Virus record (IMG/VR): IMGVR_UViG_3300019124_000010
Coordinates: 1 to 48,015 of that record
Reading direction: 5' to 3' (one strand)
DNA length: 48,015 nt
Source: a virus
Shown here: piece by piece, positions 1 through 48,015 of the stretch
Layout: every line of letters begins with the position of its first letter
Position numbering within the stretch: the first letter of the stretch is position 1
Notes under the pieces: generated by a model
Database searches by the model: none
Seen by the model: only the letters and a program-made list of their open reading frames with translations
Told to the model about the DNA's origin: nothing
Translations under genes and position numbers: made by a program

Positions 1-1
1 T

Positions 2-391
2 ATGGAGGTGCAAGTGAGAGCAGCTGGAGAGGATAAGGGAGATAAAAAACCTTATAAGCTAAACACTGGAGCTCTGAAATATCTCCTCATCAATCTTTTC
101 TTACTGCCTACTGAGGATGATCCAGAAAATCCAGCACTGGAGGTAAATAAGCCAGCTGGAGGAAAGAAAGCGGGCACACAGGCTGCAAACGGTGGTGGAG
201 GTGCAAAGAGTGGAGGTGTGAATGGAGCTGAAAAGCAGTGGCTCAATAAAGGTACTGAGGCCTATACTAAGGCTGTGGAGTGCTTAAAAAAGAAAGAGTG
301 CACTGTGGCTCAGATTGAGACAAAATACAGGCTCAATAAGGAGATCAAAGCTGAGCTGGAGGCGATTGAGAAAGGGGCTCAGGCAAAATAA
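2..391 (+). CDS. erf: ERF-family single-strand annealing protein, C-terminal part (gene continues from the right end of the window)
   Basis: This is the 3' part of the recombinase gene that begins at 47754. The frame is open from the left edge; the ATG at 2 is internal (codon 86 of the joined gene). Overlaying the terminal TATGGAGG repeats gives one frame reading ...GESMEVQVRAAG..., which fits the ERF core, where a glycine/glutamate-containing strand is followed by a region rich in Lys/Asp. The stretch ALKYLLINLFLLPTEDDPE (about residues 24-42 here) matches the ERF pattern of a hydrophobic helix followed by an acidic DD motif. After it come a Gly/Ala/Lys linker and a basic helical tail, as in many phage ERF proteins. 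ERF anneals single strands during recombination and genome circularisation. A Gp157-like gene and ssb follow, which is a common partnership. A short hairpin (397-417) lies downstream. Confidence 0.8.
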   Translation: MEVQVRAAGEDKGDKKPYKLNTGALKYLLINLFLLPTEDDPENPALEVNKPAGGKKAGTQAANGGGGAKSGGVNGAEKQWLNKGTEAYTKAVECLKKKECTVAQIETKYRLNKEIKAELEAIEKGAQAK

Positions 392-396
392 TGGGA

Positions 397-420
397 GGAG
401 GGCTTTTTATGCCCTCCCTT
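397..420 (+). terminator. Hairpin after erf
   Basis: GGAGGGC (397-403) and GCCCTCC (411-417) form a 7-bp GC-rich stem with a 7-nt loop just after the erf stop. The tail is only CTTTATA, so termination may be partial. A TATAAGTTTA promoter-like element follows directly at 421. Confidence 0.5.
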
Positions 421-445
421 TATAAGTTTATTTAATTGATTATCA
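421..445 (+). promoter_or_regulatory. Degenerate TATAAGTTTA promoter element
   Basis: TATAAGTTTATTTAATTGAT at 421 carries the left arm of the genome's recurrent TATAAGTTTRCTTATA palindrome, with the right arm decayed. It lies between the erf hairpin and the gene at 472, so it probably drives the Gp157-ssb pair. Confidence 0.4.
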
Positions 446-471
446 GTATTTTTATAACCAAATCATAGAAC

Positions 472-1005
472 ATGGAAACAGCAACTCAGCCAACTACACA
501 GGCAGTAGTTATCACAGCTAAAAAAAGCATCTTTCAGATCACTCAGGAGGCTCTTATGATTAATGAGCTCCTAATAGAAAGTGATGGAGAGCTCACTCCA
601 GAGCTGGAGCAAGCCTTACAGATCAATCAGGCAGAGCTGGAGCACAAGGCTGGCAATTATGCCTTAGTGATCAAACAGAATGAGGGAGAGATTGATATGA
701 TTGATGCTGAGATTAAGCGATTACAGGCAGCTAAAAAAGCCAGAGAGAACGCCTCAAAGCGATTGAAAGAGATCATGATCCAGTGCATGAACCTCTATGG
801 TATCAAAAAGATCCAGAGCGGCACTACTACTCTATCCATCAGAGAGAGCAAGGCTGTAGAAATTCTGGATGAGAGCCTGATCCCCAATGAGTTTAAAGAG
901 TGGAAAGCTACAATCAAAAAAAGCCTGATCTCTGAGGCTCTGAAAGAGGGAGAGAAAGTAGAGGGAGCTGAACTAAAAACAAATCAATCGCTACAAATTA
1001 AGTAA
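472..1005 (+). CDS. Siphovirus Gp157-like protein
   Basis: A 177-residue, mostly helical protein with a long charged coiled-coil centre (about residues 45-100: ELEQALQINQAELEHKAGNY, then KRLQAAKKARENASKRLKE). It ends in a short beta-like region with IQSGTTTLSIRESKAVEI and LIPNEFKEW. This order of a coiled coil followed by a segment ending in a P.....W element is the layout of the Gp157 family (PF05565), which sits beside recombination genes in many siphoviruses. Its biochemical role is unsettled; a link to recombination or resistance to superinfecting phage has been suggested. The gene lies between erf and ssb, 16 bp before ssb, and is probably co-transcribed with ssb. Confidence 0.65.
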   Translation: METATQPTTQAVVITAKKSIFQITQEALMINELLIESDGELTPELEQALQINQAELEHKAGNYALVIKQNEGEIDMIDAEIKRLQAAKKARENASKRLKEIMIQCMNLYGIKKIQSGTTTLSIRESKAVEILDESLIPNEFKEWKATIKKSLISEALKEGEKVEGAELKTNQSLQIK

Positions 1006-1021
1006 CCAATTAAAAACAGAT

Positions 1022-1390
1022 ATGGATTTTTTTAAAATGATGGCTACAGGCCGCTTAGGTAAAGATGCCACTGTAAACACAGTGAACGGCAAAAATGTGA
1101 TCAATTTCTCAGTTGGCTGCACTACTGGCAAGAGCAAAACTACATGGATTGAATGTGCTTACTGGACAGATCGGACAGCTGTTGTGCCCTATCTCAGGAA
1201 AGGCACTCAGGTTTTGATTGAAGGTAAGCCAGAGGCTGATGCCTATGTATCAAAGGATGGAGAGGCTACGCCGAAATTGAGGCTGATGGTGTTTAGTGTG
1301 CAATTATTGGGATCTACAGGATCTCAGGAAAGCCAGCCAGAGGCTCAGGAGAGCAGCTCTGATAATACGGCTGATGATCTGCCATTTTAA
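1022..1390 (+). CDS. ssb: Single-stranded DNA-binding protein
   Basis: 122 residues. The OB-fold body (about 1-100) shows the SSB signature: a GRLGKDA turn near residue 10, NFSVG (about 28-32), a WIECAYW strand (about 40-46), Y..KG..VLIEG (about 54-65) and PKLRLMV. A disordered Gln/Ser/Glu-rich linker leads to the acidic tip DDLPF, the classical C-terminal peptide that docks partner proteins. It coats single-stranded DNA during replication and ERF-mediated annealing. It is the last gene before a strong terminator at 1399. The start at 1022 leaves a short MDFFKM extension; the ATG at 1037 is an alternative. Confidence 0.92.
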   Translation: MDFFKMMATGRLGKDATVNTVNGKNVINFSVGCTTGKSKTTWIECAYWTDRTAVVPYLRKGTQVLIEGKPEADAYVSKDGEATPKLRLMVFSVQLLGSTGSQESQPEAQESSSDNTADDLPF

Positions 1391-1398
1391 TTTTACAA

Positions 1399-1440
1399 AA
1401 AGAGCTCAGTTTGTGCTATGCTATAGCTGAGCTCTTTATA
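1399..1440 (+). terminator. Terminator after ssb
   Basis: An 11-bp perfect stem, AAAGAGCTCAG (1399-1409) with CTGAGCTCTTT (1427-1437), has a 17-nt loop and a short T-rich end. It separates ssb from the replication initiator unit. Confidence 0.75.
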
Positions 1441-1452
1441 TTTGCCTCTCTT

Positions 1453-1468
1453 TATAAGTTTACTTATA
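1453..1468 (+). promoter_or_regulatory. TATAAGTTTACTTATA palindrome upstream of the replication initiator
   Basis: This is a perfect copy of the recurrent 16-bp element (7-bp arms TATAAGT/ACTTATA, TT centre), 22 bp before the ATG at 1491. The leader between them, TCACTATCACAAATCAGATC, carries the ATCACA repeats typical of this genome's gene starts. It is likely the promoter or operator of the replication operon. Confidence 0.6.
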
Positions 1469-1490
1469 TCACTATCACAAATCAGATCAC

Positions 1491-2264
1491 ATGCAAAAAA
1501 ATTCGTTTTACATTCCACATGATTTCAATGCTAGGAATGATCTCAAGATCATTAAGCTAAGAGCCAAATTTGGGCTGGAGGGATATGCTATTTTCTGGAT
1601 CTTACTGGAGCACATGGCAGAAAGATCTACTGTAGATCTACCACTCATTGAGGAGGATATGGAGGCTCTGGCTTTTACTATGAATGTAGAGCACAGCAAA
1701 CTCCTCTCTATTGTCAATTATTGCATCCAGATAGGCCTCTTTGTTTCGGATGATGAGTGCTTTACCTCACTGAGATTGCAAAGCCATATCAATCAACTTA
1801 CTCAGCTCAGAGAGAGCAGATCCAGAGGAGGCAGATTAAGGTGGCAAAAGCAGGAGGAAACTCCAGCTCCAGAGCCTACAGAAACAGCTCAGCAAGAGCT
1901 CAGCTCAAGCTCAGCTCAAGCTCCTGAGAGCTCCAGCTTAGCAATAAATAAAGAAATAAATAAAGAAATAAATAAAGGAGATAGTGTAGTGGATAAATCC
2001 ACTGAGCCCAAGCGGTTTGTTAAACCTACTATGGATGCCCTACTTAAATACTTCTATGAAATCAATATGCCTAATGCAAAGCTGGAGGCTGAGAAGTTTT
2101 ATGATCACTATGAGGCTAATGGATGGAGAGTAGGCAAAAATCCTATGAAATCATGGCAGGGTGCTGCAAGGAACTGGAAGCGGAACATAGAGAGCAAAAC
2201 CTTTACTCCAGCTGGAGGAGCGGTTAATACACAAAATGCAACTGTAAACAAAATCAGATTTTAA
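1491..2264 (+). CDS. DUF4373-type phage replication initiator
   Basis: 257 residues in two domains with a linker. The N-terminal domain (about 1-105) has the DUF4373 (Lin1244/Lin1753-like) signature: FYIPHDFNARNDLKI, then LRAKFGLEGYAIFWILLE, and IGLFVSDD near residue 83, a winged-helix-like fold found in phage replisome organisers. The linker (about 120-170) is Ser/Gln/Ala-rich followed by NKEINKEINKEINK. The C-terminal domain has AEKFYDHYEANGWRVG and W.GAARNWKRN, as in DnaD-like helicase-loading proteins. DnaB and a DnaA-like protein lie downstream, supporting a role in origin recognition and helicase loading. The DNA encoding the linker is itself repetitive and origin-like (see 1885-1977), as in lambda O. 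Confidence 0.8.
   Translation: MQKNSFYIPHDFNARNDLKIIKLRAKFGLEGYAIFWILLEHMAERSTVDLPLIEEDMEALAFTMNVEHSKLLSIVNYCIQIGLFVSDDECFTSLRLQSHINQLTQLRESRSRGGRLRWQKQEETPAPEPTETAQQELSSSSAQAPESSSLAINKEINKEINKGDSVVDKSTEPKRFVKPTMDALLKYFYEINMPNAKLEAEKFYDHYEANGWRVGKNPMKSWQGAARNWKRNIESKTFTPAGGAVNTQNATVNKIRF
1885..1977 (+). repeat. Origin-like repeat tract inside the initiator gene
   Basis: AGCTCA half-iterons occur at 5-6 bp steps between 1885 and 1926; an 11-bp unit CAGCTCAAGCT is tandemly repeated from 1901. Then comes AGCTTAGCAATAAATAAA and three copies of a 12-bp AT-only unit (about 1942-1977). Iterons followed by an AT-rich stretch inside the initiator gene is the architecture of lambda-type origins. A non-coding look-alike with the same order is at 20298-20400. 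Replication origin function is inferred. Confidence 0.55.
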
Positions 2265-2267
2265 CCT

Positions 2268-2477
2268 ATGGCATACAATCCAAAACTAGATATGAGAGCC
2301 AAATCCCTGCTCCTATTTCTGGCTGATGGCTACTCATTTAAGGAAATTGCTGATATATGGGGCAAATCGGTAAGCAGTATCAATGCTCATGTAATTGCTC
2401 TTAAGAGTGCCTTAGGAGCTAAAAACACCACTCACCTAGTAAGAATTGCAATAGAAAATAAAATCATAGAACTATGA
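2268..2477 (+). CDS. Orphan LuxR/GerE-type helix-turn-helix protein
   Basis: 69 residues, essentially one HTH domain. FLADGYSFKEIADIWGKSVS followed by SINAHVIALKSALGAKN gives the GerE pattern: L..L..G.S..EIA......S..TV..H...I..KLG. It has no receiver or ligand-binding domain, so it would be a constitutive DNA-binding protein, acting as an activator or as an origin/promoter co-factor. It starts 3 bp after the initiator stop and its stop overlaps the next start (ATGA), so it is part of the replication operon. Which of the two repeated palindromes it reads, if either, cannot be told from sequence. Confidence 0.72.
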   Translation: MAYNPKLDMRAKSLLLFLADGYSFKEIADIWGKSVSSINAHVIALKSALGAKNTTHLVRIAIENKIIEL

Positions 2478-2809
2478 GCAAAAAGATCTTTTCACAAGGC
2501 GAAACAGTAGCCGCTGTATGCTACTATGCACAGGCTCAGAAATACAGGCTGGAGCATCTATTGGAATTTGCTCAGGCAGATCTCAAACTGGAGCTCAAAA
2601 AGCTCCTAGCTACTCAGGAAAATATCATCAAAGCGATTATCAGAAAAATCAATCATCCAGAGCTCAGAGAGGCTCTACAGAGCGATCTACAAACAGAGGA
2701 ACTACTGGCACTCACAGCTATTCAAGATGTACTGGCTGATCATTCAGAGGAACTACTGGAGAAAGAGGAGATTATTTTAAAAAATCTGAAAGAGATATTT
2801 TCTAAATAA
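2474..2809 (+). CDS. Hypothetical helical protein
   Basis: 111 residues, strongly alpha-helical and Leu/Glu/Lys-rich, with no recognised motif. The N-terminus (SKKIFSQGETVAAVCYYAQAQKYRLEHLLEF) is followed by amphipathic heptad-like helices to the end. The start codon overlaps the upstream stop (ATGA), implying translational coupling with the LuxR-type HTH gene, so it could be a partner of that regulator. No function is assigned. Confidence 0.7.
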   Translation: MSKKIFSQGETVAAVCYYAQAQKYRLEHLLEFAQADLKLELKKLLATQENIIKAIIRKINHPELREALQSDLQTEELLALTAIQDVLADHSEELLEKEEIILKNLKEIFSK

Positions 2810-2819
2810 TTGATTGAAT

Positions 2820-2841
2820 TATAAGTTTACTTATATTGCAT
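2820..2841 (+). promoter_or_regulatory. TATAAGTTTACTTATA palindrome with -7-like TATATTGC
   Basis: A perfect 16-bp palindrome at 2820-2835 runs directly into TTGC, so that TATATTGC (2832-2839) approximates a Bacteroidota -7 box (TAnnTTTG). It precedes the zinc-finger gene at 2875 and probably drives 2875-5034. Confidence 0.55.
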
Positions 2842-2874
2842 AAGTAATTTTATGGAGCTAAATAAAATACCACT

Positions 2875-3078
2875 ATGCAAGCTCCAAAGCCAAACACAAA
2901 AAGCTGCTCAAATCCAGATTGCCCTCATGGAAATGAACCACAACCGATTGAGAATTTCTATAAGCATAAAACAAACTCTGATGGGAGGCAGAATAAATGC
3001 AAAGACTGTTATAAATCCCACTATGATGAAAAAAAGAAGCTAAAGCAGGATGATCCTTTAAAGGATTTCTACTACTAA
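2875..3078 (+). CDS. Small zinc-finger protein
   Basis: 67 residues. Cys/His spacing SCSNPDCPHG ... NKCKDCYKSHYDEKK gives two metal-binding knuckles (C-x4-C and C-x2-C) around a central FYKHKTNSDGRQNKC stretch. This resembles the zinc-binding heads found beside or within phage HNH proteins, but no HNH catalytic residues follow, so nuclease activity is not supported. The ATG at 2875 is preferred over that at 2852, whose frame is Cys-poor and overlaps the real gene. It probably binds DNA or a replication protein. Confidence 0.7.
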   Translation: MQAPKPNTKSCSNPDCPHGNEPQPIENFYKHKTNSDGRQNKCKDCYKSHYDEKKKLKQDDPLKDFYY

Positions 3079-3107
3079 CAAATCACCACAAAAAATCACA
3101 AATCACA

Positions 3108-3584
3108 ATGATCACACCTAAATCACTCCTACTACAAGTAAACGAACTAAAAGAGCTCCTAGAGCATCTCAATCTATGGGAGCTTAGTGAAGCAAGAAAG
3201 AAAGTAAGCTACTGGATCAAATTAGCTGGCACTCCTGCCTCTGATCCTATTACAAAAGATGAAATCATCCAGATCTTTTGCCAGAAATATAATTGCACTC
3301 CTGATGATCTGGCTAAGGTAAACAAACCAAAAACACACTATTCCACACAAAGGAGATTTCTGGCTGTGATGCTGATGAGATATACAAAAGCATCCAGAGA
3401 GGAGATCTACCTGAGCTGTGGCTATAAATACAACGCCTCCATAAATTATGCTTTAGATAAAACTGCCTCTGATATTAAGCTCTATCCAGAGCTCAGAGCA
3501 GAATTTAATGAGCTGGAGCAGATGATCAGTGAATTGAAAAACCACATATCTAATCCAAAGGAGGTACTTTATGAAAACAAATAA
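3108..3584 (+). CDS. DnaA domain IV-like DNA-binding protein
   Basis: 158 residues. The C-terminal half (about 50-125) follows the DnaA C-terminal DNA-binding domain: an ITKDEIIQIFCQKYNCTPDDL helix, then TQRRFLAVMLMRYTKASREE (the region of the basic loop and helices), and a final CGYKYNASINYALDK helix where DnaA has a G.RDHSTV..A motif. There is no AAA+ ATPase domain. It may recognise a DnaA-box-like site at the phage origin or compete with host DnaA. Its 3' end overlaps dnaB by 14 bp and the leader carries AATCACA repeats, consistent with a replication operon. Confidence 0.7.
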   Translation: MITPKSLLLQVNELKELLEHLNLWELSEARKKVSYWIKLAGTPASDPITKDEIIQIFCQKYNCTPDDLAKVNKPKTHYSTQRRFLAVMLMRYTKASREEIYLSCGYKYNASINYALDKTASDIKLYPELRAEFNELEQMISELKNHISNPKEVLYENK

Positions 3585-5034
3585 TCCTAACACTAAGAAA
3601 GCTATCAATCCAAATCAGAAAGGGAGGGCTCAGGCAGATCTGATGCTCTCTCCTACTTCTGATCTTAACAATCAGGCAGCTCCCTACAATAAGGATATTG
3701 AAGCTGCCACACTAGGCCTCATGCTGATCTTTCCTGATTGTATTCCTGATGTGCTACATGAGCTGCCTACTCCAGAGGTTTTTTATTTCCAGAAATACCA
3801 AATCATTTTTAGAGCGATACAGAACATTCATTTAATGGGAGGAGCTGTGGATATGCTCACTGTCTCTGATTACCTGAGGAGAAATGGAGAGCTGAGCGAT
3901 GGAGGCAATGGGCTTTATCCAGAGGCTTATGATATTACTGAGTGCACTAACAAAGTAGTTTCTCCTCATGTGCTAAATACTTATCTGGCATCTATTAAAG
4001 GCTATTACCTCCAAAGAGAAAGCTACAGGCTATCATCAGAAATGATGCTCCATGCTTACTCCTCTGATCCTGTGGAACTGCTTAACTCTTATGGATCAAA
4101 AATGCTGGATCTACAGGAAAGGCTAGTGAGCAAAAATGAGTATGATCTCACCACTAGGATGATTAAACTCATCAGAGAAAGAGAGGAAATTCAGGCTGGC
4201 AAGCTGATAGGGCTGGATTGTGGCTTTTACTCTATCAATCGGGAAACCTCAGGCCTGTGTAAGCCAGATCTGATCATAATTGCTGCAAGGCCAGCACAAG
4301 GCAAAACAGCTGTGATCATTAATATGGCTAGATCCATGTGCTTACATCAAAGCATACCTGTAGGCATTTTTTCTCTGGAGATGAGTGCTGAGCAATTAAT
4401 CCAGAGGATTGAGGCAGCTGAGAGCGGCCTCTCACATGATAGGATCAGGAGAAACTTACTTAATCCAGAGGAGAAAGAGTGGCTCTTTAAAGTAGATGGC
4501 AAGATTGCTAAATCTCCATTGATCATTGATGATACAGCTGGCTTAACAATCTCTCAGCTCAGAACTAAGGCAATGATCATGAAACGCAAATTTGATATTA
4601 AATGCATTATGGTGGATTATCTCCAGCTGATGAGTGGAGATGGCAGATCTCAAAACAGGGAGGCTGAAATTTCAGCAATCTCCAGAGGGCTCAAATTAAT
4701 TGCTAAGGAGCTACAAATACCTGTGATTGCACTGAGCCAGCTTTCCAGAAAGTGTGAGGAAAGAGTAGATAAAAAACCTCAGCTATCAGATCTGAGAGAG
4801 AGTGGAGCTATTGAGCAGGATGCTGATATAGTTGCTTTTCTGATGAGGCCTGAGTATTACAATATCGGTGAGGTGGAGCTGGAGGATCTAGGCACAATTT
4901 CAACTAAAGGCTTAATGATGTTTATCATAGCTAAAAACAGGCATAATGCTCCAAATGTAGTGCCTCTGAAATGTGATCTAGGAAAGATGCTGATCACTGA
5001 TTATGTAATGGATGGAGGAGAAGTGCCTTTTTAA
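3571..5034 (+). CDS. dnaB: Replicative DNA helicase, DnaB family
   Basis: 487 residues. The N-terminal helical domain starts near residue 38 (PYNKDIEAATLGLML). The RecA-like ATPase follows with Walker A ARPAQGKTA at about 239-247, an IFSLEMSAEQLIQRI helix, Walker B IKCIMVDYLQLMSG near 350, a SQLSR sensor segment and the DLRESGAIEQDADIV motif that is diagnostic of DnaB. The length is normal for the family (440-500). It unwinds the phage fork 5' to 3' as a hexamer and would be loaded by the DUF4373 protein. It starts within the preceding gene, showing translational coupling. Confidence 0.95.
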   Translation: MKTNNPNTKKAINPNQKGRAQADLMLSPTSDLNNQAAPYNKDIEAATLGLMLIFPDCIPDVLHELPTPEVFYFQKYQIIFRAIQNIHLMGGAVDMLTVSDYLRRNGELSDGGNGLYPEAYDITECTNKVVSPHVLNTYLASIKGYYLQRESYRLSSEMMLHAYSSDPVELLNSYGSKMLDLQERLVSKNEYDLTTRMIKLIREREEIQAGKLIGLDCGFYSINRETSGLCKPDLIIIAARPAQGKTAVIINMARSMCLHQSIPVGIFSLEMSAEQLIQRIEAAESGLSHDRIRRNLLNPEEKEWLFKVDGKIAKSPLIIDDTAGLTISQLRTKAMIMKRKFDIKCIMVDYLQLMSGDGRSQNREAEISAISRGLKLIAKELQIPVIALSQLSRKCEERVDKKPQLSDLRESGAIEQDADIVAFLMRPEYYNIGEVELEDLGTISTKGLMMFIIAKNRHNAPNVVPLKCDLGKMLITDYVMDGGEVPF

Positions 5035-5057
5035 AAATTTACTACCTATTTGCACCA

Positions 5058-5192
5058 ATGAAGGAGAAAGAGAGAAAGGATCTGGAGCAGCAACTAAAAG
5101 AAAATACATGGCTACTCCAGCTCCTTTATGAGAAAGCTGATGAGATTAAAAAAATCAATCATCAAATTATAAATAAACTTATTAAAAGATAA
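5058..5192 (+). CDS. Small helical hypothetical protein
   Basis: 44 residues, Lys/Glu/Leu-rich, entirely helical in character (KEKERKDLEQQLKENTWLLQ ... INHQIINKLIKR). It lies 23 bp after dnaB in the same direction, with the next start 2 bp after its stop, so the spacing supports it being a real gene of the operon. Function unknown. Confidence 0.5.
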   Translation: MKEKERKDLEQQLKENTWLLQLLYEKADEIKKINHQIINKLIKR

Positions 5193-5194
5193 GC

Positions 5195-5326
5195 ATGATC
5201 ACAGTAACAAAAGAGGAGATCAGGATCAATAAGGGCTGGCTCATTGAACACGGAGAGCTTACTACTTACTGGCTCTGGATCTTTCCAGTTTACAGATCGT
5301 ACAAAACAATTTCAATCACATCATAA
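5195..5326 (+). CDS. Small hypothetical protein
   Basis: 43 residues with a Trp-rich centre (GWLIEHGELTTYWLWIF) followed by a basic tail. It is tightly packed behind the previous small gene and 11 bp before the next. It could be peripheral to the membrane, but is too short to assign. Confidence 0.45.
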   Translation: MITVTKEEIRINKGWLIEHGELTTYWLWIFPVYRSYKTISITS

Positions 5327-5337
5327 AAACAAAAAAC

Positions 5338-5607
5338 ATGAGCACACCAATTTCAACTGAGGAGGTACTGATCCCTAAAAAAAATCTGGCTTTAATTCTG
5401 GCAGTACAAAGAGCAGAGAAAGCCGAAACGGTTATCATCAGGAGATACACTGATAAACTTTTCAGAGTGCTGGATGCTGAGTATAATCCTCTTGTAAACA
5501 TTAAGCATGAGGATCTGGCATTTCTGACAGGTAAAGGTATCCTGAAAGATCTAGGCAGGGATAATTTATACAGGTTCAACAAAGAGGCAAAATATAAAAC
5601 AGCTTAA
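5338..5607 (+). CDS. Hypothetical protein
   Basis: 89 residues, basic and of mixed alpha/beta character: AEKAETVIIRRYTDKLFRVL, then an NIKHEDLAFLTGKGILKDLG segment. Not recognised. It sits in the run of small replication-operon genes, 3 bp before the next start. Confidence 0.65.
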   Translation: MSTPISTEEVLIPKKNLALILAVQRAEKAETVIIRRYTDKLFRVLDAEYNPLVNIKHEDLAFLTGKGILKDLGRDNLYRFNKEAKYKTA

Positions 5608-5610
5608 CAA

Positions 5611-6066
5611 ATGGAGTGGATTATAGCAATCATTGATCAAAAGATAGAGGATCACAGGAATTACAAAGAGGAGCTTTTAAACAAAAGAAGCACTGGCTTT
5701 CCTGATCTCAGCTCACTGATCCAGTGTGATGATGCTATCCAAAGGTGTGATGCCTTAGTGGAGGAGTTAGAGCAAGTAAAGTGGCTGATTAATAAAGAGC
5801 TGGAAACTGAGGAGGAGGCTGCAACAGATGAGGAGGATGAGGAGGAAACAGAGGAGCTCACACCTGAGAGCTTACTGGAGAGTGCTGAGAGGAGTAGTTG
5901 TATTCTCTATTGTATGGATAATCTCACTGAGGAGCAAAGTGGGCTGAAAGATGAGGCAATAGATCTCAATCTCAGGATCACTGCTTATGCTACAAAACAG
6001 ATCCACAAAAAGATGCTGGAGAAAATCAAAACCGATAAACAAAAAAGAAAAGAGCAAAAGAAATGA
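5611..6066 (+). CDS. Hypothetical acidic protein
   Basis: 151 residues. The N-terminal helix repeats (IDQKIEDHRNYKEELL) lead into a Glu/Asp-rich linker (about residues 66-92). A second helical region ends in a very basic tail (EKIKTDKQKRKEQKK). The alternating charge suggests binding to DNA or to a basic partner. The 3' end overlaps the DUF550 gene by one ATGA unit, so expression is coupled to that nucleotide enzyme. Function unknown. Confidence 0.65.
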   Translation: MEWIIAIIDQKIEDHRNYKEELLNKRSTGFPDLSSLIQCDDAIQRCDALVEELEQVKWLINKELETEEEAATDEEDEEETEELTPESLLESAERSSCILYCMDNLTEEQSGLKDEAIDLNLRITAYATKQIHKKMLEKIKTDKQKRKEQKK

Positions 6067-6587
6067 GCACTACTAAATCATCTATCCAGCTTTTCAGAGA
6101 ATGGCTGGAGGCACAAAAGAATTTCACAAAAGATGAAATCTGCCAGTTTGTAAAAAACAATTTGCTAGCTCCTCATCAAAATAAGCTGGAGCTCCTGAGG
6201 CTTGAGTGCAAGGCATGGGGCTTTAATGTATTTGGAGCGGATAAGGATTGCACTGGAGAGATCAATCATTTGAAAGAGGAGTGTGATGAGATCCTGAGAG
6301 ATCCCTCAGATATGGAGGAGTGGGCTGATGCACTGATACTCCTGCTTAATGGCTTTTCTAGGCAATTTCCTCAGTGCGATGCCACTGATCTGCTATTTGC
6401 TGGCTTTTTAAAGATGGAGAAAAATAAAAAGAGGCAGTGGGGCACTCCAGATGAGAAAGGTATTGTAAGACACATTAAAACACAGGAGGAGGTTCTGGAG
6501 CAGGAGGCTAAAGAGAGATTTCCTGATAATGATGGATTACACCTTACTATGAGAGAGGTATGGAAAAAAAGGAGGCAAAATGATTAA
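6063..6587 (+). CDS. DUF550 (MazG-like) dATP/dGTP pyrophosphohydrolase-type protein
   Basis: 174 residues. The all-alpha NTP-pyrophosphohydrolase core shows GEINHLKEECDEIL (about 65-78), PSDMEEWADALILLLNG (81-97) and MEKNKKRQW (118-126). The E..E-x(n)-EEWAD pattern supplies the Mg-binding acids of the MazG superfamily, and the His-Leu-.-.-Glu start is typical of DUF550 (PF04447). Members hydrolyse dATP or dGTP to the monophosphate; the family includes MazZ from phages whose DNA contains 2-aminoadenine. No PurZ-like adenylosuccinate synthetase is in this window, so a Z genome is not supported; the enzyme may shape nucleotide pools or supply another modification. Confidence 0.78.
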   Translation: MSTTKSSIQLFREWLEAQKNFTKDEICQFVKNNLLAPHQNKLELLRLECKAWGFNVFGADKDCTGEINHLKEECDEILRDPSDMEEWADALILLLNGFSRQFPQCDATDLLFAGFLKMEKNKKRQWGTPDEKGIVRHIKTQEEVLEQEAKERFPDNDGLHLTMREVWKKRRQND

Positions 6588-6684
6588 AAAAGATGAGTTT
6601 CAATCATTGCTTTTATTCTCTGGAGTAATTATACTTTGTGTTTTATTCTGGATCTGGATCATCTTTATTTGCTCAGGCTTATAA
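6580..6684 (+). CDS. Single-span membrane microprotein
   Basis: 34 residues: a short charged head (MIKKDEFQ) followed by one unbroken hydrophobic segment, about residues 9-32 (LLLFSGVIILCVLFWIWIIF). It overlaps the DUF550 gene by 8 bp, and its stop codon lies inside the palindromic promoter at 6680. Membrane insertion is very likely if it is translated; the role is unknown. Confidence 0.45.
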   Translation: MIKKDEFQSLLLFSGVIILCVLFWIWIIFICSGL

Positions 6685-6718
6685 GTTTACTTATATCATT
6701 TAATTACTCTTATACTTG
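6680..6718 (+). promoter_or_regulatory. Promoter: palindrome at -33, TATACTTG at -7
   Basis: TATAAGTTTACTTATA (6680-6695) puts a TTTA 21 bp before TATACTTG (6711-6718), close to the Bacteroidota TAnnTTTG box. The gene starts at 6724, so the transcript would be nearly or fully leaderless. Confidence 0.5.
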
Positions 6719-6723
6719 CCTCA

Positions 6724-7197
6724 ATGAATTACACCTTTATCAATTCCATGCTTAAGCAAGGGAGAGTGAAAGAGGAGCTGTTTGCTAAGCTGATTGATGG
6801 AGAGATGGCAAGTAAGGCTGAGGATCTGAAAGGCATAGATGTAAAGCTCACTATCAGTTTCAATGTGAAAGGCATCAAAAGAGTAAAGAGATCTGATGGA
6901 GCTTACTCTACAGAGTATCAATGGATAGAAATAAAAAAAGCCTCAGGCAAAAAAGGATGGCTGTTTTATGGAGCTGAGTTTCTGGCTTTTGAAACAGATA
7001 AATCTTTTTTAGTAGTGGAGCGGGAAAGGCTGGCTGATTACTTAGGCCGAAAATTAAAAGGAGCGAAATATAGTGATGATCCTGCTCCCTACTCTCTCTA
7101 TAAAAGAGCTGGAATGAAATCAGGATTTGATGTACTTACTCTGATCCCTGTAAAGGATCTGAGGAGCATAGCAGTAACGGAAATAGTAAAAGAATGA
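6724..7197 (+). CDS. Possible PD-(D/E)XK-type nuclease
   Basis: 157 residues. A GIDVKLTISF strand (about 37-46), a gap, then YQWIEIKKASGKKGWLFYGA (about 65-84) offers the D ... E-x-K arrangement of the PD-(D/E)XK nuclease fold, followed by helices and a strand (FETDKSFLVVERERLADYLG). This match is structural reasoning only; no close family was recognised. It overlaps the RuvC-like gene by 4 bp (ATGA), and recombination nucleases are frequently paired with a resolvase, which supports a DNA-processing role. Confidence 0.45.
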   Translation: MNYTFINSMLKQGRVKEELFAKLIDGEMASKAEDLKGIDVKLTISFNVKGIKRVKRSDGAYSTEYQWIEIKKASGKKGWLFYGAEFLAFETDKSFLVVERERLADYLGRKLKGAKYSDDPAPYSLYKRAGMKSGFDVLTLIPVKDLRSIAVTEIVKE

Positions 7198-7643
7198 CAA
7201 GAGCACAGTATGTAATAGGAATAGATGGAGGAGTAAACACTGGATTTGCTGTTTATGATCGTAACTCCAGAAAGCTAGTGGAGATCAAAACATATTCTTT
7301 TTGGGAGGCTATTGAAGCTCTGGAGAGCTGGATGGATGATTGTGGCATCAGCGGCATTGAGGTATGGATTGAAGATGTGGAAGCCCACTCTCCTACTTTC
7401 TACAGAGGAGCAAAGGGATCAGCGGTACAAAACAGGATCTCTCAATCTGTAGGCCGTAACAAAAGAGATTGCCAGCTACTTAAAGAATGGCTGGAGAGAA
7501 AGGGAGTGGTGTTTTATTCCATCCCTCCTACTAAGCAATCAATGACTAAGCTAAACGCTGAAACATTCAAAACATACACAGGCTGGAATGAGCGAACCTC
7601 TCAGCATGGGAGGGATGCTGCAATGTTGGTGTTTGGCAGATAA
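7194..7643 (+). CDS. RuvC-like Holliday junction resolvase
   Basis: 149 residues with an RNase H-like fold: first strand YVIGIDGGVNTGFAV with D11, second acid in VWIEDVEAHSP (E60), and C-terminal SQHGRDAAMLVFG with D141. The three acids and the final (H/R)DA motif match RuvC and poxvirus A22-type resolvases. The size is close to RuvC (about 170). It would cut four-way junctions or branched replication products before packaging. It is translationally coupled to the upstream gene. Confidence 0.8.
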   Translation: MTRAQYVIGIDGGVNTGFAVYDRNSRKLVEIKTYSFWEAIEALESWMDDCGISGIEVWIEDVEAHSPTFYRGAKGSAVQNRISQSVGRNKRDCQLLKEWLERKGVVFYSIPPTKQSMTKLNAETFKTYTGWNERTSQHGRDAAMLVFGR

Positions 7644-7669
7644 TTACTAATCAAAACAAAATAGAGCAC

Positions 7670-7906
7670 ATGGATGCAATTCACTTTGAGCAAGCAAACC
7701 ACACATTAAAAGGCAATGGAGATAATGTATCTGATCTGCCATGCTTTTACGGTAAAAATGCACAGGATCAGCCTGTGATAGTTAGCTGTTTTAAACTCAC
7801 TAAAGAGGAGCTGGAGAAAATCAATGAAACTGGAGTGATTTGGTTGCATGTATTAGGCAGCACTCAGCCTCCAGTGGCAATAGATGTAGAAAATCCTTTT
7901 GAATAA
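7670..7906 (+). CDS. Hypothetical protein
   Basis: 78 residues. It has a compact beta-rich middle (DQPVIVSCFKLTKEELEKIN) and a C-terminal WLHVLGSTQPPVAIDVENPF motif. That PPV...NPF ending recurs, as I recall, in small phage proteins of Bacteroidota, but no function is known. Same-strand and short spacing place it in the replication operon. Confidence 0.6.
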   Translation: MDAIHFEQANHTLKGNGDNVSDLPCFYGKNAQDQPVIVSCFKLTKEELEKINETGVIWLHVLGSTQPPVAIDVENPFE

Positions 7907-7921
7907 TTTAAAGCACATCAC

Positions 7922-8179
7922 ATGAAATCAATTCTAACAAAGATCAAAGCACTGCCTCTGAGGATCGCTGTTAAGATCCTGATCAGGGCACTGAGAAAAG
8001 ATCCAGCATATTATGAGGGCTGGAGGGCTAACATAGCCATGAGTATCAAAAAAGAGTATAGCCTGATGTACTATGATGAGAATGATGAGCACATGCCATA
8101 CATAGGCAGCTATACCCTAGCAAGGCTCTCAAACAGAGCAGCTGAGCGATTTCTCAAACTACTAACCAAATCAAAATAG
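7922..8179 (+). CDS. Hypothetical basic protein
   Basis: 85 residues, basic and helical: ILTKIKALPLRIAVKILIRA followed by LRKDPAYYEGWRANIAMSIK, and an LARLSNRAAERFLKLL tail. No recognised domain. One base separates it from the next start, so the two are co-expressed. Confidence 0.55.
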   Translation: MKSILTKIKALPLRIAVKILIRALRKDPAYYEGWRANIAMSIKKEYSLMYYDENDEHMPYIGSYTLARLSNRAAERFLKLLTKSK

Positions 8180-8180
8180 C

Positions 8181-8363
8181 ATGAGCATCAGAGAGATTAA
8201 CACAGAAACAAAAGAGGGCAAATTGCTGATGGCAGCACTGGCTATCCTCACTACTAACTCTCGTCTAGCAATCAATGGCAAAATCATCAATGGTAGGCAA
8301 ACCACTCCAGATAAAATGCTGGAGCATTTAGATAAACTCAGGGAGGAGATCTATGAAATATAA
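8181..8363 (+). CDS. Small hypothetical protein
   Basis: 60 residues, helical, with a central ALAILTTNSRLAINGKI stretch. It overlaps the ParB-like gene by 11 bp. Function unknown. Confidence 0.55.
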   Translation: MSIREINTETKEGKLLMAALAILTTNSRLAINGKIINGRQTTPDKMLEHLDKLREEIYEI

Positions 8364-8811
8364 AGTAGGACTAAGAAAAGCAAAAGCACAGGTAGAATAC
8401 AGGCCACTCAGAGAGCTCACTCCTCTGGAGGATAATCCTAGATACATTGAGGAGCATGATTTTAAGCGGCTCAGGAAATCCATCAGAGAGAATGAGGAGT
8501 TTTTTGAAGCTAGGCCTATCATCTTATCAGATCGCACTGGAAAGCTAGTGATCATTGCTGGAAATCAGAGATACCATGCCTCTTTGCTGGAGTATGGAGC
8601 TGAGGCTTATGTACCTACTATCCTGCTCTCTGGCTTAACTGAAAAGAAAGAGAAAGAGATCATCATCAGAGACAATGTGAGCAATGGTAAATGGGATTAT
8701 GAGGCTCTTGCAAATGGGTGGGATCAGGATGAGTTAATCTCTTGGGGTGTAGAGGGTATTCCATTTGAAACAGACGATAAAGATCCAGAGGATGATGAGG
8801 AGGATAAATAA
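8353..8811 (+). CDS. ParB-like nuclease-domain protein
   Basis: 152 residues. The ParB/sulfiredoxin-fold N-domain is clear: PLRELTPLEDNPRYI, then RLRKSIRENEEFFEARPIIL, and IIAGNQRYHASLLEYG (the GNxR(H/Y)xA motif) about residues 56-72. It ends in an acidic tail (TDDKDPEDDEEDK). In phages this domain is usually the N-terminus of adenine methyltransferases near terminase genes; no methyltransferase domain is fused here. The next protein (DUF4417) continues in the same frame right after the TAA, see that entry. It is likely DNA-associated; NTP-dependent switching, as in chromosomal ParB, cannot be judged. Confidence 0.8.
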   Translation: MKYKVGLRKAKAQVEYRPLRELTPLEDNPRYIEEHDFKRLRKSIRENEEFFEARPIILSDRTGKLVIIAGNQRYHASLLEYGAEAYVPTILLSGLTEKKEKEIIIRDNVSNGKWDYEALANGWDQDELISWGVEGIPFETDDKDPEDDEEDK

Positions 8812-8874
8812 CAGCTCAATCAGATCAATAAATGGACACCTGATTGCTTATTTCCATCTAACAACCTTTATGAT

Positions 8875-9417
8875 GTGCCCACTCTTTTGATAGAGGCTTG
8901 TGCCGATCTAGTGCACAATCCATTTAAGCCATTTGGAGCTGAGAAAAGATCTGGCAATGGAGTTGGTACTTATCATTTCTATGTGGATGATTACAGATTT
9001 CAAACGATATGGGATAATCCTAATCAGATAATCAATAGTGATGCTCAGGCTATAGTAGAGCCTAATCTGAGTTTATTTGATACTACTCCTGTGAGCTATG
9101 GATTACACCTGATCTACAAAAAGAGATGGCTGGCAAGATACATGCAAACCTATGGTATCAAAATCTTTGTGGATCTGAATGTATCTAAGAAATTCTATGA
9201 GTATAATCAGCTAGGAGTACCTGAGGGCTGGAACGCTTTTGCAACTAGAGGCTATGCTGATAGGCCTACATACATGAAAGAGGAGCTGGAGATTGCCAAA
9301 AAGATCTCAGGTAAGGATAATCCACTGATGATCATCTATGGAGGCGGCAAGGTAGCCAGAGAGTTTGCAGCAAAGCACAACCTCATTTATATTGAGCAGA
9401 TCTCAGCTGGAAAATAA
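8875..9417 (+). CDS. DUF4417 protein (start uncertain, may extend to 8812)
   Basis: 180 residues from the GTG at 8875. The sequence fits DUF4417: YHFYVDDYRFQTIWDNP, then a SNYGLHL-like segment (TPVSYGLHLIYKKRWLARYM), and WNAFATRGYADRP leading to an IYGGGKVA motif. Oddity: the frame is open upstream without any ATG/GTG/TTG to the ParB TAA at 8809-8811, and those 21 codons read QLNQINKWTPDCLFPSNNLY, which looks like the conserved beginning of the family. The true product may therefore start at a rare ATC/ATT codon or by readthrough of the ParB stop. Function unknown; the gene sits between replication and packaging modules. Confidence 0.65.
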   Translation: MPTLLIEACADLVHNPFKPFGAEKRSGNGVGTYHFYVDDYRFQTIWDNPNQIINSDAQAIVEPNLSLFDTTPVSYGLHLIYKKRWLARYMQTYGIKIFVDLNVSKKFYEYNQLGVPEGWNAFATRGYADRPTYMKEELEIAKKISGKDNPLMIIYGGGKVAREFAAKHNLIYIEQISAGK

Positions 9418-9454
9418 GTTTGCTTATCCAATTATTTATTTACTTATAGATTGC
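9413..9454 (+). promoter_or_regulatory. Promoter with upstream palindrome
   Basis: AATAAGTTTGCTTAT at 9413-9427 (a copy of the recurrent element) is followed by TTTACTTATA and the -7-like TAGATTGC (9447-9454). The gene starts at 9472, giving a leader of about 12 nt. It drives the packaging module. Confidence 0.6.
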
Positions 9455-9471
9455 CTCTCAAAAAAGAAGAT

Positions 9472-10206
9472 ATGGCAAAAACATCAGGAGGAGTGAGGGT
9501 GCAAGCTGGCACTATTAATCTCACTGGAGGAGGAGGTAAAGATATTGTGAGAGGCGGTGGAGCTCCCATGAATGTAACTCCACTGGATAGTATTCCAGAT
9601 AAGCGGGTATTAAATCAGCAAAGAGCAGTGATCTCAAAGATGTTCAAAAAGTATGGCTTTGAGGCAAACACTGTGGCTATGGCTGATCTGGATGGAGCTC
9701 ATGGAGTGGCTTATATTGGCACTAAGCAAGTTTATTTGAACAAGAATGGCTTTAAGGATGCCAAAAAGCTAATAGCAAGCAAAAAGAGAGAGTATGAGAG
9801 CGGTTTTAAAACGATTACAAAAAATCCTCTCCAGCATACTCTAGTACATGAACTGGCTCACATCAAATGGACTACTGAAATGGGAGGCATCTCAAAGGAG
9901 AGTGAGAGTAAGGTGCAATCTCTTTTCAAACAGGCAAAGCAAGAGGCAAAGATGCTCAATAAGAAATATGGGCAAGGTGCAAAAAAGAAATGGAGTTTAG
10001 GATCTTATGCTCTTACAAATGTAAATGAGTTTTGGGCTGAGGCATCTACTCAGTATCACATTGGAAGGAGGCAGAGTAAATACTCTAAAGAGATCGGAAA
10101 GATTTGGGAGAAAGAGTTTAAAAAGAAAGCTGGCAAGGCTACTCCTACAGCTGGAGGCAGAGGTAGAAGGCAAGCCTCTCTCTTTGACAAGAGAAGGAAA
10201 AAATAA
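9472..10206 (+). CDS. Zinc metallopeptidase (HExxH) of the packaging region
   Basis: 244 residues. The catalytic helix is HTLVHELAHIKW (HExxH at 126-130), and NVNEFWAEA (184-191) offers the glutamate third ligand in a gluzincin-like arrangement. The N-terminus is Gly-rich and disordered (about 1-32); the C-terminus is Lys/Arg-rich (KKKAGKATP..., RRQASLFDKRRKK). Such minimal peptidases occur beside terminase and portal genes, where they may process head proteins, though ADP-ribosylation-toxin and DNA-repair settings are also known. The ATG at 9472 is chosen because the longer frame starting with TTG at 9451 begins inside the promoter -7 box. Confidence 0.75.
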   Translation: MAKTSGGVRVQAGTINLTGGGGKDIVRGGGAPMNVTPLDSIPDKRVLNQQRAVISKMFKKYGFEANTVAMADLDGAHGVAYIGTKQVYLNKNGFKDAKKLIASKKREYESGFKTITKNPLQHTLVHELAHIKWTTEMGGISKESESKVQSLFKQAKQEAKMLNKKYGQGAKKKWSLGSYALTNVNEFWAEASTQYHIGRRQSKYSKEIGKIWEKEFKKKAGKATPTAGGRGRRQASLFDKRRKK

Positions 10207-10207
10207 A

Positions 10208-10291
10208 ATGAAAAGATCCAAACTTAAAAAAGCAGTAGTGAGAGCCAAAATGAGAGCTTTTGCTACTGCTCTTATTAATAAAAGAAAATAG
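10208..10291 (+). CDS. Basic 27-residue peptide
   Basis: MKRSKLKKAVVRAKMRAFAT and seven more residues: nine Lys/Arg in the first 16, then a short helix. It begins 2 bp after the metallopeptidase stop and precedes the acidic protein by 13 bp. Basic peptide followed by acidic protein is suggestive of a charge pair, but the open frame is short enough to be chance. Confidence 0.35.
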   Translation: MKRSKLKKAVVRAKMRAFATALINKRK

Positions 10292-10304
10292 TAAATTAGT
10301 ATCT

Positions 10305-10724
10305 ATGAGCATAGAAAGAAAGAAAATATCTGTCATTGACAGGCTGATCAAAACTGGAGTAGAGAAACCTCTCACTCAGGATGAGATTAGTGCTATTGAG
10401 CAGGAGCTTTTTGGTGAGGATTGGAAAGAGCATGAGCGGCTAAAGGCTGAGGGCAAGCTGGATGAGCTGGAGCTGGATTTTGAGGAGGAGGAGGAGTTTG
10501 ATCTCACCTTTGATGAGAATGATATTGAGGAGGATGATCCTGATACAGAGGAGGCACTAGCTCAGGCCATGTATGGAGATGAGGATTTGGATGATCTGGA
10601 TGATCTGGATGATCTGGATGATGATGAGTTAAATACTCTGGAGGCTGAGGATGATGATTTTATATTTCCTGATGATCTGGATAATATAGAGCCTGAGGAT
10701 GATGGGCATCCGATGTTATTCTAA
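10305..10724 (+). CDS. Highly acidic protein with DLDD repeats
   Basis: 139 residues. The first 35 are an ordinary mixed helix (KKISVIDRLIKTGVEKPLTQ). The rest is dominated by Asp/Glu: ELDFEEEEEFDLTFDEND, then four tandem DLD units encoded by GATCTGGAT repeats (about 10586-10622), and FIFPDDLDNIEPEDDGHPML. Such charge is seen in DNA-mimic inhibitors of restriction and in head scaffolding or terminase-associated proteins. Position directly ahead of the terminase genes favours a packaging role; DNA mimicry is an alternative. It ends the unit at a strong terminator. The start at 10305 is preferred over the ATG-less upstream extension. Confidence 0.65.
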   Translation: MSIERKKISVIDRLIKTGVEKPLTQDEISAIEQELFGEDWKEHERLKAEGKLDELELDFEEEEEFDLTFDENDIEEDDPDTEEALAQAMYGDEDLDDLDDLDDLDDDELNTLEAEDDDFIFPDDLDNIEPEDDGHPMLF

Positions 10725-10732
10725 AAATATGG

Positions 10733-10755
10733 GAGCTCTGAGGAGCTCTTTTTTT
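10733..10755 (+). terminator. Terminator before the terminase operon
   Basis: GAGCTC (10733-10738), loop TGAG, GAGCTC (10743-10748) and seven T residues: a textbook intrinsic terminator. Confidence 0.8.
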
Positions 10756-10764
10756 GATATTGTT

Positions 10765-10783
10765 TTACAAAGCTGTTTTGTCA
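10765..10783 (+). promoter_or_regulatory. 19-bp palindromic operator upstream of the small terminase
   Basis: TTACAAAGCTGTTTTGTCA is a one-mismatch copy of the recurrent operator (TTACAAA-N5-TTTGTAA). It lies between the terminator and the ATG at 10796, so a bound regulator would overlap the promoter or start. Confidence 0.65.
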
Positions 10784-10795
10784 AATCTTTACTTT

Positions 10796-11263
10796 ATGAA
10801 TAAAAAAACTAGAAATAAAAAGAAAGAGGAAAAAAGAGAAGATAGTTATAATTATAAATTGTCTGATGCTGAGTTTTGGGCTATTCTGAGAGAGAATGGA
10901 GGTTTGTATGCCAGAACTGCCAGAGCGATCCAGAGCAGATATGGCATCAATTACACAAGGCAAGCTGTGAAATCAAAAGCTGAGAGCAATCCTGAGCTAC
11001 TGGAGGACATTAAAGAGGAGGCTGTGGATCTGGCTGAGGAGGTAGTTGTGGGCATTATGCTTAAAGGCAGAAACGCTGAGAAACTGAAAGCCGCTGAGCT
11101 GATCCTGAAATCAAAGGGAGGAGCTAGAGGCTATGCTGGCAAGGGCGTGGAGTTGCTAATGCAGCAAACTCAGGCCAACAACAGCGGCAATGAGGGTGAG
11201 GCTGGATCTGAGCAGAAAGCGAATGGAGGATTTCAGCTAGTTATTAAGGTAGCTCAGGACTAA
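10796..11263 (+). CDS. terS: Probable terminase small subunit
   Basis: 155 residues. A basic head (MNKKTRNKKKEEKRED) precedes a helix-turn-helix region: SDAEFWAILRENGGLYARTA, RAIQSRYGINYTRQAVKSKA. This is followed by an acidic helix (LLEDIKEEAVDLAEEVVVG) and the NAEKLKAAELILKSKGGARGY segment seen in phage TerS proteins. It would recognise packaging-initiation DNA and hand it to TerL. It lies upstream of terL with one microORF between. The ATG at 10796 is preferred; the longer frame from 10754 starts in the terminator. Confidence 0.72.
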   Translation: MNKKTRNKKKEEKREDSYNYKLSDAEFWAILRENGGLYARTARAIQSRYGINYTRQAVKSKAESNPELLEDIKEEAVDLAEEVVVGIMLKGRNAEKLKAAELILKSKGGARGYAGKGVELLMQQTQANNSGNEGEAGSEQKANGGFQLVIKVAQD

Positions 11264-11266
11264 TTT

Positions 11267-11282
11267 TATAAATTTGCTTATA
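11267..11282 (+). promoter_or_regulatory. TATAAATTTGCTTATA palindrome at the terL leader
   Basis: A near-perfect copy of the 16-bp element directly abuts the ATG of the microORF at 11282, leaving no leader. If it is a -33 element the transcript would start inside the microORF and serve terL. Confidence 0.5.
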
Positions 11283-11374
11283 TGAGCATAATTGATTTTA
11301 TGAGCACTCATCCAGTGCTATTCTTTTTGACAGTATTTATAATCAGTGAAACCTTAGAAATAATTACAGAATGA
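11282..11374 (+). CDS. Membrane microORF coupled to terL
   Basis: 30 residues with a central hydrophobic run (PVLFFLTVFIIS) flanked by polar ends. Its TGA overlaps the terL ATG (ATGA), the arrangement used for translational coupling. Whether the peptide itself matters or the ORF only sets TerL levels cannot be told. Confidence 0.4.
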   Translation: MSIIDFMSTHPVLFFLTVFIISETLEIITE

Positions 11375-12939
11375 GCACAGCTATAGCTAAGCAGGAGCTC
11401 AGCTCAAAGAGTGCTCCAGCTCCAGAGGAGCTCACTAAGGAGCTGATCTTATCAAAGCCTCAATGGGCTGTATTTTGTGCCAGAGCTGCCAGAGTTTTAA
11501 ATATGGCAGGGCAAGGATCTGGAAAGAGCGGCATGATAGGCATCCTCTCAGGCTTCTTTATCCAGAATTTCCCTCAGGTAAAGGGCTTCATTGCCGCTAA
11601 TACCTACATGCAATTAAATCAGTCCACACTGATCCAGTGCACAAAGATGTGGAAGGAGTATTTTAATCTCCTGCCTTATGATGCCAGAACAGGCAAGGGA
11701 GATTATGTGATGGATGCTAAGCCTCCCTCCTCTTTTACTGTGTATCATAAGCTCAAAACATACAATAACACTATTTCTTTTCGCAATGGTAAGCTGATAT
11801 TTGTGGGATCGCTGGATAACTATCTGGCACACGATGGAAAGGAGTTTGCATGGGCTCACCTAGATGAAACTAAAGACACAAAAGAGGTAGCTCTTAAGAT
11901 GGTGATACTGGCAAGGATCAGGGAGGTTGGCATATTCTATAATCCTGATGATCCAGATCCATCTACAAACCTCCAGTATTTTGATCCTAAGGCTGGAGCT
12001 CCTGAGGGCTGGATGCCGTTCAATCCCTGTTATATCCACACCTCTCCCGCTGAGGGCACTGTAGAATGGCTTACAACGATGTTTAAGCTGGATCAGTGGG
12101 AGCATGATATTTTAGATAAGATAGTAAGTGAAACAGACTTTTTCCAGAGGAGAGAAGGCAATAGAGAGGTGATCATCTACTCTACCTATCACAATAAGAA
12201 AAACCTGCCAGCTGATTACATTGAGAATAGAAAAAATGATCTTACTGAGGCACAGCAACTGAAATTTATTTATGGCTATCCTTTCTCCAAAACTGGAGGA
12301 GAGTTTTATACTCAGTTTGACAGGATTAAGCATATCAGGCAAGCTCCTTTCCTCAAGTATGCTCCTATCCATCTCTCCTATGATTTTAATGTGCTGCCTT
12401 ATATGACACTGCTAGCAGCTCAGATCCTAGAGGATGATAAAGTATTTCAGATCCGATTTTTCAAAGAGTATTGCTTAGCCTCACCTAGAAACAGCACAAG
12501 AGCAGTGAGTGAGGCGTTTCTGCTGGATTATCAGGATGAGATTACAGATCTTTTCTACTATGGTGATGCCTCAGGCAAAAACAGGATAGCTGGCAAAGGA
12601 GATACCACAAACTATGATGATGTGAGAGAGGTGCTGGAGTATTATCTCACTGATGCCTCTGATAGAGTGAGCAGGAGTAATAAGCCGATAATGAAAAGGA
12701 GAGAATTTATTGAGCGGATCTTTGCTGGCAAGGTGTTTTTGGCTGGAAAGAAAGTGGAGATCATAGTAGATCCAGAGTGCAAAGAGCTCATTAAAGATTT
12801 CCAGTATCTCATGCTAGGAGTAGATGGAAAGCTCAAAGAGCTGGCTAAAAATGAGGAGGGAGCATCTTATCAGAAACTAGGGCACACCTCAGATGCCGCT
12901 GAATATTTGATTTGTGAGATCCTCTCAGATCTGATGTAA
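11371..12939 (+). CDS. terL: Terminase large subunit
   Basis: 522 residues. ATPase: adenine-binding Q31 region (SKPQWAVFCARAARV), Walker A GQGSGKS (47-53) and Walker B WAHLDE near 159-164 with the catalytic Glu. RNase H-like nuclease: HLSYDFNVLPY (about 334-344), YYGDASGKN (about 396-403) and GHTSDAAEYL (about 502-511) supply the metal-binding acids. Length is typical for TerL. It pumps DNA through the portal and cuts concatemers. It is coupled to the preceding microORF by an ATGA overlap. Confidence 0.93.
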   Translation: MSTAIAKQELSSKSAPAPEELTKELILSKPQWAVFCARAARVLNMAGQGSGKSGMIGILSGFFIQNFPQVKGFIAANTYMQLNQSTLIQCTKMWKEYFNLLPYDARTGKGDYVMDAKPPSSFTVYHKLKTYNNTISFRNGKLIFVGSLDNYLAHDGKEFAWAHLDETKDTKEVALKMVILARIREVGIFYNPDDPDPSTNLQYFDPKAGAPEGWMPFNPCYIHTSPAEGTVEWLTTMFKLDQWEHDILDKIVSETDFFQRREGNREVIIYSTYHNKKNLPADYIENRKNDLTEAQQLKFIYGYPFSKTGGEFYTQFDRIKHIRQAPFLKYAPIHLSYDFNVLPYMTLLAAQILEDDKVFQIRFFKEYCLASPRNSTRAVSEAFLLDYQDEITDLFYYGDASGKNRIAGKGDTTNYDDVREVLEYYLTDASDRVSRSNKPIMKRREFIERIFAGKVFLAGKKVEIIVDPECKELIKDFQYLMLGVDGKLKELAKNEEGASYQKLGHTSDAAEYLICEILSDLM

Positions 12940-12981
12940 AGAGAAAGTAAAGAAGTAAGCAAGAATATCTACTTAGAACAG

Positions 12982-12996
12982 TATAAGTTTGCTTAT
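12982..12996 (+). promoter_or_regulatory. TATAAGTTTGCTTAT element
   Basis: Copy of the recurrent element, 18 bp before the ATG at 13015. It contains TAAGTTTG, itself a match to the TAnnTTTG -7 box. Confidence 0.5.
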
Positions 12997-13014
12997 TCCA
13001 AATTCAATATCCTT

Positions 13015-13194
13015 ATGATCCAATATATCAGACACATCTCTGAGCTATCTATCTCTGATCTACAGGCAGTGAGGATCAGGCTCTCAGAGAGAATAAAAAA
13101 TGAGAGTGATCCAGACGAAAAAAAGAAGTTAGAAAAGCATCTCATCTCAGTAGTGGAGGAGATGGATTATAAGCTCAAGTGGCTAAAGTTTTAA
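13015..13194 (+). CDS. Small helical hypothetical protein
   Basis: 59 residues, charged helices throughout: ISELSISDLQAVRIRLSERI, then DEKKKLEKHLISVVEEMDYK. It is preceded by a good promoter element and lies 15 bp before the next gene. Function unknown. Confidence 0.55.
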   Translation: MIQYIRHISELSISDLQAVRIRLSERIKNESDPDEKKKLEKHLISVVEEMDYKLKWLKF

Positions 13195-13209
13195 AGCAAA
13201 AATCACAAT

Positions 13210-13563
13210 ATGGCAAATCACAAAAATCAAATCACAGTAGGGCAAAAAGTGTTAAGGCTGGATTATGGCTTTCGCTATAATGCTGAGCCTATAGTTACAG
13301 AAGAAACAGTATCAAAGGTAGGTAGGGTTTATTTCCAGCTAAAAAGGTGGCCTAGACAAAAATATTCCATTGATACACTGATGGTAATTTCTGAGTATAG
13401 CTCTAATGCAAGGATAGTGCTATCCAGAGAGGAGTATGAGCTAGAGAGGGAAACAAATCAGCTCACAGGAAAGCTCAGAGGATTTTTTAGCAATCGGTTT
13501 GTTTTATCACTGGATCAAATGAGAAGGATCAGCCAGATAATAGATGAGGAGGCAAAGCTATGA
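13210..13563 (+). CDS. Hypothetical protein
   Basis: 117 residues with a beta-rich first half (VGQKVLRLDYGFRYNAEPIV, VSKVGRVYFQLKRWPRQKYS) resembling a small SH3-like barrel, and a helical end (YELERETNQLTGKLRGFF). The 3' end overlaps the next start (ATGA). Not recognised. Confidence 0.6.
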   Translation: MANHKNQITVGQKVLRLDYGFRYNAEPIVTEETVSKVGRVYFQLKRWPRQKYSIDTLMVISEYSSNARIVLSREEYELERETNQLTGKLRGFFSNRFVLSLDQMRRISQIIDEEAKL

Positions 13564-14003
13564 TCAATGAAAATCCCATACCTATCACTGAGCTCAGAGT
13601 GGGAAACTGGATAGATTGCACCTTTATCCAGAATTACAGGGAAAGAGCACAAATACTGGAGATCAGAAAGCAGGATGATCCAGATAATCCCCATGTGATC
13701 TCTATTAAGCCAAACATAGGCTACAGCCTCAATATCTGCTATCCTATATACATCACTCCCGCTATGCTCCTGAGGTTTGGCTTTAAGAATTTACATGGCA
13801 ATCTATACACAATCGCTACCGATACAGCTTATCCTGTTTCTGTAGATTTCACTGAGGATGGAGTAAAGCTGTGGCTAGGCAAAAGGAATGTGAGAAACTG
13901 GAGGCAACTGGAGCTACACAGGCTGCAAAACTTGTGTGAGGATCTGGCTGGCATCACTCTCCAGCTCCAGCCTAAGCCAGAGGAGAAAGAGTGCCAGTGC
14001 TAG
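13560..14003 (+). CDS. Hypothetical protein with ELRVGNW motif
   Basis: 147 residues. The N-terminal PIPITELRVGNWIDCTFIQN matches, from memory, a family of small Bacteroidota phage proteins beginning with an (E)LR(I/V)GN(W/Y) turn; no function is established. It continues with strands and a RQLELHRLQNLCEDLAGITL helix and a Cys-containing tail (KECQC). It ends at a bidirectional terminator shared with the convergent gene at 14041. Confidence 0.62.
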   Translation: MINENPIPITELRVGNWIDCTFIQNYRERAQILEIRKQDDPDNPHVISIKPNIGYSLNICYPIYITPAMLLRFGFKNLHGNLYTIATDTAYPVSVDFTEDGVKLWLGKRNVRNWRQLELHRLQNLCEDLAGITLQLQPKPEEKECQC

Positions 14004-14012
14004 AAATAAAAA

Positions 14013-14042
14013 AGCCAGCTTATTGCTGGCTCTCTTTTTTTT
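14013..14042. terminator. Bidirectional terminator between convergent genes
   Basis: AGCCAGC (14013-14019), loop TTATT, GCTGGCT (14025-14031), then CTCTTTTTTTT on the plus strand and an A-rich flank that gives a U-tract on the minus strand. Confidence 0.8.
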
Positions 14043-14298
14043 AATACTTAGCTTTCTGCTTTAGATGCTCTGATGTTACTATGAGCTGAGCTTTCTCATT
14101 TTTTAGTAGCTCCTTTGGATATTCGGTGAGGAGCTGATCAAAGATCTCAAATCTCCTCTCCTGTATGATATTAGAGCTTAAAGATCCATCTACTCTATAG
14201 CCATACCTAGTGATCATAAACATGCTAGAGGGCTCTTTCCTAGAGCTGATAAATTTTACTCCAGTTTCCTCTCTTTTTACGGTTTTGATGAGCTTCAT
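14041..14298 (-). CDS. Hypothetical leftward protein under operator control
   Basis: 85 residues from the ATG at 14298, which follows the usual AATCACAATCAC leader. It contains TGVKFISSRKEPSSMFMITR, YGYRVDG and a helix FEIFDQLLTEYPKELLKNEK; no family was recognised. It is a lone minus-strand gene within the packaging module and has a very clear promoter: TTTG (14349-14346), 18 nt, TATATTTG (14327-14320), with a 19-bp operator over the -33 box. Its regulation suggests an early or lysogenic role rather than a structural one. Confidence 0.65.
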   Translation of the reverse strand: MKLIKTVKREETGVKFISSRKEPSSMFMITRYGYRVDGSLSSNIIQERRFEIFDQLLTEYPKELLKNEKAQLIVTSEHLKQKAKY

Positions 14299-14319
14299 GT
14301 GATTGTGATTTTGATAGAG

Positions 14320-14361
14320 CAAATATAAAAGCTCTTTTTGAATTACAAAGCAGTTTTGTAA
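14320..14361 (-). promoter_or_regulatory. Leftward promoter with 19-bp operator
   Basis: The operator TTACAAAGCAGTTTTGTAA (14343-14361) embeds the -33 TTTG of the minus strand. The -7 TATATTTG lies at 14327-14320 with exactly 18 nt between, a consensus Bacteroidota promoter. Confidence 0.78.
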
Positions 14362-14371
14362 AATAATCCAA

Positions 14372-14400
14372 AAAAAGAGCCCGCTGTGGAAACAGTGGGC
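14372..14400 (-). terminator. Orphan leftward terminator hairpin
   Basis: On the minus strand GCCCACTGT, loop TTCC, ACAGCGGGC (14400-14379; one G-U pair) is followed by a run of seven T (14376 leftward). No leftward gene lies immediately upstream, so it may end a short antisense RNA from the portal leader or insulate the promoter to its left. Confidence 0.6.
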
Positions 14401-14466
14401 TGATAACCATATCCATGTTAGACCATTCTGAGCGGCAATATAATAAGATTATTGATAACAAAATCA

Positions 14467-14483
14467 TTTTACTTATACATTTG
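14467..14483 (+). promoter_or_regulatory. Portal promoter
   Basis: TTTTACTTATACATTTG contains TACATTTG (14476-14483), an exact TAnnTTTG -7 box extended by the TTACT of the recurrent element. The portal ATG is at 14503, leaving a leader of about 13 nt. Confidence 0.65.
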
Positions 14484-14502
14484 GCTCAAAGCATTTATTT
14501 CT

Positions 14503-16335
14503 ATGGATATTAATACAGGCCTAGATAAACTCAAAGAGATCATCCTCCACAAAAAAACTCATGAGGATTATGATAGAACAGTGAAACTGGCTAAAAAGTA
14601 CAAAGCTCTTATCAGCGGAGAGGGTATTGAGGACTATCTACAGCAATTTGTAAGAAGGGAGGATAAAGAGCTGTTTGAGCAGAGGAAAAAAATCACTCAG
14701 GCAATCACTCCAGCTGTAGCTGAGGCAATCATGAAACCTTTTTACAAGGTAAGCCGCACAAACAGAGTATATCAGGCTATTGATGGAGAGGAAAGCAAAA
14801 AAGCTGAGATCCAGAAAGCTATCAAATCTTTTTGGGGTGAAGGAGAGCAAAGCGGGCTGGATTACTGGATGCAAACTAGGTTCATTGAGCTGAGCTTTTC
14901 AGATCCCAATGCTTTTGTGGCTGTGGAGTTTGATGCTTTTGATCCTAAGATTGAAAAGGCTAAGCCTAAGCCAGTAGAGATCACATCAGAACAGGCAATT
15001 TACTTTGAGTATAAAAATGCAATCCTTCAATACCTAGTGGCTAAATGGGATATTGAGTACAAAGCAAAGAGCAAAGATGCTCCTCCTAAGAAGGGAGAAA
15101 GATTTGTAATGTACCTCACTAATGAAGCTCTGGAGCTTAAGGAAATAGATCCTGAGAGCACTGAGGCTGATCTGCCAGATGGCTATGATCAAATCATCAC
15201 TGTAGGTAAAGATGGAGGATCTCAAAGGAAATTTGCCTACAGGCTTTATGAGCCCAAATCTGGAGCAGTGCCAGCAATGAGGATCGGCTATAAGAGAGAT
15301 ATTTATACCAATGGCAGAACTTATGTGAGCCCACTCCATCCTGCTCTCCCTTACTTCATGAAATCACTCAAAACAGTGAGTGAGCTGGATCTTTCTCTGG
15401 CTCTACATACATTTCCTCAAAAGCTCCAGTATGTTCAGCCTTGCTCAGGTGTATCTGGAAAGGGATGCAATGGAGGTAAAACAAGATCAGGAGAAAATTG
15501 CACTCAATGTAATGGCTCAGGTGTTTCTCCAGTGCACAAAACAGGGCAAGAAGTACTATTACTGCCTATGCCTAAGGATAAAGAGCAGATAGTAGATCTG
15601 GAGAAATTAGTGGTTTATAAAACTCCTCCTATTGATCTGATCAAATTCCAGAAAGAGTATGTGGACAGCCTCAAAGAGGATGCAATGAAGGCTGTTTTTA
15701 ATGGTGATCAGTTTGTAAAAAACACTGTGGCTGCTACTGCCACTGAGAGAGAGTTTGATATGGATGCTGTGTATGATACACTAGATCCATTTGCTAAGAG
15801 ATACAGCTCAGTGTGGCTGCAAACGGTGAGGCTGATTGCTGTGTATGTGGAGGCAAGTGAGGGAGTAGAGCTTTATCACAAGTTTCCTAGTGATTTCAAG
15901 CTGAGATCTCAGGCATCTTTAATTAGTGAGCTAAAGCTGGCAAATGAAAGTGGAGCTCCCTCATACATAGTGGATGCTATCAATGCTGATCTGATGGAGA
16001 TCCTGTATGCTGATGATCAGGACACACTTGTAAAGCTGAAAGTGAAACAGAAATATTTGCCATTTAAGGGTAAAACTCCAGCTCAGATCCAGCTGATCCT
16101 AGCTAGTGATCTCACTCCTAAATATCAAAAGATCCTCTATACAAACTTTGAGGAAATCTTTGATGATCTGGAGTATGAGCATGGAGATAAATTTTATGCT
16201 TTTGAGGATAAAAAGCAAAGAGATCTGATTAAAGCTAAAGTAGATGCTATGATCAAAGAGATGGAGAAAGCAGCGGCTAAGGCATTTCAAACTGGAGGCT
16301 TACCTCAGATAGGCAATGAGGATGATCCACAATAA
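14503..16335 (+). CDS. Portal protein
   Basis: 610 residues, of a size and position (after terL, before the MuF-like gene) typical of siphovirus portals. The mostly helical N-terminus is followed by a wing region, with an inserted Cys-rich loop at about 312-338 (CSGVSGKGCNGGKTRSGENC and CNGSG), a DnaJ-like zinc knuckle. The stem/clip region includes PPIDLIKFQKEYVDSLKEDA, and the acidic helical C-terminus (EDLEYEHGDKF-type) is common in portals. It forms the dodecameric DNA channel at one capsid vertex. The call rests on position, length and general sequence texture. The ATG at 14503 follows a consensus promoter; the longer frame from 14452 includes the promoter. Confidence 0.78.
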   Translation: MDINTGLDKLKEIILHKKTHEDYDRTVKLAKKYKALISGEGIEDYLQQFVRREDKELFEQRKKITQAITPAVAEAIMKPFYKVSRTNRVYQAIDGEESKKAEIQKAIKSFWGEGEQSGLDYWMQTRFIELSFSDPNAFVAVEFDAFDPKIEKAKPKPVEITSEQAIYFEYKNAILQYLVAKWDIEYKAKSKDAPPKKGERFVMYLTNEALELKEIDPESTEADLPDGYDQIITVGKDGGSQRKFAYRLYEPKSGAVPAMRIGYKRDIYTNGRTYVSPLHPALPYFMKSLKTVSELDLSLALHTFPQKLQYVQPCSGVSGKGCNGGKTRSGENCTQCNGSGVSPVHKTGQEVLLLPMPKDKEQIVDLEKLVVYKTPPIDLIKFQKEYVDSLKEDAMKAVFNGDQFVKNTVAATATEREFDMDAVYDTLDPFAKRYSSVWLQTVRLIAVYVEASEGVELYHKFPSDFKLRSQASLISELKLANESGAPSYIVDAINADLMEILYADDQDTLVKLKVKQKYLPFKGKTPAQIQLILASDLTPKYQKILYTNFEEIFDDLEYEHGDKFYAFEDKKQRDLIKAKVDAMIKEMEKAAAKAFQTGGLPQIGNEDDPQ

Positions 16336-16346
16336 AGCACTAACAA

Positions 16347-17270
16347 ATGGGCAAACCAAATCCAAAAAGAATAAAACAAATGGCAGATGAGAGAGCTGAA
16401 AAGATAGAGGCTCTCTTAAATGCTTTTGAGGCTTTAATAGATCGCAATGCTGGCATTTTATCTGAAAGCCTGATAAAAGGCTTTGTAGATCAGCTGGAGG
16501 GCAAGGATGGCTTTATTTTAAGCCATGAACAAAACCTCAGAAAGCTGGAGCTACTGGATCAGGCTTATTCTCTCTTTTCTGAAAAGGAGGGCATGAGGAT
16601 CGCCACTGCTCTGATGGATGATATGGAGGCAATCATGCTCCTAAATGATCAGTATTTTACTGAGCTGATGGGAGGCAAAAAGGTTAAGAGTGATGATATT
16701 AAGAGAGTGATCAGAATGAGATTAGGCATTGATGAAACTGGAGAGCTGATCAGAGATGGTTATATGATGGGATTATTGCAAGATCCTACAGTAAGAGAGC
16801 AGATAAGATCCTTTGCTTTCCAGAGAGTGAGTGCTGGCATAGGCTTTCAGGATTTCAGGAAAGGCTTAAGAGATCTGATTGCTGGCAATGATGAAACTAT
16901 GGGAGCTTTTAAGCGGTTCTATAGAAACTATGCTTTTGATACTTATGCTCAAGTAGATGCCACAAATGGAGCTCTTTATGCACAAAAGCTAAAGCTCAAA
17001 TACTTCATCTACAATGGAGGTATCATGAAGGATAAGAAAGGCAAAGTGAGATCCAGAAAATTTTGTGTAGAGAGAGCTGGCAAAGTATTTAGCACTGAGG
17101 AGGCTGAGAAATGGAAAAATGATAAAGATCTCACAGCTGTAGATAGTAAAAGCACTTATGTTTGGCAGATCCAGAGAGGAGGGCATGGCTGTAGGCACTC
17201 AATAGATTGGATCAGTGAGGAGCTGGCTTTTCAGCTACGGCCTGAGCTAGATCCAGAAAATAAAGAATAA
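16347..17270 (+). CDS. MuF-like minor head / head morphogenesis protein
   Basis: 307 residues. The helical N-domain (about 1-200) ends in FKRFYRNYAFDTYAQVDATN, characteristic of MuF proteins. The C-terminal part has the signature SRKFCVERAGKVFSTEEAEK and then GGHGCRHSIDWISEE (about 279-293), with conserved Cys and His. MuF-like proteins attach to the portal inside the head. The gene lies 11 bp after the portal gene. No toxin domain is fused to its end, which is otherwise common in this family. Confidence 0.82.
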   Translation: MGKPNPKRIKQMADERAEKIEALLNAFEALIDRNAGILSESLIKGFVDQLEGKDGFILSHEQNLRKLELLDQAYSLFSEKEGMRIATALMDDMEAIMLLNDQYFTELMGGKKVKSDDIKRVIRMRLGIDETGELIRDGYMMGLLQDPTVREQIRSFAFQRVSAGIGFQDFRKGLRDLIAGNDETMGAFKRFYRNYAFDTYAQVDATNGALYAQKLKLKYFIYNGGIMKDKKGKVRSRKFCVERAGKVFSTEEAEKWKNDKDLTAVDSKSTYVWQIQRGGHGCRHSIDWISEELAFQLRPELDPENKE

Positions 17271-17297
17271 GTATTTTTATGAGCAGATAATAATTTT

Positions 17298-17305
17298 TAT
17301 ATTTG
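17298..17305 (+). promoter_or_regulatory. Promoter of the candidate ncRNA
   Basis: TATATTTG is an exact TAnnTTTG -7 box after a T-rich -33 region. The expected start is about 17311, just where the paired region begins, and no ORF of useful length follows. Confidence 0.6.
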
Positions 17306-17310
17306 CTCCA

Positions 17311-17580
17311 GTAACATTAAAAACCCTTGAAAAGGAGGGGTTTCAGAAATGATGAAAGCAGATAGGGCTTGGAGTAGCTAACTAAGCTCTGGCTGTGTAA
17401 GGGGCAAAACCCTATCCCTCCGCTTAATATGCTTTTAGCTGATCAGGATTAGCTCTGAAAGGCAAAAGATAGCACTCAGGCGAAGCTGAGAATTATAATT
17501 TGTTTGCAATCGCTACGATTATGCTGTGCAGATGCTACGATTAAAAAAATTAAAGCCTCCAACTAAGGAGGCTTTTAGTT
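17311..17580 (+). ncRNA. Candidate structured non-coding RNA (about 265 nt)
   Basis: This gene-free segment has many complementary pairs. AAACCC (17321-17326) pairs with GGGTTT (17338-17343). AAAGCA+GATAGGG (17355-17367) pairs with CCCTATC (17410-17416) and TGCTTT (17430-17435), a 13-bp helix with a 13-nt one-sided bulge. The bulge contains CCCTCC (17416-17421, sharing one base), which is complementary to GGAGGG (17334-17339), a possible pseudoknot. AGCTGAT/ATTAGCT (17437-17454) has a CAGG loop, and CTCAG/CTGAG closes 17476-17491. The sequence GCTACGATTA occurs twice (17512, 17534). A consensus -7 box precedes it and an intrinsic terminator ends it. CpG, rare in coding DNA here, is frequent. 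It does not match tmRNA, RNase P, a group I or II intron, or a riboswitch that I know. Confidence 0.6.
17553..17580. terminator. Bidirectional terminator, ncRNA / DUF4468 gene
   Basis: AAAGCCTCC, loop AACTA, (A)GGAGGCTTTT on the plus strand; on the minus strand the same stem is followed by TTTAATTTTTTT. It ends both the rightward RNA and the leftward gene at 17598. Confidence 0.8.
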
Positions 17581-17597
17581 TAATGCACCACTCTCAC

Positions 17598-18116
17598 TCA
17601 CCACTTAATATCTTCTATCTTCTTTTTAATGCCAGATTGAAAAGCAAACATGATAGATCTCACTCCTTCATCAAAGTTTTGCAGCTTCTCCTGCTGCCAC
17701 TTCTGATCAGCCTTAGATTTGAACTTAAACTCTATACTCACTGGCTGAGGAGTTTCTCTAGGGCTATCCTTATCATACTCAGTAAAGTTGTATAGTTGCA
17801 CTCTGTATTTTCCATCTTTGAAAGCGATGGAGTAATTAAATAGCACTCTGTTTGTGTATCTGGAGAAAGATATTTTGTAATCGTACAAAAAAGCTCCCTT
17901 TCCCTCTATCAGTCCAGCTGCCTCATCCTGATTTGTGATGGAGCTGCCAGAGATCAGATCATTGATCAGGCTTTTTGTAGCACTCATCAGCTCCCCCTTA
18001 GTACCTGAGGCACTATCAATGAGCTCATAGTGTATAGATCCATTTTTCAGAGGTATATCCTGAGCATACAGGCTTAGAGTAGCAAAAGTAATCAGGCTTA
18101 GTAGTAATCTTTTCAT
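17598..18116 (-). CDS. Secreted DUF4468-like protein (probable lysogenic-conversion gene)
   Basis: 172 residues. It has a classical signal peptide MKRLLLSLITFATLSLYAQD (cleavage probably after YAQ). The mature part, LKNGSIHYELIDSA, GAFLYDYKISFSRYTNRVL, FNYSIAFKDGKYRVQLYNFT and PVSIEFKFKSKADQKW, follows the DUF4468 'TBP-like fold' family of exported Bacteroidota proteins. It is a host-type secreted protein with no evident role in virion assembly, read against the structural genes and bounded by terminators, i.e. a moron. Three TGCAAA half-sites lie just upstream (18129-18155). The start at 18116 is set by the signal peptide; the longer frame has no merit. Confidence 0.78.
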   Translation of the reverse strand: MKRLLLSLITFATLSLYAQDIPLKNGSIHYELIDSASGTKGELMSATKSLINDLISGSSITNQDEAAGLIEGKGAFLYDYKISFSRYTNRVLFNYSIAFKDGKYRVQLYNFTEYDKDSPRETPQPVSIEFKFKSKADQKWQQEKLQNFDEGVRSIMFAFQSGIKKKIEDIKW

Positions 18117-18124
18117 GGAGACAA

Positions 18125-18156
18125 ATTTTGCAAAGGTTATGCAAAGATTTTGCAAA
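18125..18156 (-). promoter_or_regulatory. TGCAAA repeats upstream of the DUF4468 gene
   Basis: TTTTGCAAAG, ATGCAAAG and TTTTGCAAA place three TGCAAA half-sites about 11 bp apart immediately upstream of the leftward start at 18116. The half-site equals that of the repressor operators at 46613-46651, and TTTGC also suits a -33 or -7 box. Confidence 0.45.
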
Positions 18157-18159
18157 AAA

Positions 18160-18181
18160 AAGCCTCCCTAGAAAAGGAGGC
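18160..18181 (-). terminator. Terminator of the leftward small-gene operon
   Basis: On the minus strand GGCCTCC, loop TTTTCTAG, GGAGGC is followed by TTTTTTTT, ending the unit 18211-19278. Confidence 0.75.
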
Positions 18182-18210
18182 CGCTTTTATAAACCGAACC
18201 TATGAAAAAA

Positions 18211-18534
18211 CTAGTTTAAATCAGGATTTTGCTCTTTCATTTTTGATAAGAGATCCAGAGCGAGCTTGCCTATTGGATCATTCGCCTCAAATTCATCTTT
18301 CTGATTATTGTAATGATCCATTAAATCATCCAGAGCCTCCTGAGGAGTGGCAAACACTACGCACTCACAGAGCTGCCCCATAGATTGAGATGATTTCGCA
18401 AAAACAAGGTAAGCAAACCTGTGCCCATCCTCATCCTCTCCTTTAGGTTGTACCTCCAGCACTGGAGCTGATTGTAGCTTATCATCCAGAATAAAAAATA
18501 CCTTATCTCCTTCCTTAAATTTGGGTTGATACAT
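18211..18534 (-). CDS. Hypothetical protein, leftward operon
   Basis: 107 residues. It begins with MYQPKFKEGDKVFFILDDKL and APVLEVQPKGEDEDGHRFAY, a KOW/SH3-like beta start, followed by an acidic helical end (QEALDDLMDHYNNQKDEFEA). Last gene of the leftward unit; its start overlaps the end of the upstream gene by 20 bp. Function unknown. Confidence 0.6.
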   Translation of the reverse strand: MYQPKFKEGDKVFFILDDKLQSAPVLEVQPKGEDEDGHRFAYLVFAKSSQSMGQLCECVVFATPQEALDDLMDHYNNQKDEFEANDPIGKLALDLLSKMKEQNPDLN

Positions 18535-18997
18535 GAATAGATTTTTTTACAGTTAATGATTTGATTTCTTTTTGCTTTAGTAGCTGCTCCAGCCTCAGAT
18601 CCATCATCAAAGTATCATGAGTAAATGGAGCATACATTCTGCTTTTCTTGCTGATGGCTACCTTCTGCTCTCTGTATGGCAGTTTATCAGTAAAAATGAT
18701 CACTGGATCACAATTTTTTTTTACCATAAAAGAGAGCCTCTGGAAAATAGTGCTCAGGATCATTGCCTGAGGATTAGAGAGATCTCTAGGCTGGCTGGCA
18801 TCCAGTAAATTCCAGCCTCCATACTCAGATCTGTAATAAATCAGGAGGCCACTGGAGGAAAGTTTCAGCCTGTCAATAGTAATAGCATTGATGTGAGGTG
18901 CTGGCTTGAATGATATGGGATCACTAAGCCTTAGTATGCCTCCATTGCCCACCTCTGTTTGCAGCATCTCTCTGATCAACTGATAATATTTGCTCAT
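18515..18997 (-). CDS. Hypothetical protein, leftward operon
   Basis: 160 residues of mixed alpha/beta character: KYYQLIREMLQTEVGNGGIL, INAITIDRLKLSSSGLLIYY, and a basic tail LTVKKSIHVSTQI. No motif recognised. Its start overlaps the stop of the gene at 18994 (ATGA on the minus strand), so it is coupled. Confidence 0.6.
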   Translation of the reverse strand: MSKYYQLIREMLQTEVGNGGILRLSDPISFKPAPHINAITIDRLKLSSSGLLIYYRSEYGGWNLLDASQPRDLSNPQAMILSTIFQRLSFMVKKNCDPVIIFTDKLPYREQKVAISKKSRMYAPFTHDTLMMDLRLEQLLKQKEIKSLTVKKSIHVSTQI

Positions 18998-19278
18998 GCC
19001 AGCTCCTTCTCTTTTAGAGCCTTAGATAATCTTTGTTCAATCACTACTCTCCTTTGTACCTCCACTGACTTCACTCTCTCAGTTTCTAGGCATTTCAATA
19101 GTGTGGCTTTGCTATCCACTATCCTAGCCGCTATTTTGAAAGAGGAAATGATCTTGCCTTTTACTGGAGTAATAATGTGGAAAAAACCTTTGTACTCATG
19201 AGGGAAATCAGCTGGCTCAAGTTCAGCTGAGAAATTGTGTTGCTGGCTGTAGCTGCCAGATAGAATGATTTTTTGCAT
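18994..19278 (-). CDS. Hypothetical protein, first gene of leftward operon
   Basis: 94 residues with MQKIILSGSYSQQHNFSAEL at the start and a basic helical C-terminus (SVEVQRRVVIEQRLSKALKE). Not recognised. It is preceded by the inverted copy of the 16-bp palindrome, with TATATTTG as an exact -7 box (19308-19301), giving a leader of about 15 nt. Confidence 0.6.
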   Translation of the reverse strand: MQKIILSGSYSQQHNFSAELEPADFPHEYKGFFHIITPVKGKIISSFKIAARIVDSKATLLKCLETERVKSVEVQRRVVIEQRLSKALKEKELA

Positions 19279-19300
19279 AGATATGATCAGTTTAATGAAA

Positions 19301-19320
19301 CAAATATAAGTAAACTTATA
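19301..19320 (-). promoter_or_regulatory. Leftward promoter with TATAAGTTTACTTATA palindrome
   Basis: On the minus strand the perfect palindrome (19320-19305) runs directly into TATATTTG (19308-19301), the exact -7 consensus. It drives 19278 to 18211. Confidence 0.7.
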
Positions 19321-19438
19321 TCACATAAACCAAAAAATATTTGTTAGAAATTTTCTGGATCTGGATAAGGGCATCACTGTAGCTGCTTGAGATAATCATC
19401 TCATTTTTGTGCCCGATATTAAAAATGTAAACTCTCAT
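19316..19438 (-). CDS. Small hypothetical protein
   Basis: 40 residues from the ATG at 19438: MRVYIFNIGHKNEMIISSSY, SDALIQIQKISNKYFLVYVI. The alternating hydrophobic pattern suggests a small alpha/beta unit. It lies 19 bp downstream of the gene at 19458; its stop touches the next promoter palindrome. The longer frame to 19519 would overlap that upstream gene and is not preferred. Confidence 0.4.
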   Translation of the reverse strand: MRVYIFNIGHKNEMIISSSYSDALIQIQKISNKYFLVYVI

Positions 19439-19457
19439 AGGGTGTGATTTTAAGGGA

Positions 19458-19697
19458 TTAAAGATTTGCATATAAGTGATCAAAAGCGGCATCATAGGCC
19501 TCACAGGTAGTAAACTCATGATAGTAGAGCATTACTGTCTGGATCTTCTCAATCTTAGGGAGAAAGGTGAGTTTTCTGGCCTCTCTTAGCAGGAAAGCAT
19601 GATGCTTTTCAGTTTCGCTTAACTGAGGCTGTTTAGGGTAACATTTCCTGTAAAGCTCCATTAATTGCTCTGATGTGTAGCTGATTTCAGTGCTCAT
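19458..19697 (-). CDS. Small helical hypothetical protein
   Basis: 79 residues, helical: MSTEISYTSEQLMELYRKCY, AFLLREARKLTFLPKIEKIQ, TVMLYYHEFTTCEAYDAAFD. It has the AATCACAAATCAC-type leader upstream of its start (19697). Function unknown. Confidence 0.55.
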   Translation of the reverse strand: MSTEISYTSEQLMELYRKCYPKQPQLSETEKHHAFLLREARKLTFLPKIEKIQTVMLYYHEFTTCEAYDAAFDHLYANL

Positions 19698-19727
19698 GTG
19701 ATTTGTGATTTATTGGTGATTGAATTG

Positions 19728-19753
19728 GAGCTTAGGCATGAAAACCTAAGCTC
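19728..19753. terminator. Hairpin between leftward genes
   Basis: GAGCTTAGG (19728-19736) and CCTAAGCTC (19745-19753) form a perfect 9-bp stem with an 8-nt loop. The T-rich tail is on the plus-strand side only, so for the leftward genes it may act as a processing or stability element. Confidence 0.5.
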
Positions 19754-19762
19754 TCTTTAGTT

Positions 19763-20188
19763 TTATTCAAAAGCTGCCTCAATATCTATCTGGTGAAGCC
19801 ATGCCCACTCCACTCCCTCATCCTCAATAGCCTCAAAAATGAGCTCTATGCCAGCTCTGATTGCTCCTCTCTTGCTGTAATATGTGCCGCCATTAAATTC
19901 CTCCAGAGCTTCAAAGTACATTTCCTGATGATCCATTGAAGCACTCTCTATCCATCTATCAAAGATCCTTTCCACTAACTGATAAAGCCAGCTGTTTACG
20001 CTGAGCAGAGATGAGAAATCCTCTTTACGGTAAACCTTCACAGCCTTAAATACTTTTTTAGTGTCTGGATTATAAAAAACAAGATCTCCAGCATTTATCC
20101 TCAATCCTGTGAGGGTGCAAACTGATGGAAATTTTGCTTTGATCAGAGGGATATTAACTTTTTGGAGAGATGATAATGTTGTTGCCAT
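19763..20188 (-). CDS. Hypothetical protein under tandem-operator control
   Basis: 141 residues from the ATG at 20188. It contains INAGDLVFYNPDTKKVFKAV, where CTLTGLRINAGDLVFYN looks like a small treble-clef-like or beta hairpin without a full set of Cys. It continues with LLSVNSWLYQLVERIFDRW, the helix EMYFEALEEFN, and an acidic C-terminus. Function unknown. It is the first gene behind a pair of contiguous 19-bp operators, so it belongs to the same regulon as the genes at 42378 and 47388. The leader is ATTATCAAATCACAATCAC. Confidence 0.6.
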   Translation of the reverse strand: MATTLSSLQKVNIPLIKAKFPSVCTLTGLRINAGDLVFYNPDTKKVFKAVKVYRKEDFSSLLSVNSWLYQLVERIFDRWIESASMDHQEMYFEALEEFNGGTYYSKRGAIRAGIELIFEAIEDEGVEWAWLHQIDIEAAFE

Positions 20189-20203
20189 GTGATTGTGATT
20201 TGA

Positions 20204-20251
20204 TAATGCAATATTACAAAGCTGTTTTGTAATTACAAAGCAATTTTGTAA
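20204..20251 (-). promoter_or_regulatory. Leftward promoter with tandem 19-bp operators
   Basis: TTACAAAGCTGTTTTGTAA (20214-20232) and TTACAAAGCAATTTTGTAA (20233-20251) are directly adjacent. Read leftward, the outer operator supplies a -33 TTTG and, 19 nt later, TAATATTG forms the -7 box. Occupancy of either site would block the polymerase. Confidence 0.8.
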
Positions 20252-20297
20252 AAATATTTTTAAAAGCTCCTTTTTATCGTTCAAAATCGTTCAAAAT

Positions 20298-20400
20298 AAG
20301 CTGATGCTTAGCTGAGCTTGAGCTGAGCTATAGGTGAGCTAGTGCTATGCTTAAGCCTATGCTTAGCAATAAATAAATAAATAAATAAAAGAAAGAAAGA
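20298..20400. repeat. Non-coding look-alike of the origin tract
   Basis: GCTGATGCTTAGCTGAGCTT, GAGCTGAGCTATAGGTGAGC and related (G/C)AGCT repeats run from 20301 to 20340. Then GCTTAGCAATAAATAAATAA begins an AT-only ATAA tract (20361-20390) and an AGAAAGAAAGAAG tail. The order and the junction sequence CTTAGCAATAAATAAA are those of the tract inside the initiator gene (1885-1977), but here nothing is encoded. A second origin or a partition/termination site is possible. A 9-bp direct repeat CGTTCAAAA (20279, 20288) borders it. Confidence 0.5.
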
Positions 20401-20434
20401 AGTAAGGAAATAAGGGCGGCCTGAGGCCTACAGC

Positions 20435-20483
20435 ACAATTTTGTAAAAAATATTTTGAGGAAATAATTTTACTTATATGTTTA
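20435..20483 (+). promoter_or_regulatory. Promoter of the capsid-module leader with decayed operator
   Basis: ACAATTTTGTAA (20436-20447) keeps the right half of the 19-bp operator. TTTTACTTATATGTTTA (20467-20483) provides a near-consensus -7 box (TATGTTTA, 20476-20483). The first gene starts at 20511. Confidence 0.5.
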
Positions 20484-20510
20484 CAACCAAACTGATAAAA
20501 ATACTGGCAC

Positions 20511-20867
20511 ATGGAAATGATTACACTGAAAAGAGGCAATGAAACAAAGCAAGTTTCTCGGCTTCAATGGATAAACATGAAATCAGGTAACACCTTCGGA
20601 TGGGAGGAGTTAATTGAAACTCCAGCTGAACTATTACAAACTCCATCAGCTCCTAGTAAACCACAGGGAGAAAGCGGTGAGGGTGCTGCAAATGTGGAGG
20701 CAGAGCAAAGCTCTACTGAGCAAGAGGTATCAGTAGATGATCAAATTGCCGCTCTGGAGGAGCAGAAAAAAGCTGAGGGCTTAACCGCTCAGCAAAAAGC
20801 AAACCTTACAAAGCAAATCAATGAGCTCAAAAAGAAAAAAGAAAGCAATGATAATCCTCAAAAATAA
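20511..20867 (+). CDS. Hypothetical protein at the start of the capsid operon
   Basis: 118 residues: a beta-like head (MITLKRGNETKQVSRLQWIN), a Ser/Glu/Gln-rich disordered middle and a Lys/Glu coiled-coil end (AALEEQKKAEGLTAQQKANL). Either ATG (20511 or 20517) is possible. It overlaps the next gene by 20 bp. Small disordered proteins ahead of scaffold/capsid genes can be head decoration or completion proteins, but nothing specific was recognised. Confidence 0.6.
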   Translation: MEMITLKRGNETKQVSRLQWINMKSGNTFGWEELIETPAELLQTPSAPSKPQGESGEGAANVEAEQSSTEQEVSVDDQIAALEEQKKAEGLTAQQKANLTKQINELKKKKESNDNPQK

Positions 20868-21015
20868 AGATACTGGAGTGGAGAGCCCATTTACTCAGGA
20901 GGAGTATGATGCTCTCAAAAAACACCCAAACTTATTTAACCGATTTGTGGAGGTAAAACAGGAGAAAGCTCCTACTCCTCCAGAGCTAGAAAAGCTCACA
21001 AAGAGTAAGAAGTAA
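20848..21015 (+). CDS. Small hypothetical protein
   Basis: 55 residues from the ATG at 20848: MIILKNKDTGVESPFTQEEY followed by an LKKHPNLFNRFVEV segment. The pattern of a short strand, a T.EEY..LK..P.L..RF.V motif and a basic tail resembles the C-terminal piece of small phage head proteins. The alternative start at 20821 adds only a Lys-rich stretch. Confidence 0.5.
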   Translation: MIILKNKDTGVESPFTQEEYDALKKHPNLFNRFVEVKQEKAPTPPELEKLTKSKK

Positions 21016-21034
21016 TCACAGCAAAAGAGCACAA

Positions 21035-21358
21035 ATGAGCAAAAGATCTTTGACTAAGGAAATACAAAAAGAGCTGAGGGAGATAGCTGATAAAATGCCG
21101 ATAGTGTTTTACACAGTACCTACCTCAGAGCCATATACAGGCAAAGAGCTTAAGCTCACTGCCATTCAAGAGGACAGTAAAGGGAGGCCACTGGAGGATG
21201 ATCAGATCTACATGGTAAAATCTCAAATGGATATTGCCTCTAATCACTACAGGCGAATGAAAAAAGCCTACCTGAAAGATGGAGCGGCTGGAGTAAAAGC
21301 CTATTGTGAGAAAGTATGGCAGCTGTATGAAAAAAGTAAACAATCACTGAGCAAATAA
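21035..21358 (+). CDS. Hypothetical protein of the head module
   Basis: 107 residues: KEIQKELREIADKMPIVFYT, EPYTGKELKLTAIQEDSKGR, then helices with SNHYRRMKKAYLKDGAAGVK. No motif recognised. It lies 7 bp before the scaffold-like gene. Confidence 0.6.
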   Translation: MSKRSLTKEIQKELREIADKMPIVFYTVPTSEPYTGKELKLTAIQEDSKGRPLEDDQIYMVKSQMDIASNHYRRMKKAYLKDGAAGVKAYCEKVWQLYEKSKQSLSK

Positions 21359-21365
21359 ACAAAGT

Positions 21366-22283
21366 ATGAAGTATAAACAAATACTACTTGGGCTGCTCTC
21401 CACAGCGTTTAAAAATGGAGGTGAAACAGTAGAAAAACTTAATGAGCTCCTAGAAGGAGATGAGGAAAGCCTAGATGAAAAAGAAGTATTAAAGCTCTTT
21501 TCTGATGCCGATAAGGATAGAGTGAAAGAGATCAGAACAAAGTACCATGATGAAGGCTACAAAAAAGCAGAGGCCAAAATCATGAGCAGCTTTGAGAAAG
21601 AGCTGAGAGAAAAATTTGAGCTAGGTGATGATGTAGATCTTAAGGGTGTGGATCTAGTAAGCCACTTAATTGAAAGCAAAACCTCTAAGGGAGGCAAAGA
21701 TCTCTCTGAGGATGCAATCAAAAGATCTCCTGTTTATATCCAGCTACAGGATCAGTTAAAGAAACTGGCAGCGGATAAGGATAAGGAGTGGCAGCAAAAG
21801 CTGGATGAAACAGTTAAGAGCTACAGCAAAGAGAAGATCTTTAATAATGTGAGCAGTAAAGCTCTGGAAATACTGGATAGCTTAAAGCCTATCCTGAGCA
21901 GCGATCCTCAGAAGGCTGCAAAGCAAAAGCAGATCCTACTCAATGAGCTGAAAGGCTATGAGTTTGATGAGGTAGATGGCAAAATTGTAGTGATGAAGGA
22001 TGGCAAAGTGGTGGAGGATGATCATGGCTACAGAGTGGATTTTGCTGAGATCGTAAAAACTCATGCAAGTGAGTATTTTGATTTCCAAGCAGCAAAAGAG
22101 GATAGGACAGCTCCAAACAGTAACAATCCAAGCAATTCAGGCTCACAAGGTAAAAGCTCTTACTCTGGCAAACTGCCAAAATCTGAGGAGGAGTATTCTC
22201 AAATGATCAGTGATGAAAATATCCCACTGGCTGAGAGAGTGCAAATCAAAGAGGCATGGCAAGCACAAAAAACAAATCAGTAA
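21366..22283 (+). CDS. Probable capsid scaffolding protein
   Basis: 305 residues, highly charged and helical, immediately upstream of the major capsid gene, the usual scaffold position. It has a Glu/Asp-rich N-terminus (LLEGDEESLDEKEVLKLFSD), long coiled coils in the middle (QLKKLAADKDKEWQQKLDET), an Asn/Ser-rich spacer (about 248-266) and a conserved-looking end SYSGKLPKSEEEYSQMISDE. No protease motif is visible. The call rests on position and composition. Confidence 0.65.
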   Translation: MKYKQILLGLLSTAFKNGGETVEKLNELLEGDEESLDEKEVLKLFSDADKDRVKEIRTKYHDEGYKKAEAKIMSSFEKELREKFELGDDVDLKGVDLVSHLIESKTSKGGKDLSEDAIKRSPVYIQLQDQLKKLAADKDKEWQQKLDETVKSYSKEKIFNNVSSKALEILDSLKPILSSDPQKAAKQKQILLNELKGYEFDEVDGKIVVMKDGKVVEDDHGYRVDFAEIVKTHASEYFDFQAAKEDRTAPNSNNPSNSGSQGKSSYSGKLPKSEEEYSQMISDENIPLAERVQIKEAWQAQKTNQ

Positions 22284-22321
22284 TTATTTTTTAAAACAAA
22301 AAAACAGAGAGGGCTAACATT

Positions 22322-23329
22322 ATGGCAGCTGGAGAATTTTCAACCTCAGAATTAGCTGAGATTAAGTTAAAAGCGGATCAGATTTATTCTGGCGATACCG
22401 CTGAGAGTGCACACTACAAAGCAGAGGTAGAGGCAGTAAGAGCAATTAAGCAAAACCAAACCGCAAAGATCGTGAATTTGGAAGGTTATCAGGAGAAAGA
22501 TCACACTGTAGGGATTAACTGGATTGATGCTACAGGTGTAGCTGATGCCGCTGATGCTGATGCGTGTGATATTGATGAGGCAGAATTGGAAACTAAAGCA
22601 ATCCCTGTTGAGTTGAACATCACAAGGAAAGCTGGCTTTAGTGTGAGTGAGGCGAAGTTGAGAAAATCAATTTTCTCCAAAGAGGAAGTAGTTGCCAAAG
22701 GTTTGCTGGCGGCAATGAAAGAGCTGGATGAGTATCTGGCAGTACAGGCTATCCTGTTTTTAAATAACAGTGCTGGCACTCCTGCTAATACTGGAGGCTT
22801 CACCTTTGATGCTCCTAGCAAAACCGTTCAAATTCCATCAGCTCAGTATAACTCTGGCATCATCCCTCATTTCAGCAAATTAGCTGTTTTGAATAAGATC
22901 AGAGATAGCTATGTGCTGGATAACGGTGAGTTGTTTATCCCTTATGAAAATGCCAAATTCAATGCTGGCAATGCTGAGGGTAAAGGTGATCAGGCTAGGT
23001 TTAACTCATTGCCGATGTATTTTGATATGTTCAACTTTGCTGCCTCAGGTGTAGCTCCTGATACTACTTACTTAGTAGGTAAAAATGCTGCCGCTTTTGC
23101 AAGCAGGGTGAGATATACATCAGCTCCAGTGCAATTCCCTAATGATCAGAAAAGATACTCTATTAAGAGTAAAAACATTGAGGGTGTGGAGTATGAAGTA
23201 GTGTATCAGTTGAAGTGTGTAAACGATGAGTTATTCCATGTTTTCCGCTTAAGAGTAAAAGCTGGTTTCTACCTCAATCCTACAGCAATCGCTGGCAATA
23301 CAGGTGTGATTGGCTTTGCTAAAGTATAA
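22322..23329 (+). CDS. Major capsid protein
   Basis: 335 residues, in the position between the scaffold-like protein and connector genes. It is the only gene here with richer codon choice and is closed by a strong terminator. The N-terminal helix (SELAEIKLKADQIYSGDTAE) is followed by beta-rich body segments such as YTSAPVQFPNDQKRYSIKSK and FHVFRLRVKAGFYLNPTAIA, as expected for an HK97-fold subunit. No exact family was recognised; the call is by context, size and composition. Confidence 0.72.
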   Translation: MAAGEFSTSELAEIKLKADQIYSGDTAESAHYKAEVEAVRAIKQNQTAKIVNLEGYQEKDHTVGINWIDATGVADAADADACDIDEAELETKAIPVELNITRKAGFSVSEAKLRKSIFSKEEVVAKGLLAAMKELDEYLAVQAILFLNNSAGTPANTGGFTFDAPSKTVQIPSAQYNSGIIPHFSKLAVLNKIRDSYVLDNGELFIPYENAKFNAGNAEGKGDQARFNSLPMYFDMFNFAASGVAPDTTYLVGKNAAAFASRVRYTSAPVQFPNDQKRYSIKSKNIEGVEYEVVYQLKCVNDELFHVFRLRVKAGFYLNPTAIAGNTGVIGFAKV

Positions 23330-23353
23330 GCATACTTAACAGAAAATAAATAA
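23327..23353 (+). repeat. 27-bp repeat, copy 1
   Basis: TAAGCATACTTAACAGA followed by (A)AATAAATAA starts at the capsid gene stop codon. The same 27 bp with one mismatch start at the stop codon of the tail chaperone at 26704. Confidence 0.75.
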
Positions 23354-23357
23354 TCTT

Positions 23358-23386
23358 AAGGAGCTCCTTTGTGAGCTCCTTTTTTA
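23358..23386 (+). terminator. Terminator after the capsid gene
   Basis: AAGGAGCTC (23358-23366), loop CTTTGT, GAGCTCCTT (23373-23381) and a T-run: a 9-bp perfect stem. Confidence 0.85.
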
Positions 23387-23420
23387 CTTGTAAGATTGAG
23401 CCCATAAAAAGATATTCCTT

Positions 23421-24500
23421 ATGGCTAAATGTTTTGATGGATTGGTAGGCATCTCCAGAAAAGAGAGTAATCCTTGTTTTCCTGCTATTCCAGCTGATTA
23501 TAAAAAGAGCAAATTCAATCTTTTCTTAGATGAGCTGGAGGGAGGGATCACTCTGGATAGTATTCAATCCGCTCTGGATGATCCTAGCTACCTCATAGAA
23601 AAATTTAAAGTAGCAATATCTGGAGCACAAAACTTTTTTAAGGCTGATCTCTTAGCAGATCTGGCTATGAGATACAAAACAGCCTCAGAGCCTTTTATGG
23701 GCATAGTAGGAAATCGCTCCTTTGCCAGAACTAGGCAAATGGCCTCTCAGTGGGCTGGAATGAAATTGAAAGTAAAGCCCAAGATCGGAGCTTACCTCTC
23801 TATTTCCAAAATCTACCTCTATATGGATCAGACAGTAGAGGAAATTCCATTTGAGATTGCGAAACTCAGAAAGCTCCATGATGGCACTTATGTAGAGGAG
23901 CTAGTGAAAGCTCTCACTCTTTCCTCTGTAGCAAACAGTGAGAAGGAAAATAATTTATCAGAGCCTATCACTCTCCCACTCTTTGAGCTGGATGGCACAA
24001 CCGCTGATTATTACTTGCTCTATGACAGGAGTGCTGGCTTTCTGCCAAAGGATAATGCTGCAAGATGCAACTGTGGGAGATCTGAGCTAAGGCTCTTTCA
24101 ATATCTGGAGGCAGCTGGAGTAGAGGGCAATAGAAATACTCCTCAGGATATGAGCACAGCTATTGTTTCAAATGGCATTGTATTGCAGGCTGAGGCTAAA
24201 TGTGGTACTGATGATGTGATCTGTGATGCAATGGAGATCAATGAGGCAGTAGGAATGATCACAGCCTATGCTCAGTGGTACAAAGCTGGAGAGATCCTGA
24301 TAGATGCTATTCTGGCATCCTCAGAGATAAACCGCTACACTACAGCAAACAGGGATTTCCTTTATTCCAGAAAAAACAAATTCAATCAGGAGTATCATGC
24401 TAGGATTAGGTGGATCGGTGAAAATATAAATCTATCAGGTACAGATTGCTATGCCTGTGATGAGGATAAAGGCATTGCACTTAAAGGAATTTTAGCCTAA
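23421..24500 (+). CDS. Hypothetical virion protein (head-tail region)
   Basis: 359 residues. It begins MAKCFDGLVGISRKESNPCF and contains a strand-rich middle (KLKVKPKIGAYLSISKIYLY) and several Cys (AARCNCGRSELRLFQ near 211-225; FAKCGTDDVICDAM-like region near 258). Large proteins of this type are found between capsid and tail-completion genes of Bacteroidota siphoviruses, but I cannot name the family. Its stop overlaps the next start (TAATG). Confidence 0.6.
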   Translation: MAKCFDGLVGISRKESNPCFPAIPADYKKSKFNLFLDELEGGITLDSIQSALDDPSYLIEKFKVAISGAQNFFKADLLADLAMRYKTASEPFMGIVGNRSFARTRQMASQWAGMKLKVKPKIGAYLSISKIYLYMDQTVEEIPFEIAKLRKLHDGTYVEELVKALTLSSVANSEKENNLSEPITLPLFELDGTTADYYLLYDRSAGFLPKDNAARCNCGRSELRLFQYLEAAGVEGNRNTPQDMSTAIVSNGIVLQAEAKCGTDDVICDAMEINEAVGMITAYAQWYKAGEILIDAILASSEINRYTTANRDFLYSRKNKFNQEYHARIRWIGENINLSGTDCYACDEDKGIALKGILA

Positions 24501-25063
24501 TGCTTATTGATCAATTCATACAAAAGCTGGAGCGAATGGAGCAGCAAATCACTGAGAGCTTAGTGGAGATCTCAGAGGAGGCTGCTCTTAATACTAAGGC
24601 TCTTGTGATCAAAAGAATACAAGAGGATGGCATAGGATCATACTCCACTAAAAAGATCCCTGCTTACCTGATGATGGAGGATAAAGCCACTGTGAGGCTG
24701 GATAAAACAAAGAGCAATGCTGGTATAAACTTCATTAAAAAGAAAGCAGCTGAGAAAGATCCAAAGGACAGGCTACTTAATTGGGCTGATATAAGAGATG
24801 CTGAGGGTTTGCAAACAGATCATGTAGATCTCACTTTTACTGGAGAGATGTTTAGAAATCTTCACATTATCGGCACAAATGTTCAATCAGGCAGAGTTAC
24901 TACTATTCTAGGAGGCACTCATAGAGAGGCACAGCAAAAGCTGGAGTGGAATGTAGCTAGGTATGGCAATTTTCTCCAGCCTACTCCTCAGGAGAAAGCT
25001 ATGATCATAGCGATAGTAAAAAAGCGATTTCAGGAAAAAATAAATCAAATAGTAAATGGTTAA
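24500..25063 (+). CDS. Probable head-tail completion protein (HK97 gp10-like)
   Basis: 187 residues. The first helix (FIQKLERMEQQITESLVEIS), then EEAALNTKALVIKRIQEDGI, DLTFTGEMFRNLHIIG and a C-terminal helix pattern resemble HK97 gp10/minor tail proteins that act as neck completion factors. Supporting context: it follows the head genes and overlaps the next tail gene by 8 bp. Confidence 0.55.
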   Translation: MLIDQFIQKLERMEQQITESLVEISEEAALNTKALVIKRIQEDGIGSYSTKKIPAYLMMEDKATVRLDKTKSNAGINFIKKKAAEKDPKDRLLNWADIRDAEGLQTDHVDLTFTGEMFRNLHIIGTNVQSGRVTTILGGTHREAQQKLEWNVARYGNFLQPTPQEKAMIIAIVKKRFQEKINQIVNG

Positions 25064-25682
25064 AGAGTTTGCATATCACCTAGCAGGAAAAATAAAAGAT
25101 CTGCCTTTCCTCTCCAGAGTGGGAGGCTTAGTACAAACACTGGAGAAACAAAGAGGAGATGGATCTGGCAAAGTGGAGCGTTATCCTATTACAGATCAAT
25201 ACTATCTCAATCAGGCCGAATGTGCACAAAGCCAGATCATTGATATGATCCCTAATACTCAGCTAAAAGGGCTGGCTTATTTTGAGGATAGGGGCACATC
25301 ATTTGGCAGGATTATCAATCAAAGAGTTGAGGCTGATGTAAGATTGAGGCTTGTGGTGTGGATCAATCCAAAGCAATTCCAGATTACTCCAGATCCAGAG
25401 CTATCCATCCAGATCAAATCAGTGCTCCTTGCTAAAATGAGCATCCAGAGAGCTCTGAATGTGGCTGGAATGATCATAATAAACAGCTCAGTGAAATCAA
25501 TAGCAGTACAGGATAAAAATATCTTTTCAAAATACACCTACAATGAGGCTCAGAGCCAGTATTTACTGCTCCCCTATCAATACTTTGCTTTTGATCTGGA
25601 GGCTATTGCCATTGTGCCACTGTTTGAATGTTTCACGGTAAACATGGAGAGCACTAGCTGTGATCCAGAAACAGGAGGATAA
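25056..25682 (+). CDS. Probable tail terminator / completion protein
   Basis: 208 residues. The middle has the alternation of strands found in tail terminators: VEADVRLRLVVWINPKQFQI and QYLLLPYQYFAFDLEAIAIV. The order (gp10-like, this gene, then tail chaperones and tape measure) matches the siphovirus position of the tail terminator. No direct family recognition. Confidence 0.5.
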   Translation: MVKEFAYHLAGKIKDLPFLSRVGGLVQTLEKQRGDGSGKVERYPITDQYYLNQAECAQSQIIDMIPNTQLKGLAYFEDRGTSFGRIINQRVEADVRLRLVVWINPKQFQITPDPELSIQIKSVLLAKMSIQRALNVAGMIIINSSVKSIAVQDKNIFSKYTYNEAQSQYLLLPYQYFAFDLEAIAIVPLFECFTVNMESTSCDPETGG

Positions 25683-25685
25683 GAT

Positions 25686-26006
25686 ATGGAGTGGATTGTG
25701 CTGGCAGTGAAGGCTGCAATAATCGCTTATACATACTCTGAGATCCTTGTGATGGGAGGAGAAATACTGAATGGGCTGTATAAATTCCTAGAGCGGAAAA
25801 TAGGCAAATATCCTCTCCTTTTTAAGCCTCTCATTGATTGCTCCAAATGTGTTAGCGGGCAAATTTCTTTCTGGAGTTATCTCATTTTTTACTATAAAAT
25901 TTACAATCCAGTGGATCACTTAGCCTGTGTTTGTACGGCTATCCTGATCACTATCACAATCAAAGCACTTTTTAAAAAATTTATTGAGCAATGGCTACTG
26001 AGCTAA
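25686..26006 (+). CDS. Membrane protein with CxxC motif
   Basis: 106 residues with hydrophobic spans at about 3-24, 57-72 and 78-95, and an LIDCSKCVSGQISFWSYLIF loop containing a Cys pair. DUF1360-like phage membrane proteins carry such a C-x2-C-x3-W arrangement, but the match is by eye. A membrane gene within the tail module is unusual. It overlaps the chaperone gene by 16 bp. Confidence 0.6.
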   Translation: MEWIVLAVKAAIIAYTYSEILVMGGEILNGLYKFLERKIGKYPLLFKPLIDCSKCVSGQISFWSYLIFYYKIYNPVDHLACVCTAILITITIKALFKKFIEQWLLS

Positions 26007-26497
26007 ACACAAAAAACAACTTAAAGAGGCTGGATCTCACAGGTGGGCTCTCCTCTTTCATGGCAAATGGTAAAAAGTATTTTATTGAAAGCACTATGAG
26101 TATTGAGCGATACACAAAATTCCAGCAATTAGAGCTGGAGTTATCGTTTAATCTCTCATTTAAACAGCTTTTTGATACACTAAACACAGTTTATGATCTC
26201 CTCAATAAAGGAAAGCTGGCAGATGCCTCAGTGCATGTGTATAATGCAATGAGAGGCTTTGCAAATCTGGAGGAGAAAGAGCCTTTTGTGCTTAAATATT
26301 GTGCTCTTTTCATCAATGAGGAGAATGAGGATAGGAGGATCATCACTGATGATATGATCACTAAGAAAATTGAAGATTGGCAGGAGGAGGGCTATGCTAT
26401 TCAAGATTTTTTAGCCTTAGCTCTGTATTCTATTCCAGATTACATAAAAAGCTATCAGAAGCATATCCAGAATATTTCGGAAAAAAATCAGGAGTAG
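25991..26497 (+). CDS. Tail assembly chaperone, upstream frame (gpG-like)
   Basis: 168 residues: TGGLSSFMANGKKYFIESTM, SIERYTKFQQLELELSFNLS, then helices ending NISEKNQE. In siphoviruses two overlapping frames precede the tape measure gene and yield a short and a frameshifted long chaperone that coat the tape measure during tail assembly. Here the slippery heptamer A AAA AAT lies at 26482-26488, three codons before the stop of this frame, and the next frame (-1) stays open to 26706. Confidence 0.75.
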   Translation: MATELNTKNNLKRLDLTGGLSSFMANGKKYFIESTMSIERYTKFQQLELELSFNLSFKQLFDTLNTVYDLLNKGKLADASVHVYNAMRGFANLEEKEPFVLKYCALFINEENEDRRIITDDMITKKIEDWQEEGYAIQDFLALALYSIPDYIKSYQKHIQNISEKNQE

Positions 26498-26706
26498 GAT
26501 CAGAGCCCGATGCAAAGCCAGAGTATATCCATCATAAGGTGATCCAGTTGCATAAGGGCTGGAGTGAGCAGTGGTGGAGCATGGTGGAGGGAGATCTGGC
26601 TCAGTACAATGTATTGAAAGGCATGGAGGTGATGGAGTTTTTTAGGGTGATGAGGGTGTATCAGGAGGATCTAAAAAGAAAAATTGAACTAGCTAAGAAA
26701 AAATAA
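26482..26706 (+). CDS. Tail assembly chaperone, -1 frame extension (gpGT-like)
   Basis: The -1 frame from the slippery site reads KKSGVGSEPDAKPEYIHHKV and then a helical region ending in VYQEDLKRKIELAKKK, adding about 74 residues to the short chaperone. The frame itself is open from 26377, but the portion before 26480 is a shadow of the upstream gene, and no good independent start exists near 26490. A fused product 25991-26706 by programmed -1 frameshifting is therefore the best reading. The tape measure gene starts 28 bp on. Confidence 0.68.
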   Translation, partial: KKSGVGSEPDAKPEYIHHKVIQLHKGWSEQWWSMVEGDLAQYNVLKGMEVMEFFRVMRVYQEDLKRKIELAKKK

Positions 26707-26730
26707 GCATACTTAACAGACAATAAATAA
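26704..26730 (+). repeat. 27-bp repeat, copy 2
   Basis: Second copy of TAAGCATACTTAACAGA plus (C)AATAAATAA, one mismatch to 23327-23353, again beginning with a stop codon and placed just before a large virion gene (tape measure ATG at 26735). Confidence 0.75.
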
Positions 26731-26734
26731 AATT

Positions 26735-29700
26735 ATGAGTGTAGAAATTCCTTTAGTGCTGGATGGTACAGAGATAATAGCTGCCTTAGGTGAAATCAAA
26801 GCCCAAATGACAGAGATTTCTAAAAAAGCTGGCTTAACACAAACTGAGATACAGGAGGCTTTTGATAAAGGATCTCAGGAGGCAGAGCAGTATAGGAGAA
26901 AGCTCTCTCAGGCAGTGCATGAAAATCAGGCACTCATCAAAGCGGCTAATGAAACAGCTTTAGCCTCTAAAAACTACGATGAGGCAGCTCAGAAAGTAGG
27001 TAAGCTGGAGGATGAGCTGGAGAGTGCTAAAAGGGAAATTTCTGATCTTAATAAAAAGCTATCGGAAACAGGCAAAAAAGCTAAGCAGGGCACTGATGAA
27101 GCAGGGAAAAGCATCAACTCTATGGGAGCGATTGCAAAGAGGGCTGGCCTGGCTGTGATAGGATTTTTTGCTGTAGATAAGATCTTGAATTTTGGCAGGG
27201 CTGTATTTCAGGCCACTGCTCAATTCCAAAAATTTGAGGCTCAGCTAAAGGTGGCTCTAGGATCTAAATCAGAGGCAAGGGCATCTATGGCTATGCTCTC
27301 TGAGTTTGCCAAAAAAACTCCTTATGAGCTGGCAGAGCTTACTGAGGCCTATGTGAAGTTTGCAAACAGAGGGATTAAGCTCACCACTGAGCAGCTTACT
27401 AAGATCGGTGATCTTGCTGCATCACAGGGTAAATCCTTTATGCAACTCACTGAGGCTATTCTGGATGCTGGATCAGGTGAATATGAGAGATTGAAAGAGT
27501 TTGGCATCAAAGCCTCCGCAATGGGAGATAAAGTGGCTCTCAGTTTTAAAGGCAAAACAGTAGAGGTAAAAAAATCTGAGCAAGCCATACAGGATGCTAT
27601 CATAGCAATGGGAGCATATAATGGGATTGCTGGAGGTATGGCTGAGCAATCAGCTACTCTAGGAGGAAAGCTCTCCAATGTGCAGGATGCAATGAGCCAG
27701 CTGGCAAATACTATCGGGCAAAAATTAGCTCCTGTATTTTCAGATAGTCTGGATGCTATCAATTCTCTCATCTCTGGCTTTAATGACCTAATAAAAGATA
27801 AATCACTGGAGGAGCTTAGATCTGAGTTTGATGCACAAATCCAAAGCACTATCGCTCTGGAAAAAACGGTACTCCCACTGGTAAAACGCTATGAGGAGCT
27901 GGAGGCTGAGGCTCATAAAGTGGGAGGAGCTCAAAACCTTAATAAAGAAAAGCATGAGGAGCTCAATAGGGTAATGAACGATATTGTAAACATAGTGCCA
28001 GAGGCGGCTACAGAATTTGATAAATATGGTAATGTTATCTCCATTGCAAAAGATAAGGTTTATGATTTTGTAGAGGCACAGCGGCAAGCTCTCACCTTCA
28101 AAAACAAAGATCTGATTGCTGATCTGGATGGGCAGATACAATCCTATGCTACTAGGGTGCAAATTATTTCTAAGCAGCTCACTGATGGCTTTAAGTTGGA
28201 GGCAGTAGGGCAAGAGCTAAAAAAGAAGATCCTCTCTCCTGAGGATAGAGCTGCCATGAAAAAAGAGCTGGATGAACTCAAAGGTTTACAATCTGGAGCT
28301 GAGGCTTACAAAAAAGAGCTGAATGGAGATTTTATAAAAGGATTGGAGGAAAGGAAAAAGAAAGAGGCAGAACAAAGAGAGGCTGATGCAAAACAAAGAG
28401 AAGCTGAGGCCAAAAAAAGAGAGGATGCTAGAAAGGCTGTAGTTAATGCTGAAAAAATGAAAGCTCAGGCTGAGCGATTAGAAAGAGAGCGGCTGGCTAA
28501 GATTAGGGAGAGCCTTGCACTGGAAAGAGAGCTACAGCAAGCCAGAATAGAAATGATGGCAGAAGGCAGGGAGAAAGAGCTGGCAATAGAGAATGAGAAA
28601 AATAGATCATCCAGAATAGATCTGAATTTCAGACTACAAACTACTACTGATCCTGATCAAAGAGAAAAGATCCATCAGTTGCTAGAGTTGGAGGAGGAAA
28701 GGCATCAGAAGGCAGTAACGGAAATCAATAAGCGATACATACAGGAGCAAATAAAACTCAAAGAGGAGGCAGATGCACAATTTGAGGAGCTTACTCTTAA
28801 GGGCAAAGATGCTGAGCTGGCAGCTTTAAACAGATCCACTACTGAGCAGCTCAAAGCTGTGGCAGAAAAGTATAAGAATGATCTTAATAATAGGATGAGG
28901 CTCACTGCTGCAATCATGGATCAGCAAGCAAAGCAAGAGGCAGAGATTGAGGAGAAATATGCTCTTGAGGGCATTGATAGGCAGGAGCAGCTGGCACTCC
29001 TACAGGCTCAGATAGATATTAAGAATGAGACAGCTAGAGAGATGGCTATCATCCAAATTCGCCAACAGTTTGCACAGGCTAAGCTGGATCAACTTAATCA
29101 AAACAAAACAGCTGAGAATGAGGTAGAGAGAAAGCAGCTGGAGCTCACTATCCAAAACCTAAACACTGAGGCTGAGAAATTCACAAAGGATGAGAGCAGA
29201 AATCCATTTAATAAACTTGTCAAAGGATGGCTCTCTGGACTGTCAAAAGCAGGAGGAGGAGATGGTAGTGGCTTAGATGAGTTTATGGCTCAAATGGGGA
29301 ATATCATCTCTGGAGCAATGGATAGTGCTTTTGAAGCAATGCAAGCTGGAGCTGATAGATTGATAGCTGAAAGGCAAAGAGTGGTGGATAGTTTAACTGA
29401 GCAGATCTCTGATGTAGAGGAGGCTTTGAATAAAGAGAAAGAATTACAGGAGCAAGGCTTTGCTAATAATGTAGGCATCAGGCAAAAAGAGCTGGAGGAT
29501 CTGAAATCAAAAAGAGATCAGGCTTTAAGGGATCAGCAAGAGGCTATTAAAAGAAAGCAAAATCTACAAAAGCTGGAGCTGGCTGTTGATAGCACTTATC
29601 AGCTTACAAACATGATTACAGCTGCCTCTGATATTTTCAAATCAGCTCACAAAATCTTTGGAATTTTCGGTACTCCTATAGCTGTAGCTCTCACAGGGCT

Positions 29701-30211
29701 GATGTTTGGCTCTTTTGCCGCTCAGAAAGTGGCAGCATTTAGGGCAATCAATTCTCAAAAGTTTGCTGATGGAGGTGTGGCTGGAGGTAGATCTCATGCT
29801 GAGGGAGGTAATAAGTATATCTCTCTGGATGGCAATGATCCTGATGTGATAGAGATTGAAAAGGGAGAGTATATCACTAATAAAAACAGCACTAAAAAGT
29901 ACATGCCACTACTGGAGGCTATCAATAGTGATGAGCTCTCAAATATGACTTTCGGAGATCTGATGAACCTGATAGATCCTAAGGGTGCAAGGATGAAGGA
30001 TGGCATCACTGAGCAAACGGTACAACTGAGCAAACAGGCTGCAATTATTGTGAGTGCTCCTCATGAGACAGGTTTGAAACAGGAGCTCACTCAGGTAAAT
30101 GAGAAGTTAGGCCGTATGCTGGAGCTGGATGAGGAGAAAGCTCAAACTGAGGATCATGGAGAGTACATTATCATCAAAAAAGGATCATTAACCAGAAAAA
30201 TTAAAAAATGA
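26735..30211 (+). CDS. Tape measure protein
   Basis: 1158 residues. A coiled-coil start (about 1-125) leads to the tape-measure N-terminal domain: ARASMAMLSEFAKKTPYELA, ELTEAYVKFANRGIKLTTEQ, then QDAIIAMGAYNGIAGGMAEQ and ATLGGKLSNVQDAMSQLANT. A very long Lys/Glu/Gln/Ala coiled coil (about 540-880) follows, then a hydrophobic segment near 985-1005 (IFGTPIAVALTGLMFGSFAA). With roughly 0.15 nm of tail per residue, a tail near 170 nm is expected. No peptidase or lysozyme domain was seen. The stop overlaps the next start (ATGA). Confidence 0.9.
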   Translation: MSVEIPLVLDGTEIIAALGEIKAQMTEISKKAGLTQTEIQEAFDKGSQEAEQYRRKLSQAVHENQALIKAANETALASKNYDEAAQKVGKLEDELESAKREISDLNKKLSETGKKAKQGTDEAGKSINSMGAIAKRAGLAVIGFFAVDKILNFGRAVFQATAQFQKFEAQLKVALGSKSEARASMAMLSEFAKKTPYELAELTEAYVKFANRGIKLTTEQLTKIGDLAASQGKSFMQLTEAILDAGSGEYERLKEFGIKASAMGDKVALSFKGKTVEVKKSEQAIQDAIIAMGAYNGIAGGMAEQSATLGGKLSNVQDAMSQLANTIGQKLAPVFSDSLDAINSLISGFNDLIKDKSLEELRSEFDAQIQSTIALEKTVLPLVKRYEELEAEAHKVGGAQNLNKEKHEELNRVMNDIVNIVPEAATEFDKYGNVISIAKDKVYDFVEAQRQALTFKNKDLIADLDGQIQSYATRVQIISKQLTDGFKLEAVGQELKKKILSPEDRAAMKKELDELKGLQSGAEAYKKELNGDFIKGLEERKKKEAEQREADAKQREAEAKKREDARKAVVNAEKMKAQAERLERERLAKIRESLALERELQQARIEMMAEGREKELAIENEKNRSSRIDLNFRLQTTTDPDQREKIHQLLELEEERHQKAVTEINKRYIQEQIKLKEEADAQFEELTLKGKDAELAALNRSTTEQLKAVAEKYKNDLNNRMRLTAAIMDQQAKQEAEIEEKYALEGIDRQEQLALLQAQIDIKNETAREMAIIQIRQQFAQAKLDQLNQNKTAENEVERKQLELTIQNLNTEAEKFTKDESRNPFNKLVKGWLSGLSKAGGGDGSGLDEFMAQMGNIISGAMDSAFEAMQAGADRLIAERQRVVDSLTEQISDVEEALNKEKELQEQGFANNVGIRQKELEDLKSKRDQALRDQQEAIKRKQNLQKLELAVDSTYQLTNMITAASDIFKSAHKIFGIFGTPIAVALTGLMFGSFAAQKVAAFRAINSQKFADGGVAGGRSHAEGGNKYISLDGNDPDVIEIEKGEYITNKNSTKKYMPLLEAINSDELSNMTFGDLMNLIDPKGARMKDGITEQTVQLSKQAAIIVSAPHETGLKQELTQVNEKLGRMLELDEEKAQTEDHGEYIIIKKGSLTRKIKK

Positions 30212-32883
30212 GATATAGAATATCACTGAACATCAATGGCACATGGCAGCAATTCAATCCTAAGGGATTGGATAAGCTGGCAGTTTTGATCAAAAAAGAG
30301 AATGATAAAATATTTTATAGAAAAGAATTACAGGGAGATCTAGTTTTTACTGGAGAGGAGTTCAATACACTGTATGCAATAGAGCAGGATTATGAAAGGT
30401 GCACTCCTATCCCTCTCAAGCTGGAGGAAAAATGTGGCAATACTTGGAATGTTACCTATTTGGGAGAGCTTAATTTGAATGATGGAGAGTGGTTTGTAGA
30501 TAATTGCCAGCTCACTATCAAAGTGGCTAAGGCTGATGCTTATGCTTGTCTCACTAAAAAATGGACTGAGAAAGTAAATATGCTCCATGCTGATCTCCAG
30601 CTCACTAAGCATGAGATCAGAACAGTAGCAGGACAGTTAGAATATTTGGAGTGCTCTGGCAGTGATAGATATGAATTTTGTGGCAATGGATCTCCTGATG
30701 ATGAGGCATGGCAGTGGTGCAAAATGATAGGATGGCCTACTCCAAACGGCATTGAATATAAAACAACTTGGGTGAGAGAAATCAGGATTGTGCCTAGCTC
30801 ACAATCTCTGCCAGCTCCCTATATTTTACTCTATGATAATGGCACTGAGAAGAAATACGCAAAAAGAGCAACTGTTTATGGCTATGCCAGCCTCCCTCCT
30901 GATGATGTTTATAGTGATTTTGAATATGCTCAGGTATTAGGTGAAACTGGAGGCCTTCAAACTTTTGACAATGGTGTTAAACTGAATGATCTTTTAGTTA
31001 AGCTAGTGAGTATGTATTGCCCATCACTCACTGTAAAGAGTGATTTTTTACAGATCAATCCAGATAATCCCTCTCTTACAAACTATGTAACAGGTCAGCT
31101 GAGTAAAGTGATGAGCCTTATACTCTTTCAGAAAAGCGATATTAAGCGGCACAATGCTCAGAATAATGCCACAAAAGCAGAGGTTTCTCTGGAGGATCTT
31201 TTAAAGCTCCTAGATCTGCTCTTTCAGGTAAAGTTTGAAATAGATGGCAATTACTTAAGGCTTGAGCATATCTCCTATTTTAGCAGATCTACAGGGCTGG
31301 ATCTTACTCATCATAAGTATAAGCAATGGATGAGCGGCAAGTATAGATACAGCTATGATAGAGATAAGATGCCTAGAATAGAAACTTTCAAACTGAGGCA
31401 AGCTAGAGGAGTGGATTTTATAGGCTTGCCGATTGAATATGAGAGCCCTTGTGTTAATCAGGATGAGAAAAATAATAAGGCTGAATATGCCTCAGATCTT
31501 TTTATCACTGATGTTTCCAGCTGCCTTAATGAAGGAAATAGCACTGAAAATCTGGATGGGATTGTAGTGATTGCCACTGAGCAGGTTACTACTCCTCAAA
31601 ACACTACAGCACTAGCTATCATCACTGAGGCTGCTTTGATAGGTGGATCAATACCTGAGCTTAATAATTCTCTGGCTTGGGCTCAGCTTCACAGGGATTA
31701 TTTTCAGCATAACAGGGTTTTATACTATGGCAAACTCAATGGGCAGCTCACTCAGTTTCTTTCAGTAAGAAGATCTAAAAAAGGAGTAAAGGTAAAAATA
31801 CCTTTATGCTGTGAAGATACCTTTTCTGAGAGGGATTTAGTGATCACAAAAATAGGCATAGGCGAAGTGGATCAGGCTAGGTATGATGTGAATGAGCAAA
31901 CACTGGAGCTGGATCTGATGTATGAGGGAGATCTGCCTCCTCAAACTAATCAGCCTCCTGTAGCAAATGATGATACTTTCAATGTGCAATATGAAACTAC
32001 TCAGGTAATGAATGTGGCTGCAAATGATGTGGACACAAACGGCAATTTATTTCCCTGCCAGATCATTATCACTCAGCCTCCTACAAAAGGGGTGATCATC
32101 AGTACAACGAATGATGGGAAAGTGGCTTATTATCCCAATGCTGGCTATACTGGAGCTGATCAGTTTAAATACAGGATAAAGGATAATTTGGGAGCTCAGA
32201 GCAATGAGGCTACTGTAAACATCAATGTATTAATACCTAATACTCCTCCAGATGCTCAAAATGATGCTTATACAACAGTGAGAAATACAACTCTCTCCAT
32301 CAATTCAACAAATGGGGTGCTGGCAAATGATACAAACTGGCAAGGGCAAGGCACTTTCCAGATCACTAGCTATCAGCAAAATACAGCTCAAGGAGGCACA
32401 GTTACTCTTAATCCAAACGGATCATTTAACTATACTCCTCCAGCTGGATTTATAGGAGTTGACACATTTACTTATACTATTACATCTCAGACAGGTTATA
32501 GCGATACTGCCACTGTTTCTATTGAGGTGAAAGATCCAAGCTCTTTGCCTTATGCAAGGATCAGAGCTATCAATGAGCAGGATATTACTCATCCTGATGG
32601 GCATGAAACAAGGGCTGATATAGTGATAGAGTTTTTTGCTGATGCTGGCTTTACTCAGCCTGTGAGTGTGGCTAATCTTTCAGCGAATTACAGGGAGCTT
32701 TACAGGGATTATTTAACAGGTATTCAGCACCAAACAAATAAGACAGCAATTTGTAATGGGCATCAGACAGTAGTGGAAAGTGAGGTATCTATCAATGGGC
32801 GTTTTACAGATGAGAATGGAGAATATATCTCATGGTATAAGTTTGAGTATGTGATGCTTGCTGGAGTAGGATATAACATTTAA
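30208..32883 (+). CDS. Tail hub / distal tail protein with Ig- or cadherin-like repeats
   Basis: 891 residues. The first about 570 form the tail-tip part, with a receptor-like or hub fold that I cannot name. From about 580 come two repeats of about 95 residues of the 'PVANDD ... NDVDTNGN ... GYTGADQFKYRI' type (second: PPDAQNDAYTTV, GVLANDTNWQGQG, FIGVDTFTYTI), i.e. cadherin-like/Big_9-type beta-sandwiches common in bacterial adhesins. A final domain (about 770-891) is of unknown type. The repeats probably bind host surface glycans. Position after the tape measure gene supports a distal tail role. Confidence 0.72.
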   Translation: MRYRISLNINGTWQQFNPKGLDKLAVLIKKENDKIFYRKELQGDLVFTGEEFNTLYAIEQDYERCTPIPLKLEEKCGNTWNVTYLGELNLNDGEWFVDNCQLTIKVAKADAYACLTKKWTEKVNMLHADLQLTKHEIRTVAGQLEYLECSGSDRYEFCGNGSPDDEAWQWCKMIGWPTPNGIEYKTTWVREIRIVPSSQSLPAPYILLYDNGTEKKYAKRATVYGYASLPPDDVYSDFEYAQVLGETGGLQTFDNGVKLNDLLVKLVSMYCPSLTVKSDFLQINPDNPSLTNYVTGQLSKVMSLILFQKSDIKRHNAQNNATKAEVSLEDLLKLLDLLFQVKFEIDGNYLRLEHISYFSRSTGLDLTHHKYKQWMSGKYRYSYDRDKMPRIETFKLRQARGVDFIGLPIEYESPCVNQDEKNNKAEYASDLFITDVSSCLNEGNSTENLDGIVVIATEQVTTPQNTTALAIITEAALIGGSIPELNNSLAWAQLHRDYFQHNRVLYYGKLNGQLTQFLSVRRSKKGVKVKIPLCCEDTFSERDLVITKIGIGEVDQARYDVNEQTLELDLMYEGDLPPQTNQPPVANDDTFNVQYETTQVMNVAANDVDTNGNLFPCQIIITQPPTKGVIISTTNDGKVAYYPNAGYTGADQFKYRIKDNLGAQSNEATVNINVLIPNTPPDAQNDAYTTVRNTTLSINSTNGVLANDTNWQGQGTFQITSYQQNTAQGGTVTLNPNGSFNYTPPAGFIGVDTFTYTITSQTGYSDTATVSIEVKDPSSLPYARIRAINEQDITHPDGHETRADIVIEFFADAGFTQPVSVANLSANYRELYRDYLTGIQHQTNKTAICNGHQTVVESEVSINGRFTDENGEYISWYKFEYVMLAGVGYNI

Positions 32884-32895
32884 AAAAAAGAAACG

Positions 32896-33723
32896 ATGAT
32901 AAACGATAGAATATTACAAGTGCCATTTGCTTTCTACAGGCAGGAGGTTTATCAGGAGAGATTTATGGAGGGCTGTGATCAAAATTGCCCTCCCTACCTC
33001 TTTGCTCCTAATGACAGGCTTTTGCCTTTCCAGATAAAGATCCCTAAAAATGGAGCTCCTCTGATGATCACAGGCCTATCTCTCACTGTGAATTGTACCA
33101 CTAATGCAATGGATCTGGCTGTAAACATTTCAGATCTGGCAATTTACAATGGAGATCCAGAGTATCACTTTATTATCTACAAAGGAGATACTCAGATGGA
33201 GTTTACAATGCCCAATGGATCTATAGTGCCTCTCCAGATCCCTTATGGCATTTACAATGTGAAACTCTCCACAAATAAAGGAGTATTTTTTTCAGAGCTC
33301 TTTTGCCCTAAAACTCAGTTGGAGCTGGATAAGATGTTTAAGCTGGAATGGTGGGCACAAAAAGATTTTGCTGGAGCAATCTACTCTACAGGCTACAAAA
33401 ACAGGTGCTATGTAAATGCTGTGATGATGCCTCCGAAAATAGAGCTGGAGCAGGAGGAGGAAAAGAATGGCTATGGTGTGCCCATTCCCACTTTGCAGCG
33501 TTTCCTCCATAAGCACAGAATAACAGTACCTGATATTTTACATTCTCTGGCAATAGCCATTTGCACTATACCTATGCACACTGATAGAAAGCTCACTTTG
33601 CCTGATGGCAGGGATGCAAATATGGAGCTGGCTAAGCCTGAGCCTGAGTTTTTTGATTGTGGAGCAATAGTGGCTCTGGAGTTTGTAGAAAGTGTATTGA
33701 TTAAAACAGCTTGTTCAGATTAA
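32896..33723 (+). CDS. Hypothetical tail protein
   Basis: 275 residues, beta-rich: NDRLLPFQIKIPKNGAPLMI, ITGLSLTVNCTTNAMDLAVN, FHFIIYKGDTQ-like strands, then a helical C-terminal region (PTLQRFLHKHRITVPDILHS). Cys residues at CDQNCPPYLF near the N-terminus could form a disulfide or bind metal. It sits between the hub and the fibre genes, so a tail-tip component is likely. Family not recognised. Confidence 0.6.
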   Translation: MINDRILQVPFAFYRQEVYQERFMEGCDQNCPPYLFAPNDRLLPFQIKIPKNGAPLMITGLSLTVNCTTNAMDLAVNISDLAIYNGDPEYHFIIYKGDTQMEFTMPNGSIVPLQIPYGIYNVKLSTNKGVFFSELFCPKTQLELDKMFKLEWWAQKDFAGAIYSTGYKNRCYVNAVMMPPKIELEQEEEKNGYGVPIPTLQRFLHKHRITVPDILHSLAIAICTIPMHTDRKLTLPDGRDANMELAKPEPEFFDCGAIVALEFVESVLIKTACSD

Positions 33724-33757
33724 TAAGTAAAATTATCGGAAAATAAATTTTGTTATA

Positions 33758-33792
33758 TCTGAGATTTTTACTTATAGTTTTGAAATCTCAGA
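33758..33792 (+). promoter_or_regulatory. Promoter inside a 10-bp inverted repeat
   Basis: TCTGAGATTT (33758-33767) and AAATCTCAGA (33783-33792) are perfect inverted repeats flanking TTACTTATAGTTTTG, whose TAGTTTTG (33775-33782) is an exact -7 box. The gene starts at 33846, an unusually long leader for this phage. The dyad is best read as an operator over the promoter. Confidence 0.55.
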
Positions 33793-33845
33793 GTAAAGCA
33801 AAACCTAAACTCAAAAAAAGATTTTAAACTCAAAACAGTAAAAAG

Positions 33846-34400
33846 ATGGCAGCAATAGTTTGTCCTACAGATTGCTCAGCGGCTTTGCCAGCAGTGAGCT
33901 TTGATAAGTGTAATCCAGAGATCAATGCCTCTGAGATTATAGCAGTGTATATCTCCAAAGGTAACTCAGCTCCTTTAACCAATTTTGCACAGGCGGCTGA
34001 ATGGACTAACCGAATGGGTACTCCTACAGATCCTGATGATAAAATTATTGAGCTGATTGTAAGTGCTGAAAAGCCAGCTCCAGAAAAGCAGGAAAGAGAT
34101 ATTTCCAACTTTAGAAAAGTGGTGATCAATAAAACTCACACTATCAATGTGGAAATTGATGAAACAAATCAAACCAATTATGATTTTGTGAGAAATCTGG
34201 AATGTGGTGGGCAGTATCGTGTATGGTACAAAACAGCATCAGGACACATGCATGGTGGCAATGAGGGCTGTGGCAATGCTAAAGCCAATGTTTTCTTAGA
34301 TGTGGTTCATGCCAGAGGTGAGAGTGAGATCACTAAGATTGTTGGTAGCATCACATGGAAAGCAAAAAATACAGAGGAGAGAGCAGTGAGCCCTATTTAA
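33846..34400 (+). CDS. Hypothetical tail/virion protein
   Basis: 184 residues with sequence blocks SAALPAVSFDKCNPEINASE, INKTHTINVEIDETNQTNYD and VRNLECGGQYRVWYKTASGH. The beta-rich content and single gene unit with its own promoter and terminator suggest abundant expression, as for a tail-tube or decoration protein; the size is close to that of siphovirus tail tubes (150-200), but the position after the tape measure gene would be atypical. Function unproven. Confidence 0.6.
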   Translation: MAAIVCPTDCSAALPAVSFDKCNPEINASEIIAVYISKGNSAPLTNFAQAAEWTNRMGTPTDPDDKIIELIVSAEKPAPEKQERDISNFRKVVINKTHTINVEIDETNQTNYDFVRNLECGGQYRVWYKTASGHMHGGNEGCGNAKANVFLDVVHARGESEITKIVGSITWKAKNTEERAVSPI

Positions 34401-34451
34401 TAGGAGCTTTCATCAGAATATTTATTTGGTGGTTTAAGGGTGGTTAAATTG

Positions 34452-34476
34452 AAAGCCTCACATTATGTGGGGCTTT
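34452..34476 (+). terminator. Terminator after 33846-34400
   Basis: AAAGCCTCACA (34452-34462), loop TTA, TGTGGGGCTTT (34466-34476) with one G-U pair. The T-run is shared with the next promoter. Confidence 0.75.
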
Positions 34477-34490
34477 TACTTATAATTTGC
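34474..34490 (+). promoter_or_regulatory. Promoter of the fibre unit
   Basis: TTTTACTTATAATTTGC resembles the other TTACTTATA-type promoters. The gene start at 34495 is only about 5 nt from the -7 box, so the mRNA would be leaderless. Confidence 0.5.
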
Positions 34491-34494
34491 AAAC

Positions 34495-34824
34495 ATGAAT
34501 GGCATTTATTTTACAAGTTTATTGCACTCAAGATGCCTCCTTTCTTACAGTGATTTTTGCCAGTGGCTTAATGCCTTGCAACTGGATAGCACAGTAAGAG
34601 CAAATCTACTCTCCAGAGTATTGCAAACTGGAGGGCTGGAGTATAACGATTGGATCATCCTGCTCAATGCCGTCACATTCACTCAATACAATGCTACTTA
34701 TTTTATTAATCAATATAATGTATGCGGCTTTTTGTGCATGGAGGAGCTAGTAAACTCAGTGTTATACAATGGACAAGTGATTAGCAGAATACATACAAAT
34801 CAATTTACAAATCAATTCGCTTAA
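34495..34824 (+). CDS. Hypothetical small protein before the tail fibre
   Basis: 109 residues: helical first half (SLLHSRCLLSYSDFCQWLNA), then LEYNDWIILLNAVTFTQYNA and YNVCGFLCMEELVNSVLYNG. Possibly a fibre base or chaperone, by position only. It ends 3 bp before the fibre gene, so the two are co-expressed. Confidence 0.55.
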   Translation: MNGIYFTSLLHSRCLLSYSDFCQWLNALQLDSTVRANLLSRVLQTGGLEYNDWIILLNAVTFTQYNATYFINQYNVCGFLCMEELVNSVLYNGQVISRIHTNQFTNQFA

Positions 34825-34827
34825 GAT

Positions 34828-36660
34828 ATGGCTACAATAACACAACTCAAAACAAATCATGATAGTGCAATCAGGCAGCAAACACAGCCTAACAGCATCT
34901 CTCCTAACACTGTAGCAAATCAGCTAGATAATCTAGCTAATGAGGTAAGAGATAGAGGGATTGTGCTGGCTTTACTCACTTCTGAGCTGAGCACAAGGGA
35001 TGGCAGCAATACAAAGCTCTACTCAGTGGCAGGAAAGGGATTGTATGAGTTTAAGGCTGGAGATAGCACTCCTCTCTCTGGAGATGATGTAGTGGCTGGA
35101 TCTGGAGGCCGCTGGCATAGGATTTTAAAGGATGCCTCAGCTGCAACTGTAGATACTTCTCAGTTTATACAAAATCAGAATACTCAGGCTCAAAATGCCA
35201 ATTTTAGGATTTCTGGCACAGGTAGAGCTGGAGCTTTTTACTCAAACTTATTCGGCTCAAGCGGTATCGGAAATGAGAGGGTACTAATTTGCTCACAGGG
35301 AGGCAGTGAAACAGGTGGAGGAGGAGCGATTGCTTTAAATGGTGTTAATGTAGGAGCAGCACCAAATACTATCCAGTTTTTTACAAACGGCTCAGAGAGA
35401 GTGAGGATCTCTCCTAGTGGAAATCTACTCGTAAATACAACAACTGAGAATGGCTACACAAATATTGCTTTGCAAGTAAATGGAGCGGCATGGTGTAAAT
35501 ACCTGATGGTGTCTGGCTTTCAGTATTTGAGCAATACATTGCAAACTGGAGGAGGAAATACTGATAATTTTGGCTTTGCAATCATAAAAGCTACAGCTGC
35601 CGATAGTACAAATATCCTGCTTAGTGGCACACTAGGAGGAGGAGGCTTTGGTGGGCATCCCTCAATTTATTTTGGCGATAACTTAAGAGCTTTTGCATCA
35701 ATTCAAGGCATGTTTTCTGGAGCATGGTGGGCTAATGAACATGCTGGAGATCTAGTATTTAAAACTACTCCCAATGTAGCCACAACAACCCTACAGGAAA
35801 GAGTAAGGATCACAAGTAATGGAAATTTGATAGCTCATAACAAAGGGCAATTTGGTAACGCTACTGAGGTAGGATTGCTTGAGGGTAATTTTCCAGCTAC
35901 ACTACATGCTGTGCATGGCTCAGGAAATTGGGGCATAGTGGCAGTAAGAGCCGCAAATGATACTGGATCTGCTAACATAACTCTTTATAAAACTAGGAAT
36001 GAAAACCCATCTATACCTACTGCCTGTGCCGCTAATGATGTTCTAGGTAGGATTACATGGATGGGAGTGGACAGTGGAGGTGCAATTAGAAAGCCCTCCT
36101 CAATAGAGAGTGGAGTGGTATCTGTAGCCAGTGGAGCTCTCTATACTTACATGGATTTCTTTACCTCTCACGCTGTAAGGATGAGAATATCAGACACAGG
36201 CAATTTACTTGTGGGTACAATTACTGATACTGGAGAGAAATTGCAAGTGAATGGAGATATTAAGCTCTCCACTTTTGGCAAGCTCAAAGGAGGCAATAAC
36301 TCTATCCAATTACAATATGACGGATGGGGCTTTAATACTATAGCTTTCAATGTAGGCAATAAAACTCTCACTCATCAGAATGTGGCTGGCTATTATATCA
36401 TGCAATTAAATACAGCCTCCACTGCCTTTAGGATTGAGACACACCCTAATAGAAATCCCATTGAGTTGCATGGATCTCATACTCATGTGCTCAATAAGCT
36501 CCTGATTGATACGCCTAGCAACTATACTGATACTGGAGAGAAATTGCAAGTGAATGGCTCTGGATATTTCTCTGGAGGTGTGATTGTTCCATCTCCTAAT
36601 GGAACAAAATACAAGATAGAGGCAAATGATAGTGGAGGCTTAACAGTAACCGCTGTTTAA
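34828..36660 (+). CDS. Tail fibre / receptor-binding protein
   Basis: 610 residues, Gly/Ser/Thr/Asn-rich and low in Cys. The N-terminal helix (about 1-55) is a likely attachment segment; SVAGKGLYEFKAGDSTPLSG and GRWHRIL form a head domain. Then there are repeated beta elements of the form RVRIS.SGNLLVNT and EKLQVNGDI (about residues 190, 325, 455 and 570), the module common in phage fibres of Bacteroidota. No C-terminal S74 chaperone/peptidase domain is visible. It determines host range. A 33-bp exact DNA repeat lies near the 3' end. Confidence 0.78.
   Translation: MATITQLKTNHDSAIRQQTQPNSISPNTVANQLDNLANEVRDRGIVLALLTSELSTRDGSNTKLYSVAGKGLYEFKAGDSTPLSGDDVVAGSGGRWHRILKDASAATVDTSQFIQNQNTQAQNANFRISGTGRAGAFYSNLFGSSGIGNERVLICSQGGSETGGGGAIALNGVNVGAAPNTIQFFTNGSERVRISPSGNLLVNTTTENGYTNIALQVNGAAWCKYLMVSGFQYLSNTLQTGGGNTDNFGFAIIKATAADSTNILLSGTLGGGGFGGHPSIYFGDNLRAFASIQGMFSGAWWANEHAGDLVFKTTPNVATTTLQERVRITSNGNLIAHNKGQFGNATEVGLLEGNFPATLHAVHGSGNWGIVAVRAANDTGSANITLYKTRNENPSIPTACAANDVLGRITWMGVDSGGAIRKPSSIESGVVSVASGALYTYMDFFTSHAVRMRISDTGNLLVGTITDTGEKLQVNGDIKLSTFGKLKGGNNSIQLQYDGWGFNTIAFNVGNKTLTHQNVAGYYIMQLNTASTAFRIETHPNRNPIELHGSHTHVLNKLLIDTPSNYTDTGEKLQVNGSGYFSGGVIVPSPNGTKYKIEANDSGGLTVTAV
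36222..36557 (+). repeat. 33-bp direct repeat pair in the fibre gene
   Basis: Two identical 33-bp stretches (36222-36254 and 36525-36557) encode DTGEKLQVNG. The interval of 303 bp is a multiple of three, so recombination between them would delete or duplicate a module in frame. Confidence 0.8.
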
Positions 36661-36669
36661 GGTGTTAAG

Positions 36670-36692
36670 AGCTGGAGAGATCCAGCTTTTTT
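36670..36692 (+). terminator. Terminator after the tail fibre gene
   Basis: AGCTGGA (36670-36676), loop GAGA, TCCAGCT (36681-36687), then TTTTT. Confidence 0.85.
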
Positions 36693-36702
36693 CTTTCACT
36701 TT

Positions 36703-36718
36703 TTTACTTATAGATTGC
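36703..36718 (+). promoter_or_regulatory. Promoter of the lysis-side unit
   Basis: TTTACTTATAGATTGC is identical in core to the promoter at 9440-9454; TAGATTGC (36711-36718) is the -7-like box. The gene starts at 36741. Confidence 0.6.
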
Positions 36719-36740
36719 CTCCTTTAAAATAAAAACAGCA

Positions 36741-37127
36741 ATGAATATCAAACTAAAAGCTAAGCATCATGCTCTGATTATCGCTCTTTTGCCAGATAAA
36801 GCCAGAGTAGATATTTTGAATTATATGTATCAGGTAGCAAAACAGGTAAAAGCTCAAATAGAGCAGCTTGGAGAGCTTGATCCTGAGCATGAAATAGCAG
36901 TAGATGTGCCTGAGAGCTTAATAACTTATTGTTTTGGAGTAATCGGCTCATTTCCTGAGAACCTAGTGGCAGCTGATAACAGGGAGATCAAAGAGGCTTT
37001 GATGCCTCAGATCATGGATCATCCAGAGCTCTTGCAGCAAATCACTGGCATAGTAAGCCAAAACGGCTCTCAGACAGAGTTAAGAAGAAATCAAGGCTAC
37101 GAATTTTTGAAAGCTATCACAGCATAG
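36741..37127 (+). CDS. Hypothetical protein
   Basis: 128 residues: NIKLKAKHHALIIALLPDKA, helices with VAKQVKAQIEQLGELDPEHE, and LRRNQGYEFLKAITA at the end. Mixed alpha/beta, no recognised family. It is 3 bp before the DUF1353 gene. Confidence 0.6.
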   Translation: MNIKLKAKHHALIIALLPDKARVDILNYMYQVAKQVKAQIEQLGELDPEHEIAVDVPESLITYCFGVIGSFPENLVAADNREIKEALMPQIMDHPELLQQITGIVSQNGSQTELRRNQGYEFLKAITA

Positions 37128-37130
37128 GCT

Positions 37131-37547
37131 ATGATCCTTACACTATGGAACGCAAAGGAGATCTTGTTGGAGGATGATGCCATACAGATCTCCTTTATCT
37201 ATTCCTACAGGAGCAAGAAATACTGGAGAGTAATTAAGCCTATCCACATCAGGCTCAGATCAGGTAAACTCATCACAATTCCAGCTGGCTTTGTAACAGA
37301 TCTCTCCTCCTCTCCTAGATGGCTCTGGAGCATTGCTCCTCCCTTTGGTGATTTTTTACTGGCAGCTCTCATCCATGATTTCCTGTATGTGTATTGCATA
37401 GGCACACGAAAAAAAGCCGATAAGGAAATGCTGATCTGGAGCATGATCCTCAATGATAACTGGCTGGATAATATGCTCAGATACTTTGCTGTGAGGCTCT
37501 TTGGCGGCTCGTGGTGGCGTAAATCCATGCAAAAGTTTAAAAAATAA
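37131..37547 (+). CDS. DUF1353 phage protein
   Basis: 138 residues. The motif IPAGFVTDLSSSPRWLWSIA (about 54-73), followed by AALIHDFLYV and RKKADKEMLIWSMI, is the DUF1353 signature: (P)xGFxTD.(A/S)S.P...W and an (L/I)HD.LY helix. Members are frequent beside lysis or tail genes; their role is unknown. The HD pair invites a metal-dependent hydrolase idea that remains unproven. The very basic Trp-rich end (GGSWWRKSMQKFKK) could contact membrane. Confidence 0.8.
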   Translation: MILTLWNAKEILLEDDAIQISFIYSYRSKKYWRVIKPIHIRLRSGKLITIPAGFVTDLSSSPRWLWSIAPPFGDFLLAALIHDFLYVYCIGTRKKADKEMLIWSMILNDNWLDNMLRYFAVRLFGGSWWRKSMQKFKK

Positions 37548-37554
37548 CTATTCT

Positions 37555-37597
37555 TATAAGTTTTTTTATTCTCTCATCATTTTACTTATATCATTGC
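37555..37597 (+). promoter_or_regulatory. Promoter before the lysis operon
   Basis: TATAAGTTTTTTTATT (37555-37570) is the upstream half of the recurrent element. TTTTACTTATATCATTG (37580-37596) carries a TATCATTG -7-like box. The gene starts at 37617. Confidence 0.5.
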
Positions 37598-37616
37598 TGC
37601 TACAAACACTGACACA

Positions 37617-37925
37617 ATGAAAAAAGTAATTATCAATCTTAATAAGCCAGCCAAAGATCTTAAAGGCAAAGCCATTGAGGGCTCAAATCTAGGTGAAATG
37701 CTAGCCGATGTACTTGCCATGCACAATGAAGGCAAACAGGCTCTCAAATTTTATGGATGGGCACTCAATCTGGCAGCTGGAAAGGATCTGGAGCTAGATC
37801 AGGCTGATGTAAATACTCTGAAAGAGTTTGTAGAAAGCAGCAAGCAAATGACAGTGATGCTGAGTGCTCAAATTCTGCTTGAAATTGATTGTGCTCAAAA
37901 AGATGCTTTACCCAAATCAATATAA
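37617..37925 (+). CDS. Hypothetical protein
   Basis: 102 residues: KKVIINLNKPAKDLKGKAIE, then ADVLAMHNEGKQALKFYGWA and a coiled C-terminus. The L..P.kDL.G..I. start recurs in small phage proteins of unknown function encoded near tail-tip and lysis genes. No assignment. Confidence 0.6.
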   Translation: MKKVIINLNKPAKDLKGKAIEGSNLGEMLADVLAMHNEGKQALKFYGWALNLAAGKDLELDQADVNTLKEFVESSKQMTVMLSAQILLEIDCAQKDALPKSI

Positions 37926-37942
37926 AAATTAGGCTGTGCCCT

Positions 37943-38212
37943 ATGGAAACATTAAAAAAGGATATGGAGGAGCTCAAAGCTCAGCTGAAAGAGATAAGAG
38001 ATGCCTTAGTAGGCAATGCCCTCACAGGAGATGGAGGTCTGAATGGTAAAATAACAGATGCTCATAAGAGGCTGGATAAAGCAGAGGAGCGGCTGGATGA
38101 TATAGAGGCGAAGCTAAATGCTGCAAAATATTTTTTTATGGGAGTGGGAGCTGTAGCTGGAGCAATCGGATCAATAGTAGTAAACCTCATTTTAAAAGCT
38201 ATAAATCATTAA
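37943..38212 (+). CDS. XhlA-like coiled-coil membrane protein (lysis)
   Basis: 89 residues from the ATG at 37943: a coiled coil (METLKKDMEELKAQLKEIRD and AHKRLDKAEERLDDIEAKLN) followed by one C-terminal transmembrane helix (AAKYFFMGVGAVAGAIGSIV, VNLILKAI). That is the plan of XhlA/hemolysin-type holin partners (PF10779). Its stop overlaps the holin start (TAATG). It probably assists pore formation. Confidence 0.7.
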   Translation: METLKKDMEELKAQLKEIRDALVGNALTGDGGLNGKITDAHKRLDKAEERLDDIEAKLNAAKYFFMGVGAVAGAIGSIVVNLILKAINH

Positions 38213-38409
38213 TGATGGAAAAGTGGTATCACAGTAAAACTACCCTAGTGGCTTTATTTGGAGCTGTGCTTTTAATGGCTATGGTAGTAGCTCTTTTTAT
38301 GGAGTGGATCACTCATGATGGCTTTGTGGCAGCTGTAGCCTCAATAGCCTCTTTCCTCACAGTTATCATAGGCTTTCTGGCAAAAGATCAAACTACATCT
38401 AAACAATAA
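38212..38409 (+). CDS. Holin
   Basis: 65 residues with two membrane helices: about 8-28 (TTLVALFGAVLLMAMVVALF) and about 35-54 (FVAAVASIASFLTVIIGFLA), a short loop and a polar charged tail (KDQTTSKQ). Size, topology and position directly after an XhlA-like gene and ahead of the amidase support a holin that releases the endolysin. Two Met codons at the start (MMEKW) could give dual-start control as in lambda S, though this is speculation. Confidence 0.7.
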   Translation: MMEKWYHSKTTLVALFGAVLLMAMVVALFMEWITHDGFVAAVASIASFLTVIIGFLAKDQTTSKQ

Positions 38410-38425
38410 AAAAAGGAGTAATCAC

Positions 38426-38731
38426 ATGAAAACATCTCAAATCGTATCGTTAAGCATCATTGCTTTAGTAGCACTGGCTTTCACTGTCGGTGGCTTTTTT
38501 GTCCCTCAGGAGTGCGGCATAGATCGGGAGTTTCTTTGGTGCAGATTGCATCCCTTCACTGTGGCTGATCTGGTTGGTACTGTAGGCTTTTATGGGAGCT
38601 TATTGTTACTGGCTGGAGTATTACATATTCTAGGTGAGGATAAGATCTACCTACAGGAGAAACCGATGAAGCTAGTGGCAATTTTAGCTCTAGTGCTAGT
38701 GGCATCAGTAGTGTTAATCTGGAATTTATAA
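38426..38731 (+). CDS. Membrane protein of the lysis cassette
   Basis: 101 residues with three hydrophobic spans: about 5-25 (VSLSIIALVALAFTVGGFFV), 47-68 (GTVGFYGSLLLLAGVLHILG) and 80-99 (VAILALVLVASVVLIWNL). The extramembrane stretch PQECGIDREFLWCRLHPF holds two Cys. Possibly a second holin or antiholin. It overlaps nothing and stands 2 bp before the next gene. Preceded by AAAGGAGT, one of the few Shine-Dalgarno-like sequences here. Confidence 0.6.
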   Translation: MKTSQIVSLSIIALVALAFTVGGFFVPQECGIDREFLWCRLHPFTVADLVGTVGFYGSLLLLAGVLHILGEDKIYLQEKPMKLVAILALVLVASVVLIWNL

Positions 38732-38733
38732 GC

Positions 38734-39135
38734 ATGATTGCTTTTGATTTCATCATAGGGCTGCTCAACTTTCTCCATGCTGGCATAGATGCTGAGAGGA
38801 TCGCTAAAAACAAAAGGATCTATCATGGCATCAATGGGCTGATCTACTTAGGGATCTGCTTTGTGTTTGCATTAGTAGTGAGCAGCTCTTTTTTCTGGCT
38901 CATAGCCAGTATTTCTTTCCTCAGGTGGCTGGCATTAAGGCAGCTCACTTTTGATATTCCCCTAAACATTCTCAGAGGGCTGGAGTGGGATTATATCTCT
39001 CCAGAGCCTAAGGCGTGGCTAGATAAGCTGGAGCTGAAAGTATTTAAGGGAGTTTATGGCAGGGCTGAGAAATTCTACCTGAGATCATACATCATTTTAC
39101 TAATCATTGAGCTATTGCTCATCACTTTATTATGA
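38734..39135 (+). CDS. Membrane protein of the lysis cassette
   Basis: 133 residues with hydrophobic segments near 2-14, 33-62 (GLIYLGICFVFALVVSSSFF) and at the very end (SYIILLIIELLLITLL). No family recognised. Its stop overlaps the amidase start (ATGA), so endolysin translation is coupled to it. Confidence 0.6.
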   Translation: MIAFDFIIGLLNFLHAGIDAERIAKNKRIYHGINGLIYLGICFVFALVVSSSFFWLIASISFLRWLALRQLTFDIPLNILRGLEWDYISPEPKAWLDKLELKVFKGVYGRAEKFYLRSYIILLIIELLLITLL

Positions 39136-39548
39136 GAGAGATAAAATACATAGTGCTCCATTGCACAGCAACCTCTCAGCTTACTACTGTGGAAAGTATC
39201 AAAAGATACTGGAGGGAGGTTTTAGGCTGGAAACAGGTGGGCTATCATCACATCATCATGCCTGATGGATCTATTATAAATCTTGCTCCCATTGAACAGC
39301 CTACAAATGGAGTGGCTGGCTATAATGCTGGCTCTATCCATATCTCCTACTTAGGAGGAGTAGATGCTAAGGGCAATGCACTGGATAACAGAACAGCGGC
39401 TCAGAAAGCGGCTCAGATCCATCTGCTCAAAAAGTATAAAGCTCAATTTCCTAAGGCTCAAATCTTAGGGCATAGAGATTTTCCAAATGTAAAAAAGGCT
39501 TGTCCATCATTTGATGTGAGAAGCTGGCTAAAAACAATCAATCTGTAA
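39132..39548 (+). CDS. Endolysin: N-acetylmuramoyl-L-alanine amidase (Amidase_2)
   Basis: 138 residues, one catalytic domain. YIVLHCTATSQ (H10), GYHHIIMPDGSI (H39/H40), SIHISYLGGVD (H70) and ILGHRDFPNVKKACPSFDV (H114, C124) match T7 lysozyme/PGRP amidases; H10, H114 and C124 are the zinc ligands. It cuts the bond between muramic acid and the peptide stem. No signal peptide, so release depends on the holin. It lies between lysis membrane genes and the spanin. Confidence 0.93.
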   Translation: MREIKYIVLHCTATSQLTTVESIKRYWREVLGWKQVGYHHIIMPDGSIINLAPIEQPTNGVAGYNAGSIHISYLGGVDAKGNALDNRTAAQKAAQIHLLKKYKAQFPKAQILGHRDFPNVKKACPSFDVRSWLKTINL

Positions 39549-39550
39549 TT

Positions 39551-40120
39551 ATGAGAAAGCTATTTTATTTGATGCTATGCACAGTGCTCCTCTCCTCTTG
39601 CACTGTATTAAAAAAGAGAAAGAGCTCCAGAGAGGAGGAGATAAAAACTGAGGTAAAGCAGGAGATCAAAAAAGAGGGTGAAACAATCACTAAAAACAAA
39701 ACAGTAATCACTGAGAAAGTAGATACTGTGATCTATACTCCAGCTGATAGCCTCAAATCGGTGCTGGATCTTTCTGACAGTTTAGATAAAGATACTGTGA
39801 TCCAGAGCGGAAAGCTGACAGTTAAGGCAAAGTGGAAAGCAAAAGAGCGGCGATTGCAGCTAGAAAGCCACTCCTCAGCTGATAGCACAATAGTAAGGAT
39901 GGAGCGGGTGATTGAGAGCCTTACTGAGCAGATCCAGAGAGAGAAAGTGGATGGCACATATACAACAAAACAGGAGCAAGCAATAAAAGAGAGCACTAAA
40001 GAGAAAGAGAGTAAGAGAGTGCCTGTAGTGATCCAGATTATTTTGTGGATATTGATAATATTAGCGTTTCTGCTATTGATCCTCTGGATCAGGAGGCAGT
40101 TACCCATGAGGCTCATGTGA
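39551..40120 (+). CDS. u-spanin-like lipoprotein with C-terminal transmembrane helix
   Basis: 189 residues. A lipoprotein signal (MRKLFYLMLCTVLLSSC, lipobox LSSC with C17) would anchor the N-terminus in the outer membrane. A long charged periplasmic coiled coil follows (about 24-155), then a single transmembrane helix at about 160-182 (VIQIILWILIILAFLLLILW) with a basic tip. One polypeptide spanning both membranes is the definition of a unimolecular spanin (phage T1 gp11 type), which fuses outer and inner membrane at the last step of lysis. It follows the endolysin gene by 2 bp. This implies a Gram-negative host. Confidence 0.82.
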   Translation: MRKLFYLMLCTVLLSSCTVLKKRKSSREEEIKTEVKQEIKKEGETITKNKTVITEKVDTVIYTPADSLKSVLDLSDSLDKDTVIQSGKLTVKAKWKAKERRLQLESHSSADSTIVRMERVIESLTEQIQREKVDGTYTTKQEQAIKESTKEKESKRVPVVIQIILWILIILAFLLLILWIRRQLPMRLM

Positions 40121-40134
40121 TCAGTGCTCATTTC

Positions 40135-40169
40135 GGAGGCAGGATTTCTATCCTTTGCCTCCTTTTTTT
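40135..40169 (+). terminator. Terminator after the lysis cassette
   Basis: GGAGGCA-GGAT, loop TTCT, ATCC-TT-TGCCTCC with a 2-nt bulge, then seven T. Confidence 0.85.
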
Positions 40170-40177
40170 AAACTTTT

Positions 40178-40219
40178 TTACAAAACAGTTTTGTAATCTC
40201 ATAAGTTTGCTTATGTTTG
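40178..40219 (+). promoter_or_regulatory. Promoter with perfect 19-bp operator
   Basis: TTACAAAACAGTTTTGTAA (40178-40196) is a perfect palindrome and embeds the -33 TTTG (40190-40193). Eighteen nt later TATGTTTG (40212-40219) is an exact -7 box. ATAAGTTTGCTTAT (40201-40214) overlaps it, so both palindrome classes meet at one promoter. Confidence 0.82.
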
Positions 40220-40237
40220 CATCACAATCACAATAAA

Positions 40238-40966
40238 ATGGAAATTCTGAAAGATGCACTTTATGTAGTAAACCACTCAGGAGGAAAGGATAGCCAAGCA
40301 ATGTATTTGCTCCTGAGCAAAGTAATTCCCGCTCATCAGTTAGTAGTAATCCATGCAAACTTGCCTGAGGTAGAGTGGCATGGTACTCTGGAGCATATTC
40401 AAAACACAATCTTTCATGAGCTTTTTGTAGTACAGGCCAAAAAAACATTTTTAGGCATGGTAGAAAATAGAGGTATGTTTCCTTCGCCTAAATACAGGCA
40501 GTGCACCTCAGATCTTAAGAGAGCTCCTATTGATAGTAAGATCATCCAGATTTGCAATGAGAGAGGTTTTACCAAAGTGGTGAGCTGTATGGGATTGAGA
40601 GCTCAGGAAAGCTCCAATAGGGCAAAAAAAGAAACATGGAGGAGAGTGGAGAGTAAATGCAACTCAAAGAGAGAGTGGTTTGAGTGGTTGCCTATTCATG
40701 GCTGGAGCACTGAGGAGGTGTTTGGTTATATCAGCCAGAACAATCAAAAACCTCATTGGGCTTATGAGAAAGGGATGAGCCGCTTATCATGCTGCTTTTG
40801 CATTATGGCCTCAAGAGAGGATCTTACTACAGCGGCTAAACTCAATCCAGAGCTTTATAAAAAGTATGTGGAGCTGGAGAAAAAACTAGATGTAACTATG
40901 ATGATGCCTGATAAGAAAAAAGGCAGGCTCTTTCTGGAGGAGATCACTGGCATCAAAGCCGCTTAA
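40238..40966 (+). CDS. PAPS-reductase-family PP-loop enzyme
   Basis: 242 residues. The PP-loop SGGKDS at 14-19 binds ATP or a sulfonucleotide. VVIHANLPEVEWHGT, RQCTSDLKRAPI (the region that binds the phosphosulfate in PAPS reductases) and CMGLRAQESSNR follow. The C-terminal cluster SRLSCCFCIMASREDL (about 181-196) could bind an iron-sulfur cluster. Phage and plasmid proteins of this type are usually not sulfate assimilation enzymes; some act in nucleic-acid thiolation or base modification, others are linked to defence. No cysteine desulfurase or dnd partner is nearby. It is repressible through the 19-bp operator. The ATG at 40238 follows the promoter by 18 nt. Confidence 0.8.
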   Translation: MEILKDALYVVNHSGGKDSQAMYLLLSKVIPAHQLVVIHANLPEVEWHGTLEHIQNTIFHELFVVQAKKTFLGMVENRGMFPSPKYRQCTSDLKRAPIDSKIIQICNERGFTKVVSCMGLRAQESSNRAKKETWRRVESKCNSKREWFEWLPIHGWSTEEVFGYISQNNQKPHWAYEKGMSRLSCCFCIMASREDLTTAAKLNPELYKKYVELEKKLDVTMMMPDKKKGRLFLEEITGIKAA

Positions 40967-40998
40967 TATTTCAATCTTAATCACATAAATCACAAATC

Positions 40999-41304
40999 AT
41001 GAGCACACTAGTAAGAATTATCACTCAGTATCAGGAAAATTATGCTTTTGCCGATGGCGGCACTCCTCACTGGAAAAATAAAGGTGAGCTGGAGTTTACT
41101 GTAAAAGTAGATCTGGATCATTTGATGTATGCAAAAGAGGAGGTAGAGGCAGCAATCAGAGAGATGCTAGAGAAACATCATAGCAATGATGCCTCCAGAG
41201 TGGAGCTAATATCTTTTGAGCCTATATTTCATACTCCTGAGGCTTTTGATCAGATTGAGTTTAATAATCTGCTGGATAAAAAAATCAAATTACTTTCACA
41301 ATAA
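40999..41304 (+). CDS. Hypothetical protein
   Basis: 101 residues, starting MSTLVRIITQYQENYAFADG and then GTPHWKNKGELEFTVKVDLD. The 'TQYxENY ... WK.KG..EF' pattern is one I associate with phage proteins of unknown function. The C-terminal half is helical. AATCACAAATC leader. It belongs to the early operon after the PP-loop gene. Confidence 0.6.
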   Translation: MSTLVRIITQYQENYAFADGGTPHWKNKGELEFTVKVDLDHLMYAKEEVEAAIREMLEKHHSNDASRVELISFEPIFHTPEAFDQIEFNNLLDKKIKLLSQ

Positions 41305-41316
41305 AAACTATCAGGC

Positions 41317-41556
41317 ATGAGATCTTTCTCTATATCAAAGCTGATGGCAGCTAAAAGCAAATACGATAAAGAGATTGCTGCCTTAGAAGATAGGCTCTCA
41401 CCTTTCATTGAGTTTGACTTCTTTATCATATGGCAGCAAGGTGATGGATTTGTAATAGTGTCCGATGATGTAAACTCGTCGCTTGAGAAATGTATTGAGA
41501 TAATTCAAAAAGAGGAAAAGCTCACTTTTAATGATTTCTTAGAAAATAGTATTTAA
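41317..41556 (+). CDS. Hypothetical small protein
   Basis: 79 residues: helical start SISKLMAAKSKYDKEIAALE, then FIEFDFFIIWQQGDGFVIVS and a helix NSSLEKCIEIIQKEEKLTFN. Small alpha/beta domain of unknown function, 12 bp behind the previous gene. Confidence 0.55.
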   Translation: MRSFSISKLMAAKSKYDKEIAALEDRLSPFIEFDFFIIWQQGDGFVIVSDDVNSSLEKCIEIIQKEEKLTFNDFLENSI

Positions 41557-41585
41557 TCGCAAATCACAATAAAAATCACAATCAC

Positions 41586-41927
41586 ATGGATCTAATCAAT
41601 CAAATTTTAGCCGAAACCTCCACTCATGAGCAGTGGGAGGTGGCCTATTATCATTCAACTGAAATGCCTCACACAGCTCTGGCTGTATGGGATAGCAGAG
41701 TGCTGGATCATGAACAGGGAGAGCCTATCTGCCTGATCTCTCCAGTGGACAAGGTGAATAAGAGAGATCTGATCAATGCTCACCTGATAGCTGCATCACC
41801 GATGATGCTAAAAGCTCTACTGGCAGTTTATGAAAAGATAAAAGATGATCACAGCCCTCTGGAGCTTACTCAGGAGGAAAGAGGTTTGATCAAAGGAGCA
41901 CTCCTTTTAATTGATCCCAATTTATAA
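41586..41927 (+). CDS. Hypothetical protein
   Basis: 113 residues. Beta start WEVAYYHSTEMPHTALAVWD, then EQGEPICLISPVDKVNKRDL, and NAHLIAASPMMLKALLAVYE. The phrase 'NAxLIAASPMMLxAL' is a strong motif of a very common family of small phage proteins of unknown function. Leader AATCGCAAATCACAATAAAA and AATCACAATCAC. Confidence 0.7.
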   Translation: MDLINQILAETSTHEQWEVAYYHSTEMPHTALAVWDSRVLDHEQGEPICLISPVDKVNKRDLINAHLIAASPMMLKALLAVYEKIKDDHSPLELTQEERGLIKGALLLIDPNL

Positions 41928-41948
41928 TCAACCTTATTTCATTATAAG

Positions 41949-41956
41949 TATATTTG
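41949..41956 (+). promoter_or_regulatory. Promoter of the Nmad1 gene
   Basis: TATATTTG is an exact TAnnTTTG box after ATTATAAG. The expected start is near 41963, so the ATG at 41975 rather than the upstream TTG at 41954 must be the start codon. Confidence 0.6.
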
Positions 41957-41974
41957 AAACTCAATTTTATAACT

Positions 41975-42289
41975 ATGACTAAGCAGGAGCAAATTAAATT
42001 TTTTGGAGATTATACCGATAAGATGGCTGAGATCATGCTCAATAAGGGAGATGATTATGCTGGAGAGGATAGGCTATCTAATTTCAAGCAAGTAGCTCAG
42101 ATTTGTGGTATTAAACCTCAAACTGCGATACTGGCATTAATCGCTACTAAGGTGGCAAGGCTTAGCCAGCTCTATAGCGGCAAAACTCCCAAAAATGAGA
42201 GCATCAATGATAGTATTGTAGATCTCTCCAATTACTCAGTTTTGCTGGCAATGATAGAGGCTGAGACACAACAGGAGAAAGAGCAATAG
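41975..42289 (+). CDS. Nmad1/DUF1599-like nucleotide-modification-associated protein
   Basis: 104 residues. KGDDYAGEDRLSNFKQVAQI, then LIATKVARLSQLYSGKTPKN and NESINDSIVDLSNYSVLLAM match the Nmad1 (DUF1599, PF07659) pattern: K.xDY...D.l.NF, K..Rl..L, ES..D...DL.nY..L. The domain is related to the MazG-type all-alpha folds and is found in phages with altered bases. Its substrate is unknown. It occurs here with a DUF550 enzyme and a PP-loop enzyme encoded elsewhere in the genome. Its stop is inside the following terminator. Confidence 0.75.
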   Translation: MTKQEQIKFFGDYTDKMAEIMLNKGDDYAGEDRLSNFKQVAQICGIKPQTAILALIATKVARLSQLYSGKTPKNESINDSIVDLSNYSVLLAMIEAETQQEKEQ

Positions 42290-42303
42290 TGCTCTTTTTT
42301 TTG
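42278..42303 (+). terminator. Terminator overlapping the end of the Nmad1 gene
   Basis: AAAGAGC (42278-42284), loop AATAGT, GCTCTTT (42291-42297), T-run of eight. The TAG stop lies in the loop. Confidence 0.85.
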
Positions 42304-42311
42304 CTCAAATT

Positions 42312-42354
42312 TTACAAACTTGTTTTGTAATTACAAATCAGTGCTGTAATATTG
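42312..42354 (+). promoter_or_regulatory. Promoter with tandem 19-bp operators
   Basis: TTACAAACTTGTTTTGTAA (42312-42330) and the more divergent TTACAAATCAGTGCTGTAA (42331-42349) are contiguous. TTTG (42324-42327), 19 nt, TAATATTG (42347-42354) forms the promoter, the same geometry as at 47287 and 20251. Confidence 0.8.
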
Positions 42355-42377
42355 CATTATCACAAAATCACTCACAA

Positions 42378-42773
42378 ATGGCAAACACAATCAAAAATCT
42401 AATTGAGAGGCTCTCCAGAGAGAGAGATCAAATGAGCTGCTTACATGATCAGCTCTGGATTAATAATGATCAGAGATATGTGCTCTCTGATGATGATGGA
42501 GTTTTTTACCTGATGATTGAGAAAGAGGGAGAGATAGGCAGCGTTAAGTTTTATGCCTCTTGCACTCATGAGATCCAGAAAGCTCACTACTGCTCTAAAA
42601 GATCAGCAAAGATCCTAGAGGAGCAGCTGGAATTTTCTGGCACTAAATGGAACGGCATAAGGCTGAGAGCAATCTCCTTACTGGAGGCAGTGAGAAAAGA
42701 GATTAAGAGTAAGGAAACAATCATTTCACTATTAAAAGCTCATCCTCAGCCTGAGGCTTTGGTGAGAATATAA
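42378..42773 (+). CDS. Hypothetical protein under tandem-operator control
   Basis: 131 residues: NTIKNLIERLSRERDQMSCL, DQRYVLSDDDGVFYLMIEKE, YASCTHEIQKAHYCSKRSAK, and helices AISLLEAVRKEIKSKET. Mixed alpha/beta, no family recognised. It shares its promoter type with the genes at 20188 (leftward) and 47388, so is probably expressed in the same phase (shortly after induction). Leader ATTATCACAAAATCACTCAC. Confidence 0.62.
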   Translation: MANTIKNLIERLSRERDQMSCLHDQLWINNDQRYVLSDDDGVFYLMIEKEGEIGSVKFYASCTHEIQKAHYCSKRSAKILEEQLEFSGTKWNGIRLRAISLLEAVRKEIKSKETIISLLKAHPQPEALVRI

Positions 42774-42784
42774 GTAAACTTAAT
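42769..42784 (+). promoter_or_regulatory. TATAAGTAAACTTAAT palindrome copy
   Basis: Overlaps the stop of the previous gene and precedes the ATG at 42793. It is in the inverted orientation (AA centre) with one arm mismatch. Confidence 0.45.
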
Positions 42785-42792
42785 CTGTTATC

Positions 42793-42999
42793 ATGAAACT
42801 CATAAAAATGGAAAATAATCAATCACAATCAGGATCTATCATATCTACTCACTTTGATCTTTCTGAGCTCCAGAGCACACCTGAGAGCAAACTGGATAAC
42901 AAAGAGTATTACTTTTTAAAAAGGGATCAAAATCAGGCCACTCCAGAGGAGAAAGAGGCAAAGTGGATGGATCAGATCTCTTACATAAGAGGTTTGTAA
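42793..42999 (+). CDS. Small hypothetical protein
   Basis: 68 residues, hydrophilic and probably partly disordered: QSQSGSIISTHFDLSELQST, NKEYYFLKRDQNQATPEEKE. An internal ATG at 42808 (MENNQ) is an alternative start. Function unknown. Confidence 0.5.
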   Translation: MKLIKMENNQSQSGSIISTHFDLSELQSTPESKLDNKEYYFLKRDQNQATPEEKEAKWMDQISYIRGL

Positions 43000-43040
43000 T
43001 AAATAACTATTTTTAAAATAAAAAAGTGGGCAAAAAAGCA

Positions 43041-43247
43041 ATGACTACACAAGAAGCCTTTGAGCAAATTATTTATGATGATCGCTATAGGCTCTCCCTG
43101 CCACTGGAGGAGCAAAGATCTCTGGCAGCTTACAAATCAAAGTACCTGAAAGGAGAGCTCAATCTGAGCAGAATAGATGCTTTTATTGAGAAACATGGCT
43201 TTAAGGTGCACAGGGAGAAACTCTGGATCAAAAAGGAGGAGGCTTAA
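43041..43247 (+). CDS. Small hypothetical protein
   Basis: 68 residues from the ATG at 43041 (a GTG at 43026 would add MGKKA): TTQEAFEQIIYDDRYRLSLP, EEQRSLAAYKSKYLKGELNL, SRIDAFIEKHGFKVHREKLW. The layout with a short DxxYRxxL segment, a YK.(R/K)Y..G.ls helix and a final L...GFK......W is familiar from small Bacteroidota phage proteins and looks like a helix-turn-helix, possibly DNA-binding. The stop overlaps the next start (AATGA). Confidence 0.55.
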   Translation: MTTQEAFEQIIYDDRYRLSLPLEEQRSLAAYKSKYLKGELNLSRIDAFIEKHGFKVHREKLWIKKEEA

Positions 43248-43465
43248 TGAAAGAAAGGAAATTTAAAAAGGGTGATAAATATAAACTGGCTTACCTGTAC
43301 GACCTTTCAGCCAGAGGTTATAAGCAAGAGATCCTAGATTTTGAGCTACTGGCTTTCAGAGGATCTAAGCTCTATTTCTTTAATCAGTCAAAAGGGAAAG
43401 ATCTGGTGATTTCCAGAATTGAATTTGAGAGGCTTAAGGAGATAGCTGATCAGGAGCAATCTTAA
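43247..43465 (+). CDS. Small hypothetical protein
   Basis: 72 residues, basic: RKFKKGDKYKLAYLYDLSAR, GSKLYFFNQSKGKDLVISRI. Small beta-barrel-like composition. Translationally coupled to the upstream gene. Its 3' end overlaps the end of the convergent gene at 43434 by 32 bp. Confidence 0.55.
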   Translation: MKERKFKKGDKYKLAYLYDLSARGYKQEILDFELLAFRGSKLYFFNQSKGKDLVISRIEFERLKEIADQEQS

Positions 43466-43745
43466 TTTTGGATTGCACTACTCTTGTATAATTGTCTATG
43501 AGTTGCTGTTTGAAAATAGGATCATTCAGCAACTTTTTTATTTCGCTCTCAGGCAGCTCCAGAGCATCCAGAATGATCCAGAAAAAACTCTCCAGCTCAT
43601 CATACTTATACTCTGGATGCAAGTAGTAACAGGCCGCTGAAAATACAGAAACTAAAGGAGCAGGATCACTCCCACTCCTCCAGTGTATCTCAGGCTGGAT
43701 CTCCACTAAGAAGCTCCAAAATTCTTTTTGTGCTATTACTTTCAC
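43434..43745 (-). CDS. Hypothetical protein downstream of the integrase
   Basis: 103 residues: FWSFLVEIQPEIHWRSGSDP, APLVSVFSAACYYLHPEYKY, DELESFFWIILDALELPESE. Aromatic-rich and helical, not recognised. It lies 12 bp after the integrase stop on the same strand, so it is co-transcribed with integrase and may be a lysogenic-phase gene. Confidence 0.6.
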   Translation of the reverse strand: MKVIAQKEFWSFLVEIQPEIHWRSGSDPAPLVSVFSAACYYLHPEYKYDELESFFWIILDALELPESEIKKLLNDPIFKQQLIDNYTRVVQSKIKIAPDQLSP

Positions 43746-43757
43746 TCTGGCTCAAAT

Positions 43758-44933
43758 CTAAGCAGTTTTTTTCTCAATAGCTCTCTCCATTCTATCCATT
43801 GCATCATCTACAGTTCTATCCATGATCTTTGCATAGGTAGCGGTCTGCTTCAAATTCCTATGGCCTAATATCTTACTTACTACCTCAATAGGGATAGCCA
43901 GCTCCAGAGCGATTGTGGCAAAAGAGTGCCTTGCTGTGTGGAATGTTACATGCTTATTAATCTCGGCTAGTTCAATCAGGATCTTTAGATACTCATTTGC
44001 TTTCTGATTTGAGATCAGCTTCCTATCTCCTATCAGCTGGATCAGCTCTTTCAATCGGCTTGTGAGCTTTATAGATACGATCTCTCCTACTCCTTTCTCT
44101 CCAGTGGCTTTTGATGTAACACATATAAGCCTATCTCCTACAATAAGCTCTCCTGATGGCAATCTCTGGAGATCTTCAAACCTCAGGCCTGAGTAGCATC
44201 CCACTAAAAAATAAAAGCCTATCAGCTGGAGTGATGGATGGAGAGAGGGCTCTTTACATTTCAGGTAAAGCCTTTCTACCTCCTCCATGCTCAGAGGTAT
44301 TTTGAGATTTTCTACATACTTAAACTTAAAAGATTTGAAAGGATAGTGATCAGTGATCTTATCAATATCTCTGGCTCTATTAAAGATCATTCTGATAAAT
44401 TTCAGATTTCCCCATATTGAATTGCCAGACAACTCACACACCGATTGCAGCCATCCCTTATACTCCTCCAGCCACTTATGATTGATCCTAGTGAATGGCA
44501 ATGATCCTCTCTCAAATCGCTCCACTTTCCTCAGCTCTTTTCTGTAAACTCTGATAGTGGCTGGATCTCTTAAACCTTTCTCCTCCATGTGATTGATCAC
44601 TGAGGCGGCATACTTTTTAAAATCATGGCTCTCCTCTGATTTTGTGAGCTGATTGATCAGATCCAGATTAACTGTTTCGCCTACTATTTTTCGCTCCATC
44701 AGTTTTGCCTGTAGATCCATTTTCATTCTCTGGATCGTAGAATTGATCAGAAAGTGATTTGAGATCTTTTTACTTACCCTCTCCTCATCTTCGCTCCAGT
44801 GCTCAGGAATAACCTTAAAGCCTGTGGAAACTTTCTTTTGCTTTCTATCAATGATCATTTGAATGATGATAGGGCACTCTCCCTTTGTGTTTGGTGCATC
44901 TTTTCTCAAGATGGCTTTGATGGATAGTTTCAT
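43758..44933 (-). CDS. int: Tyrosine recombinase integrase
   Basis: 391 residues. An N-terminal arm-binding domain (about 1-90: KGECPIIIQMIIDRKQKKVS), a SAM-like core-binding domain (about 105-195) and a catalytic domain with GCYSGLRFEDL (R251), VTSKATGEKG (K275 or K280), HTARHSF (H332, R335), LGHRN (H358) and the nucleophile Y367 in TATYAKIMD. All catalytic residues are present. The architecture is that of Bacteroidota phage and conjugative-element integrases. It faces away from an attP region with GGGAAACAT arm-type repeats. The leader holds the usual ATCACAAATCAC (reverse strand). Confidence 0.95.
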   Translation of the reverse strand: MKLSIKAILRKDAPNTKGECPIIIQMIIDRKQKKVSTGFKVIPEHWSEDEERVSKKISNHFLINSTIQRMKMDLQAKLMERKIVGETVNLDLINQLTKSEESHDFKKYAASVINHMEEKGLRDPATIRVYRKELRKVERFERGSLPFTRINHKWLEEYKGWLQSVCELSGNSIWGNLKFIRMIFNRARDIDKITDHYPFKSFKFKYVENLKIPLSMEEVERLYLKCKEPSLHPSLQLIGFYFLVGCYSGLRFEDLQRLPSGELIVGDRLICVTSKATGEKGVGEIVSIKLTSRLKELIQLIGDRKLISNQKANEYLKILIELAEINKHVTFHTARHSFATIALELAIPIEVVSKILGHRNLKQTATYAKIMDRTVDDAMDRMERAIEKKTA

Positions 44934-44990
44934 TTTACCTGTGATTTGTGATCAAAAAATATTGGCTCAGTGAGCCTAATTTATAAGAAT

Positions 44991-45224
44991 GGGAAACACA
45001 AAAGCTGGAGTGGGAAACATGGGAAACATTTGGGAAACATTCTCAAACGATTTTGGTAGATATTGGTAGATTTTGGATGCAATTCCAAAGGAGATTTAAC
45101 AAAAAAAGCAGCTCTAAAGCTGCTCTAAGTGATCCCGCTGGGAATTGTGCTAATTTCATCAAACCCTTGTCCAGCTTGCATTTCAGAGCACTCAAAAAAT
45201 GAGTGGGAAACATTTGGGAAACAT
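44991..45224. other. attP region with arm-type repeats and tRNA-like core
   Basis: GGGAAACAT occurs at 45012, 45021, 45032, 45205 and 45216 with a partial copy at 44991, forming two arms around a central segment. In the centre (45128-45146) is AGTGATCCCGCTGGGAATT, which read on the minus strand resembles a tRNA 3' end (CCCAG of the T stem, CGGGATC of the acceptor stem, A). Directly downstream on that strand is an intrinsic terminator. Integration into a tRNA gene, restoring its 3' end and terminator, is the natural reading. Two TTGGTAGAT(A/T)TTGG repeats (45052-45077) lie between the left arm and core. Confidence 0.75.
45099..45126 (-). terminator. Leftward terminator beside the att core
   Basis: On the minus strand AGCAGCT, loop TTAG, AGCTGCT (45124-45107) is followed by seven T. 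It ends the regulator transcripts and probably also serves the reconstituted host tRNA after integration. Confidence 0.8.
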
Positions 45225-45225
45225 C

Positions 45226-45582
45226 TTAGAGATTTTCGGCGATCTTTTGAGCCTCTCCAGAGATCTTTTCTAAGCCTTTTCTGACAGCTGCCAGCTTACT
45301 TTTTAGCTCCTGCTCTATCATATTGCCTTTTCTGGCTTTCAGGAATAGCGGCTCATTTTTGCTATCTGTAAGGAAAGCATAGGGATTAACATTAAAGATC
45401 TGGATCAGGTTCTTAAACACTGATAAACTCATAGTAGTTTCTCCTGCCTCCAGATAAGAGAGGGCGGCTTGAGAAATATCCAAGCTCTCAGCAAATTCTG
45501 ACTGATTAAGCTGGAGCATTTTTCTGATTTCCTTCAATTTTTCTCCATCAGGAGTTGAGGTTTTTTGTGCTTGTTTTGCCAT
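45226..45582 (-). CDS. XRE-family regulator with C-terminal coiled coil
   Basis: 118 residues from the ATG at 45582. The HTH domain occupies about 13-70: GEKLKEIRKMLQLNQSEFAE, SLDISQAALSYLEAGETTMS, then a helix LIQIFNVNPYAFL. A basic linker and a coiled-coil tail (EQELKSKLAAVRKGLEKISG) suggest dimerisation. It sits between attP and the repressor in the lysogeny block, so it may keep lysogeny genes in check or regulate integrase. The frame to 45702 is open but has no good start. It is a candidate reader of the 19-bp operators. Confidence 0.78.
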   Translation of the reverse strand: MAKQAQKTSTPDGEKLKEIRKMLQLNQSEFAESLDISQAALSYLEAGETTMSLSVFKNLIQIFNVNPYAFLTDSKNEPLFLKARKGNMIEQELKSKLAAVRKGLEKISGEAQKIAENL

Positions 45583-45779
45583 TGTCGTTTGTTTTTTAGT
45601 TGGTAGTATAGTTAAGGGGTTATCAAAGGAAATCGGAGTACAAATAAAAAAACATATTTCCAAAATTTCATAGAAAAAATAAATAAAATTATGCCAAAAC
45701 AAGTGTACTTATCGGCCAAATACCTGATTTCCAAGCTAAAACATGCAAAAAAATGTGGATAAGTTTAGTTATTAGACTA
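45583..45779. other. 197-bp gene-free stretch upstream of the XRE gene
   Basis: AT-rich. It holds three sequences related to GGAAAT/ATTTCC (45624, 45654, 45726), the last two as ATTTCCAA, which could be autoregulatory sites for the XRE protein. No ORF and no convincing TAnnTTTG box were found. Confidence 0.35.
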
Positions 45780-46544
45780 TCACAGGCCTGATTTGAGCAG
45801 CCTAGTAAGCTCATTTACCCTCTCCTCCAGTGCATTGAGTTTCTCAGTATTATCTTTTATTTGCTGATTACCTTCCTCATTCTGAGGGCTAGGGATATTA
45901 GTAGTGGTTTTGGATCTTACAAACCAAATCTCTTTGATCTCTTTGTAATCCTTTCTTATCTCCTTATAAAAGGGGTTATCAGCAATGAGCTTAACGCAAT
46001 CCTCACAAAGAGTAAGCCTCCTGATATAAGCATCCTCTAAGCACACCACTACATAAACTCCATCTCCAGCTAAAGATTTCCAGCGATCCTTTGAGATCTT
46101 TACTGATCCTACAAAGCAAAGAGGAGGTAAAGCAGGGTGCATAGCATCATTAGGCACTACAAAAAATCTCACTGGCTCAGTGTTATCGTAATAGGCAATG
46201 AACTTATCTAAACTCTGGATAAACTTCTCATCCTGACAACTCCTAGCATAAGCCTGTATCTGATCAGCCTTTACTATCCTGATCCAATCCTCATCACTGA
46301 TGATAGTTACTTTTCGCTCTGGCTGGAGGCCAAATTCTGAGGGGTGGATCTTATACAACTCAGCAAACTTTTGCAGCACCCAAGTAGGCACTGATCTTTT
46401 GCCAGATAAGCTCAGAGATAGTGAGCTAGTATTCCAGCCTGTGAGTTTTGCAAATTCAGCATCCGATTTGATTTTTCCGCTCTCTCTTAGTTCATTATAA
46501 ATCTCTCTAAATCTGTCGTTTGGTTCAGGGTTGTTAGGTATCAT
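45780..46544 (-). CDS. Prophage repressor, HTH + S24-like domain lacking catalytic residues
   Basis: 254 residues from the ATG at 46544. The N-terminal HTH (about 10-68) contains SDAEFAKLTGWNTSSLSLSL and GKRSVPTWVLQKFAELY. The S24/LexA-like fold follows: FFVVPNDAMHPALPPLCFVG (about 127-146), where self-cleaving repressors have (G/N)DSM with the Ser nucleophile but this one has NDAM (A134), and DAYIRRLTL, where Lys is replaced by Arg. DGVYVVV and IWFVR strands complete the fold. A C-terminal coiled coil (about 225-254) is added. It should not self-cleave, so induction must use another route. Divergent from the Cro-like gene. Confidence 0.82.
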   Translation of the reverse strand: MIPNNPEPNDRFREIYNELRESGKIKSDAEFAKLTGWNTSSLSLSLSGKRSVPTWVLQKFAELYKIHPSEFGLQPERKVTIISDEDWIRIVKADQIQAYARSCQDEKFIQSLDKFIAYYDNTEPVRFFVVPNDAMHPALPPLCFVGSVKISKDRWKSLAGDGVYVVVCLEDAYIRRLTLCEDCVKLIADNPFYKEIRKDYKEIKEIWFVRSKTTTNIPSPQNEEGNQQIKDNTEKLNALEERVNELTRLLKSGL

Positions 46545-46612
46545 TAGCGTGTTGTGTAAGTAATCTATCAAGGCTTTACCACTTTTTTAAACAAAAAAAT
46601 ATTTGCAAGCTG

Positions 46613-46665
46613 TTTGCGTATGCAAATAAGCCATAAGTTTGCACATGCAAAGAGGATGCAAACAG
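46613..46665. promoter_or_regulatory. Repressor/Cro switch operators
   Basis: TTTGCGTATGCAAA (46613-46626) and TTTGCACATGCAAA (46638-46651), 25 bp apart, share the palindrome TTTGC-N4-GCAAA. Half-sites TTTGCAAG (46602) and ATGCAAACAG (46656) flank them. They fill the gap between the divergent repressor (46544, leftward) and HTH gene (46732, rightward), as in a lambda OR. Confidence 0.75.
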
Positions 46666-46731
46666 TTTGTTAATGCTGTTTTGGCCTCTGACAAAGCTAA
46701 CAAATCACAATCAATCACAAAATCACAACTC

Positions 46732-46974
46732 ATGCACTTACCCGACAAAGCCAGAGAGAGCCTCAGGAAATGGGCATCCAGAAAGTATGTATCAAAGATT
46801 GCTGAAAAGGCAGAATGTACTCCACAGCATGTGAGAGATGTGCTGAAAGGAAATAGCACTGATGGAAATGTAATCAGGATTACACTCCAGCTCAGAAAAG
46901 AGGTGCTCATTCAAGAGAATGAGGCGTTTCAATTCCTTACCCATGCAATGCAATTAAACAACACCACTTTATAA
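46732..46974 (+). CDS. Cro-like helix-turn-helix protein
   Basis: 80 residues from the ATG at 46732, right after the leader AATCACAATCAATCACAAAA. The HTH is RKWASRKYVSKIAEKAECTP, QHVRDVLKGNSTDGNVI, where ECTPQHVRDVL is the recognition helix; the C-terminal helix may dimerise. It is divergent from the S24-like repressor across two shared operators, the arrangement of Cro. The longer frame from 46639 overlaps the operators and is not used. Confidence 0.75.
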   Translation: MHLPDKARESLRKWASRKYVSKIAEKAECTPQHVRDVLKGNSTDGNVIRITLQLRKEVLIQENEAFQFLTHAMQLNNTTL

Positions 46975-46988
46975 AAGCTAGATTAATT

Positions 46989-47282
46989 ATGAGTACACCA
47001 CTCTCCACCGATCAGAGAATTGAACAACTAGAGCAAACAGTAGCCAGATTAGAAAAACTCTTATTGAGATCCCTGCCTATTGAAACAAACACCAAAACCT
47101 CCAAATGGATGAGCGAAGCAGAAACGATGAAAGAGCTCAACCTGAAAAGATCCTCCCTATTTAACCTGAGAGCCTCTGGAGTGCTGAGATACTCTACAGC
47201 ATCAGGTAAGAAAATCAAATACTGGAGAGAAGATGTAGAAAAATATCTGCTCCAGCATAGCAATGTAAAAGGATCTAAATAA
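46989..47282 (+). CDS. Helix-turn-helix protein (HTH_17 / excisionase-like)
   Basis: 97 residues. An N-terminal coiled coil (DQRIEQLEQTVARLEKLLLR) is followed by a MerR-type winged HTH: KWMSEAETMKELNLKRSSLF, NLRASGVLRYSTASGKKIKY and WREDVEKYLL. This is the HTH_17 layout of many Bacteroidota excisionase-like proteins. It could direct excision or act as a second early regulator. Genes follow behind tandem 19-bp operators, so it is among the candidates for reading them. Confidence 0.78.
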   Translation: MSTPLSTDQRIEQLEQTVARLEKLLLRSLPIETNTKTSKWMSEAETMKELNLKRSSLFNLRASGVLRYSTASGKKIKYWREDVEKYLLQHSNVKGSK

Positions 47283-47286
47283 TTTT

Positions 47287-47329
47287 TTACAAAATTGTTT
47301 TGTAATTACAAAGCTGTTTTGTAATATTG
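47287..47329 (+). promoter_or_regulatory. Promoter with tandem 19-bp operators
   Basis: TTACAAAATTGTTTTGTAA (47287-47305) and TTACAAAGCTGTTTTGTAA (47306-47324) are contiguous. TTTG (47299-47302), 19 nt, TAATATTG (47322-47329) makes the promoter. It starts the recombination-replication transcript. Confidence 0.82.
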
Positions 47330-47339
47330 CCAAAGAGAA

Positions 47340-47365
47340 AAGCCTCCCAAATCACAAGGAGGCTT
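47340..47365 (+). terminator. Leader hairpin (attenuator-like)
   Basis: AAGCCTCC (47340-47347), loop CAAATCACAA, GGAGGCTT (47358-47365), just downstream of the tandem-operator promoter and before the first gene. No T-run follows, so it may pause, protect or regulate rather than stop the transcript. The loop contains the AATCACA motif. Confidence 0.5.
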
Positions 47366-47387
47366 AATAAATCACAAATCACAAAAA

Positions 47388-47744
47388 ATGGTAAACATGG
47401 CAAATGTAATTGAAAAAAGAGCCTTCACATCTTCAAAGAGCCCATTTTTCCCAAATAGTTATTTACAATACTGTCTGGAGAGCGGGTGTGAAATCAAAGA
47501 GCTATCAAATTCAACTTTCACCTACACATTGGAGCTACAGAGATCCTCTATCCTTTACAGGCTGGAGATCAAAAATGCAAGTATCACTATTTTCTGGATG
47601 ATGCCTGATCCTTTGGCTGGAGAAGTGCCTAAATGGAAAGAGATCATCAGATCTTATGTGCCTACTACAATAGAGGGCTTTGCTCATCTCTTAGCGGCCT
47701 ATGATGTACTGCCTTTTAAGAAATCTCTCATTAATAACCTTTAA
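47388..47744 (+). CDS. Hypothetical protein, first gene of the recombination operon
   Basis: 118 residues (a start at 47397, MANVIE, is possible): NSYLQYCLESGCEIKELSNS, TFTYTLELQRSSILYRLEIK, NASITIFWMMPDPLAGEVPK, and a helix IEGFAHLLAAYDVLPFKKSL. Beta-rich then helical; not recognised. It is 9 bp upstream of erf and behind the tandem operators, so probably an early gene tied to recombination. Confidence 0.62.
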   Translation: MVNMANVIEKRAFTSSKSPFFPNSYLQYCLESGCEIKELSNSTFTYTLELQRSSILYRLEIKNASITIFWMMPDPLAGEVPKWKEIIRSYVPTTIEGFAHLLAAYDVLPFKKSLINNL

Positions 47745-47753
47745 ACTTTAAAC

Positions 47754-48015
47754 ATGAAACAGCTTTTAAAAGCAATCAATGAAGTAAGGAAAGCTACTGG
47801 AGCAGTAGCTAAAAATGGAAATAACACATTTCACCACTACAAATATGCTATGGCATCCGATGTGATAGCTGCCTGTAGGGAGGAAATGAATAAACAGGGG
47901 CTCATAGTGATGCCTAAACAGTATGTAGATCCAGCTACTTACAAGGATGGAGCAATACTGGAGGCTACTGTGGTGTATCTGGTAGCACATGCTGAGAGTG
48001 GAGAGAGTATGGAGG
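47754..48015 (+). CDS. erf: ERF-family single-strand annealing protein, N-terminal part (continues at the left end of the window)
   Basis: 87 codons before the window ends: MKQLLKAINEVRKATGAVAK, NGNNTFHHYKYAMASDVIAA, EEMNKQGLIVMPKQYVD, and VVYLVAHAESGE. The pattern (F.YY.Y....V.......L...GL.......) and the closing H.ESGE match ERF proteins such as P22 Erf. The rest of the gene is at 2-391. The circle closes within this gene. Confidence 0.85.
   Translation, partial: MKQLLKAINEVRKATGAVAKNGNNTFHHYKYAMASDVIAACREEMNKQGLIVMPKQYVDPATYKDGAILEATVVYLVAHAESGESME

Follow-up and report, generated by a model that had tools for sequence, protein, structure and literature searches.

A candidate small RNA, possibly transcribed on its own, in an accessory insertion of the head module of a temperate phage

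We suggest, as a tentative reading to which we give a little less than an even chance, that the intergenic stretch following the MuF-like head gene of this phage is an accessory gene for a small RNA of ~270 nt that is transcribed on its own; the candidate is represented by a single sequence and would occupy a hot spot for insertions within the head module. The window, that is, the whole stretch of DNA analysed, is a 48-kb virus record of 48,015 nt (IMG/VR IMGVR_UViG_3300019124_000010). Because the stretch combines a -7 box, a strand-biased fold, no coding sequence, no downstream gene on the same strand and a terminator, an independent trans-acting RNA is the most economical functional reading; from these features we infer that it may be transcribed, that it may be so independently of the head operon, and that it may act in trans on a target. 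A sequence-only reading had proposed a structured RNA gene here; an independent RNA from the + strand remains plausible given the box, the strand-biased fold and the terminator, but the 13-bp helix, the pseudoknot and the argument from base composition that went with that proposal were not supported.

Table 1 Features in and around the candidate RNA region (coordinates in the window)
Feature	Position	Strand	Remarks
MuF-like head gene	16347-17270	+	Label from location after portal; no family match
Weak copy of ATAAGTTTACTTAT	17267-17280	+	3 mismatches; overlaps the MuF-like stop codon
Predicted transcription start	~17311	+	Placed from the -7 box
Predicted independent transcript, ~270 nt	17311-17582	+	From promoter box to terminator
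Predicted 5' domain, branched	17334-17421	+	Closing stem GGAGGGGU 17334-17341 / AUCCCUCC 17414-17421; mean pair probabilities 0.90-0.96
Very short frame MMKADRAWSS	17350-17385	+	AGGAGG upstream, but GGAGG paired in the fold; weighed, not favoured
Predicted second hairpin, 14 pairs, 3-nt bulge, CAGG loop	17430-17464	+	p 0.64-0.69
Predicted third hairpin CTCAG-GCGAAG-CTGAG	17475-17490	+	p 0.84
Pair of imperfect direct repeats (17 nt each), 22 nt apart	17505-17543	+	Both copies contain GCTACGATTA; linker with little structure, 5' of the terminator
DUF4468-like gene	17598-18155	-	Nearest gene 3' of the gap; its end opens the cassette
Accessory cassette	17598-20284	-	DUF4468-like protein with hydrophobic leader and small family-less genes; between MuF-like and capsid genes

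Judged by its genes, the window is a temperate phage with Bacteroidota-type features. The integrase (43758-44933) matched the Arm-DNA-bind_5 and Phage_int_SAM_5 domains, and DnaB helicase, Gp157, SSB, tape measure, terminase and portal genes were also recognised; a search with the integrase aimed at the host clade gave no match at E 1e-40. Upstream of the integrase, TGGGAAACAT units are repeated at 44987-45235, in two pairs ~180 bp apart, and are possibly arm-type sites of the integrase. We also note that the gene upstream of the portal gene (13210-13563) matches Pfam Phage_ProQ_C_like (E 6e-16) and may or may not bind RNA; tblastn brought up no counterpart of it in the related loci described below. 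The gap of interest (17271-17597, 327 nt) sits between the MuF-like head gene and a minus-strand cassette (Table 1), and neither the DUF4468-like neighbour nor two further cassette genes found relatives in phage records by tblastn.

The earlier description of this gap as gene-free holds: 17271-17597 contains no convincing ORF, and in the six-frame translation every + strand ORF before 17504 is shorter than 20 aa. A decayed ORF was considered and rejected; six read-through frames match nothing in PHROGs or Pfam. Because the next + strand gene, with which the capsid genes begin, starts only at 20511, past both the terminator and an operon that runs the other way, the region 17311-17582 is not the leader of a present + strand gene. 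A cis-regulatory leader or riboswitch would have a gene on the same strand directly downstream, and the next gene here (17598-18155) is on the minus strand.

The exact -7 box reported earlier was confirmed, with TATATTTG at 17298-17305 followed by C; the resulting TATATTTGC (17298-17306, + strand) fits the Bacteroidota primary-sigma -7 consensus, which for Bacteroides is TANNTTTGY (PMC12632263). The -33 element (TTTG or TTG, ~19-21 nt upstream of the box) is poor or absent, with no TTG at such spacing 5' of 17298. Around 17298 the box extends to a 14-mer, TTTTATATTTGCTC, identical to the box that heads a small minus-strand coding gene at 14327.

Portal searches turned up L005, L006, L024 and L025, four related phages that share this head module, as well as a fragment (L002), with portal identities of 34-43%. 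In the window and in all four phages, the first + strand TAnnTTTG past the MuF-like stop reads TATATTTG, at offsets from that stop of 27 in the window, 8 in L005, 106 in L006, 147 in L024 and 335 in L025; in L005 and L006, where the next genes could be traced, the box marks the head of the capsid genes. We therefore infer that the TATATTTG box is probably the ancestral capsid-operon promoter, which in the window would have been parted from the capsid genes by the candidate RNA and the cassette on the minus strand. The RNA region is absent from the related phages examined. In L005 the MuF-like gene is followed by 47 bp and then by a small gene, scaffold and capsid, and L006 has a gap of 183 bp with a terminator-like hairpin of its own and then a promoter-like box. 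L025 carries an accessory insertion of ~2.3 kb in the MuF-like/scaffold interval that opens with a convergent minus-strand gene, and in the window the box and the capsid genes are 3.2 kb apart, a distance filled by the RNA region together with the minus-strand cassette. At 9330-9525 and 10345-10420, the interval in L025 also has a long inverted repeat (GGTATCCTGATGGTATC...) and a sequence that looks like a tRNA by eye.

In the predicted fold, the stem that closes the 5' domain has a mean pair probability of 0.90, and the stems inside the domain are 17358-17361/17393-17396, 17363-17372/17382-17391 (10 bp, p 0.95) and 17400-17403/17410-17413. The hairpin with the CAGG loop that had been described earlier was recovered (17437-17443/17448-17454) and is extended by 17430-17436/17458-17464. 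The 13-bp helix proposed between 17355-17367 and the segments 17410-17416 and 17430-17435 has an ensemble probability of ~0, and forcing it costs 8.7 kcal/mol (-73.9 vs -82.6). The GGAGGG/CCCTCC contact, previously taken for a pseudoknot, forms the six-pair core of the closing stem in the best nested fold (p 0.97); because it is an ordinary nested stem, a pseudoknot is unnecessary, and a pseudoknotted form reaches at best ~-59.7 against -65.2 kcal/mol when the same stretch is folded in nested form, i.e. at least 5.5 worse before any pseudoknot penalty.

By these computed energies, folding strength is moderate and the bias to the + strand is clear. Compared with shuffled sequences, z is ~-3 with the terminator and ~-1.8 for 17311-17545 without it. 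For the core 17330-17495, the boundaries of which were picked after the fold was seen, z is -2.3 to -3.3 on the + strand and ~-0.2 to -0.5 on the minus strand. In a phage-wide scan with a step of 240 nt, the + strand energy of the core (-57.5 kcal/mol) lies below that of all 400 windows sampled, and 6.5% of the 400 have a z equal to or below that of the core. Among the eight largest gaps (each at least 130 nt, both strands), this gap on the + strand has the strongest z, -4.0 with the terminator; two others are also structured on the minus strand, namely 14004-14502 (z -3.4), within which 14041-14298 is coding, and 43466-43757 (z -3.3).

The intrinsic terminator noted earlier is present (GCCTCC-6 nt-GGAGGC, 17555-17572, extended to 17546-17581) and is strong but bidirectional, its arms (17546-17560/17567-17581) being flanked by A and T runs. 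A simple terminator scan scores the minus strand only, for which the A-rich 17543-17551 supplies the T-run; the T-rich 17573-17580 serves the + strand, and the terminator can therefore act for both convergent units. The 3' intrinsic terminator expected of a small-RNA gene is found at 17546-17581, though the convergent operons need the same terminator, and because both neighbouring transcription units converge on it, it is not specific evidence for an RNA gene. A second terminator of the GCCTCC/GGAGGC type lies at 18161-18182, and such a terminator is therefore an ordinary device in the cassette.

The 10-mer said to occur twice near the 3' end is a real repeat, with GCTACGATTA at 17512 and 17534 and no other copy in the window. 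Repeats of this kind, with a 10-mer recurring inside 40 nt, arose in 32 of 3000 shuffles of the gap (~1%), and ~20 other spots in the window likewise have one. CpG is mildly raised in the RNA stretch (5 in 270 nt vs a mean of 1.9; observed/expected 0.46), but to call it common there was an overstatement, as 4.4% of windows equal it; three of the five CpGs fall in or beside the repeated GCTACGATTA. Across the window, CpG has an observed/expected ratio of 0.18, and GT (0.55) and AC (0.63) are also depleted, a dinucleotide bias that is unusual for a bacterial virus.

In agreement with the earlier impression that no Rfam family fits, a scan against Rfam 15 (including GOLLD, ROOL, 6S-flavo and tmRNA) gave 0 matches at the gathering cut-off; matches below the threshold either are centred around the terminator or seem to be chance hits. 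ARAGORN found 0 tRNA or tmRNA genes in the window. The BLASTN comparison proposed together with the RNA gene brought up no homologue in phage or plasmid collections, and 395 Bacteroidota genomes gave only chance-level matches of 25-41 nt. IMG/VR was searched with two exact patterns of 21-25 nt and six degenerate 24-nt patterns, in which the RNA was read as if coding, and gave no match. A single-sequence covariance model, which reaches near relatives only, found no homologue in 395 + 397 Bacteroidota genomes or in five related records. As some of the collections may lack close relatives of the phage, we regard this failed search as weak evidence of absence.

Two operator-like palindromic motifs spread over the intergenic gaps may be more solid than the RNA-gene reading itself. 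The 14-bp palindrome ATAAGTTTACTTAT occurs at 21 sites with at most two mismatches (including 1454, 2821, 6681, 9414, 12983, 19306, 20463, 33723, 40201, 42770 and 45759), of which 20 are intergenic, with gaps making up 9.6% of the window given the gene starts as chosen here; several are accompanied by another copy at a distance of 19-20 bp and overlap the -7 box (ACTTATAnnTTTG). Together, the sites resemble an operator or stoperator set extending over the whole phage. The palindrome TTACAAA-N5-TTTGTAA has exactly seven sites (14343, 20214, 20233, 40178, 42312, 47287 and 47306), two tandem pairs among them with a spacing of 19 bp, and looks like a second operator set: sites lie 5' of the minus-strand accessory genes 14041-14298 and 19763-20188 and of the PAPS-reductase-like gene at 40217, and are intergenic at 42312 and 47287-47324. 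Neither motif is found in good form in the RNA region. The small minus-strand gene 14041-14298, inside the head module, has a promoter-like box (TTTTATATTTGCTC) with 14 nt identical to the 17298 site, an operator-like palindrome upstream and a terminator, and constitutes a second accessory insertion. The stretch around it (14004-14370, minus strand), which is similar to the candidate at both ends, was considered as an RNA paralogue and rejected; what the two have in common are the promoter box and terminator of the protein gene.

The main rival explanation, which accounts for almost as much as a small-RNA gene and to which we assign a substantial if minority probability, is that the stretch is a non-functional spacer. 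Entry of the cassette would have cut the ancestral capsid promoter from its genes and left a stranded promoter, filler and a convergent bidirectional terminator, any transcript being a by-product. The insertion is evident from synteny, relatives keep the TATATTTG box in a conserved position behind the MuF-like gene, which in both L005 and L006 is the head of the capsid genes, two further gaps have structure as well (14004-14502 and 43466-43757, minus strand), and no homologues were found in the searched collections. A mere spacer sits less well with the ~230 nt from box to terminator, far above what L005 needs and of a length at which filler is rarely kept by phage genomes, and with stable folding that is biased to the + strand outside the terminator and a repeated 10-mer. 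The third explanation, which we consider unlikely, is a 3' UTR of the MuF-like head mRNA, i.e. a structured tail without a promoter of its own that would protect or end the late transcript and might be processed to a 3'UTR-derived RNA. It is favoured by the missing -33 element and by the fact that the region directly follows the MuF-like stop and ends in the terminator of that operon; an exact box that is conserved in position in four relatives and has 14 nt in common with a second promoter-like site speaks against it, as do the short tails in relatives (47 bp in L005).

Two further explanations appear very improbable to us. The gap RNA could serve as mRNA for the tiny peptide MMKADRAWSS (start codon ATG, 17350 or 17353), possibly a leader peptide, given that ATGATG stands at a usable distance after AAAAGGAGG. 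Against this, the GGAGG sits within the most stable stem (p 0.97), the frame has only ~10 codons and Shine-Dalgarno sites are little used by Bacteroidota; moreover, because no + strand gene follows, there is nothing to attenuate. Just as little probability attaches to an element acting at the DNA level, in which the paired GCTACGATTA copies would be bound by protein in an operator, attachment or packaging-related role, any folding of the RNA being incidental: the two imperfect 17-nt repeats 22 nt apart and a palindrome, AATCGCTACGATT, inside the first are compatible with this, but the window has no further copy of GCTACGATTA, be it close to the integrase (43758-44933) or to the repressor-like genes, and the phage already has other, repeated operator-like palindromes.

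If the stretch is a small-RNA gene, our working hypothesis is that host RNA polymerase would start at ~17311 from the -7 box, at the position where the capsid operon starts in relatives, and that transcription would end at the bidirectional terminator. The RNA would fold into the branched 5' domain and two hairpins, followed by a weakly structured linker with two copies of GCUACGAUUA just before the terminator. An exposed segment followed by a terminator hairpin is the ordinary layout of trans-acting bacterial sRNAs and, by analogy with these, the most likely mode of action would be to pair with, or titrate, a host RNA or RNA-binding protein. For 71 phage genes, no RNA segment pairs with the start regions beyond the shuffled best by a margin. 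Antisense pairing to the RBS region of the gene at 38734 ranks first for three RNA segments, with p 0.02-0.04 each before correction for 71 genes, and was dismissed as chance. Because no convincing partner was found in the phage mRNAs, any target that exists probably lies in the host. The most far-reaching form of the proposal is doubtful. It posits an undescribed phage RNA family, with a ~270-nt folded RNA that is carried by accessory DNA inserted at the MuF-capsid junction of Bacteroidota phages, is made from what was once the capsid promoter and works in trans, via the repeated GCUACGAUUA, on the host.

If transcribed and functional, the candidate would add an orphan sRNA to the phages of a phylum whose phage RNA regulators are little known, and the MuF-capsid junction would be an entry site for accessory genes, both protein-coding and RNA, into the head module. 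GOLLD and ROOL, large ornate RNAs with described structures (PMC12286853), are noncoding, elaborately paired and phage-associated like the candidate, but they are much longer and form conserved families, and the candidate has no Rfam match. Noncoding RNAs of the same host phylum include 6S-flavo (RF01685) and the further Bacteroidota families listed in PMC2864571; the candidate matches none of them in Rfam scans. It differs from the general class of phage-encoded trans-acting sRNAs in that neither a sequence relative nor a target was found, and its transcript is a predicted one. We conclude that the stretch is an orphan candidate of a known kind, plausible but unproven, and that it has in common with the phage-encoded trans-acting sRNAs a promoter-like box, an intrinsic terminator, a length of 100-300 nt, an accessory location and the absence of an ORF.

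Follow-up and report, generated by a model that had tools for sequence, protein, structure and literature searches.

Temperate phages have been described as carrying exported or membrane proteins that exclude superinfecting phages, among them Ltp of phage TP-J34, Glo of Vibrio cholerae and SieA of P22, and the DUF4468 protein considered here may be of this kind. According to PMC3952083, Glo is a soluble periplasmic protein, and ltp sits among the lysogeny genes, with transcription in the prophage. The likeness of Ltp, Glo and SieA to DUF4468 is one of type, not of sequence. DUF4468 was already known as a family; exported copies recur in temperate phages and, in those read, end in a near-invariant aromatic residue. 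To our knowledge, no function is known for the family. A literature search largely outside subscription journals yielded no paper on its function, and in the text accessible there DUF4468 appeared in passing, as a weak HHpred match. The solved structures 4E6F (Bacteroides ovatus) and 4JHY (Parabacteroides distasonis) are the best structural matches of our protein, which differs from them in being phage-borne and is 12-17% identical to them in structural alignments.

DUF4468 genes are also present in Flavobacterium phage 6H and in Acinetobacter phages (Vieuvirus). Five annotated phage regions, chosen from 35 records, all place the gene in the tail module. In 6H it lies directly before the tape-measure gene, in three Acinetobacter phages among other genes between those for the tail chaperone and the tape measure, and in the fourth before a long "tail component" gene. 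The Acinetobacter copies stand beside Rha, BRO or ORF6N regulators, an antirepressor or HicAB. These proteins resemble ours in being accessory, in having a signal peptide or a lipobox-like start and in ending in Trp (five read). The 6H and Vieuvirus copies are co-directional with the tail genes, whereas the copy described below is antisense, has its own hairpins and is preceded by operator-type half-sites.

The window, meaning the whole stretch of DNA analysed, is the 48,015-base virus record IMGVR_UViG_3300019124_000010. Its phage is temperate, with a tyrosine integrase, an S24/CI-type repressor and an opposing small HTH gene; DnaB-like helicase, terminase, portal and tape-measure genes are also present. 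The host is probably a member of the Bacteroidota, judging from the DUF4468 family, the promoter type and the kin of the integrase. Searches with the portal, terminase, integrase, tape-measure and repressor proteins found no near kin: the best portal match was 34% identical (L002, an 8.9-kb fragment without a DUF4468 match) and the integrases reached 27-29% (L003, L004). The cassette and its surroundings comprise the following features.

17552-17575, minus strand: terminator hairpin following the DUF4468 gene; its GCCTCC/GGAGGC stem recurs in the upstream hairpin
17598-18116, minus strand: DUF4468 gene, 172 aa, with a signal peptide and a Trp end (open reading frame, Pfam, PHROG and model)
18126-18158, no strand assigned: three 11-bp repeats (TTTTGCAAAGG, TTATGCAAAGA, TTTTGCAAAAA) with operator-type half-sites, in the gap that separates the start codon from the upstream hairpin
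18161-18182, minus strand: terminator hairpin closing the upstream minus-strand genes, with a T tail that extends into the repeats
19301-19333, minus strand: candidate consensus Bacteroidota promoter TTG-N22-TATATTTG, before the genes at 18994-19278, 18515-18997 and 18211-18534

The DUF4468 gene is read from an ATG at 18116 to a stop at 17598, and the mechanical open reading frame extends to a TTG at 18155. It lies antisense between the portal and tail genes, as the last gene of a minus-strand block (17598-20284, as read) that is flanked by a plus-strand gene ending at 17270 and by plus-strand genes from 20511 on; mechanical plus-strand open reading frames overlap this block. The original prediction of an antisense gene between its own terminators holds, with terminator-like minus-strand hairpins and T tails on both sides. 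The stem they share has a third copy at 47342, and terminator-like sites number 9 in 17200-20600, against a shuffle mean of 2.8. Three small minus-strand genes (18994-19278, 18515-18997 and 18211-18534) precede the upstream hairpin at 18182-18161, and the gap between this hairpin and the DUF4468 ATG measures 44 bases. The gene has a GC content of 39.3% vs 40.3% for the phage, and its tetranucleotide distance is ordinary (39% of windows lie at the same distance or closer); by this measure, it is thus not a recent import. The small genes in 18211-20284 lack above-cut-off Pfam and strong PHROG matches, and the product of 18515-18997 had no match in phages. About 280 bases before the downstream hairpin (17271-17550) hold no convincing gene, and no Rfam family matched in 17000-21000 at E up to 0.1.

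Assignment to the family came from Pfam DUF4468 (PF14730; E=1.9e-5, 25.4 bits against a gathering cut-off of 22.6) and from phrog_4002 (E=2.5e-9, residues 1-153), with no other Pfam family at E up to 0.1. The signal peptide, likewise part of the prediction, was read by eye from the sequence and agrees with a model helix at residues 2-17, and the protein is accordingly predicted to be exported. The structure model (mean pLDDT 91.5, pTM 0.82) opens with a strand and a helix, continues with four strands and closes with a long C-terminal helix (135-171) that has Trp172 at its tip; it suggests a helix-grip (TBP-like) domain. Foldseek ranked 4e6f (E=6.8e-8) and 4jhy (E=2.9e-7) highest, and VIA-align gave Z 15.3 for 4e6f (146 aligned, 3.7 A) and Z 15.2 for 4jhy (142 aligned, 2.6 A). 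A single-sequence search retrieved no PDB chain at E up to 1, and a 52-sequence profile retrieved 4jhy (3.4e-6), 4e6f (2e-5) and two weak chains. The first other family in the Foldseek ranking was the N-terminal helix-grip domain of BamC (2laf, E=1.0e-4, probability 1.00), a protein of the periplasmic side of the outer membrane which, according to PMC3359395, carries two such domains. BamC was absent among the best 50 VIA-align rows, in which DUF4468 was followed by the helix-grip proteins Rv2186c, Flpp3 and Bet v 1-type at Z 11.6 and below. A tie to outer-membrane protein assembly is therefore a lead only. The best defence profile, GajA, matched poorly (E=0.014).

Used as the sole query, the window protein had no relative in viral contigs and none in phages by tblastn at E up to 1; its link to other phage copies thus draws on profiles and fold. 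Two viral records related through their integrases each carry a DUF4468 gene, and these copies, used as queries, led to 61 viral loci. A search with a mixed alignment contributed L018 as well, giving 62 viral records. In that mixed-alignment search L018, whose gene adjoins an integrase gene, was also the top tblastn match to the window protein. Among GenBank phages, tblastn at E up to 0.1 gave 35 records: 9 from Flavobacterium phages at 1e-15, some being two accessions of one phage, 25 from Acinetobacter phages at 5e-4 to 2e-2, and one other at 3e-2. Several of the Acinetobacter genes were already annotated as DUF4468. An alignment of 52 rows, comprising the window protein and 51 of 58 distinct relatives (L017, L043, L044, L065 and L081 left out by choice, L035 and L068 for want of a signal-like start), gave identities of 16-26% to the window protein, with K100, D101, G102 and Y104 invariant. 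The prediction had called DUF4468 a host-type family; a match in 34 of 395 sampled genomes of the phylum agrees with this, and the description is incomplete in that the 62 viral records match too.

Copies in viral records are over-represented near integrases and record ends. An integrase match occurred in 33 of the 50 viral records examined out of 62, and DUF4468 lay within 5 kb of it in 17 of the 33 on a circular map, vs 7.8 expected (p=0.0004), and in 11 of 33 on a linear map. Within 5 kb of a record end lay 23 of 50 copies, vs 13.1 expected (p=0.0015). Both p-values assume that the records are independent of one another, and poor trimming of predicted prophages may have left bacterial DNA, including some of these copies, near record ends.

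The C-terminal residue was readable in 62 of 64 loci tried (63 viral and one Chryseobacterium contig) and was Trp (51) or Phe (11) in all 62, that is, in 61 viral loci and the Chryseobacterium contig; the 58 distinct sequences gave 47 Trp and 11 Phe. Among control open reading frames of at least 100 aa from the same loci, 41 of 547 had a terminal Trp or Phe (5 had Trp), as did 9 of the 98 with signal-peptide-like starts (4 had Trp). Five annotated phage copies and the window protein (codon at 17598-17603 with the stop) also end in Trp. Such an end was considered as a mark specific to phages and rejected: of the 44 matched places in genomes 30 were read, one of them unreadable and one (L082) the same gene as L017, and 20 of the 29 readable loci have Trp or Phe too. 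A terminal Trp or Phe hence marks much of the DUF4468 family rather than phages. Outer-membrane proteins carry a C-terminal aromatic residue. In DUF4468 the terminal residue is usually preceded by Asp or Asn, and the family model is not a beta-barrel.

The repeats before the gene have to be compared with the immunity region of the phage, which contains the following features.

43758-44933, minus strand: tyrosine integrase (Pfam and PHROG matches)
45780-46544, minus strand: CI/S24-type repressor (Peptidase_S24 slightly below cut-off; phrog_4, E=1e-12)
46602-46662, no strand assigned: putative operator region between the repressor and HTH genes, six half-sites including two TTTGC-N4-GCAAA palindromes
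46614-46641, plus strand: candidate rightward promoter TTG-N17-TAAGTTTG within the operator region, made of two half-sites
46732-46974, plus strand: small HTH protein, encoded opposite the repressor and cro-like in its position (phrog_925, E=0.0094, weak)

The half-sites of 46602-46662 are in mirror symmetry (TTTGC, +11 TTTGC, +9 GCAAA, +16 TTTGC, +9 GCAAA, +11 GCAAA), and this symmetry and the place of the region point to the repressor operator. Before the DUF4468 ATG, TGCAAA was found as predicted three times at an 11-bp step (18129-18134, 18140-18145 and 18151-18156), the half-site nearest the hairpin lying within the terminator T tail. The motif by itself is not enriched in the window (76 vs 64.9 expected). 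Its spacing is distinctive: GCAAA-N6-GCAAA occurs in the window only at 18130, 18141 and 46647 and TTTGC-N6-TTTGC only at 46602, so that all four N6 direct pairs are confined to the array and the operator region. In 1000 first-order Markov simulations, which averaged 0.386 such pairs, neither four pairs nor an N6 triple ever appeared, and an equally spaced triple, with any spacing from 1 to 19 allowed, came up in 3 of 300. A scoring matrix trained on the six operator half-sites only ranked the array pairs 5th and 6th, directly behind the four pairs used for training, and scored the array triple at 28.2, vs a maximum of 16.0 outside both regions. Second-order simulations reached the triple score in 0 of 300 and the pair score in 3 of 300. 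Since the pattern was proposed after sight of the sequence, both sets of simulations flatter the array to some degree. Chance is thus a poor explanation of the array. The next-best operator-like pair, a direct one at 11 bp (43817, score 16.9), lies inside the integrase gene.

The array is nonetheless no copy of the operator. The prediction that the same half-site forms the repressor operators stands for the core and for the 11-bp direct step and fails for the TTTGC-N4-GCAAA palindrome, which occurs only at 46613 and 46638 and is missing at the array. A repressor dimer would therefore need another binding mode there, or another protein would bind. The array is non-random and combines the operator half-site with the 11-bp step.

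Where transcription of the gene would start bears on the direction of control. The Bacteroidetes consensus promoter, as given in PMC6847099, is TTTG/TANNTTTG, with the -7 element better written TAHHTTTG; the same paper reports leaders longer than 10 nt for 87% of predicted transcripts of F. johnsoniae, and PMC9723704 gives 5.5% of the mRNAs analysed as leaderless in F. psychrophilum. No exact TAnnTTTG precedes the window ATG. Four TTTG lie in or beside the array, each one mismatch from the consensus, and transcripts from them (taking the G as -5) would start about 32, 21, 10 and 1 bases before the ATG; two of these candidates would give leaders of at most 10 nt, unusual for F. johnsoniae on the figures of PMC6847099. 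Among relatives, TAnnTTTG occurs within 100 bp upstream in 14 of 57, vs 5.3% of random stretches from the same loci, a control that takes in coding DNA. The array occupies the sole core-promoter room of the gene, so a protein sitting on it would cover the candidate promoters, and repression would be the simplest consequence. If the repressor binds the array, the gene would most simply be off in the lysogen, the opposite of plain lysogenic conversion. The sequence at 19301-19333 is only consistent with a promoter, being one of 11 strict matches in the window, a number similar to that extrapolated for chance from a random rate of 0.96%. The promoter at 46614-46641 is likewise a proposal, given this chance-like number of strict matches and its atypical G at -9, a base virtually absent from that position in F. 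johnsoniae according to PMC6847099.

Upstream control was also compared in nine relative records. A repeated, operator-like palindrome was found in four (G002, G003, G010 and G021), in G010 and G021 classed as operator-like by its repetition, and in none of the four does it stand before DUF4468; the other five records showed no repeated palindrome. In G002 and G003, two GTGAAA-N3-TTTCAC palindromes precede the HTH gene and TTACGG-N4-CCGTAA precedes DUF4468. The latter begins 61-67 bases before the DUF4468 ATG in four of the nine records (L004, L026, L027, L031). A Chryseobacterium genome has 7 copies of it and none of the reversed control pattern, and the five of these seven sites that were read (among L008:1887 and L112-L116) lie near bacterial-looking genes. 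Some precede genes that we take to be TerD-like, bestrophin-like and perhaps SIR2-like. By this pattern these copies look tied to a host-type regulator, not to the phage repressor, and the window phage would represent a separate solution for the control of DUF4468.

We consider it most plausible, with a probability of roughly 45%, that the locus is a moron-type accessory cassette with an action on the envelope, perhaps superinfection exclusion, that is tuned by the immunity system. What we infer for its promoter, protein binding, direction of control and function is as follows. One gene with its own short upstream region and terminators on both sides would constitute such a cassette, with transcription most likely starting in the 44-bp gap before the ATG. 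Through the three phased half-sites the immunity protein of the phage, be it the S24 repressor or the small HTH protein, would occupy the core promoter and tune the gene, repression in the lysogen being more probable than activation. The protein, once in the envelope, would most likely alter the encounter of the cell with other phages, and superinfection exclusion is our best guess for the role of DUF4468. If this reading is true, DUF4468 could be a new family of superinfection-exclusion or envelope-modifying proteins, and the window adds a case in which such a gene is possibly tied to the immunity switch.

The original prediction had proposed a lysogenic-conversion gene that might be coordinated with the lysogenic state. 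In lysogenic conversion proper, expression from the prophage would alter the envelope of the lysogen, and a phage regulator would use the half-sites to activate the gene or spare it from shutdown. Supporting this are a self-contained antisense cassette between hairpins, a product predicted to be exported, half-sites that are real, and recurrence of the family in temperate phages, where relatives lie near integrases and record ends more often than expected. Direct repeats one helical turn apart also recall the sites of lambda CII (TTGC-N6-TTGC); the step here is 11 bp. However, the array fills the core-promoter room, which is the place of a repressor, and no candidate for an activator was found. 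Coordination with the lysogenic state is thus possible, but as worded it is not supported by a geometry that favours repression over expression in the lysogen, and the four relatives with a repeated palindrome but none before DUF4468 weigh against a link to the repressor. The geometry is better matched by a cassette that the immunity system tunes, and probably represses, than by lysogenic conversion coordinated by the repressor, which we regard as doubtful.

The repeats might alternatively be promoter-like sequence only, with no role for a repressor. Each repeat contains a coding-strand TTTG one mismatch from TAnnTTTG, and by PMC6847099, which gives this consensus, TTTG forms the -33 element of Bacteroidota promoters and also closes their -7 element. 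A promoter-like origin accounts poorly for the common GC core, the exact 11-bp step and the matrix rank, or for a triple absent from 1000 and from 300 simulations and an N6 step found elsewhere only in the operator region, and it seems to us similarly unlikely.

A virion or late function, with the protein made late to aid assembly or lysis, would suit the 6H copy directly before the tape-measure gene and the tail-module position in four Acinetobacter phages, but appears improbable given that the window gene is antisense and starts with a signal peptide (or, elsewhere, a lipobox-like sequence), that many copies lie near integrases instead, and that the Acinetobacter slot also houses regulators or a HicAB pair, which are accessory genes. 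More speculative still, and in our view very improbable, is a wider scheme in which phage DUF4468 proteins, through a BamC-like helix-grip domain and a free C-terminal Trp or Phe reminiscent of the terminal aromatic residue of outer-membrane proteins, would act as envelope effectors on the outer-membrane protein assembly machinery, altering receptor assembly and so excluding other phages; this would apply to temperate phages of two phyla and would here be wired to the immunity switch by a direct-repeat variant of the operator.

Within the family, one prophage (L004:7945-9028) carries two adjacent DUF4468 genes that are 56% identical and collinear with both a small gene and that of the integrase.
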